Shown: one piece after another, positions 1 to 64,000 of the stretch
Layout: each line of letters begins with the position of its first letter
How positions within the stretch are numbered: the first letter of the stretch is position 1
Assembly: GCA_021234155.1 (NCBI GenBank)
Contig: JAJEKV010000071.1
Span: 2,181,138-2,245,137, forward strand
Reading direction: 5' to 3'
Origin: Isoetes taiwanensis
Taxonomy: Eukaryota > Streptophyta > Lycopodiopsida > Isoetales > Isoetaceae
Length of the DNA: 64,000 nucleotides
Program-made: the position numbers and the translations under genes
Notes under the pieces: model-generated
Seen by the model: only the letters and a program-made list of their open reading frames with translations
Databases searched by the model: none
What the model was told of the DNA's origin: nothing

Positions 1-1
1 T

Positions 2-382
2 AATCTCCCTCAGCGCTCTCCTCTCCACCTCCTTCCTGTCGATCTTCTTCTTGGGTGGTGGCTTGGGGACCTTGGGCTTCGGTGGTGGCGGCTTTAAGGT
101 CTGTTGCTTCGATGGTCGCCCTCCCTCGACGAATGCAACCCTGTTCTCTTCATAGTACTTATTGTATGCCTCCCACTTCTTCATATACGCCTCGTGCTCC
201 CTCATCTTCCTTTCGTATATTTTGACCCGGTCGGTGACGTAGGCTTCTCGGGCAGGCCTTGGCTGTTTCTTCCTATCCCAAGCCGGGTACTCGGGGGGCT
301 TCTGCAACTGGTCTTGCTGGGGCTGCTCAGGCGCTGGCTGCTCGTCGCCTGGGGGTTTGTAAACCCTAAACCCCTCCAGCAT
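2..382 (-). CDS. Second retrotransposon ORF, overlapping the H3-tail ORF (partial)
   Basis: An open frame begins with ATG at 382 and stays open to the window edge (127 codons). It lies +1 relative to the upstream ORF, whose stop is at 368-366, so the two overlap by 17 bases. The product is hydrophilic: an early Pro/Gln-rich part, a Lys/Glu/Tyr-rich helical-looking middle (KIYERKMREHEAYMKKWEAY), and a proline-lysine stretch with PPPPKPKVPKPPPKKK. No zinc knuckle or protease motif is seen before the edge. It may be the continuation of a Gag-like protein reached by +1 frameshifting on the G-run at the overlap, by reinitiation, or it may be in frame with the first ORF in intact copies and separated here by one indel. 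Function is not recognised. Confidence 0.55.
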   Translation of the reverse strand, partial: MLEGFRVYKPPGDEQPAPEQPQQDQLQKPPEYPAWDRKKQPRPAREAYVTDRVKIYERKMREHEAYMKKWEAYNKYYEENRVAFVEGGRPSKQQTLKPPPPKPKVPKPPPKKKIDRKEVERRALREI

Positions 383-998
383 TGGGGATGACGTCGTCGT
401 CAGAAGAGGAGTCGTCGGGGTTCGGAGGTTGGTCGGCTGACCGCTCCTTGATGACAATTTTGGGGTTAGGTCTCTTCCTTGGTGGGACGTCCTTCAACTT
501 CCTTGAGCCGTCCACGAACTTCCCCTTCGCCTTCCTTTTCTCTTCCGCCGCCTTCTGTTCCTCCTCCTCCCTCTTTCTCTTTTTGTCTTCCCTCTTCTTT
601 TCCCGGCACTCGTACTTTTTGATGAACCTTCTAAGGTCTGCTTCCTCTGCTGGCTCCAGACCTGCCACCTGGTTCTCGTCCGCGAGGATCTCCGTGGCTG
701 CGTCAGAATGGTCTTCTGCTCTTTCCTGCTGCCGGATCTCCCGCTCTATTTCTTCATACACCTCCCTCGTCTCCTCGTCCATGGAGGTTGGTGATGTGGC
801 CTCGTCTTGCTCCACCTGCTGATTGAAGACATCAATCAGGTCGAATGTGTCCTGTTCTTCCGAGATGTCCTCGTCCGAAGGCGAACGACCCCCTTTCGCG
901 AGCCTCTCGCGAAGCATCTGCCGAATGATGTCAGCCTCAGTGGCGCTGGTGGTTTCGCCTGGGCGACGCTTCCTGGCGGTCTGTTTGGTTCGGGCCAT
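366..998 (-). CDS. Retrotransposon ORF with a histone H3-identical N-terminus
   Basis: This is a 210-residue ORF, first in the element after the leader. Its first ten residues, MARTKQTARK, equal the initiator Met plus residues 1-9 of histone H3, including Lys4 and Lys9; it then diverges to RRPGETTSA. The rest is low-complexity and charged: an acidic stretch (DEDISEEQDTFDLIDVFNQQ), Glu-rich segments, a basic KKREDKKRKREEEEQK block at about residues 130-145, a PRKRPNP segment, and an acidic tail DDSSSDDD. It looks disordered or coiled rather than globular. The start is chosen because the H3 match begins at this ATG and a TATA box lies about 100 bases upstream. By position it is Gag-like or an accessory ORF. 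A role in engaging H3-tail readers or modifiers is inference only. Confidence 0.7.
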   Translation of the reverse strand: MARTKQTARKRRPGETTSATEADIIRQMLRERLAKGGRSPSDEDISEEQDTFDLIDVFNQQVEQDEATSPTSMDEETREVYEEIEREIRQQERAEDHSDAATEILADENQVAGLEPAEEADLRRFIKKYECREKKREDKKRKREEEEQKAAEEKRKAKGKFVDGSRKLKDVPPRKRPNPKIVIKERSADQPPNPDDSSSDDDVIPNAGGV

Positions 999-1098
999 GT
1001 TTTACGGATCGTCGATCGGATAAAAGCGCCCAAAGATCGCCTAAGTGCGGGAGAGCGGATTTCTAGGGCTGGAACGAGGAAATGAGAGGGGTCTACAT

Positions 1099-1107
1099 CT
1101 ATTTATA
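1099..1107 (-). promoter_or_regulatory. Candidate TATA box upstream of the H3-tail ORF
   Basis: On the minus strand the bases read TATAAATAG, a textbook plant TATA box, about 100 bases before the ATG at 998. That would leave a 5' leader of roughly 70 bases. It lies downstream of the LTR, so the ORF might have its own internal promoter. This is sequence match only. Confidence 0.45.
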
Positions 1108-1210
1108 GCTTGAAAAATTTTAGGTCAAAATTCAAGTTACTCTATTTAACATGCTAAGGCACCTATTTAATTAAAATTTACACTTATTTCAGACTTTTTC
1201 TACCTATTGG

Positions 1211-1275
1211 TCTCACAGCTTGCGCCTCGCTCAAAAACTAAAGTTTAGTTTTTAGACCAGGCGCGAGCTGTGAGA
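1211..1275. repeat. Leader hairpin 1
   Basis: TCTCACAGCTTGCGCCT pairs with AGGCGCGAGCTGTGAGA (17 positions, one mismatch, a G-T wobble in RNA), and an inner AAAAACTAAA pairs with TTTAGTTTTT. It lies between the primer binding site and the first ORF, where retroelements usually keep packaging and dimerisation structures. Confidence 0.75.
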
Positions 1276-1400
1276 TCTCATACATTTCTAGGTTATTTAG
1301 GTAATTAAAACATGCTATTCTAATTTATCCTTATCTTAGAACTAGCCTTACCACATTACTTTTCTCAAATTCATCATGTTTTGGTGTTTTTGGCTCGATG

Positions 1401-1465
1401 TCTCACAGCTTGCGCCTCGCTCCAAAACTAACTTTTAGTTCTTCGACCAGGCGCGAGCTGTGAGA
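1401..1465. repeat. Leader hairpin 2 (near copy of hairpin 1)
   Basis: The same 65-bp stem-loop recurs exactly 190 bases away. The outer arms are identical to hairpin 1, while the inner loop differs, so the stem is more conserved than the loop. Confidence 0.75.
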
Positions 1466-1655
1466 CCACCTCATTTAGAAAATTTTTGGCTCATTCTTTT
1501 TAATCTTATTAAGTTTAATTCACTTAATTGTTACTAGCTTAGCATAACTATAAAAATAAGAAAAAATTTTCCCATTTTTCGAGGCTTGAGGATCCTATCA
1601 AGTTAGTACTACTGGGAGCATGGCCAGTGCTTTGCTCTTGGTCTCCAAGAACATT

Positions 1656-1667
1656 GCTCTGATACCA
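1656..1667 (-). other. Primer binding site, initiator-Met tRNA
   Basis: The minus strand reads TGGTATCAGAGC, the standard complement to the 3' end of plant initiator-Met tRNA, one base inside the LTR end at 1669. It fixes the direction of the element. Confidence 0.9.
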
Positions 1668-1685
1668 CTGTGACGTCCCCTACTC

Positions 1686-1709
1686 GTATACGGTGCTCTC
1701 ACCGTATAC
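1686..1709. repeat. LTR inner-end hairpin
   Basis: GTATACGGTG, loop CTCT, CACCGTATAC: a perfect 10-bp inverted repeat with a 4-base loop, 17 bases from the LTR end next to the primer binding site. Confidence 0.7.
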
Positions 1710-3138
1710 AAACAGGAGTTCTTTCCCCACACCAGCTCCATGCTGATACAGGGCCCTCCACATATCACTGCACCCCTAACGAGTCCCAGTGAAGGTGTCA
1801 TTCTACCCTGTCTCCCTCAGGGCCTACCTAGCTGCGGAAGCGTAAACATACATGTCAGTATACAACATAATCCTCCATCCACCCAGAAGGGTGGTGCATC
1901 AACATCTGCATAGACAATGGTCAGCACATCACATAGGGGTCCTACCCAAGGCTCAGACTCAAGGGGTTGACTGACGGCTTGGGTCTCCAGAGTTCATTGC
2001 AGACAGAATTCATGGCAATGGATTTGGCTGGCATATGAACATGGCTTAGGTTGTCCACTCCATCCGCCCCTCCTGTGCACACTTTGCAGAGTAGGCTGAA
2101 AGGTGTCGGGACCTGACTGTAGCCCGTCGGATGCATAGCCGAAATGGCTATTCCTGGGGTTCATCCTCCCAGTTCCGATGGGGCAGGAAGGGATCACTCC
2201 CTCCAAAGATCTACATGCTGACTCAAGGTGACTAGAGGGCCACTGCCCTTATTCGACTGAACCCAATGGAAAGTGAACACCACTTCACGGGTGTCGAGCC
2301 CATGCCTTGCCCACACGCAGTGGCAAGCCATCAGACCTAGTCACAATGATCCCTGGTAGGCTTTACACACCAGAGGGATCGTTCAAGAATCAAGACATGA
2401 ACCTCCCTCTTAGCCAATCTGGCCCCTTCACCCACAACCAGGTGGGGTTCTTGTACACAGGCCGAATCTATGGTGTGCTAGAGAGGCTACTCTAGGAGCA
2501 TCAACTACAAAGCTTTAGGGCCTCTACCCCCCCTTCCCAATACAAGGAGTTCACAGAGATACATCATCCATATACATCACAGAAGAACTAAAGAACTAGA
2601 TCTAATCTATATCATAGAGTTAGGTTCTTTAGTTAGTGTCTGGGATCTAGAGATCTAGATAGCTGCTATGGGCAATTTTAATAGGCTAAACCTACTGATT
2701 CTATGACTAGAAGACGGTTTAAGCTATTAAATTGACCAAATACCTGATCCTTGAGTGGCTCCTCCTGACCTGAGTTCAACCATCCTGCTGAGCTGATCGA
2801 ATTCAGGAAAACTGATGGCGCAATTCGCTTGGGCAGCGTCTGGGAGGCGGTTTTGGCTCCTGGGGCAGCCAAAACAGAGCTCTAAAACCCTAAGGACGAA
2901 AACTAGCAAGCTAGGGTTTTCCTACCCTAAATAGACATGGGGTTTAGGGCTAGGGTTTCCAATTACCCATTTTGGCATGTGGGATAATTGGAAAGGCCCC
3001 ACTTGCCTTTAATGGCTAGGTGGCAAAATGTGCCTACATGGAAAGGTGTGCCCACATTAATGTGCACATGTGCACATTAATAACATGTGAACATATCTAG
3101 CAAGTTGCCCCTAGGGCTACTTACCTGGCTATCCGTTG

Positions 3139-3211
3139 GCGTACACGTCGGTCGGAGTGGCGTGTACGCGTGACGAGGCAGTACAGTATACGTCCTGGGG
3201 CCGTATACTGT
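3139..3211. repeat. LTR outer-end palindromes
   Basis: Two inverted repeats: GCGTACAC (3139-3146) with GTGTACGC (3162-3169), and ACAGTATACG (3183-3192) with CGTATACTGT (3202-3211). The GTATAC core is shared with the hairpin at the other LTR end. Confidence 0.65.
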
Positions 3212-4084
3212 GCTGGAACGTCACAGCAATCGAGCTGGCACCCTTCCCTCAAGTCAAACGAGGCCAGGACCTTGCAGGGATCCCTCACAAGAGGGGAGAG
3301 CGGGAAAAGAAAGAAACACTCACGCCCTCCACGACAGTATCCCGCATCCACATCCTAGGCCAATTGACTACGAGTGTGATGGAAGTGAGCTACCTTGGCG
3401 CTTCTTGGAGGTCGGGTGGTCTTCTGGCCACGAAACTTGGTCCCCAGAGCAATGTCGAGGTTCTGAGTCCATTGGCAGAGCCAAATCGCAATTCCGGAGA
3501 GGGGAGGTCGCCCGTCCGTCCCCAGGGCCTTGGGAAGAGGAAATTCGGGCAAGCAGCTTCCAGGGGGGTTTTAGGGTCCATGCTCTGGCGTCAACACCCC
3601 CACTCCACGTCAAGTCACGGCGCAAGGTCCCGGCCAAATCTGACAAGGAGAGAGCCTCCAAAACGTAAACCCTGTGGGTTGCCAGGTTCTAGAAGGGTTT
3701 GCATTTTGGGGGCCGAGACTTGGTCTGTTGCACTTGGGACCTGGCCAAGAAGCTGTAGCCGAGAATACGGAGTAAGGGAAACTTTCAGAGTGGAGTTTGG
3801 GCCTGTCCTCCTCCCGATGTGGCAAGTAGAAGTCGGGGGGCGCTTTTGCAGTGGCAAGACATTCATAAATTCGTAATTAATGCATTGTACGAAAATCCTA
3901 TATAATAAAATTATAGTGTGTGTCTGTCGTGTGTGTTGCCCTAAATTGGATGGTCAAGATTTGATTCAGATTATGCCCAGACTGTCCAGATCACGTCCTA
4001 GATCAGGTCGGGTATGGTTTTTTGCGAAGGCCTGCTAGGGTTAGGGAGAATCCGGCAGCTTGCCGAAGCCCACACAAGAAGATC

Positions 4085-4483
4085 TGGAAATCCGTCAAAC
4101 AAAAATCACCAGGAATAGTGTCGAAGCTGTTTCCTCCAAAATATGCCGTTTTAGCTTGGACAAAGCCCTCAGAGATGGTAGCGAGCCGGTGAATCCATTA
4201 TTTTGAAACCGAATCGTTTTAAGTTCTTCATTTTCTGAATGTCCGGCGTCACTGTGCCCCCTAAGCTCAAGCTCTTGAAAAGAAGTTTCGTCACAGATGA
4301 TCCTGTACATTGTATGTGCATGTATGTCCAACTACTAAGGGCATTGCCAGACGCCACGCCGTTTTGGAAGTTCTGCAGAGCTTGAAGATCATCTGCGTCT
4401 GTTGCAGCTGAAACTTGAATCCATAGCACTGTTATAACGACTATGGCTAAGAGAAAAACAAACCCCCTTCTTTTGGGGATCAT
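4085..4483 (-). pseudogene. TMK-type LRR receptor kinase, captured N-terminal fragment
   Basis: Reading left from 4483 the frame gives a signal peptide (MIPKRRGFVFLLAIVVITVL), an LRR N-terminal cap (DADDLQALQNFQNG), then LRR-like LSLGGTVTPDIQKMKNLKRF. A frameshift near 4230 moves the reading to another frame with QNNGFTGSLPSL and LSKLK, and a second shift gives GGNSFDTIPGDF. The order of cap, PDIQ..NL, NGFTGSLPSL and NSFDTIP matches the extracellular start of TMK receptor kinases, which perceive signals at the plasma membrane. Only the first exon region is present; there are no later LRRs, membrane segment or kinase. It lies wholly inside the Helitron, so it is best read as captured and decayed. 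Confidence 0.7.
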
Positions 4484-6868
4484 TTCTCTTTCTGCCCAAA
4501 ACAGATTCTACTGAGCTTATTGCTGATATATGTTCTTCGGCACTTAAAATGCTATATACTTCTTCGTTTCTTTGCATCAGAAGACCTTGAGTTGAACAGA
4601 TACAATAAATAATATAGCTGATCCGTTTTCCAGTATCAGGATCAGCCCAGAACTGAATAATGCAGCAGAGCTTTAAAGCTGAACAAAGGGGAAAGCCCAG
4701 TTTCTTAGGAGGCAATGGCAACTGAAGCTTGAAGCTGGAAACATTTCAGAGCCTATGGTATTTCGTATGGTCTGTGGTGATAATGTATACAAAGATAGCT
4801 TTGAGAGATGGAGTAGGAGCAGGGGTTCCGGTATTGTTACATGTATTTATTGTAGAGTTGTTTGTAGTGTTTGAGACACACCTGTGCTCATTTTCTTTGT
4901 ACTATATTACTGAGAATGAAATTTTGCAAGGCTGTCATCTACTGCATTAATGAGTAATAAGGGCCAGAATTATATGTGATGGACGTGCTGTAGATCTGGA
5001 TGGACTTCCATACATCACATCTAGAAATTTCTCATCTACAAAATTATTTACTTCTACTCTTAACAGAGGTGAGAAAAAAGAACATTTCAGTTGTGTGCGT
5101 GGACATACCATTATTCGGTTTTGGTTTGCAGAGGATCTTAGTCTTGCGGGATTCAGTAAAACAGGTATGGTTTGATCTTGAGACAAATTGTGTGCTCTTT
5201 TTACTATATGCTAGAAGCTGCATTTTTCTCTGTAGGTTTTCAAATTTGAGATTAAGTTCTGGTTTTTTATAGCCTGCCAATTAAATCCACAATCCAGACC
5301 TATGTGATATTCTGAAATGATGATTGGCAGAATGTGAGCACACATTATAAGTTTGCAAAGGTGTGATATATTCCTTTCACATTTCAATTCAGCACCTTTG
5401 GAAAGACGAGATGTTATATTAGATTTAACATGCATTCAGGCTTGGATTGCAAGGTGCAATATCTCGGGTTCTAGAGCAGGAGACACCCTTTGTAAGCTGT
5501 CATTTTGCATCTTGACTATACTCTCTGTCAGTATCTGGTTTTATGTCAGTTTACATCAGCAGACATATTGCCAATACCTGAAATATCATTGTGATGCATA
5601 ATGAAATACAATATTTGTTCTGCACATGTTTGGAGCACAGCTTTGTAGATTGTAATTTACAATCTGGAGCTCTATTGTGGTCTCAAAAGCTTGCCTTCTG
5701 TACACCAAGTTCTCAATATGCCTGCACAGTTTCACCTGTAATGGTATTTATATCTAGCTCATGTGCTTTTCTTTTATGACTCTAATTTTCAAACTTCAAT
5801 ATCAACATGTATGTTATGGAAAACCAGGGTAATATTGTTGCATGGAAGAAAAAGGAGGGAGACCAGTAAGCCCTCCTTATTTTATGTTGCACATTTTTTA
5901 CTTTGACTCTTAGTCTTATATCCAAGATGCCCATGTTTGACAAGTTCATTTGAATTATTTCCAAATATTGTAGATATCCATTTTGAAAAGATTATGTATG
6001 CTTTTCAATCCAAAAGTACATGCACTTACAACAAATATATCTTGAGTTGCAGCCAAAGCTATTATTCCTTTCTCTCAATTCTGTTTATGGAACCCTTCAT
6101 CATTTAATAATTTTGTAAGTATATCCCACATAATTATGCAATTTTTATGCAACGTACAAAATGATTATGCAATTTTTATATGTTTGTTACTGATGTAATG
6201 CTAGATTTTTCGCTATCACTATACATACAGTTAGGATTCACAATATAGTGGATTTGGAAATTTATTTCTTTAACTTAAATTAATGAACCGACAATGAGCA
6301 TCATTCACCATATCTAAAGTGTGGTAAATTCATGTGTTATATCATTGCTCTTACGCAAGGAAACAAAATTCATTGCACCAATATACATGAAATATTATGG
6401 ATAAGTGCGTTTGGTAGCAGATCATGGTATTTGGAGGAGTGGAATTGGCATGAGCTATTTAAGATCTAGCCTAAATGAGTGAAATTTTGGCATGAGTTGT
6501 TTGAGATCTAGCCTAAATGAGTGAGACTAAATGGGAAAAATAGAAACTAGAAAAAGAAGGAAAAGGACTTTTAGGACAGAAAAAAAGGGAAATCCATCAA
6601 AGCAAATCTGGACTCAATCCATCGGTGCCTCCAATGCATTTACGTTGACCTATAATGCTACAATGCCTGCTTCAGTCGACAGTTATCAGAGCTTCTTAAA
6701 CAGGAGGTATCAAGTATGATGACCTCTACAATATGCTTAATTCATGATATGTTCTTGATTGTGAGGAATCATAGGAAAACATTAAGAAACTTTGCCAATG
6801 CATCAACAGAGTGGTGAGTAACATCTCGGTATCATTCCTGCTTTATCATTTACAAGTTTCCAACTTAT

Positions 6869-6896
6869 GCCCAGCAACGCTGGGCACCATTACTAG
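6869..6896 (+). terminator. Helitron 3' transposition terminator
   Basis: GCCCAGC / GCTGGGC stem with AAC loop, then ACCATTA and CTAG. The same motif closes the other Helitrons of the window, so it is a reliable family signature. It is a transposition terminator, not a transcription terminator. Confidence 0.85.
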
Positions 6897-7267
6897 TAAA
6901 TTCTGATTTTTTGCCAGCTGAATTCCTAATTCATCTCCATCACATAGCCCAATTTTGGGAATTTTCGGAGAAGGTCTAGGTCAAAGGGTTAGCTAAGGTC
7001 AAAGGAATGGAGTTTATGGGATCGTTGTACTTGGGGTTGACCTTGGCTCGCTGGACATTATACTTGGTCTAAGATTGCATTGAGAATATAAGCATCATAA
7101 CTATTAGAATGAAGCTAAATGATTACAGAAAAGCATCATAACTACTAGAATGAAGATAAATGATTACAGAAAAGCAAAAGACTACTGCGGGTTGGGGGGA
7201 TTTAGATTTGGTTGCTTGTGATGATGGTTGTGTTTCAGTATCAAGGCATATGGATAAAGAGAATGCC

Positions 7268-7815
7268 ATTAGGGATTTTTTGAGATCATAAAAGGGCCTT
7301 CTAAGAACTGCTGACTAAGCTATATGAACTACCAATCAGAAAATAGGACTGGTAATCCAGTCAGCAAAACAGTTATAACTAACTCACTGGATCACATTTT
7401 CTAGCATAAGTGTTGATAGAAAAGTCCAAATGAGCTCTTGTTTGGTGCAATAGATAGATTTCATTGAGATCTTTCCAACCTTGGATGGTTTGCATATCTT
7501 TTAGCCCCATAGAATAGTAAAAAATGGTAAAAACCATATTTTTTGGAGTTTTGACAATCATAAGTAGTTAAAATATGTGCAAAGCACCTAAGGTTAGAAA
7601 GCTACCAATGAGATCTATCTATTGCACTAAACGAGAGGTCATTTGAACTTTTCCATCAATAGTTATGCTAGAAAATGTGATCCAGTGAGTTAGTTACAAC
7701 AGTTTTGCTGACTGGACCCGTCAGGCTCTGATTTCTGATTGGTAGTTCATTTATCTTCATTTGGCTTAGTTGGCATGTTTTGAAGGCCCTTTTTTAATCT
7801 CAAAAAAACCCTAAT
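7268..7815. mobile_element. Foldback/MITE-like element, 548 bp
   Basis: It begins ATTAGGG and ends CCCTAAT, flanked by GCC on both sides. The two halves are inverted copies of each other over about 250 bases (for example CAGTCAGCAAAAC on the left and its complement on the right). Sister repeats at about 10333 and 11264 read GAGAATGCCC without it, giving the empty site. A second copy lies at 43428-43977. No coding capacity. Confidence 0.8.
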
Positions 7816-10800
7816 GCCTTGTTCAACGGACTGCTCCCTAAAGCTGGCATAATTAACTTGTAATGAACTGAATTCGGGGCAAGCAACTTCCGGGGGGATT
7901 TTAGGGTCCCCGCTCTGGCATCAACACCCCCACTCCACGTCAAGACACGGCGCAAGATCCCGGCCAAATCTGACAAGGAGAGGGCCTCCGAAACGTAAAC
8001 CCTGTGAGTTGCAGGTTCTAGAAGGGTTTTTGTTTTGGGTGCCAAGTTTTGGTCTTCTGGCCACAGAACTTGGTCCCTAAGGCAATGTCGACGTTTTGAG
8101 TCCATTGGCAGAGCCAAATCGCGGTTCCGGAGAGGGGAGGTCGCCCCGCCCGCCCCCCGTGGCCTTGGAGAGAGGAAATTCGGGGCAAGTAGCTTCCAGA
8201 GGGATTTTAGGGTCCGTGCTCAAGGCCAACACCTCCACTCCACGCCAAGTCACGACGCAAGGTCCCGCCAAACCGACAAGGAGAGGGTTTTCAAACGTAA
8301 ACCCCGTGGAGTTGTCGTCGTTCTAGAAGGGTTTGTGTTTTGGGGGCCAAGTTTTGGTCTTCTAGCCACGGAACTTGGTCCCTATGGCAATGTCGACGTT
8401 CTGAGTCCATTGGCAGAGCCAAATCGCGATTCCGGAGAGGGGAGGTCGCCCGTCCATCCCCAGGGCCTTGGGGAGAGGAAATTCGGGGCAAGCAGCTTCG
8501 GGAGGATTTTAGGGTCCGCGGCTCGCTTCAACACCCCACTCCACGCCAAGTCACTCGCGCCAAGGTCCCAAATCGACAAGGAGAGGGCCTCCAAAACGAA
8601 ACCCCGTGGGTTGCTGTGTTCTAGAAGGGTTTGCATTTTGGGGGCCGAGACTTGGGCTCAAGGCGCTTTGGGACCTGGCCGAGAAGCTGCAGCCGAGAAT
8701 ACGGAGCAAGAGGAACTGACGGAGCAGAGTTTGGGCATGTCCTCCTCCCGAGGTGGCAAGTAGAAGTCGGGGGGCGCTTTTGCAGTGGCAAGACATTCAT
8801 AAATTCGCAATTAATGCATTGTACTAAAAATAAATTCTGATTTTTGCCACCTGGATTCCTAATCCATCTCCAAAGCACATAGCCCAATTTTCGAAATTTT
8901 CGGAGAAGGTCTAGTCAAAGGGTTAGGATTAGAACGGTCGGGGCAGCCCGTTGCAGGGCAACCGAGCTGGCACCCTTCCCCAAGTCAAACGAGGCCAGGA
9001 CCTTGCAGGGATCCCTCACAAGAGGGGAGAGTCCGGACCCCAAGAGGCGGGATCCAAAAAAGTTCCCGAGGCAGCCCTTCCCGGCGGCTCCCCGGGCCGC
9101 GACGCTAATGACCACCCTCCCGGAGCCCGGTTCCCCTATCCGACCGTTGGATCCTCCGTTCAGGGGCCCCTCTTCGGTAAGGCCCAAAAGATTCCAGATC
9201 GGTCTGGGAGAACTTGTCAAACCGCGGGGCGCCCCGAGGCCTTTGTAGAAACCGCAGTTGTCTTGTCGCTCGCACCGGGGAGGTTCTCGAATGGCAAATC
9301 GACCTTGCCAAATCGTCTGGAATGGCGAAATTACCCTAGGGAGCAAGTTACAAGGTCGGTTTTGCAAAAGAAAGAAACACTCACGCCTTCTACGACAATA
9401 TCCCGCATCCACATCCTAGGCCAATTGACTACGAGTGTGATGGAAGTGAGCTACTTTGGCGCTTCTTGGAGGTCGGGTGGTCTTCTGGCCACGAAACTTG
9501 GTCCCCAGGGCAATGTCAAGGTTCTGAGTCCATTGGCAGAGCCAAATCGCGATTCCGGAGAGGGGAGGTTGCCCGTCCGTCCCCAGGGCCTTGGGAAGAG
9601 GAAATTCGGGGCAAGCAGCTTCCGGGGGGATTTTAGGGTCCCTGCTCTGGCGTCAACACCCCCACTCCATGTCAAGTCACGGCGCAAGATCCCGGCCAAA
9701 TCTGACAAGGAAAGAGCCTCCAAAACGTAAACCCTGTGGGTTGTCAGGTTCTAGAAGGGTTTGCATTTTGGGGGCCGAGACTTGGTCTGTTGCACTTGGG
9801 ACTTGGCCGAGAAGTTGCAGCCGAGAATACGGAGCAAGGGAAACTGATAGAGTGGAGTTTGGGCCTGTCCTCCTCCCGATGTGGCAAGTAGAAGTCGGGG
9901 GGCACTTTTGCAGTGGCAAGACATTCATAAATTCGTAATTAATGCATTGTACGAAAATAAATTCTGATTTTTTGCCAGCTGAATTCCTAATTCATCTCCA
10001 GCACATAGCCCAATTTTGGGAATTTTCGGAGAAGGTCTAGGTCAAAGGGTTAGCTAAGGTCAAAGGAATGGAGTTTGTGGGATCGTTGTACTTGGGGTTG
10101 ACCTTGGCTCGCTGGACGTTATACTTGGTCTAAGATTGCATTGAGAATATAAGCATCATAACTATTAGAATGAAGATAAATGATTACAGAAAAGCATCAT
10201 AACTACTAGAATGAAGATAAATGATTACAGAAAAGCAAAAAGACTATCAAGGGTTGGGGAGGGGGGATTTAGATTTGGTTGCTTGTGATGATGGTTGTGT
10301 TTCAAAGATCAAGGCATATGGATAGAGAGAATGCCCTTGTTCAACTGATCGCCCCTAAAGCTATTTGACATGGATGGCATAATTAACTTGTAATGAACTC
10401 AATTCGGGGCAAGCAACTTAGGGGGATTTTAGGGTCCCCGCCTGCTCAACACCCCACTCCACGCCAAGACATGGCGCAAGATCCCGCCAACTCTGACAAG
10501 GAGAGGGCCTCCAAACGTAAACCCCCGTGGAGTTGCAGGTTCTAGAAGGGTTTTTGTTTTGGGTGCCGAGTTTTGGTCTTCGGCGCCACGCAATTTGGTC
10601 CCTAAAGCAATGTCGATGTTCTGAGTCCATTGGCAGAGCCAAATCGCGGTTCCGGAGAAGGGAGGTTGCCCGCCCGCCCCCGTGGCCTTGGGGAGAGGAA
10701 ATTCGGGCAAGCAGCTTCCGGGGGATTTTAGGGTCCATGCTCAAGCGCCAACACCCCCACTCCACGCCAAGTCGGGCGCTAAGGTCCCGACCGAACTGAC

Positions 10801-11965
10801 AAGGAGAGTGCCTCCAAAACGAAACCATGTGGGTTGTCGTTCTAGAAGGGTTTTGCGTTTTGGGGGCCGAGACTTGGTCTGCTGCACTTGGGACCGCCAA
10901 GAAGCCGCAGCCGAGAATACGGGAGCAAGGGGAACCGACGCAGCAGAAGTTTGGGCCTGTCCCCTCCTCCGATGTGGCAAGAAGCTCGGGGGGGCTTTTG
11001 CAAAGGGCAAGACATTCATAAATTCACAATTAATGCATTGTACCTAAAAAAAAATTTGATTTTTTTTGTCGACGTGACATCTCACAATAAAATCCTAAAG
11101 TACTAGGGCCCGGACTATGAAGTCGGTGTAGGTCGTGGAAGAACCGAGGAGGTCGGGTGGTCTTCTCGCCACTTTAACTTGGTCCCCGTGGCAATGTCGA
11201 CGCTCGAGTCCATTGGCTTGTGATGATGGTTGTGTTTCAAAGATCAAGGCGTATGGATAGAGAGAATGCCCCCTGTTCAACTGGATCGCTCCCTAAAGCT
11301 ATTTGACATGGATGGCATAACTAACTTGTAATGAACGGGTTTTGTTTCTAAAACAATTGTACCTTGATGAAAGATTGCTTCATAGTTTCCAAGTGGAAAT
11401 TTTTTAATGTGTCCCAGACCGCCTTTGTTGCCCCCTGGTCAAAGACTCGCCTTTTTCGATGCACACTCTTTTAGTTATGCATTTTATTGCATTTATGGTT
11501 CATAAATTCGTAGTTAATGCATGGCATGGAATTAAATTATGGTTTTAGTCACTGGCTTCCATGGTCATCACCAAAGATACAGAAAATTTCCAAAATTTTG
11601 GATAAGGTCCAGACCCAAGCATTGGGGTTAGAACGGTCCGGGCAGCCCGTTGTTGGGCAAGCATGACTGGCACCCTCAAACAAGGCGAGGACTTTGAATG
11701 GCCACCTCAGTAGAGGGGAGAGTCCCGTCCCCAGGAGACGGACCCCAAAAACGTTCTCGAGGCAAACTGTCCCCGCACCGCCTCGGGGATCAGATGCTAA
11801 TGAACACCCTCCCGGCTCGGTTCCCCTATATATCCCAAACCGCTGAATCCTCCGCTCAAGGATCCAGCTCGAAAGCAGGACCAAAAAATCCAAGATCGGG
11901 TCCGAGAAACGGTCAAACCGCAAGCGCCCCGGGCGCACCGTCCCTGTGAACGGCGATTCGACTTC

Positions 11966-13265
11966 GCCATACAATTTTATCTGGTAGTAATAGAATCCGG
12001 AATGTGATTGACTGCATGCATGCCTCAGGACTGTTCAAATAAGCCTAGGGACAAACTTTAATGAGCATAACATTAATATGTCTCCCTCACTTTTTAAAAA
12101 GGCAAATGTAAAAATAGAATAATAGCCATGTCCACCAAGATGTCAACATGTGTCATCTTTTCCTTTTACATGGGAAAAAAAAAGTTGTCACAGGCATCCA
12201 AAATTTTATCTGGCATTCTGAAAGATTTTGCCCGCATTGAATTGCAATTGCTTAAGAAACACCTCAGGGGTTAACTATGGAATTGGTGTTTTTTTTGGGG
12301 GGGGGGGATGATGTCAAGGGTGCTTTCCCATTGGACAAAAACCTTTTGAGGTCATCTGCAAAGCTCTAGTGTTCCCATTAGGATATTTAGGTTTAGGATC
12401 TGAGTCCCAAGTAAACACTATCCACTTTTCGACTCTCAAAGTCTTAGACCTGATTTTGTCAATTTGTGCCATTTTTTGATCTATTTGTGCCAAGAAAAGT
12501 TTGTCTTTCCAAGGGAATGATGCAAGTTTCAGGTTGAGGTGACCTCCCCCTCTCCCCACCTTCATTCTGGTCCCATGGGAAACCATGCTAACACCCGCAA
12601 AATAATGAGCTTCCAGGTATACAAAAATTATTTTGCGGTCCTCTATGGTTAACTTAATATTTTGAATTTATACAATGCCAATAATAGAAAGTGCCTAGCG
12701 CCAAAATTTATTCGGTTGTTCTCCCCATTAGAGCAGATATCTCTCCTTTATTATTCTCCTTCGTCAACCATCCAACGCCTTTGGCTTGCTCCGAATAAGC
12801 TCTTCCAAGTTCTCCCCAATAAGTCTAAATGATTCTTTTTTGTATTTGAGTTTTCATTTTAAGTTTTTGATTGTTCTGGTGGCTCGCCGGGAAGGCAAAG
12901 ATAAGGGCAAAGCCATACTTCTGGAAATCGGACCGAATGGCTTAATCTAACATGAATCCCTTGTTTCGATCCAATATTGTGGTCCACATATGATCTACTA
13001 TATCAAATGACATCATTTCAGGTATCTAGTGTTTGTAAAGAAGCATATAAAGCATGAAATTGTAAGATAGATTTTAGTCTTGCATAGATTTAGGTCAAAG
13101 CACATGCACGGAGAACACAGGAATATATCACTTTGTTCATTTCTGTATCTAAATTGTTTGCATGTCTAGTTGTCTTCGACCTGCAATATACTACTATGGT
13201 TCAACACAGCTAACACAGTTTAAACCAGGAGAGATTTGTTTGTCAAGGGTAATTGGGTCAGTTAT
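11966..13265. other. Unannotated interval
   Basis: AT-rich sequence without a convincing ORF or repeat. It has a T8/G12 homopolymer run near 12290. The open frames here lack any recognisable motif. Confidence 0.5.
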
Positions 13266-13400
13266 CACATTAAAAAAAGATGCAAAAAAAATAACGTCGC
13301 TATAACAAAATACGTCGCGTGGACGTCGCATGCGACATAAAACCGTATTTATATGGATTTGAAATAACGTCGCATGCGACGTGATGTCGCATGCGACGCT
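13266..13400. repeat. CACTA left terminus and subterminal palindromes
   Basis: The terminus CACATTAAAAAAAG is followed by three copies of GTCGCATGCGAC, including the 16-bp perfect palindrome ACGTCGCATGCGACGT at 13367-13382. Such arrays bind the transposase in known CACTA elements. Confidence 0.7.
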
Positions 13401-13589
13401 TTGTAATTTTTTGAACCCGCGGGCGGCCGGCTTTTCCGGAACTTCTTTTTGCCCTACTTTCTTCGAGCTTTTTGGGCGATCTGCGGCGCTACTACCCTGA
13501 TCGACCTGCAAGCAACTATTCTAAGGTTAGTATATCATATTTTTTAGATTGAATAGGTTTTTTGGATTGAATGGTGCATGCCCAACCTT

Positions 13590-14390
13590 CCTCTTTTTTT
13601 GGTTTCCTTTCCTTCCTCTTCTTCTTTGTTCTTGATTTTTTTTCTTCCCATTCTTCCATGCCTCATCCATTCTTCCTCCTTCTTTCTTCCTCATGCTTCA
13701 TTTCTTCCTCATTCTTCCTCATGCTTCATTTCTTCCTCCTTCTTCCATGCTTCATTCTTTCCTCATTCTTTCTTCCCATATTTCTTCTTTCCTCATTTCT
13801 TTCTCATCTTTCTCATTCTTTCTTCCTCATTCTTTCTCATTTCTTTCTTCCTCATGCTTTCTCATTCTTTATTCCTCACTCTTTCTCATTCTTCCTCATT
13901 CTTTCTCATTTCTTGCTTTCTCATTTCTTTCTCATGCTTTCTCATTTCTTTCTCATTTCCATTCTTTCTCATGCTTTCTCATTCCTCATTCTTTCCCCTC
14001 CCTTCCCTCATTTCTTTCTTCTCTTCCCTTCCTTATTCTTCATTTTTTTCATTTCTTATTCTTCATTCTTTTTAATTTCATTTCTTCATTCTTCATTTGT
14101 TTCTTATTCTTCACATTTCTTCCTCACTTTCCATTCGATCCTTTTCTTTCCCTTCCCTTATTTCTTCCTTCCATTCTATTCCCTTCCCTTCTCTTATTTC
14201 CTCTTATTTTTCTTCATTCTTTCTTGTTTCTTCTCGTATTTCTTCTCTATTCTATCCTTATTTCTTCCCTTCTATTCTCTTATTTCTTTCTCTTGTTTTA
14301 TTTCTATCTCTTGTTTTCTATCCCCCCTCCCTTTTTTTCCTTTCTTTCTTCTTCGATCTTTTTCTTCTTTGTTCTTATTCTTCTAATGCT
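13590..14390. repeat. Pyrimidine-rich tract (CTTCCTCATTCTTTCTCAT-like)
   Basis: About 800 bases of nearly pure C/T on the + strand, made of degenerate TTCTTTCTCAT and TTCCTCAT units. The long open frames across it (Phe/Ser/Leu-rich) are composition artefacts in all frames. It differs in unit from the Helitron purine tracts. Confidence 0.8.
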
Positions 14391-14525
14391 TTGTTACTTC
14401 TATTGCAGCTTTCTATTACGATTTGGACCCGGCAGGATCTTGTACACGCATCCTTCTTTTGGTAAGTAGTTGATCGCACTTGCATTTTATTTTTATAGTT
14501 TTAAGTAGGTTAAAACAATTGATGG

Positions 14526-15115
14526 AGTGGCTTGTTCAAGGGCACGGGTCGGCTCCACCTAGAGTGGGGAGGACCATGTACCCGGGTTCGAAGTCCACTT
14601 TCACTACAATCATAAATGTTTCATAGGTTAATGAGTGGCTTGTTCAAGGGCACGGTCGGCTCCACCTAGAATGGAGAGGACCACGTACCCGGGTTCAAGT
14701 CCACTTCCAGTTCCACTTGTTATTTTTTAGGTTTAAAATAAAATTGTAGTGGCTTGTTCAAGGGCACGGTCGGCTCCACCTTGCGTGGAGAGGACTAGGT
14801 GTCCGGGTCCAAGTCCACTTTTCTTCTCATTCTTAGGTAGATGTGGCTACGACAAGGACATGGTCGGCTCCACCGCGAGTGGGGAGGACCAGGTGTTCGG
14901 GCCTTAGTTCATGTTTATTGTCAATTTTAGCTAGAGGTAGCTAGGGCAAGGACATGGTCGGCTCCACCATGAGTGGAGGGGACCAGATGTTCGGGCCCTA
15001 GTCCCACATTTCCTTTTTTTTTTTTTTTAGGTAGAGGTGGCTAGGGAAAGGGCATGGTCGGCTCCACCATGAGTGGGGAGGACCACGTGTTTGGGTCCTA
15101 ATCATACTCTAGCCT
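14526..15115 (+). repeat. Tandem repeat, about 100-bp unit, six copies
   Basis: Units start at about 14526, 14632, 14748, 14841, 14934 and 15036. Each carries a GTGGCT..AAGGGCA start, CGGTCGGCTCCACC, and GGACCA..T...CGGG. The first three units are closest to each other; the later three form a second subtype with ACATGGTCGGC. Confidence 0.85.
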
Positions 15116-16370
15116 AATCCAGCCGATCTAATCTAGTCTATCTAGCTTATTCCATCAGTCCAAAGCCTCCTCTATTATCTAGCCAAATCTAGCTTTTGAT
15201 CCGAGTAAGGGTCTATTCGCACCCATGGTCAAGTTTAGTTAAGTTATTTTTATCGTTAAGTTGATTCCCTCACACCAGTGCTAGTTAAAAAAAATAGGTT
15301 AGGCTAACTTAATGTAATACTAATTCGCACTAAAAGCTTTGGTAAAAAAATAACTTAACTAATTAACTAAAGTATTTCGAACATGTCTAGTTAAGTTAGC
15401 CAAAGGCATAAAAAATTATAAGCACAATTAACTAAACTTAAAGTGACCTCTATAGTGCTAATTTCTAATTTAGTTATTTTTTAGTTAATTTTGCTAACTA
15501 ATCCGAACAAGGTGCGAAGATAAGTTTAGGTAGTGTTTTTGGTTAAAAAAGTTAACTAAATTTCGGGGACTATCTCGCTAACTAATTAACTAGTAATATT
15601 TAATGTAAATTGACCGTGGGTCTCAATACCCTAATCTAACCTATTTAGTTTTCCTTGTTTCTTCTTTTTTTTTTTGCTTTTTGGGGAGGATCAGATAAGG
15701 TATTAGTCGCCATAGGGCGTGTTATAAGTAATGATTATATGGTCTGCATACATGTTTGATATTGTCGTACTATGTTGCATTTACTTTGTGCATGCTTGGC
15801 TTTTGTATTCATTATTTTGTTTTGTTTGTAGGCATAAAATGGCCTCGATGAAGGACAGAGATGCTTAGTGAAATTAGGCGCATCCTCATCAATCAAATAT
15901 GCGCATTGCATCACCAGGCCGGAACGACATATGCAAGCCGATGATCGAATTAACCGCTTTTGTAGCATCAGTTGAGAAAGAATGTCGGTCCCTCAATTAT
16001 GTGGGAGGTGGCCGAGCATGAGTCCGAAGTTGGAAGATATGATGAGAAAGAACTTAAAGTCTTGGGTTTGCAATCCCGGAGCGTAATTGAGGATGCTACT
16101 TAAGTATAAAGTGCCACTTATGAGCCCCTATCTTTGAGGCATACGTGGGACGATGGGCTAATTCGTGGCGAAGTGCAAAGGTCCGACGCAAAGATCACAA
16201 GATGGCCAGTAGCAGTCTCAATTCTGAACAGGTGAAGGAGTTAGATAGTCTTATCCATGGTGCGAGCTCTATTGGTGCAGGGGCTAGATTATCATTACAT
16301 GCTCATGATAAATGTGTTTGATTTATTGACAAAGACATTCCTATGGATCTTGTTGGAGTTGTAAAGTGCA
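15116..16370. other. CACTA interior, no recognised gene
   Basis: AT-rich with many TTAGTTAA-like words to about 15650. From 15840 short open pieces resemble decayed coding sequence leading into the pseudokinase, but frames break often. Confidence 0.4.
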
Positions 16371-17381
16371 TTGGTAGTAAACAAGGCGCGGATATACCAA
16401 ATCCAGATCTTGGGAACCCCAGACTTTAATGAAGATGATTATTATACTGGCATTGTGTGGAGAGGCCAAGATAGAGCTGCATCATGGTTGTTGGCTGACA
16501 AGTATATCCGTTTCAAGAGCCCAAGTCCAGCATTGGCCACACCCCTTGGACTTGCCCCTGAGGTCTTTTGTGGAGATGAGCCACAAGGACCAATGGTAGT
16601 CTTGCCATTCATGAATGGAGGAACCTTTGCGAGAATTACTTGACCATCTTTCCGAGCCAATTCTCTTCTTATAGGAGATGGTCAAATGCAATGCATAGTG
16701 CTCCAAGAAGGGCTGATATGAAGATAAGTGGAGTGGAAAGCCAAAATGAGACTCGCGTGTATAAGTACGTCCCTAAATAGCTCTCGCTCTTGCAGAAGGA
16801 GTCTATGCCATCCACGCTCCAGGTTGGACACACACAAAGCTCAATTGCAAAAGGGTCAAACTCCATTTTGATGACTCCCTTACAAATGTGTGGGTGGCTA
16901 TTGGTGATTGGGACACGGCCCTCCTTTTTTTTTGCAAGGAGCGAATGCCCAAATTGAAGAGCCGTTATACACTACAAGATGGAATGCAGTGCGATATCCT
17001 TGGTGGGAGAAGAGAGTTTTTACATCATCATCAGATGACCAAGCATCATGGGGGCATGAGATATCTGACATATATTCCCTGGGCTACATTTACGAGATGC
17101 TCCTTGATTTTGTCCAGGCAATGCGGCTTATGGGGTTGTGTGTTGAGATAAACCCAACCGACCGATACTCTAGCACATTGGACATCATCCAACATATGAA
17201 GGTCCAAATGATGATGGATAGAGAGCTGGTGCACATGGATCGCCCATCTATTGCTCGCGTCGTCGATGTGTTCAAAACAGCAGGGCTTTCTTCTGATATA
17301 GTTGTGAGAGAGAGACGACATATGAAGTGTGGTGATCCACTTGAGATGGCTAAGCTACTGTTAAATGCTTGCAAGAAGTGA
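16371..17381 (+). pseudogene. Protein kinase-like relic (degenerate pseudokinase)
   Basis: Pieces in order resemble a kinase fold: a hinge-like GPMVVLPFMNGGT (about 16590), helix E and catalytic loop ALAEGVYAIHAPGWTHTKLN (about 16790-16850), a DFG-like VWVAIGDW (about 16905), subdomain IX DIYSLGYIYEMLLDF (about 17070-17115) and subdomain XI INPTDRYSSTLDIIQHM (about 17152-17200), ending at a stop at 17379-17381. The pieces sit in two frames with several stops. The HRD position reads HTK, the loop Asn is replaced and the DFG position is DWD, so catalysis would be lost. It lies inside the CACTA element; capture from a host gene or a transposon-borne kinase are both possible. Confidence 0.6.
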
Positions 17382-18261
17382 TTAATATAATTTTGTCTTC
17401 CTATTTGAGGCTTGTTGCAACCAATAAATGTTTTTTATTCAAAATTACTAATGAAAAAAGTAATTTATTAATCAAAAAAATTATTATTAATGGTAAATAA
17501 ATTATTAATCATAACTTGTAGATAAAGTGTCGCTACAGACGTCAAACCCTAGGTTTTGTGTGCTACGTCATCAAACCCTAGATTGTAAATGCCATGTGGC
17601 ACAATCTAGGGTTTGATGATGTGGCACACGCAAGCTAGGGTTTGATGACATGGCACTTACTATGATGTGGCAATAGGAAGTCGCGACGTGACACAACCTA
17701 GGGTTTGATGATGTGCCACACGCAACGTAGGGTTTCATGATGTGGCACTAAAAATGCCACGTGGGATAATTTAGGGTTCGGTGTATGACATGATACATGG
17801 CCTGATAATATGGCAACCTAGAGTTCGATATGCACCCCATACATATATACGAGATACTTTTCTAATATAAATAAGAAGATAAGAATATAAATTTAGGTAT
17901 TTATTCAAAGACACTTGTTCAAAGCTTTTCTCTCGCTAATTCTCGGTTATGTTCAAATTAATATATATAGTCGTGGCGGAGGCTCAATTCTTAGTGGTCT
18001 TCCTCATTGTGGCCCTCTTTCTGCTGATGCAATATTCATGGCGCGTTATCGTCTCCCCTCCGCCCGGTGGGCCAAGCGGGTCAAGACTGCAGTAAGTCTG
18101 CCGGGGCTCATTGGTGGCACATTTCGAACCATGAAAATACTATTTTTCATTTGTATGGTTTGTAAGTATCATTCTATTATTGCAACCAATATCATTCATG
18201 GTTATCAAATGTTTCTCTCACAATTTCTTTTGATCTAGGCGTGCTCTTTTTCTCAGCGATG
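17382..18261. repeat. Interval with telobox-like repeats and an 18-bp hairpin
   Basis: CATCAAACCCTAGATTGT (17569-17586) pairs perfectly with 17601-17618 across a 14-base loop. TAGGGTTTGATGA followed by TGGCAC recurs at about 17606, 17636, 17699 and 17728. The remainder (17840-18261) is AT-rich intron-like sequence. Confidence 0.7.
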
Positions 18262-19951
18262 AATAGAGGTAATCGCAATCGTACGGAGAATGACGAAGAC
18301 GAAGGTAAGTATTTATATAGTTTTTATTATACGCTTTACCCTCTAATTAGGTATGTGAGTTTATGCATGGAGTTTTAATTTGTTGTGTAGAGGAAAGGGA
18401 CGAGTTTAGAGAAAATAGGAGGAGGACTCCACGAGGTAGGGGCAATCGTGCTGATGTTCCAAGACGCCAACCTCCACCTGTAAGATAGCTTTTTATAAAA
18501 ATAATAAATAAATGAATTGTTTTTTGCATGATATTTGTGCTTCTGCAGCTCCTCCGCCGCTCCCCGCCTTCCTCGCAAACATGTCTCTGCCGAGAGAGAC
18601 CAAATTGCAGCATATTTTGCCTCTTTGACACCAACGCCAGTTAGGCAGCCTCCCGCTCCTATTCCCCAACGACATAGTGTTGATTATCGGCCTCCACGTT
18701 CTCGCGAGAATATTGAGATCGCTAGACGTAGTATGGACTCCCGTTCTAGGCAAGAGACGGGAACAGATTTTCTAATGCAAGGAACTTGAGGCAGATTTCA
18801 ACGTGTAAATATATATCCACTACGCACCAAACATTTCTTTGGTTGCAAAGATGTTAAAGATGCTCATTCTCTCATTGCTTCCCAGGTCAAGAAGTAGTGG
18901 AGCAACAGACTCACAACGCTCAAGATCGCGACGATCATCACGGGTTCGGGATCCAAGAACATCGCCGCCGCCTCGACTTGGAGAGGGAAGGATCCCGACG
19001 ACGCCCACATGTCACTGAAGAAGAGCCGCCCATTTCGCTTTGTTTTAGACACGAAGTCTCCGGGTGATTTGGCCCCGAATATACCCGACTATCATATTAA
19101 TAATAATTTTTGATGTAAGTTATGTGAACATATTATTTAAGATATCAACCTTAAATATTAGTACTTTATCATCTAAATTTGTTGTTTTGTTCATTCTCTT
19201 CACTTAGAATACATTGTAAAGTGCTCAAAAAGGTTCTTAATCGGGGCCGGGATATGTATATTGACGGTGAGACATAAACACGCTTTTACATACCCACCAT
19301 TTATGCTTCGGGGACGCTCTTCCTAAGAAGGATGATGAGGGAAGTGTCTTTTATACTACATTGAGGGACGCGGGTCACAAATAATATCTCGCTTATGGCC
19401 TCCCCCGGTATAGGGGAGTGGCTCGCACTTATGAGCAACGCGAAATAGAGAGCGCTAAAAATAAAATGAAACAGAGTTTCCCGTGAGATAGAAAAAGCAA
19501 AAAAGGCGTTTAACCGAAGAAGCTCACTTCGATGATGGGCGAGCTTATACGAAAAAGGAGGTACATGAGTCATAGTCTTGTTTTTATTATTTTGATATTG
19601 CGTTGATCTATCGATTTATGTCAAAGGCACCATGTGGTCAAGGAACTGAAGCAGACTTGCAAAAACGTTGGAGGCGATTGGTCAAAAGTCCCTAAACCAC
19701 TTAATCTCCACAAGGAAGATATCAAGGTATTTCTTATTTTTTTTGTCATTCGTTCACTTTATCTTGTGATAATGTTGTGTGCCTTGCAATCAGATTGCAT
19801 TTGAACGTGCAAAGGATCCAGAAAACAAACATAGAGCTCGGACCGACAAAGCAACTAATAGTGACCGAAAGCCGTCTCATTTGGGCTCCGGCGGTCGGAA
19901 AGGGTTTCTCTATAGATTCGTAAGAGCTATATTAGTTCACATTAATTTTAA

Positions 19952-21805
19952 CTAGTAATGGTGCCCAGCATTGCTGGGCATAAGTTGAGAGCCTATAAAT
20001 GCTTTGGGATGCAGTGAGAAAAGCCCTATCCCTTTCCTTTTCCCTCTTGCTCTATCCCGCATTTCATTTTTTCTTTTTTTTTCTCGTCTTTCTCACATGT
20101 TTCCTTGTTTTCCCATCCCTTTCCTTCCCCCTTCCCTGTCCTCGATAACCTTTTTCCCTTCCCTTTTGCTCCTTTCTCCACCTTTTCCCTCTTCTCTTTT
20201 TTCTTTGCCCTTTTCCCTTCCCCTTTCTCTTTTTTTATGCCTTCTCTTTTCCCCACCCTTTTTCCATGTCTTCCTTTTTTCTCAACCTTTTACTCTTTCG
20301 CCCTTTTCCATGCCTATTTTCCCTTCTCTTTTCCTCATTTTCCCACTCTTTTCCTCTTTTTTTTTGTGTGCCCTTTTCCCTTCCATTTTTCTTTTCTCCC
20401 TCCCATTTTCCATGCCCTTTTTACCTTCTCTTTTTCCATCTCCTCACCCTTTTCCTCTTTCCCTTTTTCCATGTTCCCTTTTCCATTTTCCTCATTTCCT
20501 TTTTCCCGTGCTCTCTCTCTCTCTTTCCCCCTTTTTCCATTCTTTTTTCTTTTCTATTTCCTTTTTTTCCCATGCCCTTTTTCCCACCCTTTTCTTCTTT
20601 TCTATTTTTTCCGTGTTTCTTTTTTTCTCCTTTTCCCACCCTTTTCCCTCTTCTGCAGGTTTTTTCCCTTCCTTTTTCTTTTCTCTTTTCCTTTCCTCAT
20701 GTCCTTTTTCCCTTTCTCTCCCCTCCATCACTCCCCTGCTTCCCTTTCCCTTTCCCTTTTTTCCCGTTTCCCTTTTCTTGATGATTTTTTTTTTTCTTTC
20801 CGTTTTCCTCCTTTGCCGATCCTTTTTCTGTGCACTTTTTCCTTCCTTTCTTTTTCCTTTTCCCTTTTTCCATACCTTTTTGCACATTTGTTTTATTCTT
20901 TTATTTCCTATACCCATTTTTTCCTTTTTTCCCACCCTTTCTCTTTTCCCTTTTCTTTTCCCTTTTTTTTTTTTTTCCTTTTTCTTCACCATTTTCCTCT
21001 TGCCTTTTCTCTCATGCCCTTCCCCCCTTCCCCTTTTCTCGTTTCCCTCTTTTTATTTTTCCTCGTGACCTTTACCTAGGTTCCTTTCCCCATTTTCCTT
21101 TCCTTTTCTTTCTTCTTACTTTCCCTTTTTCTATGCCTCTTTTCTTTTCCCCTCTCCCCATCCTTTTCTTGTTCCCCCTTGTCCCTTCCCTTTTCCTCAT
21201 TTTTCCAACCTTTCACTCTTCCCCTTTTCTTGATGCGTTTCTTCCCTTTCCTTTCCCTCTCTTTTTTTTTTCCCTTTTCCTATGCCATTTGTCTCTTCCT
21301 TTTTCCTCTTTCCTCAACGCTTTTTTTTTCCCCTTTTCCCATGCTCCTTCCTTTTCCCATGCTTTTTGTCTCCTTCCCTTTTCTATGGTTTTTTTCTCCT
21401 TCATTTTCTCCTTTTTTCAACCTTTTCCTCTTTCCTTTTTTTTCATGCCCTTTCCATTTACCTTTTCCACTTTATCTCTTCCTCCTTCCCTCATGCCCTT
21501 TTCTCAGGTTCCTTTCCCTTTTTCGTTTTCCATGCCTTTTTCTCTTCGCTTATCCCCACCCTTTTCCCTTTTCCTTTTACCCTTTTCCCTTTTCCCCATG
21601 CCTTTTTGCCCTTCACATTCTCTCTTTCCACTTCCTTTTTTTTTTCCCCTTTCATTTATTTCCTTTCCCCTTAAGAGATCGAAGCATGACCAATCACAGT
21701 GTTGGTTAGTCGTGCAATAAATCTAGGCCTTCGGATGCATCCAGATGATCTCGGCCATTCAAATTAGGGCTCGATGCACTACGCACTTACGGTATAACAT
21801 TATAA
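19952..21805 (-). mobile_element. Helitron, polypurine family (5' tip missing)
   Basis: Read on the minus strand, the 3' end is hairpin plus CTAG at 19955-19952 (GCCCAGC-AAT-GCTGGGC) and the 5' end stops at GGTATAACATTATAA (21791-21805), lacking the last bases of the usual start. The interior is almost pure C/T on the + strand, so purine on the element strand. It is a close inverted copy of 25067-26878. Confidence 0.8.
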
Positions 21806-23777
21806 GGCTGAGATTTATTGCACAACTTTCCACTACCGTGATTAGTCATCATTTGATTTCTTAAGGAGAAAGGAAAAGGAAAGGGGAGGTAAGGCACGGG
21901 TAAAAGGGAAAAGGGAAGGGAAAAGGGAAGGAAAAAAAAAAGAGGAAAAGGAAAAAGGCAAAGAAAGGGGAAAAAGAAAGGGAAAAATGGCATGGAAAAA
22001 ATGAAAACAAGAGTAGAAATAGAGAGGGAGAAAGGAAAGGAAAAAGGGAAGGGTGGGAAAAAGACAAAAAGGTAAGGGAAAAGGGTGGGAAAAAGGGGAC
22101 GAACAGAGCATATGGAAAAAGGAAAAAAGAAAAAGGGAGATTGAATGGGGAAAAGGGAACCTGGAAAAAAAGCATGAGGAAAAGGGCAAAATGAAAGGGG
22201 GAAAGGGCATGGAAAAAAAAAAGGAAAGAGGAAAATGGTCAAGAAAAGAGGAAAAGGGAAGCGAAAAGATAGTATCGAAAAAAGAAAGGGAAAAGGTTAG
22301 AGAGAAAAGGTGAAGAAAGAGGAGAGGGGAAGAGGAAAATGGCATGGAAAAAGGGAAAGGGAAAGGGGAAAAGAAAAAGAGAGGGGAAAAGGAAGATAAA
22401 AGGGCATCGAGAAAAGAGAAATAGGAAAAGGGTGAGAAAACGGTGGGGAAAAAGCTAAACAGGAAAAGGGTGGAAGAAGGGGACGAATAAAGTGCATGGG
22501 AAAGGGAAGGGGAAAGGAAAAAAGAAAAAGGGAGATGGAAAGGGAAACCTAAAAAAATAGCACGAGAAAAAGGGCAAAAGAGAAGGTGAAAAGGGCATGC
22601 AAAAAAAGGAAAAAGGAAAAGGGTGAAGAAAGAGGAAAAGGGAAGCAAAATAGGGCATCGAAAAAAGAAAGGGAAAAGGTTAGAGAGAAAAGGTGAGAAA
22701 AGAGGAGAAGGAAAGGGGAAAATGGCATAGAAAAAGGGACAGAGAAAGGGGAAAAGAAAAAGAGAGGGGGAAAAGGAAGATAAAAAGGCACCGAGAAAAA
22801 AGAAAGAGGGAAAGGGTGGGAAAAGGAGGAAAAGGGAGGGGGGAAAGGGTGGAGAGCAAGGAATGGAAAAAGAGGAAGAAAGGAAGGGGAAAGGGGGACG
22901 AGAAAAAAGGGAAGAGGGAAAGGATGAGGAAAGGGAAAAAGAGCATGGGAAAGGAAAAAAAGGGAGAAAACGGAAAAGAGGAGGAGGGAAAAGGCGGAGG
23001 AGGATGGGGAAAGGAAAAGGGGCACATAAAAAAGGTGGAGAAATGCGAATGAAAAGACGCATGAGAAAAGGGAAAGGGAAAGCGAAAATGAAAATGAAAA
23101 TGAAAAAGAAGGATGAAAAGGAAAGGGAAAAAGGGCATGGAGAAAAGCGAAAAGATGGAAAAGGGAAGGGAAAGGAAAAAAAGAAAAGGGGAAATGGGGG
23201 AAAAAAGGCACCAGGAAAAGGAAAGAGGGAAATGGAAAGAGAGAAGAGAAAAAGAGCACAGGATAAAGAGGAAGAGAGTGGGAAAGGAAGAAAAGGGCCA
23301 CATGAAAAGGTGGGGAAAAGAGAAGAAAAAAAGGCATGGGAAAAGGAAAAAAGGAAAGGAAAAGAAAAGGGAAAAATGGGAAGGGCGAGAGGGAAGAGAA
23401 AAAACCTATCAGAGAAAGAGAAAGGGAAAGGAAAAGAGGGGAAGGGGAAGGGGAAGGGAAGGGGGCTAAAAAAGGGGCGGGGAAGGGGGGGGTGCAGGAA
23501 GGAAAAAAGATAACGTGCAGGAAAAATAAGAAGGAAGGAAGGAAGGAAGGAAGGGAAAAGGAAAACGGAAAGTGTGTAGGATAATGAGGAAAAGGGGAAA
23601 CATAGAATAGAGCAAAAAGCAAAGGGAAAGGTATTAAATGCACAAAACCTTTTACAGCTCAGCAACACTGGGCTTGATTTCTATTATATTGATTTATGAA
23701 AAGAAGACTGGGCTGAATAGGTTTCCATCCACATAGGTTCCCAACTTATGCCCCGCAACGCTGGGCACCATTACTAG
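21806..23777 (+). mobile_element. Helitron, polypurine family, 5'-truncated, double terminator
   Basis: It joins the previous element head to head. The usual first 70-80 bases are missing and the sequence begins at GGCTGAGATTTATTGCAC, which corresponds to the conserved block near the 5' end. The interior is purine-rich. An internal decayed terminator (AGCTCAG-CAACA-CTGGGCT then CTAT, about 23656-23684) is followed about 90 bases later by a complete one with CTAG at 23774-23777. Confidence 0.75.
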
Positions 23778-23795
23778 TATTTTTATAATATAAGA

Positions 23796-23822
23796 CTAGA
23801 AAAGTGCCCACCTTCGGTGGGC
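23796..23822 (-). terminator. 3' end of a second Helitron family
   Basis: On the minus strand: hairpin GCCCACC-GAA-GGTGGGC (23822-23806) followed by ACTTTTCTAG. The layout is that of a Helitron 3' end but the stem differs from the GCCCAGC family. Its 5' end, which should lie to the right before about 24122, was not identified. Confidence 0.45.
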
Positions 23823-24122
23823 TTTAGGTTTTCTAATATAAGGATTGTGGCTTTTGGTTTCTAATATAAGGAGTGTGTTTGTAGTTTGTGACTTTACTTC
23901 ATCTCATTTTTGTTTAAACCTGAGTAACACAAACAATACTCCCATGTGGCTATTCTACCCGTCAGCAGTAATGCAACAATCCTCCTTGCTGATGGTATCA
24001 GCAGATAATACCTTTCTCATTTTGTTGCCATGCGTCATATTATCTCCAAGCAACTACAACAACTTAGGCAGAGTAAGGTTCTTGGTGCCTTGTTTACAGA
24101 TACAAAAATATATGCTTACTTA

Positions 24123-24529
24123 TGTAATGGTGCTCAGCGTAAGGTCGGGCATAAGTTGAGAGCCCTGTGAAATGCTTTGGGATGCAAAGAGAAAAAGTTC
24201 TATCCCTTTCCCTTTCCCGCTTGCTCTATCCCCGCGATTATTTTCTTCTTTTTTTTTTTTTTTTTTTTTCCATGCCTTTTTCTCTTCGCTTATCCCCACC
24301 CTTTTCCTTTTACCCTTTTCCCCATGCCTTTTTCACATTCTTCTTTTTCCACTTCCCTTTTCCCCCTTTTCATTTAATTTTCCCCTTAAGAGATCAAAGC
24401 ATGACCAATCACGTTGTTGGTTAGTCGCGGTAATAAATCTAGGCCTTCTGGATGCATCCGTGATGATCTCGCCATTCAAATTAGGGGCTCGATGCACTAC
24501 GCACTTAGGTATAACATTATAATATAAGA
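24123..24529 (-). mobile_element. Internally deleted Helitron of the polypurine family
   Basis: The 5' end TCTTATATTATAATG is complete at 24529 (minus strand), while the 3' hairpin is decayed (GTGCTCAGCGTAAGGTCGGGC) and CTAG is lost. Only about 400 bases remain. Confidence 0.7.
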
Positions 24530-25066
24530 AGATAAGAACTTTAAATGTCACTAGCTAATACTCAAGTATATTGTCATAGGAACATCTATACGGGTTTCCC
24601 CTAACAAGCAAAGACGCACAAGTAGCCACGGAACGGAGCCGCATTATTCAGATGGCCAGCTATACAACGAGGAAACCGGCCCCACTTCGCGGGAATGCGG
24701 GGGGTGCTTGTAGAAAATTATTATAATTCTATGAACTACATTAACGCCTATATTCTTTTGGTTTTATAGGAAGCAAAAGTATGGATATGAATGAAGGTCT
24801 AGAGCATGACATGGGGCGCGGGGTCGGCGAGGGATCTGCAAACATTGGTGGAGAGCCATCCAATCGCAACCCTGCGGCTGAGGGTTCGAGGCGTCATCAA
24901 ACTACGTACTCGGATGACTACTCCACTGAATCTGACAGAGATTAGCTCTAGGCTAAAAGGGTGGATACTCCTCTTAACGAGTCTTTTGTGATTATTTAAA
25001 AATATAAATACAATTCACTTTTGTGATTATTTAAAAATATAAATATAAAAATAATTTTTTTGACTA

Positions 25067-26878
25067 TCTTATATTATAATGTTATACCGTAAGTGCGTAG
25101 TGCATCGAGCCCTAATTTGAATGGCCGAGATCATCTGGATGCATCCGAAGGCCTAGATTTATTGCACGACTAACCAACACTGTGATTGGTCATGCTTCGA
25201 TCTCTTAAGGGGAAAGGGTAAATGAAAAGGGGGAAAAGGAAAAGGGAAGTGGAAAGAGAGAATGTGAAGGGCAAAAAGGCATGGGGAAAAGGGAAAAGGG
25301 TAAAAGGAAAAGGGAAAAGGGTGGGGATAAGCGAAGAGAAAAAGGCATGGAAAACAAAAAAGGGAAAGGAACCTGAGAAAAGGGCATGAGGGAAGGAGGA
25401 AGAGATAAAGTGGAAAAGGTAAATGGAAAGGGCATGAAAAAAAAGGAAAGAGGAAAAGGTTGAAAAAAGGAGAAAATGAAGGAGAAAAAAACCATAGAAA
25501 AGGGGAGGAGACAAATTGCATAGGAAAAGGAAAAAAAAAAAGAGAGGGAAAGGAAAGGGAAGAAACGCATCAAGAAAAGGGGAAGAGTGAAAGGTTGGAA
25601 AAATGAGGAAAAGGGAAGGGACAATGGGGGAACAAGAAAAGGATGGGGAGAGGGGAAAAGAAAAGGGGCATAGAAAAAGGGAAAGTAAGAAGAAAGAAAA
25701 AGGAAAGGGAAAATGGGGAAAGGGAACCTAGGTAAAGGTCACAAGGAAAAATAAAGAGGGAAACGAGAAAATGGAAGGGGGAAGGGCATGAGAGAAAAGG
25801 CAAGAGGAAAATGGTGAAGAAAAGGAAAAAAGAAAAAAGGGAAAAGAAAATGGGCAAGAGAGAAAGGGTGGGGAAAAGAGGAAAATGGGTATAGGAAATA
25901 AAAGAATAAAACAAATGTGCAAAAGGTATGGAAAAAGGGAAAAGGAAAAGGAAAGGAAGGGAAAAAGTGCACAGGAAAAGGATCGGCAAAGGAGGAAAAC
26001 GGAAAGAAAAAAATCCATCAAGAAAAGGAAACGGGAAAAAAGGGAAAGGGAAAGGGAAGCAGGGGAGTGATGGAGGGGAGGGAAAGGAAAAAAGGACATG
26101 AGGAAAGGAAAAGAGAAAAGAAAAAGGAAGGGTTAAAAGAAGGGAAAATTGCACGGGAAGAGGGAAAGGGTGGGAAAAGGAGAAAAAGGAAACACGGGAA
26201 AAATAGAAAGAAGAAAAGGGTGGGAAAAAGGGCATGGGAAAAGGGAAATAGAAAAGAAAAAAGAATGGAAAAGGAGGGAAAGAGAGAGAGGCACGGGAAA
26301 AAGGAAATGAGGAAAATGGAAAAGGGGAACATGGAAAAGGGAAAGAGGAAAAGGGTGAGGAGATGGAAAAAGAGAAGGTAAAAAGGGCATGGAAAACGGG
26401 AGGGAGAAAAGAAAAATGGAAGGGAAAAGGGCACACACAAAAAAAGAAGAAAAGAGTGGGAAAATGAGGAAAAGAGAAGGGAAAATAGGCATAGAAAAGG
26501 GCGAAAGAGTAAAAGGTTGAGAAAAAAGAAAGACATGGAAAAAGGGTGGGGAAAAGAGAAGGCATAAAAAAAGAGAAAGGGGAAGGGAAAAGGGCAAAGA
26601 AAAAATAGAAGAGGGAAAAGGTGGAGAAAGGAGCAAAAGGGAAGGGAAAAAGGTTATCGAGGACAGGGAAGGGGGAAGGAAAGGGATGGGAAAACAAGGA
26701 AACATGTGAGAAAGACGAGAAAAAAAAGGAAAAGAAAAAAAAAGTACAGAAAATAAGAAAAAATGAAATGCGGGATAGAGCAAGAGGGAAAGGGAAAGGG
26801 ATAGGGCTTTTCTCATTGCATCCCAAAGCATTTATAGGCTCTCAACTTATGCCCAGCAACGCTGGGCACCATTACTAG
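25067..26878 (+). mobile_element. Helitron, polypurine family, complete ends, 1812 bp
   Basis: It starts TCTTATATTATAATGTTATA after A, and ends with hairpin GCCCAGC-AAC-GCTGGGC and CTAG (26875-26878) before T. The interior is nearly pure A/G on the + strand, built of degenerate GGGAAAAGG and GGCATGGAAAAAGGG words. Open frames on either strand are composition artefacts. It lies after the stop of the CACTA gene relic. Confidence 0.9.
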
Positions 26879-26999
26879 TTTAAAAATATAAATATAAAAA
26901 CACTTTTGTGATTATTTAAAAATATTTTTATATTTATATTTTTTATATAAATATATTTTTTATATAAATATATTTTTTATTTTTTTTATTTTTTTCCCC

Positions 27000-27473
27000 T
27001 ACACGTCGCATGCGACGTATCCACGTGGCTTTTTTTTTGCCACGTGGCATTTCTACACGCGGATTTTCGAATTTTCCACGTGTATATTCCACGTGTGACG
27101 TCGCATGCGACGTATACACGTGGCTTTTACGCACGTGTATATTCCGTATGTATGTTCCACGTGTATATTCCACGTGTATATTCCACGTGTCTGTTCCACG
27201 TGTCACGTCGCATGCGACGTATACACCTGGCTTTTACGGCACGCGTGGATTTTGTTGATGTTCCACGTGTATATTCCACGTGTATATTTCACGTGTCACG
27301 TCGCATGCGACGACTGTGTCACGTCTGTGTCACGTCTGCGCGATGTCTGTGCGACGCCTGCCGACGTCGCATGCGACGTGTCTGCAGCGACGTCTTTGCG
27401 ACGTCTGTGAGACGCCGTCAGACGTCGCATAGACGTCGCACAGACGTCGCTAAATGACCTTTTTCTTGTTGTG
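27000..27473. repeat. CACTA right subterminal array and terminus
   Basis: At least five copies of GTCGCATGCGAC alternate with tandem TATATTCCACGTG units (27070-27300) that each hold a CACGTG G-box core; degenerate GACGTC/GCGACG words fill the last 170 bases. The end reads CTTTTTCTTGTTGTG at 27473. The Arg/Cys/Phe-rich open frames are repeat artefacts. Confidence 0.8.
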
Positions 27474-27759
27474 TATGGTGGGAAGAATCAGGTTGGGATA
27501 CGCGTGAGCTCTGGGTTCCTAACCCAACTGCGTGGGTTACACCTCGCAGGGAAAGGGGAAGGGGTTAGGAAGGAAGGAAGGAAGGAAGGAAGAAATTTTT
27601 AACGTCCACGGAACCCAATCGGGTTATGGGACCAGAACAAACAAAGGGGGCATAAGCCCTAACAGAAAGAGGGCCGAAGCCCAAAAAAGTAGAACATGGG
27701 TCTAAGCCCCGTTTCAACACAGAAATAACCAAACCAGAGCGAAACAAAAAATTACATAG
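27474..27759. other. Interval with GGAA microsatellite
   Basis: A GGAA run of about seven units lies at 27566-27594. Otherwise it holds untranslated sequence between the CACTA end and the LINE ORF1 relic, possibly the ORF1-ORF2 spacer of that LINE. Confidence 0.5.
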
Positions 27760-28679
27760 CTATACAGTAAGTGCCCATGGATCAGATGGCCACTGATCTC
27801 GAATGATAGCTTGACCTCCCCTATAAACAGCCCACTTCCGCTGTAGGCGAGCCTCTCGCACACGACATAACTCTTCTTTCCGTCTACAGAGCTGTGCTGG
27901 AGTCAAGTCTTTCTGGACGGAGAAGGTGGGTCCTTCAAATGGTTGCCATGTCGCAGGATGTGCAATCGGGAAAGAGCATCTTGAAAGCATACCAAGAGGT
28001 GACGAGGACGGTCAGACCACACTGCTCCAACCCGCTGGGCCGAGACAATACCATGTGCTTGGATATGCATCACTTGGGTAAAAAACTGTGTGGCCACATC
28101 TGTAGCAAGAGAATCACCCGTCTCCTGAATACCCACAATACGTAGGTTCAAGTATGCATCCTCCGGCAAAGTATATGTGGATCCTTGTATGTTGTCATCA
28201 TCTTTAGGCATATCATTCACATGGTCGGGCCCAGTATGCGTGGATCCATGTACTCTGTTATCAGCATCGTGCATATCATTCACATGCTCAGGGGCAGGCA
28301 TTGTGCTAGACACCGGCGAAGCAGTACTACGATCTACTGGGCTGTGGCCCACAGATTGTAGCAACAACTCTAGAAGTTGCATCCAGTTTTGTAAGGATAA
28401 CTGAGCAGACATTGCTGTGACAGTGACAGTAAAGCATACTGCCTGTATGCTGGCTAAGATATCTGGATGCAGACAGTTCATCTGAGCATCAAGCCTATCT
28501 AGCGTGGCATTCAGGGACGCATCAGGAACTGGTTGTGGATCCGGCTAGGTCAGAATAGGACGCTGGGGCCCAAAAGAAGGGGCTGCCTGGAGATAGGGCT
28601 CTATCGTGGGATCATAGGGCTTACCAGATGACATAGGCACTGTGATAAGGTTCTTTGCCTTGCGGGTCTCTCTGGCCAT
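27760..28679 (-). pseudogene. L1-type LINE ORF1 relic
   Basis: From ATG at 28679 the frame reads MARETRKAKNLITVPMSSG, meets one stop near 28540, then continues as the long frame to 27903 with an RRM-like core: LNLRIVGIQETGD, FFTQVMHIQAHG, AQRVGAVWSDRPRHLLVCFQ. A frameshift near 27900 restores DLTPAQLCRRKEEL and KWAVYRGGQAII, the usual C-terminal signature of plant L1 ORF1 nucleic-acid chaperones. ORF2 is not present to the left, where the CACTA element ends. The lineage differs from the LINEs at 34087 and 47190. Confidence 0.75.
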
Positions 28680-28695
28680 ACGTTTGATAGGGGAA

Positions 28696-28732
28696 GGTTA
28701 CTAGGGACATACTACCGTGGTCTCTAGTAACC
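28696..28732. repeat. Short hairpin upstream of the LINE ORF1 relic
   Basis: GGTTACTAGGGAC (28696-28708) pairs with GTCTCTAGTAACC (28720-28732), one mismatch, 11-base loop. It lies 17 bases before the ORF1 start on the element strand. Confidence 0.6.
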
Positions 28733-29051
28733 TTTGCTATCTATCATACATATTGTGTTTGGAAGTTGGTATATGATACTGTGTTAATATGTTTTTTAAA
28801 TATTCATGTAGTGTACACAACATATGTATGATACAGAGGTACTGTACACGTGTATACGACCCTTGCATAAGGTTTACAATAAAAAAAGTCTAATTTACTA
28901 AAAATTTTCCCATTATAATGAAATTGTGCTTCAATGAAGATTCAGGATTGAATGCATGTACACAATGGATCTGCCTAGTGTCTAAAATCCTTTCTGCACC
29001 TCATGCTTTCTTTCTATCTATATCCTCCACCTGGACTTCCTCTTGCTAGTT
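28733..29051. other. Unannotated interval
   Basis: AT-rich sequence with nothing recognisable; probably 3' flank of the transposase-like relic to the right. Confidence 0.4.
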
Positions 29052-30180
29052 TTAGATATATTCATCCACTCGGATGTTCCACAAGTCAGCAACTTCTACC
29101 ACTTCATGAGCATTACCCAATTTTATACTGCTGTATTTTAATTGCAGTTGTCTTAACCATCTCTTCAACTCAACAGCCTTGCCATCGTGTTCACCTTTCC
29201 GGTGGTTAGAACCAAAAAAAATCCAGACTTCAGTGTCATTTGTGTACCTAGCCACAAAGTAAAATAGTCTAGAAGCCTTGAATTGAGATGTTGCACCATC
29301 TGAAAACACATAATGTCTCTTTGGCACCCTTCCTTTCTGCTCCAGATATTTGTAGTGCTTCATGAAGCAGTGTTGCACGAACAAAGTATCGTGTTCCCTA
29401 TCATCTGATACATAGTAATGTGTTTCCTTGACAATCTCATCTACTACTGAGTCATATTGATATGTTATTTGAACCAAAATTGTAATTTGGTTATTGACCC
29501 AGTGCATCGACTGCACCTCCTCTTATTCCTTGAATATATAGTTCTCTGCAAAATCCACTACCGAAAGACATGCATCTGCTGGGAGATTCTCCAGAAGCTC
29601 CTTAAATTATTTTGTCTGTCATTGGTACCTGAAATTATGCAATGGAAATATTTTTAGACGCTCTTTGAGTTTATCTAGAAGCTCCTTGGATTCTGTCTCA
29701 TTAAACTGATGAGTCAATCTCCTACCAGAACTCGAGACGTTGTCTTTTTCATAGTCAATGTACTCCCATTTCACTTTCTTGTTACTGCCACTTTTTTCCA
29801 TGGGACAGATCTGAAACTTCTTGATTCCACACAGCTCACAATCTCCAAGGATGCACGCCTTCTTGTAAAACTCATCTAATTCACTCTTTGGACATAATAT
29901 AGATCTCCACAGGCTTCCTGTACTTGCAATTTTATGCTGGTGTGCCCTCCATTGACCAAGTTCATGTGATCTACATACATCGCAGGTGCAAGTGCAATTC
30001 TTCGGATTTTTGGTTCTCATCCCATTAAGTCCATCCGCTAGCATTTGCATCCTCACATGCTGAATGCAATAACAACTATTGAAGTCCTTCAATTTCACAA
30101 CAAACCAAGGTTTTAGCTTCTCAAAAGCTCGAAGACGAATCTTAATTTATGGATGTTGGTCCTTGAACCTCTTGAACAAT
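29052..30180 (-). pseudogene. DDE transposase-like relic (SDG..QFK / NHRKGEHDG type)
   Basis: Two large frames on the minus strand are separated by about 100 bases (29517-29618), possibly an intron. The first (30180-29619) reads LFKRFKDQHP, an in-frame stop, IKIRLRAFEKLKPWFV, a Cys-rich CYCIQHVRMQM and CTCDVCRSHELGQW, then an inner C-x2-C (ELCGIKKFQICP). The second (29516-29052) reads YVFSDGATSQFK, LFYFVARY, then VWIFFGSNHRKGEHDGKAVE. An Asp in SDG with QFK, followed by HxKGxxDG about 35 residues later, is a pattern I associate with transposase-like proteins of many animals and some early plants; I cannot name the superfamily. One stop makes it a pseudogene. Confidence 0.55.
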
Positions 30181-30224
30181 AGCATCTGCATGAAATGAAA
30201 ACTAAATTGTTAGGATGTGTATAC

Positions 30225-31040
30225 CACACCAAACCATGCACCACACCATGCCCTACACTCATCATATTCACCAGACCGAGCACCTTAGTGTTGTGTACAT
30301 TACCACACACCACACCACACCCCACCACACACCACACCCCACACCCCACACCACCACACCACACCATCCACCACATACCATACACCAAATGTGTGGTGGT
30401 AGCAAGGAGTGGTGGGACATTGTGCAGGGTGGTGGAGTGGTGGTGGTGTGTGGTGGTGGTGGGGTGTGGTGTTGGTGATGGTGGTGGGGGTGTGGTGGTG
30501 GGGTTTGGTGGTGGTGGCGGTGGTGGTGGAGTGTGTGGTGGTGGAGAAGTGATATGGTGGTGGAGTGTGGTGGTGGGAGATGGTGGGGTGTGGTGGGAGC
30601 TGGTGGGGTGTAGTGGTGGGAGATGGTGGGGTATGGTGTGGGACATGGTGAACTGTGGTGGAGTGTGGTGGTGGAAGATGGTGGGCTTCAAATGTGGTGA
30701 TAATGAGAATGTGGTGCATGTGGTGGTGGGAGATGGTGTGTTTGAAATGTGGTGATAAATGTGGTGGTGGCAAAGATATGCTAGTCTATGGTGGATGAAA
30801 TTTAGTGGGAGGATAGATGGTGGGGTGTTATGTGTTGTGGTGGTGGTGACAGATGTGGTGAAATGTGGTGGTGAGAGATTGTGTGGTGAAATGTAGTGGC
30901 TGTGACGAATGTGGTGGAGTGTGGTGGGGTGAGGGGGGAGAATAAATAAAATTGAATCCACATATTATACATTTAACATGCACACACCCACGTGACACCA
31001 TAAATATAATGCATCCCACACCACACCACACCACACATCA
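30225..31040. repeat. CCA/TGG-rich simple-repeat tract
   Basis: CCACAC(C) repeats at 30225-30375 switch to GGTGGTG(T) repeats from about 30395 to 30930, so the strand bias inverts within the tract. ACCACACC words return at 31015-31040. The His/Pro/Thr and Gly/Val/Trp open frames are artefacts. Confidence 0.85.
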
Positions 31041-31399
31041 TATCACATCACTTTGATCCTATTTCGTTTGCCATAAAGAATCTGCCTAGTCTGCTCTCAT
31101 AATATTTTTGAAATTCGTACACTCTGATAATAATTACATTCCTTTCCTAATAATATTAAAGGACCTACCCACTAAATCCTGTCCCTGCACTAGATTTTTG
31201 GCGCGCAAGCTTCCAAGTTTATTCCGGCAATGGCTAACAGGAGGTTCAGAGACAATTACGGCCTACCTAGAGTGAGTGAGGAGGCCCTTCGGTTTGGGCT
31301 CGTGATCAGTCTTTGAAGGTGGATATGCCTAAATCCACCTTCTTTACTCAATTCAAAGCCACCCTAAACCCATTCAATTGACTGGATGCTGGGCCTTCA
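31041..31399. other. Unannotated interval before a short ORF
   Basis: Mostly AT-rich. An ATG at 31230 opens MANRRFRDNYGLPRVSEEAL, which stops after about 28 codons; it may be a broken first part of the next ORF. Confidence 0.35.
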
Positions 31400-31708
31400 A
31401 TGGCTATTTTTGGGGTCGGATTGACGGGAAGAGAGCTTTCAGTTAAGGTTCATGACCTTATGTTACATGTTGCTGCAAAAACGGGTATAGCATGGGTTGT
31501 TCGGCACTTCGAGGCTCTGAGTCGGCAACAACGGGAATTATTGGCAGGGTTGCGTTCTTACCACGAGGGGATGCAGGAAGCACTGGCAAACCTGATCCTA
31601 TGCAATTCTGGGATGACTGCAGAAAGCTTAGATGCTTTAGTGCAGAAAACAGTAATTTTGGATGCACCAGAAGTGGAGCCAGTCATACCAGCATTTCATG
31701 CTGCTTAG
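31400..31708 (+). CDS. Short ORF of unknown function
   Basis: 102 residues, mixed composition, predicted largely helical (HFEALSRQQRELLAGLRSYH, LANLILCNSGMTAESLDALV). No motif is recognised. Upstream open pieces from 31230 in other frames suggest that it is the remnant of a longer protein. Codon use is ordinary and it lies outside the tandem repeats, so it is more gene-like than its neighbours, but there is no proof of expression. Tandem repeats begin 50 bases downstream. Confidence 0.3.
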   Translation: MAIFGVGLTGRELSVKVHDLMLHVAAKTGIAWVVRHFEALSRQQRELLAGLRSYHEGMQEALANLILCNSGMTAESLDALVQKTVILDAPEVEPVIPAFHAA

Positions 31709-31756
31709 GAAATGCATGTAAATTTAGTTCTCAAAACCAGTAGATAAATACAGAAG

Positions 31757-31962
31757 ATGAATGAATGCCCCATCTGGACGTTTCCACTAAAATAATGTCA
31801 CAATACAACATGCCCATCTGGGCATCTCCACTAAAATAATATCACAATACGGAATGAATGCCCCATCTGGGCGTCTCCACTAAAATAATGTCACAATACA
31901 ACATGCTGTAATGCCCCATCTGGGCGTCTCCACTAAAATAATATCACAATACAACATGTTGA
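31757..31962. repeat. Tandem repeat, about 55-bp unit, four copies
   Basis: Units contain GCCCCATCTGGGCGTCTCC, ACTAAAATAAT and TCACAATACAACATG. CCCATCTGGG is a near palindrome in each unit. Confidence 0.85.
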
Positions 31963-34086
31963 TTATACATCCATTAGTTTATTCCTTGCTCATGTGCTTT
32001 TCCTGTTTCGTCTTCAATTCTGTAAACTTGGTAATAGGACCTTCTTTAATTCTGAAAAATTCTGTGCTTGAACTCCCTCTGGCTATGCGAATCATTGAGA
32101 ACTATTTGCAGGGTTTTGGCTCTTGCATTTCCTTGTGCCACACCTCTGCCATATCGCTGCTCTAGTTTTCTTTTCTGCTGAAATAGTCTAATCCTGTACT
32201 GATACCAAATGATGTAATGAGAGCAATGCATTCCACAAAAGCCTAGCAACGGACCAAAACCCTGCTGAAAAGGAGCTGCTGTAGGAAATAACAAAAATAC
32301 TCTCCACGTCTTCACAAATGCCTTAGTTGATCAAAATTTCTTCTTGCAATGCCAGTATGATGTCCAAGCAAAATCTGGGTGTGCAGAACACTTTGAATCG
32401 ATATCTGTGCTATAAATATTTCTAGATTTACGTTTCTTTCATTCATGCTTCTCTGGGATTTGTGGTAAACCCCAACTAACATGTTTGCTTTTCGTTTTTA
32501 CAGGAACATATCAATATTCTGATGTTGGAAAGTTACATTTTTGGAGCAAATTCTACCACGATTTCTTCTATTCTGGCCACATCCAAATTGTTACTTCTCC
32601 ATGGCAAAGTGTATACATGTGCCCATCGTGTTTGAGAAGGCCATAGAATGTGCTATATTGCATGAGGCTTTTCTGAGCCACCTTGTTTTAGAGAAGTGAG
32701 ATTAAAGGTAACTGTGTATCTGTATATTCATCTCTAAGGACCAATACATATGTTTTTATACGTAAATTCATTCACAACACAATTTGCTTTTGACACATCA
32801 TTTAAGAGACGGAAATCAGACACCAATTTGGTAATTGTGAGTTTGCATTGTTACAAAGAGTGTAGCAGGATCATAATGCCCTTTGCCATGCAATTGGCTG
32901 GGATGGACTTCTTAAGGTGAGTCTTTATTTGTTAGTTGATGGTTGTCTTGGTATCCCATCACACATTTCTTGGAAACTAAAATCCTAGGCATTTATTTTG
33001 TGTTGTTATAGTTGACTCATGTCCTACTCGCGTCAAAAGCATCTACATGTTCAGAGGGTTTTGACGATTTCAATTCTTCTCATGTATCTTATGCAGGTAA
33101 ACTTTGTTCCATGAGTCTATGCTTTTGTGACTATATTATCCAGTAGTCTCCAATTGCTTACAATTCTAGCTTGCACATTTTTGAGTTATGTGATTATTTG
33201 TTGTATGCTTTCATTGCTGTTTTGTAGGCTCTCATTTCAGTAATAGCATAGCATGGATCTCTATAGATGTAGCACTAAATCTCTTTCCCTTATCATAGAG
33301 CTGATGCCAAGGACAGCAAGCAGAGGTGGATCATAAGAACCTTGGCAGTTACAATGAAATGAACATGAAGATGTTATTTGGGTCTAAGTAAAGTGCTTTA
33401 CTGTCAGAATACAACTTGATCCTTCGCCGGCAATGCATGTCAAGGTTTTTTACGAACCTAAACCTAGAAGGTGCAAAGCATCAAATTTATGACAGAGTAC
33501 TAAATATGTTCTCTCATGCAGTTCTTTGAAGGGGCTCAATTTACTTTTAACGAGGTAAAACCTCACTGCCCATAGTATTAGCAATATACCAACGCCTCTT
33601 ATCATTGTAAAATAAATGGTATTGAAGCAGAACGTCTTCTATATGCCAGTTCTAGGAGCATGTGCTTTATAGCCCATCCAGATGATGCACCTCATCCTCT
33701 ATGTAGGTATATTGCTTTCATATAGTGATGTACCTATTTGAGGCCTATTGCATGATTTTTAGCTTTGTTCTTCCTATACAGAGAGATATGGCTTTCAGAA
33801 GTTAATTCTCAGGAAATATTTAGAAGTTCCTATTAGGAGTTCCTATTTTCAATATATATATATAAGTCATATACAATTTGTGTTTGAAGCTAATATTTCT
33901 GCCCTGAAAAGAAGTGTGGCCACGACATGTGCCCTATAAAAGTAAAAAAATAAAAAACTAAATTCTCTTCGTGTGACGTCACCGTCTTCTCTGCTCTCTC
34001 TGAGATTGTTTCTGATTAGATTTTGGGATCGACTGCATCGAATTACAAGATTTATAAGAGGACTGATTCTGCTCTGGAGGTTTTGG
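31963..34086. other. Unannotated interval, intron-like
   Basis: AT-rich with several good splice-like borders (for example TTATGCAGGTAAAC near 33090) but no frame long enough to assign. It could hold scattered exons of a captured gene. Nothing recognised. Confidence 0.35.
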
Positions 34087-34177
34087 AATGATATGATATG
34101 ATATGAATTTATCAAGCCAATTAGGCCCTCAGGCCTCTATGGCAAACCATTACAAAAGTTTGAGTAAAATCTAAGCG

Positions 34178-36345
34178 CATTAATCCAAGGCGCTATTTAT
34201 ATCAAAGTTAAGCATTAAATTATACAGATCAATTATATCTGCTCTCTCCTTCCAAACATCTCGAATGTATGTGCTTAAAGTATGTGGTGATACTGCAAAA
34301 AGATCTCTTAAAGTGTTTACCTCTATACCATGTTTTTTCCTTATATGTTCATAGGAATATGTTCCATACCATCTACCTGTCTCAATGTGCAGATGGTGAG
34401 AAGAAAGTCTCAATTGAGAGATATACATCCGGTTCTTGCGGCTAATATGTGACATTTTTGTTCCTTGTAATCCTGTAGAGAATTAATCTCAGCTAGGTAG
34501 AATTGTTTCTTTGTATACCTGTATCCCCAATCTTCCATAGCTTGCTCAGTGCTCTTTCTGTCACAAAAGCTCTTATCTCTGAATATTTTTCCGAATCTGG
34601 CCAGGTATTCAAGCCAAGCCATTTTTCTGCCCATTTCAAGGCATCGGCATACCAGCCTTTATTTTTAAATTGCTGCAATGCCATATAGGGGAGCCTATCC
34701 TGCTCCATTGCCAAAACTCTGTTTATATAAGTGATCGTTCTAATCAAAGCTTCAACTTCTAGAGGTAATAGACCTGTCTCAGCAAGCAGCATGCAATATG
34801 GAGTCTGAGGCTTAACTCCAAGTTCAAGGAGCAAAAATCTTTTCTGGACCTGTTCTATTTTATTCCAACCTCTGAGAGAAAGCCCAGGGCCCCAAATTGG
34901 GCAACCATAAAGAACAACAGACCTTACATGAATAAGCCATCTGAATCACATGATTTTCCATTCCACATGTGTTGCAATGCAGATTTGACATCATCAACAG
35001 AAAATAATGACATCGACTCACCAGAGGAGACCATTAAGCCTTTATCTGAGTCGTGATCTTGGTATAGTTCTCTGATCAAGTCTAGGAGTCTATCTTTGGA
35101 GATGTCACCATTTGTGGTATGCTTCTTTGTCCGACTCCAAAACTTTTTTGGTTCCAATTCCATTTCATCCATGAGCATTTTATGGTGCATCCTCAGCCAA
35201 TCCCTCTTTTTGTGCTTCACCAGAACTTTACGGCAGCTTGAGTATCTCTTGCAGTCTTACAAGCAAGTTTAGCATCTAAACAGGCAGTATCAAACCATTT
35301 TCTGTCTTTATATTTTACACTTTTAGTACTGACTCCAAAAGTGTCTCTTGCTACTCTCATAATAATATCTTGCAATGTATGGCTTTTCTCTTCTATCAAG
35401 GCTGGCCATTCCACATCTGTTAACATCTGTGTTAAACTCTTTTCATATTGCGAAGCAAGCTTATAGCGGATTTTCAGCCTCAAAGGAGGATTCGGATCTT
35501 TAGTAACCTCCTGTACTTTTACGTCTAGAAGTATCATAAGCGGAGCATGGTCGGAGTCCGGGCTTTTGTCCAAGATCCTAAAATCTTTTAAGCATGACAT
35601 ATAGTCTGGATCTCCTAAAAGCAAATCCACTGAGCTTTTACCATTCGGCTGAAAGCAAGTAAAGCCTTTGGAATGTGGAAAGCTGGCTATGCCATTGCAG
35701 ATTACCATGTTAAAAGACTCGCATAAAGAAATAACATGCTCACCCATTTTGTTTTGCACATAATCCGTTGTTTGCCTTGGCCACGCTGCATGCCCATCTT
35801 GTTCCTGAAGTCAAAGAGCATTCATTTCCCCTGACAGCAGAGTTGCTTGTTTGTTGGAAAGCCGTGCATTGAAATCCCATGTCACATATACAAGCCCTTT
35901 GTGCCTATAAAGGGATATATCATTAGCAAGATTCTCCAACGGGTCATCAGGATTCAAGTCTGGGTGATTATATATGGATGCAAGAGGATCTAGCGGAGCA
36001 AAATATACCACAGCCACATAAATATCTTTATGATCAGAGTTTAAATGCAACCAGATAAACTGAGAGAAGACATCTTTCTTTATTATGGTAATTGAATTTT
36101 TCAGGCCTTTCCGTACAAAGCATGCTATACCACCCCAACCACGTTGGCTCTGACCACGCATATTCCAGACTGAATCAAGAAGATCAAATCCTGGGATTTC
36201 GATCGCCCTATTGAATTCATGTTCCCATGTTTCTGTGAAAGCCACTATATCATAATCATGAAAAAGAGTTAAACTGCTTAAAATTTTGTCTTCATTTAGT
36301 CCATGTATGTTCCAAACGAGAAGCCTGAGGACCTGAGATCCCTAT
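34178..36345 (-). pseudogene. LINE ORF2 relic (endonuclease plus C-terminus)
   Basis: It opens with LLVWNIHGLN, then MAFTETWE, the endonuclease body with GWGGIACFVRKG, WDFNARLS and SSVDLLLGDPDYM, and the catalytic SDHAPLMILL (about 35550), all typical of an exonuclease-endonuclease-phosphatase fold that nicks target DNA. After CDSDGL (about 34930) the reading jumps directly to SVVLYGCPIWGPGL and EQVQKRFLLLELGVKPQTPY, so the whole reverse-transcriptase domain is missing. The C-terminal part ends near 34178. Stops at about 35760 and 35220 and shifts at several points break it further. Compared with 47241-49120, the deletion removes about 300 codons. Confidence 0.85.
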
Positions 36346-36352
36346 GCCTTGT

Positions 36353-37055
36353 TTCGGATCAGCAGTTTATTGTTTACTATGTATACAATTTTGCCTTCAT
36401 CCCTTAATCGTTTCATCTCATTGAGCATTTGCTTTCTTTCATTTTGCTGTACAATTGTCAGATCATCATTCAACCAGATCTTTTGACCTTTCAAGTGGCT
36501 TCTGCTGAATTACTCTATTTCGTGCATCTACATCTGTGAATCTGATTAAGATCGGCCGTATTTTACCTTCATTCTTCTTACCAATGCAGCGACAATGTAA
36601 TACTCCTGGATTTGATAAAAACATGGTGTCCTTGAAGAAGACATCCACCACTTCAAATATTTTCTCTTCGTCCTTTTCTTCTATACCTGGTAATATCAGA
36701 TTCTTTGCTCTGGCTGTCCGCTCTTCATGTTCTGCAATTCTTTCTTGCTCCTATGCAAATAAGCTCTGTACATGCGCTTCAATATTGGAAGTGATCTTAG
36801 TCACCATTTGCTCCTGACTCATTTCTTCAGAACCTACATCCTCTTCGTTTTCCTCTTGATTCTCTTGGATATCTTCCACAATACCCTTTACTTCATGAAC
36901 ACCCTGTTTCAAACACTTCATTTCCTCTCTCCTGCCTGCATTTCCTCTCTCAGCAGTCTAATTTCTTCTCTGGCTGGCTGGAGCTCTGAGGTCAGGATTC
37001 GAAACACATCTTCCTCCTCCGGATCTCCTTTTTTTGCTGAAGATCGCTTACTCAT
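36353..37055 (-). pseudogene. LINE ORF1 relic
   Basis: It starts MSKRSSAKKGDPEEEDVF and runs through a Glu-rich coiled coil. A frameshift near 36945 and one stop near 36757 (before EQERIAEHEERTARAKN) interrupt it. The core reads NLILPGIEEKDEEKIFEVVD, FFKDTMF, KIRPILIRFTDVDARNRV, the RRM-like pattern of L1 ORF1, followed by DDLTIVQQNERKQMLNEMKR and GKIVYIVNNKLLI, which matches the C-terminal ORF1 domain. ORF2 starts within a few bases of its stop. Confidence 0.75.
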
Positions 37056-37130
37056 CTGTCCGATCTGTTTGTGTCTGTTCAGAGGTTGCTGTCAACGCAG
37101 ATGTCACTGTCTGTGCTCTCTATTTAGTTT

Positions 37131-37462
37131 TCACGATAGCGCCTAGGGTTCGCGCCTAGGTTTAGCGCTATCATAGTTGCATTGAATGTGAGATCTCCAG
37201 AGATTTAAGGAGTATAATTGCATTGAATGTATCTTGCCCCACTATTCTGACATCCGCCATAGCCAGACTTGTGCTTGCCCCTGCATACAAAACTCAACAG
37301 AGGCCTGTTACAAGGAACGAACTAAGAAAAATCCAATATAAAGCCCATTGCCTTACCACCATTTACTCCAATTTTGCACTGAATCCCTTAATGGGTGCCT
37401 CAATCGGACCAGATCGAGACAGAAGAACCAGTAAAGTAGAGCAAATTGAAAGCCCCGCACAA
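37131..37462. repeat. Palindrome at the LINE 5' side, then unannotated
   Basis: GATAGCGC (37135-37142) pairs with GCGCTATC (37165-37172), and CGCCTAGG occurs twice between them. 37173-37462 shows nothing recognisable. Confidence 0.5.
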
Positions 37463-38378
37463 TCTTATATTATAATGTTATACCGTAAGTGCGTAGTGCA
37501 TCGAGCCCTAATTTGAATGGCCGAGATCATCTGGATGCATTCGAAGGCCTAGATTTATTGCACGACTTACCAACACTGTGATTGGTCATGCGTCGATCTC
37601 TTAAGGGGAAAGGGTAAATGAAAAGGGGGAAAAGGAAAAGGGAAGTGGAAAGAGAGAATGTGAAGGGCAAAAAGGCATGGGGAAAAGGGAAAAGGGTGGG
37701 AAAAAGGGCATGGGAAAAGGGAAATAGAAAAGAAAAAAGAATGGAAAAGAGGCACGGGAAAAAGGAAATGAGAAAAATGGAAAAGGGGAAGAGACAAAGG
37801 GAACATGGAAAAGGGAAAGAGGGAAAGGGTGAGGAGATGGAAAAAGGGAAGGTAAAAAGGGCATGAAAAACGGAAGGGAGAAAAGAAAAATGGAGGGGAA
37901 AAGGCTACACAAAAAAAAGAGGAAAAGAGTGGGAAAAGGAGGAAAAGAGAAGGGAAAATAGGCGAGGAAAAGAGAAGGGAAAATAGGCATGGAAAAGGGC
38001 GAAAGAGAAAAAGGTTAAGAAAAAAGGGAAGACATGGAAAAAGGGTGGGGAAAAGAGAAGGCATAAAAAAAGAGAAAGGGGAAGGGAAAAGGGCAAAGAA
38101 AAAAGAGAAGAGGGAAAAGGTGGAGAAAGGAGCAAAAGAGAAGGGAAAAAGGTTATCGAGGACAGGGAAGGGGGAAGGAAAGGGATGGGAAAACAAGGAA
38201 ACATGTGAGAAAGACGAGAAAAAAAAAGGAAAAGAAAAAAAAAGTACAGAAAATAAGAAAAAATGAAATGCGAGATAGAGCAAGAGGGAAAGGGAAAGGG
38301 ATAGGGCTTTTCTCACTGCATCCCAAAGCATTTATAGGCTCTCAACTTATGCCCAGCAACGGTGGGCACCATTACTAG
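37463..38378 (+). mobile_element. Helitron, polypurine family, 916-bp deletion derivative
   Basis: It has complete ends: TCTTATATTATAATGTTATA after A, and hairpin GCCCAGC-AAC-GGTGGGC with CTAG at 38375-38378 before T. The first about 230 bases and the last about 650 match 25067-26878, with the middle missing. One stem mismatch is present. Confidence 0.9.
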
Positions 38379-39214
<836 letters not shown>

Positions 39215-39346
39215 CTGGGCCACATGCATTTTAGAGATTACAAGGAGAGACAATAACGAGATGGGAGAAGGGGAGAGATGGGTGAGAGTGGGTTTTCTTG
39301 ACTCTCACCTCCAGAGACAATTTCTCCCTAACAGGAGAGAGGGACA

Positions 39347-40532
39347 TCTTTATATTATAAAGTTATAGCATATGTCATGAATCAAACCCTAATTTGGACA
39401 GTTGAGATCATCTGATTGCATTCGAAGGTCGAAATTTATTGCACAACTTCCCACCACCATGATTGACCATGCTGTGATCTCTTAAGAGGGAAGGGAAAAA
39501 ATGACATTGTGAAAAGGAGAAGAGGGTATAGGGAAAGGGTAAGACAAGAAGCGGAGAAGGGAAGAAAAAAGGGCATAGAGAAAACTGGAAGAGGGAAGGA
39601 GGGAAAAGAGAAGGAGAAAAAATGAAAAGGGAAAGGGCGGGGAAAGGGGAAAAGGGAAGGTATGAAAAAAAAGAAAGGGAAAGAAATAAAGGAGGAGGAA
39701 TGGGATGGAAAAAAGACATGAAAATAAAAGAAAGGGAAAAAAGGCATTGGAAAAAAGAGAAAAAAAAAAGGTGGTAAAAAGGGGTGTGGGAAAAGGGAGA
39801 GAGAAAAAGAAAAGGAAAAAGGGGGGAGGGGGGAGGAGAGGGGGAAACGGGAGGGAAAAGGTGAAATAGAGAAGGGACTGAGAAAGAAGGAAAAGGGAAG
39901 GGAAAAAGGCCGTCGGAAAGGGAAAAGGGAAGGGCAAGGGCAAAGGGAAGCGAAGCGAAGGGGAGGGGAAGAGAGGGGAGGGGAAAAATGGAAAAGGGAA
40001 AAAATGTAAAGGAAAAGGGGAAGGGAAACGCGGAGGACAATAAAGAGAATGAGAGAAAAATAAGCGTAAAATGGGAAAATAGGAAGGGGAGGGAAAATAA
40101 AAGGAAAAGAAAAATAGAAAAAAGAAAAAGGGAAAAGCAGGGAATAGAAAAATACAAAAGAAAAAAAGGAAAAAAGGAAAAGCGATTGAGAAAGGGCAAA
40201 AAAAGAAAAAGGAAAGGGCAAATAAAAATAGTAGAAAAGGGAATGCGAAATTAGAAAAAAAAAACGATGAAAGGGAAAACAAGGAAGGGAAAAGGGAGAT
40301 GGTAGAAATGGAATAGTGGAAAAAGAAAAAAGATAATAGAAAATGGAAAAGGGGAAAGGGGAAAATAAAATAAAATAAAATAAAAAGCATGGAAGGCAAA
40401 AAGAAAAAGAAAAAAGGAAGGGAAAGTGGAAATATTATGTGATTTTAAGAATGTGAATTCATTAAACAATTTGCTCCAATGTATTATTTACAGTTCCTAG
40501 ATATGCCCAGCAACGCCGGGCTCCATTTCTAG
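39347..40532 (+). mobile_element. Helitron, polypurine family, divergent subtype, 1186 bp
   Basis: It starts TCTTTATATTATAAAGTTAT after A and ends with hairpin GCCCAGC-AAC-GCCGGGC, then CTAG at 40529-40532 before T. The 3' spacer reads TCCATTT rather than ACCATTA. The interior is purine-rich on the + strand. Its 3' end matches the decayed internal terminator of other copies. Confidence 0.88.
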
Positions 40533-40953
40533 TAACTAATACATTTGCTTATAGATTTGACCTCAAAATTTTCCTTCTGATCACTTTAATTATTGAACTT
40601 TGTCCTCAAAGATGTGCATTTATAATCTTTTGTGCTTTCCATTGTGCTGCTTGGTCGCAACATTTTCAGCACATCCTTAAGGCATACGTTTTAGAGGGCC
40701 TTTATAGCCAGCCACATGGGTGTTAATTTTGCATAAAGAATTATTCACCGTTGCCTTGTGAGCCAAACAATCATGTCATCCTAGAAGACCAAGCATAAAG
40801 GAGAAAAATCCGGGGTAAACATGTTGTTAATGCTAGATTTATGATGTCTTGCAGGTCTTCCCAGTCATGAGTATGAGAAAGGAAAGTTAATGCTTGCATT
40901 AGAACCCAAACATCATATTTGCTGCTTAATAAATTAAAAAAGATCCAAAGCAA
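40533..40953. other. Unannotated interval between Helitrons
   Basis: AT-rich, with frames broken in all directions; nothing recognised. Confidence 0.4.
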
Positions 40954-41020
40954 TCTTATATTATAATGTTTTACTGTAAGTGTTGGACCACGCCCTAATT
41001 TAGATGGTTCAGATTATCAG

Positions 41021-41786
41021 TTCTAGAACTACTAAGTGTAGGTATAGACAAGGATGCTGAATGCTTCTCGGCATCTCCTTATAACCAAAACTGATACATT
41101 GAAAGCAAGTTAGTGAAAGCATTATGGTCGGGATTAAAAAACCTCGCCCTTTCGGGTTTTCGAGGAAAAACCCTGACAATAATGAGATCACTAACGTATG
41201 CTACCATATAAATAGCATCTATACCCTCATGCTGACGAGCCTTGTTGGGTGTAATTACAATACAACAAAGAAATTGCACCATATGAACTCATATTCGAAT
41301 ATATCGATCTTCATTTTGTGCACGGAATCCCATATATCTCTGTGTAAAATGCCAAAAGTACGCTCCTTACTGCTCACCTGCACACACAAAAAAGTAACCA
41401 AAAGACACTAGGGCTCATCCAGGCATGAGGGTCTCCAACCAGGCACGAGGGCCTCCATCCAGGCACGAGGGCCTCTACCAGACACAGAGTCCTCCAACAG
41501 GCACGAGGGCCTCAACCAGGTATGAAAACCTCCACTAGGCACAAGACCTCCGACAAAGTTGGCTACACAAATAAAGTTCACAAATGGAAAGACAAGGGTG
41601 GGGGGGTGGGGACCAACACCAAGAAGAGAAAGGAAGATGCACGAAAGCTGATGGGGAAAAGATGGACGAGAAAGAAATTAAATAGGGAGAGGGAAGGAAA
41701 AGACAAAAATAACTAAACTGCTAACTAACTCCGTAGTTCTAGAACTTTGTTTTCCTTCTATTCGTTGAAACGAAGGAAAATGCCAT
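41021..41786 (+). mobile_element. Helentron/Helitron2-like element, copy 1 (766 bp)
   Basis: The left end TTCTAGAACTAC is matched by its exact complement GTAGTTCTAGAA at 41733-41744, 42 bases before the right end, followed by a hairpin (GTTTTCCTTC 41749-41758 with GAAGGAAAA 41772-41780) and the end GCCAT. Asymmetric inverted repeats, a terminal hairpin and tandem arrangement are the described hallmarks of Helentrons (Helitron2). No Rep/helicase is present. Confidence 0.7.
41408..41530. repeat. Minisatellite inside copy 1, about 25-bp unit
   Basis: AGGCACGAGGGCCTCCA-like units, about five, with substitutions and small indels. Internal minisatellites are common in non-autonomous Helentron-derived elements. 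Confidence 0.75.
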
Positions 41787-43038
41787 TTCTAGAACTACTA
41801 CGTGTAGGTATAGACAAGGATGCTGAAAAAGAGGCAGAGAGAAGCAAAGAACCAGTTAAGAAACGCAAAGAAAAATTGTATGTTGAATATTGTAAAAAGA
41901 CCTATCTTAGGTCACTCCTAAACCCAAAAACTGAAGGCAAGTATTAGTACAAGGAAAAAACAAAGATGTGTTTGAAACGGAAGGGAAGGGATTTATGGTT
42001 GAGGTTAAGGTCAAGATAGGGATTAACTTTATTATCTGGATATTAGGAACCTTATATAGAGCATTTGAGCTAATAACCGCGTATTGCTAGCAATATACCA
42101 ACGACACAAAACTATAATGGCCTTGCCCGTTTAACAGGACCTAAACAAATCAATGTTGCAAATAACCCAGCGGAAAATGAACTCATTTTACTGTAATACA
42201 AATTATGGAAGAAACGCTACCCCTATGCTCTATTGAAGCATGCATTCTTATCCTGGTGCTAAAATAAGAAAAAGATAAAGGCAGTTATGCAACCGGATCG
42301 AAACAAAAAATAGGTAAAACTTTTGGCTGTGTGTTACGATGGCGGTTACCTAGCTAAAATCTGACTACAGGGAGAAGAACCAGGGGAAGATCCAGCTACT
42401 GTTCGTCCTCCGCCATGCTATCACAGCTTCAGCCGGTTGCAATCTTGGCTACCGTTCGGCACTCTACTCCATGCTACATATCTGATTCGGCTTCAGAACA
42501 GGGCTTTAGTTAAGATAGGGATCACAATAAAACCCGACACATACAGGTAAAGCGGTTCTGTTACTGAAAATCAAAGCTACTAAATAAACACAGGTCTTGA
42601 ACTCGATTGGCCTCTTCATGCATTCAAAGGTAACTTAGCCACAGACAAGTATTTGTCACTGGTATGAATTAACCAGATAAGCAGTTTATGCAGCCTGTTA
42701 GACAGCTAGAAACACAAGCCAACAGAAACGATTGCCTTGAGAAAATTTAGAGGAACAAAACCTATGAAACTCCTAGAAACACAAGCCAACAGAAAAGATT
42801 ACTTTGAGAAAATTTAGATAAACAAAACATTCCTGTACGCTTTCTATGAAACTCTGCTTCTTCCAAACCAAAGGCAACCTTAATAACCCAGAATGTATTA
42901 AATAAACCAGAGTCTTTAAACATCTCTCAAGCATACTTGGCCTTCTGACCGAACTTACCACAGATGCAACAGAGCAAACTTACCACAGATGACATAGCAA
43001 ATAAGAGCCAAAACCATCAGAAGGGTAAAACCCTCATT

Positions 43039-44051
43039 TCAAGGCCATTTTTCACATGCGAAAGGGCTAAATTCCCCCATTTCGTAGAACTCTGCAACCC
43101 TGGGACCTTCCCTATCTCTGATACAAATTAAATTCTGCCTGTTAGAAATTAAAGATTTACCTTTATCAATGATGGCCTCTGCTTCAGCGTCCAGAGCCTT
43201 GTGCAACCGCAAATGCTGAGCCAAATCTGCAAACGAATCTTCTAATTGATTCAAAAAATCAAACTCTTTGATGTTCTCATGAAACTTCAAGACATGAGCT
43301 CTCTTTTCCTGCTCCTCCGTTCGATCTCTTCTTGCAAAGAAGAAATTTTGGATTCTAATGCCACAACAATATCATCCTTAGAGCTGATCAGCTCCTGAAA
43401 CTTGGCCTCAAAACTGCTTTCTATGGCATTAGGGTTTTTTTGAGATTAAAAAAGGGCCTTCAAAATATGCCAACTAAGCCAAATGAAGATAAATGAACTA
43501 CCAATCAGAAATCAGAGCCTGACGGGTCCAGTCAGCAAAACTGTTATAACTAACTCACTGGATCACATTTTCTAGTATAACTATTGGTAGAAAAGTCCAA
43601 ATGAGCTCTCGTTTAGTGCAATAGATAGATCTCATTGAGATCTTTCCAATCTTAGGTGCTTTGCACATATTTTAACCACTTATGATTGTCAAAACTCCAA
43701 AAAATATAGTATTTACCATTTTTTACTATCCTACGGGGTTATAGGATATGCAAACTACCCAAGGTTGGAAAGATCTCAATGAGATCTATCTATTGCACCA
43801 AACAAGAGCTCATTTGGACTTTTCTATCAACACTTATGCTAGAAAATGTGATCCAGTGAGTTAATTATAACTGTTTTGCTGACTGGATTATACCAGTTCT
43901 GTTTTCTGATTGGTAGTTCATATAGCTTAGTCAGCAGTTCTTAGAAGGCCCTTTTATGATCTCAAAAAATCCCTAATGCTTTCAGCCATGCTGGAACCTG
44001 CTCAGGATCGGCATGCTTCCTCCTAAGCTTAGCACTAGATTTTGGGGCCAT
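43039..44051 (-). pseudogene. Captured coiled-coil gene fragment split by a foldback element
   Basis: From ATG at 44051 the frame reads MAPKSSAKLRRKHADPEQVP and AWLKA, is cut by the foldback element (43977-43428), then resumes with ESSFEAKFQELISSKDD and VALESKISSLQEEIERR. A frameshift near 43325 leads to EQEKRAHVLKFHENIKEFDF and NQLEDSFADLAQHLRLHKAL, ending at a stop near 43039 or at a GT donor near 43163 (AAAGGTAAAT). It looks like a basic N-terminus followed by a long coiled coil. No family is recognised. It lies inside the Helentron-like copy 2, so I infer capture; a LINE ORF1 origin is also possible. Confidence 0.5.
43428..43977. mobile_element. Foldback/MITE-like element, second copy, 550 bp
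   Basis: Ends ATTAGGG and CCCTAAT; it is the reverse complement of 7268-7815 with high similarity. The flanks are GGC and GCT, so no clear target duplication is visible here. Confidence 0.8.
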
Positions 44052-45844
44052 AGCATGCAACAAAAGCAACAGAAGGGGTTCTGGCAGGGAAAAGATTGCC
44101 TTACGGAAAGCAAGAAAAGGGGATGCTTTAGGCTGGCAGACCAGCCACGAAACCAGAATTGTTGTGCTGCACTGTCACCACAAAAACTTGACACACTTGA
44201 TTGCCGGACCAAAATTGGTCCACACTATAGTAACAAACGAGAATCGACCAACACCAAGAAGAGAAAAGAAGATGCACGAAAGCCGATGGGGAAAAGATGG
44301 ACGAGAAAGAACTAAATAGGGAGAGGGAAGGAAAAGACAAAAATAATTAAACTGCTAACTAACTCCGTAGTTCTAGAACTTTGTTTTCCTTCTATTCGTT
44401 GAAACGAAGGAAAACGCCATATTGCATCCGAAGGCCAAGATTTATCGCATGACTTCTCACCACTGTGATTGGTTATCGCTTTGATCTTTTAAGAGGAAAA
44501 GGAAAAGGAAAAGGAAAAGGAAAAGGAAAAGGAAAAAGGAGGACGAAAGGGAAAAACGAAGGGTAAAAAGGCACGAGGAAAAGGGGAACAGGGAAAGGGA
44601 AAAAAGGAGGGGAAAAAAGGCATGGGAAAAGGGGGAAGAGGAAAAAGGTGAGGAAAGGGAAAATAGCATGAGAAAAAGGAAAAAATAGAGTAAAAGAAAA
44701 ATAGGAGGGAGGGAGGAAAAGGGAAGATGGAAAGGATGAGGAAAGGAAGAAAAGGGAAAGGAAAACGGGGAAGAAAAAAATGGTAGAGAGAAGAAAAAAA
44801 GACATGGGAAAAGAAAAACGAAAAAGGGCACGAGGAAACGGGAGAGTAAAATAGAAAAGCGGAAGAGGAGAAGTGCGCGGGAAAAAATTGAAGAGGAAAA
44901 TGGTGAGGAAAAGAAAAAAAAAAAGGAAAAAGAGCATGGAAAAAGGGAAAGGCAAAAGAAAAAGGGGGATAAGGAAATGAGGGGAAGAGGGTGGGAAAAG
45001 AGGAAAAGGAGCATGTAAAAAAAGTGAGGAAAAAGGAATAGAAAAAGGTATGGGAAAGAAAAGGGAGAAAGGAAAGGGAAAACGGGCACATCAAAAAGGA
45101 GAAGAGATGAAAAAGGGAGACAAAGGAAAAAAGAAAAGGGAGCAGGGGGAGGGGAGGACGCGAGGAAAAAGGAGAGGAAAATGGAAAAAAGAAAGGGGAA
45201 AAGGGTACGAAAAAAATGGAAGATGCAAAGGGTGAGGAAAGGGAAAGAAAGCAAGGGACAAAAGGCATGGAAAATGGAAAAAGAAAAAAGAAAAAGGGAA
45301 AAGGGAAAAGGGGAAGAGGGTGAGGAAAGGAGGAAAAGGGGCACGTAAAAAATGTGGAAAAAAAGGAATGGAAAAAGGCATGGGAAAAGGGAAAGGGAAA
45401 GAGAAAAGGACAAGGAAGGGGAAAGTGAAAGGGGAAGAAGGCATGGGAAAAAGGGAAAGTACGGAGAAAGGATGAAAAATGAATGAAAAGAAAAAAGGAG
45501 ATGGAAAGGGAGGAGGGAAAGGAAAGATGGGGGGAGGGAGGAGGGGTTAAAAAAGGGGGGGGGGAAGGGAGGGGGGGAAAAAGAAGATGTGTAGGAAAAA
45601 TAGGAAAAATGGAAAAAGAAATTAAGAAAGTCTGTAAGAGAATGATGAAAAAAGGAAACACGAGATAGAGCAAAAGACAAAGGAAAAGGGAAGGGTGTCG
45701 AATGCACAAAAACCTATTATAGCCCAGCAATGCTGGACTTGGTTTCTATTATATTAGATTTATGAAAAGGAGTCTGAGATGAACAGGTTTCCGTCCACAC
45801 AGGTTTCCAACTTATGCCCAGCAATGCTGGGCACCATTACTAGT

Positions 45845-46897
45845 TCTCATTATGACTTTTAATTGTTAAAGGTGTACTCTCCGGAAGTTCTATTTCCCCC
45901 CTGAAAAATTTTCTGGCTGGATGTGTGCAATTACAAAGGGGTTTTCTGTTCTCCCCCAAATGCATCCCCCTGCGATCAGGTTGTCACCGGAATAGATCTG
46001 AACCATGACTATTTATCTGGAGAATTGGTTCCGGAATTGGGCTGGCTTTCTCATTTGGTCCTGTTTCATATCAACACAAACTATTTCTGTGGTACAATCC
46101 TGAAACATTTCAGTACCTCACACAGCTTTTCGAGCTTGATGTTAGCAATAACCGGCTTTCCAGTCCCTTTCCTTTCGTCGTTTTGAATCTTCCTACTCTC
46201 AAATACTTGGATCTTCGATTTAGTTCTTTCGAAGGCGAGCTCCCTTCCGCATTGTTCGACAAAAACTTTGATGTCATTTTTGTGAATAACAACAAATTTA
46301 CAGGCTGTTTGCCCGATAATTTGGGCAATTTGCCCGTTTTGGTGGTAAATTTTGCAAACAATAACTTTGGGAGTCGGATTCCGTCGAGCATTGGCAATAT
46401 GGGGAATACGCTAAACGAGATTCTGTTCATCAGCAACAGATTTGAAGGCTGTTTGCCGGATCAGCTGGGAAAGCTTCAGAGTTTAAATGTATTTGATGTA
46501 AGCTTCAACGAGCTATAGGGGGAGCTGCTGCTGAATTTGCAATGTCTGGTAAAATTAGAAAATTTAGTTCTGGCAGATAATTTCTTCTTTGGGGACATTC
46601 CGGCAGGGATTTGCAGGTTGCCCAAGCTCCAAAATTTTACAGTGTCGAACAATTTCTTCACATCAGAGAGCCCAACATGCCGGGCCCTACCATACCAAGG
46701 CAAGATCTACGACAACAGAGGAAATTGTCTCCCGTATGAAAATCTACAGTGATCTCCGCTGCAGTGCAAAGCATTTTTATCTTCTGCCCGATCCTACTAC
46801 CCAAAACCATCCCCTCCTTTTCGCCCAATTTATTCCCATCCTCCCCCTTACTCCGACAGCCCTCCATATCCATAGCTCCAAGCTTTTTACTCTTAAT
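45845..46897 (+). pseudogene. Leucine-rich repeat extensin (LRX-like) pseudogene
   Basis: The frame from 45923 reads MCNYKGVFCSPPNASPCDQV, VTGIDLNHDYLSGELVPELG, then LRR units; a frameshift near 46110-46180 leads to the second frame with NLPTLKYLDLRFSSFEGELP, LPDNLGNLPVLVVNFANNNF and PDQLGKLQSLNVFDVSFNEL, a TAG stop at 46516-46518, then a further LRR stretch ending with a Cys-rich cap (PTCRALPY..NRGNCLPYE). After another shift, YYPKPSPPFRPIYSHPPPYS is a remnant of the extensin domain. LRX proteins anchor in the cell wall and bind RALF peptides. The order of CNYxGVxC, about ten LRRs, cysteine cap and Pro-rich tail is diagnostic. The N-terminus is cut by the Helitron ending at 45844. Confidence 0.85.
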
Positions 46898-47095
46898 TTG
46901 TAAAAACTTGTACCAACCTTGATTTTCCGACCGGTATGGGAATTTTAGGCCAAACTAGGCCAAACTGGGCCAGTTAGTGTGCGAGAGAGATAATTGTCTC
47001 TCGTCATCTCTCGTGCACATACGTATAAAAATTGTCTCTCGCCGTATACGACGAGAGACAAAAAATGATCGAGCATGTGCCCGACGAGAGAGAGA

Positions 47096-47189
<94 letters not shown>
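46898..47189. repeat. GAGAGAC palindromes and (GA)n microsatellite
   Basis: 46985-47080 holds TTGTCTCTCG and its complements, giving small hairpins. From 47086 to 47189 a GA run with one T interruption ends exactly where the LINE tail begins. Confidence 0.85.
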
Positions 47190-47192
<3 letters not shown>

Positions 47193-47240
47193 AATGAAAT
47201 GAAATGTTTATTATTACGCCTACTGAGACCATCAGGTCTA

Positions 47241-48266
47241 TCAGACGTTCAGATTATCCTTTACATCAAACCAATCCTCTAGTGAGCTTCCACAGTCAGA
47301 AGCATCATCTATCTCCTCACTCATCTCTTTCTCATTTATATCATTTTGTAAAAGAACATCAATACTAGCAATACAAGTTTGTCTAATTTTCAGTACATCG
47401 ATGATAAAATTACCAACAGTGGATGGTGGCAAGCTAAATAAATCTGCCAATGTGCCATGGACCCCATATCTCTGTCTCAAGATCTCATATGCTGGGCATA
47501 GAAGAAGGGCATGCACCTCATCCTCAACCTCATCCTGACCACAGACCTTGTAGACTCGCCTGTCCCTCGGTATGTTCCTCCATCTTCCTTCCTCTATACC
47601 CAAGTGATGGGAGCTCAGATGCATGCGCGAGATCTCCTTGCGCTTCAGGATGGATATGTCACTCTTCAAGTAATACGCCTCCTGTAACATAGGATTCATG
47701 TGATTGCGATAAGCCTCCATCTTTGTTTTGGGGTTTAGCCAGAGTACAGCACGGATTCCTGCAATCACCCATTCTCTTATCTCCTTAGGCGGACAATCTT
47801 CAATTTTCATGTTCCATTTCAGCAACCATTCCCTAACATTCTTATACCAACCATTTGATTCGCTTTCCTTCATTGCTAGGTAGGGCAGTCCACTGTCATT
47901 TAGAGCCTTAACTTTCTGCACATATACCAGTGTCTGGATAAGGGCTTCACCTTCCAGAGGAATCATACCACACTCTGCCAACATCATCTCATACGAGGTT
48001 TGTGTCTTCACTCCAAGTTCTGTACACAGAAATCTCTTTTGAATTCTCTCTAATTGACTCCACAAACACGCCGGCAACCCTGGACCCCATACTTTGCAGC
48101 CATACAGTACCACGGACTGGACCAAAACTTTGTAGAGCATCTTCTTGAGACCCAGATTCAAGTTATGCGCTTTCCCACAACTGCTCTGCATAGCATAAAG
48201 TGATTTAAGACCGCCATTTGTTCTCTGCTCAATGCACTTATTCCATTTGAAATTCTTATCAAGCAT
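47241..48266 (-). pseudogene. LINE ORF2 C-terminal domain
   Basis: The 341-codon frame starts MLDKNFKWNKCIEQR, continues with SVVLYGCKVWGPGLP and LERIQKRFLCTELGVKTQTS, and has a Cys/His cluster (VCGQDEVEDEVHALLLCPAY) typical of the ORF2 C-terminus after the thumb. Relative to related elements, a shift or small deletion at 48266 separates it from the reverse transcriptase frame; the two would be one protein in an intact copy. It matches the C-terminal part of the LINE at 34178-34900 closely in order and motifs. Confidence 0.8.
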
Positions 48267-49120
48267 TATGTAGAGTCCATCCTTGCCCCTTTATAATAGA
48301 AGTCTCGATTCTTTCTGGAACCCACTACCATGATTTTAGACTTAGACAGATTCACTTTCATGCCCATAGCATCAGAAAAATCAGCCAACGTATCAAGATG
48401 CTTTTGAAGCCCTGTTGGTTGCTTCGAGATAAGTACTACATCATCCGCATACAACAGAAGAGCAAACATACCCCCTGCAATAGAGGTGCCTGGCCCACCC
48501 TGCTCCATAATCCATTCTTCTAACCCATCAATAAACAACCCAAACAGCGTCGGAGACAAGGGGCAGCCCTGTTTGACACCCACATTACTCACTATCACAC
48601 TATCACATGCATCTCTGAAGGGCAAGGATAATTCTACCAGCACCTTTTCATATACTAACCTGGTAGCATCTCTGTACTCCACTGGGATATTTAATTTTCT
48701 CATTCTTTCCAACAAGCATTCTCTAGGAACCATATCAAATGCTTTACTAAAATCAATAAACGCAAGATATAGAGGTTGTTTCTTACCCTTTACCGCATCC
48801 ATTGCAACTGTGAGAGTGACTAAGTGGTCAATGGTGGAGTGCTTTTGTCGGAAACCAGCCTGCCCATTAGCTCTCAAATCATGTTCTTCAACCCATTTAA
48901 CAATCTTAGATTCTAGTATTGATGCAAAAAGCTTGGAAAATATACTAGATATCAAAATGGTTCTGTAATTATTAATATCAAACTTATCACCTCCTTTGAA
49001 GATCGGCACCACTCTATTGACTTGCCATGTTTCAGGAAAACCTTCACATAACGCAATATTAAACATCTTCATGAGAGATTCAATCAGCTGGTCTCCCGCC
49101 CATTTTAACATCTCTGCCAC
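48266..49120 (-). pseudogene. LINE reverse transcriptase domain
   Basis: The 284-codon frame covers the RT fold: VVPIFKGGDKFDINNYRTIL (fingers), KIVKWVEEHDLRANGQAGFR, FIDFSKAFDMVPRECLLERM (motif A with catalytic Asp), VSNVGVKQGCPLSPTLFGLF (motif B), and FALLLYADDVVLIS (motif C, YADD). All catalytic aspartates are present. Pre-RT sequence (PFITVEDVTVGVAKLANGKA) is readable up to about 49200 but has a stop before it. It is truncated 5' and split from its C-terminus, so it is not a complete ORF2, though the RT core itself is undamaged. Confidence 0.9.
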
Positions 49121-49264
49121 AACTCCACGCGCATCAGCAGCCTTACCATTAGCAAGTTTTGCAACTCCAACCGTGACATCCTCAACTGTGATAAAAGGCT
49201 CCCTCTCATCCTATTCCATAACCATTTTTTATTCAATCCCATGGACAAATTTTCTGCCTAATTG

Positions 49265-51360
49265 GCTCAAACATGCCACCTAGGCTCAAACATGCCACCA
49301 AGGTGGCTCAAACATACACAAAGTGGCTCAAACATGCCATCAAGGTGGCTCAAACATACACAAGGTGGCTCAAACATGCCACCAAGGTGACTCCAACATG
49401 CCACGCGGGCTCTAACATGCCATGCAGGCTCCAATATGCCAAGGCGGCGCAAACATGCCACGTGGGCTCCACCATGCCACCTAGGCTCCAACATGCCAAG
49501 TCACAACATGCCACATAGGCTTAAATATGCCAAGTTGGCTCAAACATGCCACCTAGGCTCCAACATGCCAACTAGGCTCAAACATGCCAAGGTGGCTCAA
49601 ACATGCCACGTGGGCTCCAACATGCCACCTAGGCTCCAACATGCCAAGGTGGCTCAAACATGCCACCTAGGCTCCAACATGACAAGGTGGCTCAAACATG
49701 CCACATGGGCTTCAACATGCCACCTAGGCTCCAACATGCTAAGGTGGCTCAAACATGCCATGTGGGCTCCAACATGCCACCTAGGCTCCAACATGCCATC
49801 TAGGCTCCAACATGCCAAGGTGTTTCAAACATGCCACGTGCGCACCAACATGCCAAGGTGGCTCTAACATGCCACCTAGGCTCAAACATGCCAAGGTGCC
49901 TCCAACATGCCACCTAGGCTCCAACATGACAAAATGGCTCAAACATCCCACCTAGACTCCAACGTGCTTAAACATGCCACGTGGGCTCCAACATGCCACC
50001 TATGCTCCAACTTGCCAAGGTGGCTCAAACATGCCACGTGGGCCACCTAGGCTCCAACATTCCTAGGTGGCTCAAACATGCCACCTAGGCTCAAATATGC
50101 CATGCATGCTCACTTAGGCTCCAACATGCCAAGGTGATTCAGCCATGCGGGCTCTAACGTGCCTTCTAGGCTGGAACATGCTAAGGTGGCTCAAACATGC
50201 CACCTAGGCTCAAAAATGCCAAGGTGGCTCCAACATGCTCAAACATGCCACCTAGGCTCCAACATGCCAAGGTGGCTCAAGCATGCCACCTAGGCACCAA
50301 CATGCCAAGGTGGCTCAAATATGCCACGTGGTCTCCAACATGCCACCTAGGCTCCAACATGCCAAGGTGGCCCCAACATGCCAAGGTGGCTCAAACATGC
50401 CACCTAGGCTCCAACATGCTCAAACATGCCACGTGGGCTCCAACAGGCCACCTAGGCTCCAACATGCCACCTAGGTTCAAACATGCCACCTAGGCTCAAA
50501 CATGGCAAGATGCCATGTGGGCTCAAACATGCCACCTAGGTTCCAACAAGCCAAGGTGGCTCAAGCATGCCAGCTAGGCACCAACATGCCAAGGTGGCTC
50601 AAACATGCCACGCGGGCTACAACATGCCACCTAGGCTCAAACATGACAAGGTAGCTCAAACATGTCAAGGTGGCTCAAACGTGCCACGCAGGCTCTAACA
50701 TGCCACCTAGGCTCCAAGATGCCAAGGTGGCTCAAACATGCCACATGGGCTCCCAACATGCCACCTAGGCTCCAACATGCCAAGGTGGCTCAAACATGCT
50801 ACGCGGGCTCCAATATGCCACCTAGGCTCCAACATGCCAAGGTGGCTCAAACATACCACCTAGGCCCTAACATGCCAATGTGGCTCAAACATGCCATGTG
50901 GGCTCTAACGTGCCACCTAGGCTCCAACATGCCAAGGTGGCTCAAGCATGCCACGTAGGCACCAACATGCCACCTAGGCTCTAACATGCCGAGGTGGCTC
51001 AAACATGCCAAGGTGGCTCAAACATCCCATGTGGGCTCCAATATGCCACGTAGGTTCCAACATGCCAAGGTGCTCAAACATGCCACCTAGGCTCCAACAT
51101 GACAAGGTGGCTCAAACATACCAAGGTGGCTTAAACATGCCACGTGGGCTCCAACATGCCACCTAGGCTCCAACATGCCAAGGTTTCTCGACCATGCCAC
51201 GTTGGCTCCAACATGCCAAGGGGGCTCAAACATGCCACCTAGGCTCTAACATGCCAAGGTGGCTCCAACATGCCATGCGAGCTCCAACATGCCATGCGAG
51301 CTCCAACATGCCACCTGGGGTCCAATGTGCCAAGGTGGCTCGAGCATGCCACCTAGGCAC
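49265..51360. repeat. 19-bp minisatellite, about 110 units
   Basis: The unit is C(A/C)AACATGCC plus a variable block plus GGCT, 19 bases. The block is mostly ACCTAG, AAGGTG or ACGTGG, giving three subtypes that mix in short runs. Because 19 is not divisible by 3, each frame reads a 19-residue repeat (for example NMPPRLQHAKVAQTCHVGS) without stops for long stretches; these are not genes. Confidence 0.95.
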
Positions 51361-51594
51361 TCGAAGTGGTGACATGGCATGCCAAGTGAGCAAGGCCAAG
51401 TTTTGACTAGGCCAAAAATGAAACGATGTCCATCTTTGGTCTTTTCATTGGGTGGTGGTGGCAAATTTTGGGTGACATGGCTAGATGGTGGTGACATGGA
51501 CATGATGACTAAGATATTATGCAAGAAATATGATAACCTTTGGAATTTTTGGTAGAGGAGTTTGGCGAGGGATAGAATAGAGGGATCTTGCACT

Positions 51595-53450
51595 GACACC
51601 CTTCCCCAAATCGAACTAGGCCCGGACTTTGCACGGCTTCCTCACCAGAGCGAAGAGGCCAGACCCTAGGAGACGGACCTTAGAAAGGTTGCTGAGGTAG
51701 CCTTTCCTGCCAACGCTCCTCCGGGAGGCCAAAGGCCAATGCCCCCCCTCCCAGAGCTCGGTTTCCATATTCGACCGTTGAATACGCCATTCAAGTAACC
51801 TGCTTCGAGTAGGTTCAAAAAAATCCAAGATCAGTCCGCGAGAACTTATCAAACTGCGAAGCATCCTGCGGTCCACCGTGTAGAAACCTAATTGTTTTGT
51901 TGTTCGGGCAGTACAAAGGCTCCGGAATGGAGATTCGACTTCGTCATGTCGTTCGAAATGATGAGATTATCCTAGAGACCAAGTTACACGATCCATTTTT
52001 GCAACAAAAGAAACACGAACCCTCTACATGGTAGTATTATGCTGCCACCTCTTAGGCCAATTAACTACGAACGTGCTTCTTGGAGAATTTTCTGCCCATG
52101 AAACTTGGTCTCCAGGGTAATGTCGACGTTTTGAGTCCATTGGCAGAGTCAGTTCACAGATCTGGAGTGGGAGAATTGCCCGTCCATGGCCAGGGGCCTT
52201 TGAGAGAGGACCTTTGGGGCGAACTGCTTCCGGAAGGTTTTAAGGGTTCGTCTTCGTGTCAACACCCTCCCTCTACCTAATGACATTATGCAAGATCCTG
52301 GTCAAATCTGACTAGGATATGGCCTCCGAAGCGTAAATCTTGTGTGTTGCAAGATTATTGAAGGGTTTACATTATGAAGGTCGAGTTTTAGTCGGTTGCA
52401 CTTGGGACATGGTCGAGAAGTTGCAGTTGAAAACGCGAAGCAATAGGAACTGACAGAATGGGGTTTGGATTTATCCTCCTCCGAGTGTGGCAATTAGAAG
52501 TCAAGAGCACCTTTTGTAGTAGCAAACTTATTTGGGATCATTCAGGATGGCCAATAGCTTCAAACTCTGTTATTTCAGTTGCCAAGGCTCCACATGCATG
52601 TTTAGAAAAGCTGCACCTAATTATCCAAGAAAACGACCATCTTTTGATATCTGAAATGTAAACCCTACAATAACCTAGCAACACACAAGGTTTACGTTTC
52701 AGAGGCCAAAACATGTAGGTGCACCTTTTCTAAACATGCATGGGGAGACATGGCAACTGAAGTAACAGAGTTTGGATCTATTGGTCATCCCAAATGGTCC
52801 CAAACAATTTTGCTACTACTCCAAACAAAAGGTGCTCTTGACTTCTAATTGCCACACTCGGGGGAGGATAAATCCAAACCCCATTCCGTCAGTTCCTATT
52901 GCTTCGCGTTTTCAACTGCAGCTTCTCGACCATGTCCCAAGTGCAACCGACTAAAACTTAACCTTCATAATATAATCTCTTCAATAATCTTGCAACACAC
53001 AAGGTTTACGTTTCGGAGGCCATGTCCTAGTCAGATTCGACCAGGATCTTGCAAAATGTCATCAGGTAGAGGGAGATGTTGACACCAGAAGATGGACCCT
53101 TAAAACCTTTCAGAAGCAGTTCGCCTTAAAGGTCCTCTCTTGAAGGCCTCTGGCCATGGACGGGCAACTCTCCCACTCCAGAACTGTGAACTGACTTTGT
53201 CAATGGACTCAAAACATCGACATTACCCTGGAGACCAAGTTTCATGGGCAGAAGACCATTCCTTCTCCAAGAAGCACGAAAGTAGCTCATGTCCAACACG
53301 TTCGTAGTTAATTGGCCTAAGAGGTGGCAGCATAATACTACCATGTAGAGGGTTCCTGTTTCTTTTGTTGCAAAAAATGATCGTGTAACTTGGTCTCTAG
53401 GGTAATCTCGTCATTCCGGACGATATGGCGAAGTCGAATCTCCCACACTC
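51595..53450. repeat. Diverged copy of the GC-rich module containing a 1.5-kb inverted repeat
   Basis: 51595-51930 resembles 8960-9300 (CACCCTTCCCCAAATCGA, GGCCCGGACTTTGCA). 51931-52640 and 52700-53441 are inverted copies of each other: for example CTCTACATGGTAGTATTATG on the left and its complement at about 53325. The arms are about 710-740 bases around a spacer of about 60. Open frames inside have no motif. Confidence 0.85.
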
Positions 53451-53599
53451 ACCCCGGTTTTTGGTCCACTGTTGAAAACATCAGTTTTGGTAGGTCTACA
53501 TGTCCTGTTTTCAAAGAATCCTACATGTGGATTTGTGGAGGTATGGTTTTGTTCGATAATGGTGTTCTTTTTTCATTGGACTAAAACATCCACTGTTGT

Positions 53600-54140
53600 T
53601 TTGTAGTTTCTTCTATTGTGACATGTCATTTTATAATACAATCCACTGTAGGAAAGAATACTTGAATTTCTACATGTCTAATAATTCTATTATCACATGT
53701 CTTTATAGATGTAGGAAAGAATATTTGATTCTCTACATGTCCTATACTTCCATTCACATGTCTTTATAGTAGTAGGACAAAGTACTTTATTTGCTAAGGC
53801 ATTGTAGGAAAGAATACATGAATTACGACATGTGTAATACTTCTATTGTCACATGTCTTTATAGAAGTAGGAAAGAATACTTGATTCTCTACATGTATGC
53901 TTCCATGTCACATGTCTTTATAGTAGTAGGACAGAGTACTTTATTTGCTAAGGCATTGTAGGAAAGAATATATGAATTACGACATGTATAATACTTCTAT
54001 TGTCACATGTTTTTATAGAAGTAGGAAAGAATACTTGATTCTCTACATGTCCTATCCTTCCATATCATGGGTCTTTATAGTGGTAGGACAGAGTACTTGA
54101 TTTGCTACATGTGATGCACATGCACGATCACATGTCCTTA
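53600..54140. repeat. Tandem repeats, about 155-bp unit made of two half units
   Basis: TTGTAGGAAAGAATA, ACATGT, TGTCACATGTCTTTATAG and AGTAGGACAGAGTACTTTAT recur in order, with half units of 65-80 bases. ACATGT palindromes occur throughout. It ends next to the Helitron terminus. Confidence 0.8.
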
Positions 54141-54148
54141 TACTAGTA

Positions 54149-56600
54149 CTAGTAATGGTGCCCAGCGTTGCTGGGCAAATATTGGGAACATTTGTGGATG
54201 GAAACCTATTCAGCTCAGACTCATTTTTATACATCTAATATAATAGAAACCAAGTCCATCATTGCTAGGCTATAAGAGGTTTTTGTGCATTTGATAACCT
54301 TCCCTTTGCTCTATCCTGCATATCCTTTTTTCCTCATTTTCTTACACACTTTCTTTTTTCCCTTTTCTTATTTTCCCTGCACATTTACTTTTCTCCTTCT
54401 CTCTCTCTCTTTTTTTACCCTCTTCTCCCTCCTCTTTTTCTTCCTTTTCTCCTTCTCATTTTTCCCTTTCCCTTTCCCTTTTTTTGACGGCTTTTTTCCT
54501 TCCCTTTTCACCTTTCTCCACCCTTCCCATTTTTCTCATGCTCTTTTTTCCCTTTCCTTTTCCCATTCCTTTTGCTTTTCTCTTTTCCCTTCCCTTTTCT
54601 CATGCCCTTTTTGCATTTCCTTTTCCCCACTTTTTTTTTTAATGTTTTTCTTCCTCTCCTCACCCTCTTCTTCTTTATCTCATGTCTCTTTTTTCCCAAT
54701 TTCTTCTTCCTTTTTTCTCATGCCTTTTTTCCTTTCCTTCCCCCCTTTCCGCCTCCATTTTTCCTTTTCCCTTTCCTTCTTTTTTCATCATTTCCCCACC
54801 CTTTCCATTTTTCCCGTGCCCTTTTCCTCTTTCCTCCCCCCTTTCCCTTTCCCTTTCCCTTTCCCTTTCCCTTTCCTTTTTCCTTTTCACTTTTTCCCAT
54901 GTATTTTTTCATTCCCTTTTTTCCACTTTTTTTTACTTGCCTTTTCTTCCGCCTTTCCTTACCCTCTTCCCCTTTTCCCCGTCCCTATTGCCCTTTTTTC
55001 TTTTTCTTTTCCCTTTCCCCATGCTCTTTTTCCTTTTATTTTTACCCTTTCCTCACCCTTTCCCTCTTCCAGTTTTTTCCGTGCCCTTTTTCCCTTCCTC
55101 TTTTCCATTTTCCCTCCTTATTCCTCGTGTTCTTTTTTCTTTCCCCTTTCCCTTTTCGCCTCCCATTTCCTTTTTCCTTTTCCTTCTTTTTTTTCATCCT
55201 TTTCTCTTTTTTCCATGCCCTTTTCCTCTTTCCTTTCCACCCTTTTTTTTTTTTCCTTCTCTCTTTTCCTTTCCATTTTCCCACACCTTTTTTTCCATTC
55301 CATTTTTCCAACTTTTTTCACATGCCCTTTTTCCTCCTTTTCCCACCCTCTTCCCCTTTTCCCTTTTCCTCTTTTTCTATTCCATGTTTTCTGTTCTCTT
55401 TTTGCTTTTCACTTTTCCCTTTTCCCTTTTTCCATTTCTTTTTTTCCCTTTCTTTTTTTTTTTCCTTTCCTCACCCTTTTCCTCTTCTCGTGCCACTTTC
55501 TCCTTCCTCTCTCATTTCCCTCTCCCTTTTCCTCATGCCCTTTTCCCTTTTTCGCCTCCTTTTTCCTTTTTCCTTCCCTTTCTATTTTTCCACCCTCTCT
55601 CCACCATTCTTATCTTCCCCTTTTTCCCTTCCGTCACCCTTTTCGTCTTCACATTTTTTCCGTTGCCCCTTTTTCTTCCTTTTCCTCCTTTCCCCTTTTC
55701 TTTTCCCTTATTACATCCTCACCCTTTTTCCCCTTTTCCTTTTCATAGTGTCTTTTTTTTCCTTCCCTTTTCTCCCTTTCTTTTCTTTCCCTTTTTTTAG
55801 GTGCTCTTTTCCCTTTCCTTTTCCTTCTTCGTCTTTCCCTTTTTGCCCGTGCCTTTTGCCTCTTACTTTGCCCTTTTTCTACGCCATTTTCCCTTTCCTC
55901 TTAAGAGATCGAGCATGGCCAATCATGGTGGTGGGAAGTTGTGCGATAAATCTCGGCCTTCAAATGCAATCGAGGCGATCTCAACTATCTAAATTAGGGT
56001 TTGATGCAAGACATACGCTAAAACTTTCTCCTTCCTCTCTCATTTCCCTCTCCCTTTTCCTCATGCCCTTTTCCCTTTTTTAGCCTCCTTTTTCCTTTTT
56101 CCTTCCCTTTCTATTTTTTTCCATGCCCTTTTTCCCTCTCTCCACCATTCTTATCTTCCCTTTTTTTCCCTTCCGTCACCCTTTTCCCGTCTTCACATTT
56201 TTTTTCCGTTGCCTTTTTTCTTCCTTTTCCTCCTTTCCCCTTTTCTTTTTCCCTTATTCTGTCCTCACCCTTTCCCCTTTTCCTTTTCATAGTGTCTTTT
56301 TTCCTTCCTTTTCTCCCTTTCTTTTTCTTTTCCTTTTTTTTAGTGCTCTTTTCCCTTTCCTTTTTTTTCCTTCTTCGTCTTTCCCTTTTGCCGTGCCTTT
56401 TTGCCTCTCACTTTGCCCTTTTCTCCGCCATTTTCCCTTTCCTCTTAAAGAGATCGAGAGCATGGCCAATCATGGTGGTGGGAAGTTGTGCGATAAATCT
56501 CGGCCTTCAAATGCAATCAGACGATCTCAACTATCTAAATTAGGGTTTGATGCAAGACATACGCTAAAACTTTCTCCTTCCTCTCTCATTTCCCTCTCCC
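54149..56600 (-). mobile_element. Helitron, polypurine family, 5' part amplified in tandem
   Basis: On the minus strand the 3' end is CTAG at 54152-54149 preceded by hairpin GCCCAGC-AAC-GCTGGGC, with a decayed upstream terminator (GCCTAGCAATGATGGACTTG and CTAT) at about 54235-54275. The + strand interior is nearly pure C/T. The block ATCGAGCATGGCCAATCATG..GCTAAAAC, normally once near the 5' end, occurs twice, at about 55908-56022 and 56453-56567 (period about 545). The 5' terminal bases are lost in both. Confidence 0.85.
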
Positions 56601-56681
56601 TTGAGGTAAGTTCATCCCATATTCGCGGAGAACTTAATGCCTTGAGGTAAGTTCATCCCATATTCGCGGAGAACTTAATGC
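56601..56681. repeat. 41-bp direct duplication
   Basis: TTGAGGTAAGTTCATCCC..AACTTAATGC occurs twice back to back (56601-56641, 56642-56681) at the border between the Helitron and the methyltransferase-like relic. Confidence 0.95.
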
Positions 56682-57575
56682 TTATGTTCGCCAGCAGTAT
56701 TAGTGGAAGGGCTAAAGGATGCAAGGAGATAGAGAAGGAAAGTTTTCTGGAGTCCCTCTTTGCCAACGTAGACGAATATCTTCTTGGCCCTGTTGAGGAG
56801 GGAGGAAAATCTTTCAAGTGTTTCCACATGAGTCCATTAGGTTTGTGCCTCGACGTAGTCAACACGTCAGCCCGCTTCATCGGCTGTGACTTTAGATATA
56901 CAAAGAAATGGATAATGGAAGACTATCAGAAATTCCTTTTTCAGATTAGCACATTGACAGACCAGTAGCTTTACTGGATCGCAATATTCATCACGCCGAA
57001 CCGTCTTGATGAGTGCCTATCTGCCATGAAGACAATAGACGGTGCTGGATCGTGTTTGAGTTGGCACCTACCCCCGGCCAAAAGTGCTTCTACCTCTCGA
57101 GTGCGGGAGCTACAAATTCTTGTGTTGGTCATGTATGTTGCAAGAGACCTAGCGGCTTCGCCAACACTGGATGAACTAAATATTTGCTTCACCAGTTCGG
57201 ACCATCCTAGGCAATATGCTAAATTTCCCAAGCATTTGCGAGAAAAAGAAAACATTGAGAAGATGAGTCTGCGGCAGGTATAGATCTGAAATTGGGCACC
57301 CGCCAAATTTCATGATGTATATTATGAACATTTGTAACATTTGTTTTGCCTGCAACTTCTGGCTATATCGTCCCTGGTGCGATAATGGTGCAGCAGGTGG
57401 GGGAGGAGTTCTCGTACAGAATCAGTTAGAGTCGAGGACGTGCATCTATCTAATACAAAAGTTGATGACGGAAGGTTGCATTGTCTTAGATTTCTTTTCT
57501 GGTGGTGCATTTGGCCGGGTTGCATTGTGCAAGGGCTATAAAGCATTGTCATTTGAGACGGACGAGAAGCTGTAA
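56678..57575 (+). pseudogene. Beta-class DNA methyltransferase-like relic, N-terminal and SAM-motif part
   Basis: A first frame (56678-57283, one TAG at 56966) reads SFLESLFANVDEYLLGP, then WHLPPAKSASTSRVRELQI and DHPRQYAKFPKHLREKENIE. After a frame change or an intron around 57280-57400, it reads YLIQKLMTEGCIVLDFFSGG, AFGRVALCKGYKALSFETDE and KL before TAA at 57573. The last part matches the closing region of N4-cytosine/N6-adenine methyltransferases of the beta class: LIxxLI, VLDxFxGxG, an AL..GYK strand and an acidic E-x-D, where SAM binds near the C-terminus. The DPPY/SPPW catalytic motif is not clearly present (LPP at about 57070 is the best candidate). It is broken by stops. Confidence 0.5.
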
Positions 57576-58217
57576 ATGAAGCTTGTTCAAATATTCGAGC
57601 AACTTGATGTTATGTTAGACGAGAAAAAATCAAGAGCTCGAGCAATACAAAAGCTAAAAGAAGGCAAGAACGAGGCTTCTGGATCCAAAAATGTGCCTCC
57701 GCCTCCGCTTTCTCCTCCTGAGTCTCCTTGTCCTTTCTCGTCTACAACGATACTTGAAGTGCAATCCATTCTTAGACTGACCAAGAGCTCGATGGCAGAA
57801 GAGATAAAAAAAGCAGGGGCTCTTGGCTCTCCTGATCTGCAACTATTTAGGAGAAGAAAAGATACCATCAACGCATTGGTAGGGACCATGCTGATAAATA
57901 CTCAGGATATAATTCAGGGGACTTCAAGATTCGAAGAACAGGTTGCCAGGGATCAAGAGTCCGTGGTCGTGATGGAAACTCAAGAAGGGGGGTTTGAAAA
58001 AGAGTTAAAGGATGGAGAGGAAGAGGTTCCTAAGACATTTGATCGTGAGCGAGAGGATGAGGTTAATAAGGAAGTAGGCTCTGAAGATTTCGTGAAAAAG
58101 ATGGAGACGATCAAGGAGGCAGCACAACAAGCTCTTGGATTCTCTGCAGGGAATAAATTACTAATTGAATATTTCTTATTAGCCAGAATGACTTTAGCTA
58201 AACTTGCTCGATATTAA
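57576..58217 (+). pseudogene. C-terminal continuation of the methyltransferase-like relic
   Basis: It begins directly after the TAA at 57573-57575 in the same frame, so only that stop separates it from the SAM motif. It reads MKLVQIFEQLDVMLDEKKSR, a basic helix, then a Pro/Ser-rich linker (PPPPLSPPESPCPFSS), helices (LRLTKSSMAEEIKKAGAL, FRRRKDTINALVG), and an acidic Glu-rich tail, ending ARMTLAKLARY. 213 residues. No known domain beyond the first helix; it may be a nuclear tail specific to this protein. Confidence 0.45.
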
Positions 58218-58750
58218 TCTCAAAACTTTCTGTGGTTTAGCTAAACTCTATACATTTTTCCTCTCATACTTTCTAGCATTAAGCTAAACTAACCCAAACA
58301 TCATCACAAAAATTTCTATGGTGTGGCCAACAGAAAATATTAAACCAAATTACTATAATTTTTTTCAATATATTCCACTTATTTTAGTCATTTTCTTTGT
58401 GAAAACATTCTAAAATAATTAATTAGTAAAGTCTAGGACTCAAATTAATTCATAATGCTAGAAACTAAACTACTAGTCACATATTTCATATAAACTAGAA
58501 TGATGTTAGCTAAACTAGCCCAAAATTCATTCTAAAAGTTTCTATGGTTTAGCTAAACACTACAAAATTTCACGCTCTTACTTTCTAGCATTTGGCTAAA
58601 GAGCTCCAGGGTTGGTGCAATCCCGAAAAAAGTTAAGCTAAAATTATTATTTTTTTTCCCAATTTTTTCCATTTACTTTAACCAATTTTTTTTCGAAAAT
58701 GTGCTAAAAAATTGCCAAATAGCTAAGTTTAGCCCTTAAATTATTCCATG
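58218..58750. other. Unannotated AT-rich interval
   Basis: TTTAGCTAAACT-like words recur about every 250 bases (58240, 58545) with flanking TTTCTATGG, suggesting an old partial duplication. No ORF. Confidence 0.45.
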
Positions 58751-59304
58751 CATTAGAGGTAATTTGAGATCTCATTTTGTCCCATTAAGGGATGCTTAAA
58801 AAGCCACATCAGCTTTTTAAACTGTCCAATAAGAGAAGAGCTCCAGTGTATTTTATTCCAGTCTTATGTGGCAGCAGTAATTAATGCAGTTCTAACTAAC
58901 TTTTGCAGTGTCATCTTTCTACGATAACTTTTGATCAAAAACTCCGATTCCAACACTATTTGTGGCAATGGATTCGTCTCCTCAAGATCTTTCTAATGAC
59001 AACCCATTGTTATATCTTTTGGGATGTAAATATATAAGAAAAGAGCAAAAAACTATATTTTTAAGGTTAACACATATGGCTTGTATTGAAATACATCATA
59101 ACCATATATCACTTGAAAGATCTTTTCATTCTGCATCTAATGCAACAAACGCCGCAGCATTTTCATGAGTAGATCAAAAGATATAGGGAAAAAACGACAG
59201 CAATGAAGTTGTTAATGCTGCATTAATTGCAGTTTGATGTAGAGTACTCATTCTATTGGAGGATTCTTATGGGGACAAAAGGAGATCTCAAATTACCTCT
59301 AATG
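58751..59304. mobile_element. Non-autonomous DNA element with long terminal inverted repeats, 554 bp
   Basis: CATTAGAGGTAATTTGAGAT at 58751 has its exact complement ending at 59304, and the match extends with mismatches through TTTTGTCCC to about 33 bases. The target duplication was not resolved. The short open frame 58962-59168 has no motif. Confidence 0.75.
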
Positions 59305-59479
59305 ATTCTCTGAAGAATGTGAAGACAAGCATTCAAGAGAGGTGCCTCCAGACGCATGAGAAACCTGTGCTTATATGCCTGTATAGATGTGAAAATGATG
59401 TAATTAATTTTTTTGTCCAATGAGATACATTATCCATATTTTCTTGTTTTAAAATTGCAAAGATTCTTTTGTTTATAAT

Positions 59480-59880
59480 GCTCTCCACCTTGCCTTCCCA
59501 ACACAAACTGGGTGGGCGCCCAATTTGGCGGGGGGAGGTGCATACTTAACTTCATCCATGCATTGACATCCTGAGGTAATTGGGCAGGTGCCAAATTTGT
59601 GCCCTACATGGCAGTCTGAATGACTTAAACGCATCCCTTGACCTCCCGAGTTAATTGGGAGGGCACCCAATTTGAGGCCCCATTAGGCGCTCTAAAATGT
59701 GGTCCTTTGCAAAATAAGCTGGACGGGCGCCTAATTTGGTTGCTGTAAGTGCCAGCAACTTAATTTAACGCATCCTTTGACCTCCTGAGATAATTGGGCT
59801 GGCGCACAGGGAGGCGATATGAAATTTGGTTGAGACTTGCCTTTGCAAGGAAAACTGGGCGGGCGCCCAATTTGAACAAG
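59480..59880. repeat. GGGCGCCCAATTT tandem repeats, left block
   Basis: Units of about 60 and 120 bases contain GGGCGGGCGCCCAATTTG, TTGACCTCCTGAG and AATTGGG. The GGGCGCCC core is a palindrome. The same units return in the same orientation at 60865-61005. Confidence 0.8.
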
Positions 59881-60012
59881 AGTGTCATTCAATTTGGAAT
59901 ATAGAAGACAAGTTGGAATAATAGTATACCTCGGAGAGTTGTGTATTACAAAAGGTTGTGTGTACCTATTGAATACTAACACAACCAGATTACAATAAGA
60001 TTACAACTACTA

Positions 60013-60288
60013 TTACCCTTCTGAATCATCACCACCAGGCACTCCAGAGATCCTTTCGATCATGAACAACTGATGCTCTCTATTCCATATAAGATGGATG
60101 ATAACATCGAAGGGATCAGGATAATGGCAGGCATGATTGATAGCAACAATGGTCAGTCGGTCTTCAAGCGCTATACCTCGCTCACGGCACTGCAAGAGGT
60201 GCTCATGTTTCATCTTGCAATTCATGGGATCACGTTCAGGACCAGAATGTGCCATGGCTAGACGGAGGCCAAAGTTGATAGACTCCAT
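60013..60288 (-). CDS. Small protein of a divergent paralogous pair (left gene)
   Basis: 91 residues from ATG at 60288 (a longer open frame reaches 60444). The core reads CKMKHEHLLQCRERGIALED, RLTIVAI, VIIHLIWNREHQLFMIERI. It aligns without gaps over the first 26 core residues with the right-hand ORF: C-x9-C, RGI-x-L, LT-x-x-A, then I-x-x-I/V-W and a closing I-x-x-I. That shared pattern across two opposed frames supports real coding history. No family is recognised. The 150-base space between the two starts is AT-rich with TATATAATA words. Confidence 0.5.
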   Translation of the reverse strand: MESINFGLRLAMAHSGPERDPMNCKMKHEHLLQCRERGIALEDRLTIVAINHACHYPDPFDVIIHLIWNREHQLFMIERISGVPGGDDSEG

Positions 60289-60348
60289 AATTTGATACAT
60301 AGATATACCCACCAAAATTATTGATGGTATATACATCAAAATTATTGC

Positions 60349-60720
60349 ATGTATATAATATGTATGATACCCAATAATTTTGTTGCAGTGGACGTCAATA
60401 GGTTCACGGGTAGAAGTGTAGCTACATTCGATGGCATAATGCATTCATTTGCTATGTCTCGACGTCCTGCTAGACCTCATCAGAGGTCGCAATATCCTTC
60501 TCCTGCTGAAAATCTGGACTCCCCTACTTGCTCTATGAGCTTGAAAGATCTATATGCATGCAAGCAAAGAGGTATCATCCTTGATCCCTGGCTGACTAAT
60601 ATAGCAGAGGGTCGAGAGAGAGATTCCCCTGGCGAGTATTGGGTTGTTATCAATATTGTTTGGGTTCCAGAGCGAAACGCTTATGAGATTGATAATATAA
60701 CCAATTCCTATAATCTATGA
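60349..60720 (+). CDS. Small protein of a divergent paralogous pair (right gene)
   Basis: The open frame starts at 60349; the homologous part begins with the internal ATG at 60439 (93 residues), and TTTTGTTGCAG just before 60389 could be a splice acceptor. The core reads CSMSLKDLYACKQRGIILDP, WLTNIA, WVVINIVWVPERNAYEIDNI. It shares C-x9-C, RGI, LT..A, VW and the final I-x-x-I with the left gene. The N-terminal extension is Arg/Pro-rich (MSRRPARPHQRSQYPSP). Function unknown. Confidence 0.5.
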   Translation: MYIICMIPNNFVAVDVNRFTGRSVATFDGIMHSFAMSRRPARPHQRSQYPSPAENLDSPTCSMSLKDLYACKQRGIILDPWLTNIAEGRERDSPGEYWVVINIVWVPERNAYEIDNITNSYNL

Positions 60721-60864
60721 ATCATGTATGCTATAAGAGTATCTATGATATAACTATATTATGCAGTTGTTAAAGATGTAAGCATTTATATGTGATCTAA
60801 GTTATAGTAATGTACATGATCTAATGTTTTAAGTTGAATAACTTAAAATAGTATAAAGTACAGT

Positions 60865-61005
60865 CTCAGTTAACGCAACCCTTGAACTCCCGAGAAAATT
60901 GGGCGGACGCCCAATTTTCTCGGGAGGCTTTCAGGAGACTTGGATGAGGCTTGCCTTCCCAGAGCAAACTGGGCAGGCGCCCAATTTGGGTTCCTCAGAA
61001 GTGAC
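60865..61005. repeat. GGGCGCCCAATTT tandem repeats, right block
   Basis: AACCCTTGAACTCCCGAG, AAATTGGGCGGACGCCCAAT and GGGCAGGCGCCCAATTTGG continue the left array in direct orientation, so 59885-60865 looks like an insertion into one array. Confidence 0.75.
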
Positions 61006-61191
61006 TTTTTTAACTTGACCTCAACCATGACTTCCTGGAGTTGTAGGGCTATTATGCTCTTTTTATGGAAATAGGGAGAAACTGTTGTATTTATATAGAA
61101 AAGAAGTACATAGACCTGGCAATATGCCTAAACACAGCTAAAGCAACACATATATAAAGAGAGATAATAGATAATATCAGAGAGCAAAGTT

Positions 61192-61680
61192 TCAGTCAAT
61201 GCCCAGTTCAATCTGAATAAGATCCCCCAGATTGAACTTCTCAATTCTACTTCGGCTAAACAGATCCAGCCAGTCATCCAAGTCTTGGACATAGTGAATA
61301 GTGTTGACGATGATCTTGATTGCCAAAGCTTCACGCTGCTTTTTCTGCTTCTTATAAACCTTTTTATATAACGGTCTGAATATGTTGTGCATCCAAACGT
61401 CCTCCATTTTCAGCAGCCTCTTCAGTGCCCTTGTCCTGTAAATATGGCATTTCAGTGATATGAGGCAGGACTGCAACTCTGCTCTACTGAACTAATCTTT
61501 GTCATTGTTTACCCCATGGAGGAGCTTCGTGACTTTGGCATTGATCTCTTTCTTTCCATGCTGGTTTATCTCGTTTTGCACCTTCAGCTACAACTGATTC
61601 GCATGGGCTAAGATTGGTTCACTAATATGGGACTGCATTTCGCTCATTGTAAATCTATATCTGCACCTCATTCCAACCAT
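61192..61680 (-). pseudogene. Unknown basic/helical protein relic
   Basis: From ATG at 61680 one frame runs 163 codons with two stops: MVGMRCRYRFTMSEMQSHIS, EPILAHANQL, stop, KVQNEINQHGKKEINAKVTK, LLHGVNNDKD, stop, then an unbroken 103-codon stretch with ALKRLLKMEDVWMHNIFRPL, YKKVYKKQKKQREALAIKII and LDDWLDLFSRSRIEKFNLGD. The constant frame over two stops indicates recent inactivation. No family recognised. Confidence 0.45.
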
Positions 61681-61892
61681 TTTGAGTGTCCTGAGATGGA
61701 TCTAGAGAAGCAAAATTGCACCATCTCGCCTTAACTAGCAACACCTCCGGTTATGAGGGCGCTTTTCCAGAACACAGCCTTGGATTTTTCTTTCGTAACA
61801 CAATGCCTGCCAGCTCACTTACCTGCACGATTCCCAAAATATCGCATCTTTATATTAAAAAAAATGCAATCAGCCATCATTTTAGAGGCATA
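61681..61892. other. Unannotated interval
   Basis: A short flank between the relic and the Helitron end. Nothing recognised. Confidence 0.4.
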
Positions 61893-62110
61893 CTAGTAAT
61901 GGTGCCCAGCGTTGCTGGGCATCAGTTGGAAATCTGTAAATGTTTTATTGCAATGGAAAAAAGTGTGCAATAAACTTTTTATTATAGCAAAAATTTTCAA
62001 AATATCATTTAATTGTTGACATCTTGAAAATTGCACATTGAAGAGGAGTACCTCCTTACTCACATAAGAGATCCGGCGTTTTGTCTTTAGGCAAACCAAT
62101 GCACAATTTC
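61893..62110 (-). mobile_element. Helitron 3' end (5' end not found)
   Basis: On the minus strand: CAACTGAT, hairpin GCCCAGC-AAC-GCTGGGC, ACCATTA and CTAG ending at 61893, next to TA. The interior right of it is not purine-rich and differs from the polypurine copies, resembling the 3896-6896 type only at the terminus. The right boundary given is arbitrary. Confidence 0.6.
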
Positions 62111-64000
62111 TGGGACAATAGCAAAATGGAGGGGCTATAAAGGGATATTGAATTGTATCTTCTAAGGAATTTCAGGCGTCATTGTTGGGAGCATGGGCAA
62201 AGGTCTTGGCAAATGAGTTCTCATTAAGGAGGTTGTAAAGTTTATCTTGTAAATATCTCTTGAGGGTTGGGAAGTTGCATGAAGCAAGTACCGATTGCTT
62301 AGACAATTTAAGTAATCTTGTGAATATGTGTGGAGGAGGTTGCAAAGTTGCATGAACATGTGAACATGTGTGGAGGTTGTGAACTTGCATGAACAGGGTA
62401 TCGATTGCCCTAACAATTTAATTTCATTTAAGAATATCTCCAAATGGAATTATCATTAAAAACATTACAGCATTTTAAAATGGACAAAATATAAGCATTG
62501 CATGAAATTGCTGGCTTTTTCAATCACATAACCACCAGTGCAATAGGTATAGTTTGCATCTCCGGTTAAGTTGTTTGAAAACTTTGGTTTACTCTTATAT
62601 GCTCCCCATGGAAACCTACTTATTTAGGATGAATGGAGTGTCTGTCAATCTCAGAATAGAATAGTTAGATCTTACCATGCAAATCAAGGTTTTTTATGGT
62701 CAAGAACCGCTTCAAAGAACCGTACCATACATGTAATATACCAATGCATGCATGTGTCCCCATAACTACCTAAGCAAATTTAGAATACCGTTCAGAAAAT
62801 AACGTGCCAGTCTTTCTTTAACTCATCACAAGACTTTCCAATAATATCATGTATCCATCCTTGAATTTCATAGATTTTGCACGTTAAGCCCTGAAGGCGT
62901 AGTCACATGTACGTGTTTTTTTGAAGCGCGGGACCATTCCGGGCAGTAGCTGCCGACCCAAGCAGCCGCGGCCACCGTTCCATCGGTGGCCATACGCGGG
63001 TTGCGCTGTCGCTGTTCATGGCAGCGGTTCACATAGCTGCTCCAATTTGAAGCAGAAAATTCCAATTTCCAGCCAAAATTCTTCCACTGCTGCAGACCGC
63101 CCTATTTAGATCATGTGATTTGAGTTGGCAGCCAGCTGCGCAGCGCGATTTAGAGCACCGTCAAATGCACAGCCCATTCCTTCCATGTGAATACGGCTTG
63201 AATTTATCACTAACTTATCACTAACGATAACCTACATGAGCATCTGCCCACGACTTAGAGAAGATAATTTCAACTCTTCTGTAAGCAATATGGCAGGGCT
63301 AATTCAAATTTACCTCACAACCCTCCATGATATGCATAAGGTCACCATAGCATGACCTGAAATCAGGAAAAAATGTCAGTCCAAAAGGTGTAAGACAGAC
63401 AATGTTGTTGATCCTTTTCATCTAGGTTTTGCTTCTGTCAACACGGAAGAGAGTGCAGAAGTGATTCCATGTTACCTGGCTGCTAAATAAGGAAGTAGCA
63501 AGGAACGATTGAAGCCTTCATTGGACATGATGAAATAACGAAAATCATCAGATGAGAAGGGCATTGTTCGTCTTCTTGCATAAGTTTAAGATAAACAACT
63601 TTGTTGCAATCCTTTTCATCTAATTTTTGCTTCTGTCAACATGGAAGTAGAGCGTGCAGAAGTCATTACATGTTACCTTGCTATTAAATAAGTCGACCAT
63701 AACCAAAAGCTCTAAGCACATGATAAAAACCAAAGCGCATTAAATCCCTGCCTGTGTAATATATCAACCTTCTCAGGGGCATAAGCTAACACAAATGAAG
63801 CTTTCTTGGCGCCGCAATGTTTTTACGAAGATTGATTATGCTAGCAGACAAAAGAGAAAATAATAAATTGTGTGAGCAGCACTCGGCCTCTTGAAGATAC
63901 ACCACAACAGTAAGCCACAAGGAAAGGGGCAGAACCGAAACTCTTTGATGCACGGAAACGGATGGTCGCGGCAAGGCATTAGCTTTGTTGGTCGATCGAA
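62111..64000. other. Unannotated interval with one partial duplication
   Basis: 63405-63495 and 63605-63695 are similar (TCCTTTTCATCTA, TTTTGCTTCTGTCAACA, GCAGAAGT..TT.CATGTTACCT), a tandem duplication of about 200 bases. 62280-62410 has GTTGCATGAA..TGTGTGGAGG words twice or more. No gene is recognised. Confidence 0.45.

Follow-up and report, generated by a model that had tools for sequence, protein, structure and literature searches.

Plant chromoviruses have the gene order gag-PR-RT-RH-INT-chromodomain, and SNAG-domain proteins and viral histone mimics present an H3-like tail exactly at their N-terminus, without a histone fold. A transposable element carrying an H3-like gene is already known from a fungus: the H3L gene lies in a hAT DNA transposon of Pyrenophora tritici-repentis, next to the transposition gene and to an ORF of unassigned function. 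It occurs there as 26 very similar genes, has insertions in its N-terminal tail and corresponds completely neither to H3 nor to CenH3 (Manning et al. 2013, PMC3538342). Orchid Ty3/gypsy elements carry an AlkB demethylase as an additional domain, and among the nine domains named, out of 15 non-canonical domains from a screen of 121 angiosperm genomes, a histone is absent (PMC9289625). A review of additional ORFs (aORFs) does not contain the word ‘histone’ in its main text, and it describes gene transduction by LTR elements as known, usually in one or few copies (PMC7264820). Among the open-licence papers listed, judged mostly by their listed descriptions, none described a histone gene in an LTR retrotransposon.

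The 64,000-nucleotide stretch of Isoetes taiwanensis DNA analysed here (contig JAJEKV010000071.1, positions 2,181,138 to 2,245,137; hereafter the window) contains part of a Ty3/gypsy chromovirus of ~13 kb whose first gene is a histone-type ORF. The element shares the gag-PR-RT-RH-INT-chromodomain order, the LTRs and a Met-type primer site with plant chromoviruses and differs from them by two extra ORFs located before gag, the first of which is the histone. Its closest precedent is the hAT-borne H3L: in both, a transposable element carries an H3-like gene beside the gene for its transposition and an ORF of unassigned function. However, the window element is of the LTR/RT/integrase type, with no hAT transposase between terminal inverted repeats; hundreds of residues separate its tail tip from the fold, its lineages are deeply diverged and under clear purifying selection, and well over 100 scored matches were obtained in each of two lineage groups compared to the 26 genes described for H3L. 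Like the AlkB-type gypsy elements, it encodes an extra host-derived protein that would act on the regulatory layer of the host. The N-terminal H3-like tail is shared with SNAG-domain proteins and viral histone mimics, whereas the histone fold is found in the element protein only. What is new, relative to the literature covered, is an LTR-retrotransposon clade in which purifying selection has preserved an H3 whose tail tip and fold are set apart by an arm of over 300 residues.

Both LTRs were found, with TG...CA ends. The 5′ LTR (1669..3225, minus strand) is 1557 bp long and bounded by an 8-bp terminal inverted repeat (TGTGACGT/ACGTCACA), and the 3′ LTR, located beyond the window (L098/L130; L numbers denote individual stretches), is preceded by the purine-rich AAGGTGGGGAGAA, a polypurine tract. 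The two LTRs are 96.4% identical, with 24 transitions and 14 transversions in 1552 compared positions (K2P 0.0249), indicating a fairly recent insertion. The element is flanked by ATTGC and GTTGC, a candidate target-site duplication alike at 4 of 5 positions, and a similar repeat free of the insertion near window position 8958 reads GTTGC. This repeat copy looks like the empty site of the element, which was inserted in one of a set of repeat units that are 73–96% alike (window 3305-3896, 7871-8829, 9366-9958, 10401-11043 and 52090-53365). A 26-bp perfect palindrome at window 3056-3081 was found in both LTRs. The primer binding site TGGTATCAGAGC (1656..1667, minus), which we take to be of the initiator tRNA-Met type, starts 1 nt past the LTR end. 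The leader (999..1668, minus; 670 bases) holds 14 upstream ATGs with frames of at most 23 aa and folds strongly, with a z-score of −6.85 compared to 20 shuffles. Self-matching detected two near-perfect palindromes of about 66 nt in the leader (1400..1465 and 1210..1275, the latter 92% identical to the former), which may be hairpins for packaging or dimerisation; in an alignment of 17 copies, the second one can be seen with its 3′ half. The histone-type ORF is the first long ORF after the LTR, primer site and leader, as the first-pass annotation, made from the window alone, had proposed.

Downstream of this ORF the order is ORF2, gag, protease, RT, RNase H and integrase with a chromodomain. RVT_1, RT_RNaseH, H2C2, SH3_Tf2-1 (an SH3-like integrase tail) and a weak RVP_2 were detected in the window copy (L098), gag/Ty3_capsid in L099, and rve and Chromo in L100 and in L129, a copy of the sister lineage beta; the chromodomain frame of the window copy itself stops inside the domain. 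On visual inspection, two of the three aromatics that form the HP1 cage are missing from the chromodomain, so that a simple loop, in which the integrase would read methylated K9 on the element's own histone, is not favoured. ORF2, located between the histone and gag (L098 6477-8024, minus; L129 164-1402; L131 147-1670), diverges fast, with about 26–30% identity between lineages, and matched no Pfam family at E ≤ 0.1 aside from one chance-level match.

The ORF singled out by the first-pass annotation runs on the minus strand from 998 down to 366, encodes 210 aa with MARTKQTARKRRPGETT as the first residues, and comprises the H3 tail tip and the N-terminal part of the charged arm. Its codons 1–10 (969..998, minus) read MARTKQTARK, the same as the H3 tail through Lys9, in agreement with the identity first reported. 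The stop of this ORF is a frame break of the window copy, and other copies read on in one frame. The rest of the arm lies in a second frame (2..382, minus), which begins with an ATG at 382, overlaps the stop of the 210-aa ORF and, at the edge of the window, enters the H3 fold (RRALREI). It continues into a stretch of 89 residues that ends where H3 ends, the fold carrying on outside the window at L098 8752-9000 (minus). The fold of the window copy itself was recognised as a Pfam core histone (PF00125) with an E-value of 3.1e-24. The 210-aa ORF alone matched no Pfam family and gave no convincing PDB chain match, and the histone nature of the gene was therefore hidden inside the window. Thus, the earlier statement that the protein departs completely from H3 after ten residues holds inside the window only, but the H3 reading resumes at its edge.

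The null for the ten-residue match was obtained by searching the ten-codon pattern, starting from ATG, in a collection of prokaryote genomes (84,980 by its description). Nine matches were returned, seven of which were eukaryotic H3 genes or fragments and two the heads of frames of 28 and 19 aa, and viral contigs gave no match to the pattern. Together with the retention of the tail across copies, with 52 of 80 exact, these counts ruled out a chance match, confirming the earlier claim on this point. The eukaryotic H3 genes and fragments were located inside metagenome-assembled genomes filed as bacteria (L002, L003, L005-L009) and represent contamination. For relatives in viral contigs, 13 pattern stretches were obtained, none of them confirmed by tblastn.

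In 10 of 16 contiguous copies the tail, the charged arm and the H3 fold form one open frame of 417–441 codons, and six copies are broken; the 16 were picked mostly for looking open past the stop seen in the window, making 10/16 a biased rate. Among the ten open copies, L103 has ATA for ATG, L107 lacks six fold residues, and L112 and L114 have altered last residues. The distance from Lys9 to the fold (ALREIR) is 318–342 residues in these copies compared to 37 in H3, and the protein is therefore named an H3 variant rather than canonical H3. The encoded product is thus predicted to be a long-tailed H3 variant with an intact ARTKQTARK tip, a highly charged arm and a complete H3 fold. Pfam PF00125 matched one open ORF at E=5e-28 and the fold of a sister copy at 9.9e-28, and the best PDB matches of the latter were H3.3/H3. 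Residues R49, R52, R69, R72, R83, C110 and H113, and likewise K115, R116, V117, T118, D123, L126 and I130, are kept in all six tabulated representatives; we take these to be the H3-H3 and DNA contacts of nucleosomal H3. In the window lineage R63 is replaced by Pro, K122 by Gln in two of three representatives, R129 varies, and most of residues 86–90 differ from host H3. The AlphaFold model was of low confidence (pLDDT 52.9, pTM 0.19), with helices at the expected positions of the fold. All seven Foldseek matches of this low-confidence model were chains of nucleosome entries (47–55% identity, rmsd 11–13, one with E below 0.001), which may be read as H3; a model of the beta protein gave no structural match at E ≤ 0.001.

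A search of the genome with the 210-aa query gave at least 167 matches, with the best 150 of 10,496 candidates scored. Exact MARTKQTARK was found in 52 of 80 other copies, one substitution in 7 (including two with Ile for the initiator Met) and more changes in 21; the 80 copies were picked by hand, mostly from the top rows, omitting some lower rows and those whose match began past about residue 30, so that these proportions are biased. Several of the 21 divergent copies (for example L045, L047, L080, L089 and L094) keep MARTKQ or a similar start and then, from codons 7–10, carry a different, partly open sequence, possibly representing a subfamily with an altered tail. The shared tail and the family-wide matches ruled out a histone capture limited to the window copy. 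A captured histone exon present only in this copy had been named as an outcome that would undo the first-pass interpretation; the sequence does derive from a captured histone, but it is distributed throughout the family.

Purifying selection is strong on the tail codons 2–10 and on the fold. Among the ten open ORFs (45 pairs), pN/pS was 0.077 over codons 2–10, 0.339 over codons 11–32, 0.262 over codons 33–345 and 0.124 over the fold, with the corresponding pS of 0.26, 0.29, 0.48 and 0.47, in line with the earlier expectation that the first ten codons would be kept across divergent copies. The lower pS of the tail compared to the middle region (0.26 and 0.48) suggested that constraint at the DNA level may add to this value. 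The tail is not uniquely conserved: pN was as low in 36 of 309 later nine-codon segments and pN/pS in 66 of 309. Nine of the 36 low-pN segments start at codons 70–78, one at codon 266, and 26 fall in the fold. In the alignment of L102-L114, TSPTSMDEETREVYEEIE in the charged arm (codons about 70–86) is nearly invariant, matching the conservation of tail and fold, and may possibly constitute a second docking motif.

An ordinary H3 query identified 15 host-like genes (95–97% identity) followed by at least 135 matches at 69–84%, with the best 150 of 9,022 candidates scored. Many of the latter sit inside frames of 420–567 codons and belong to sister lineages (beta, gamma and delta), the H3 core of which is 85–88% identical to host H3; identity to the host core was 76–78 of 89 residues in eight tabulated sister copies compared to 47–52 of 89 in seven copies of the window lineage (alpha). 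The N-termini of nine of ten sister copies differ from H3 (MANTKS..., MAITKS..., METPKQ...), the tenth stretch being without an N-terminus, and beside these different N-termini the copies carry another region of some 250–300 residues. Since nine beta/gamma copies in which the N-terminus is present keep the fold without MARTKQTARK, the tail is not a requirement throughout the superfamily. Among ten beta/gamma/delta copies the fold showed a pN/pS of 0.081 at a pS of 0.64.

In a beta copy (L123/L129), the only sister followed as far as the integrase, the histone is succeeded by an ORF2 homolog, gag, protease, RT and an integrase with a chromodomain, identifying a chromovirus. Its protease-RT is 65% and its ORF2 about 26% identical to those of the window copy; for gag the identity between the two lineages is 51–59%, and for the integrase it is 82%, with L100 standing in as a diverged member of the window lineage. 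A gamma copy, read over 6.2 kb, has an ORF2 homolog and a piece of gag after the histone, with no pol seen in this length; along 82 residues this ORF2 is 30% identical to that of the window copy. That the histone occupies the same position in these lineages, and that they have ORF2 in common, favours a single old capture predating their split, with separate captures in the lineages as the possible alternative.

The diverged core of the window lineage shares derived residues with plant CENH3, represented here by Arabidopsis, rice and maize sequences. In four representatives, 11–12 of the 36–40 core columns changed from host H3, among them Pro63, Ala65, Thr85, Glu87 and Leu89, carry a residue also seen in one or more of these references. 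Shuffling of the residues gave 2.2–2.8 shared columns on average and reached the observed value 0, 0, 0 and 1 times in 20,000, but it takes no account of site preferences or of the conservative nature of some of the shared changes. At 22 diagnostic columns the 154 alpha cells comprised 59 CENH3-like, 32 H3-like and 63 other residues, compared to 15, 141 and 20, respectively, of the 176 cells of beta/gamma/delta. In contrast to CENH3, with its longer loop 1, the window lineage has a loop 1 of H3 length in the alignment. The core tree was built without an outgroup, and an unrooted tree does not give the placement of alpha; host CENH3 was not separable among the best 150 of 8,004 candidates scored. 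A centromeric (CENH3-type) H3 may be what the window lineage took up or came to resemble by convergence, and this would point to centromere or heterochromatin targeting.

A candidate private promoter of the histone ORF is TATAAATAG (1099..1107, minus); nowhere else in the LTR and leader does the minus strand contain TATA[AT]A. Of 80 copies, 77 carry a TATA[AT]A in the 200 bp that precede the start codon, 76 of them at −105 to −119. The LTR holds 39 ATGs and the leader 14, and only a start-stop ATG TAG lies between the TATA box and the ORF. The position of the box and the single start-stop ATG after it suggest a private mRNA for the histone. An E2F-like motif, as we presume it to be, was found within 120 bp upstream in 47 of 80 copies (TTTGGGCGC in 35, TTTGGCGC in 11 and TTTCCCGC in one), in 39 of them at −36, and might tie expression to S phase. 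No TATA[AT]A was present in nine beta/gamma copies over the 88–300 bp upstream that were examined. Capture of the promoter from host H3 genes was rejected, with four element stretches and two host H3 upstream regions sharing only 11-base matches.

For the role of the protein, we lean towards its deposition as a variant nucleosome, altering integration or silencing. After removal of the initiator Met, the element H3 would pair with host H4 and be deposited where the element integrates or on its new copies. There, the tip with K4 and K9, held out on its long and flexible arm, and the distinct residues 86–90 would change which readers, writers, chaperones or integrase complexes act. The altered chromatin would help the element to choose its integration site or would soften silencing. 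The basic fold and the arm might instead pack element RNA or cDNA in the particle or pre-integration complex, leaving the H3 tail as ancestral baggage. The location of the histone as the first ORF, before gag, and the composition of the arm, about 22% D+E and 21% K+R in one copy, are consistent with such a condenser, and viral histones packing viral DNA exist. However, purifying selection on the tail tip is at least as strong as that on the fold, and the kept H3-H3 and DNA-contact residues are those of nucleosomes, making a condenser unlikely. We consider somewhat less likely again a decoy, a soluble H3-like protein titrating H3K9/K4 writers, readers or chaperones and thereby allowing new copies to escape silencing: the exact ARTKQTARK tip under selection and residues 86–90, mostly unlike those of host H3, agree with it, but a complete nucleosome-competent fold would be unneeded, and the exact tail is absent from beta/gamma copies.

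A passively captured, hitchhiking histone sequence that brings no gain to the element is highly improbable, because pN/pS is 0.08–0.12 for fold and tail at pS of 0.26–0.64 and the histone is present in many copies of several lineages, whereas the gene transduction known for LTR elements usually yields one or few copies (PMC7264820). The first-pass annotation had pictured an unrelated disordered protein bearing a short mimic of the H3 tail, and the identity and conservation of the tail would suit this picture; the H3 fold at the end of the same frame in 10 of 16 copies leaves it scarcely credible, and the tail mimic alone was ruled out on this ground. Since the protein ends in an H3 fold, the tail is best understood as histone sequence that was kept rather than as mimicry arisen from nothing. 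As an extension of the variant-nucleosome reading, we put forward tentatively, and with more doubt than that reading itself, that the chromovirus clade supplies its own nucleosome component, a canonical-type H3 in one lineage and a CENH3-type with a free tail tip on a long arm in another, which would mark the clade's own insertions or the centromere and guide the integrase. Retrotransposons are usually described as targets or readers of chromatin, and a histone-encoding lineage would be an actor able to rewrite it. With such a lineage it becomes testable whether a mobile element can deposit nucleosomes of its own, whether an arm exceeding 300 residues is tolerated in an H3 tail, and whether CENH3-like histones can be mobilised, questions that touch on how centromeres evolve and how silencing is escaped.

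Elsewhere, the window gave no Rfam match at the gathering threshold and no tRNA in a tRNA scan. It carries LINE-type remnants with reverse transcriptase (PF00078) and endonuclease (PF03372) at 48269-49210 and 35814-36341 (minus), and pieces of leucine-rich-repeat genes. Long low-complexity stretches at 13.5–14.5, 20–26, 37.5–40.4, 44.4–45.7 and 54.3–56.6 kb are mostly polypyrimidine- or polypurine-like and yield spurious ORFs of several hundred codons.
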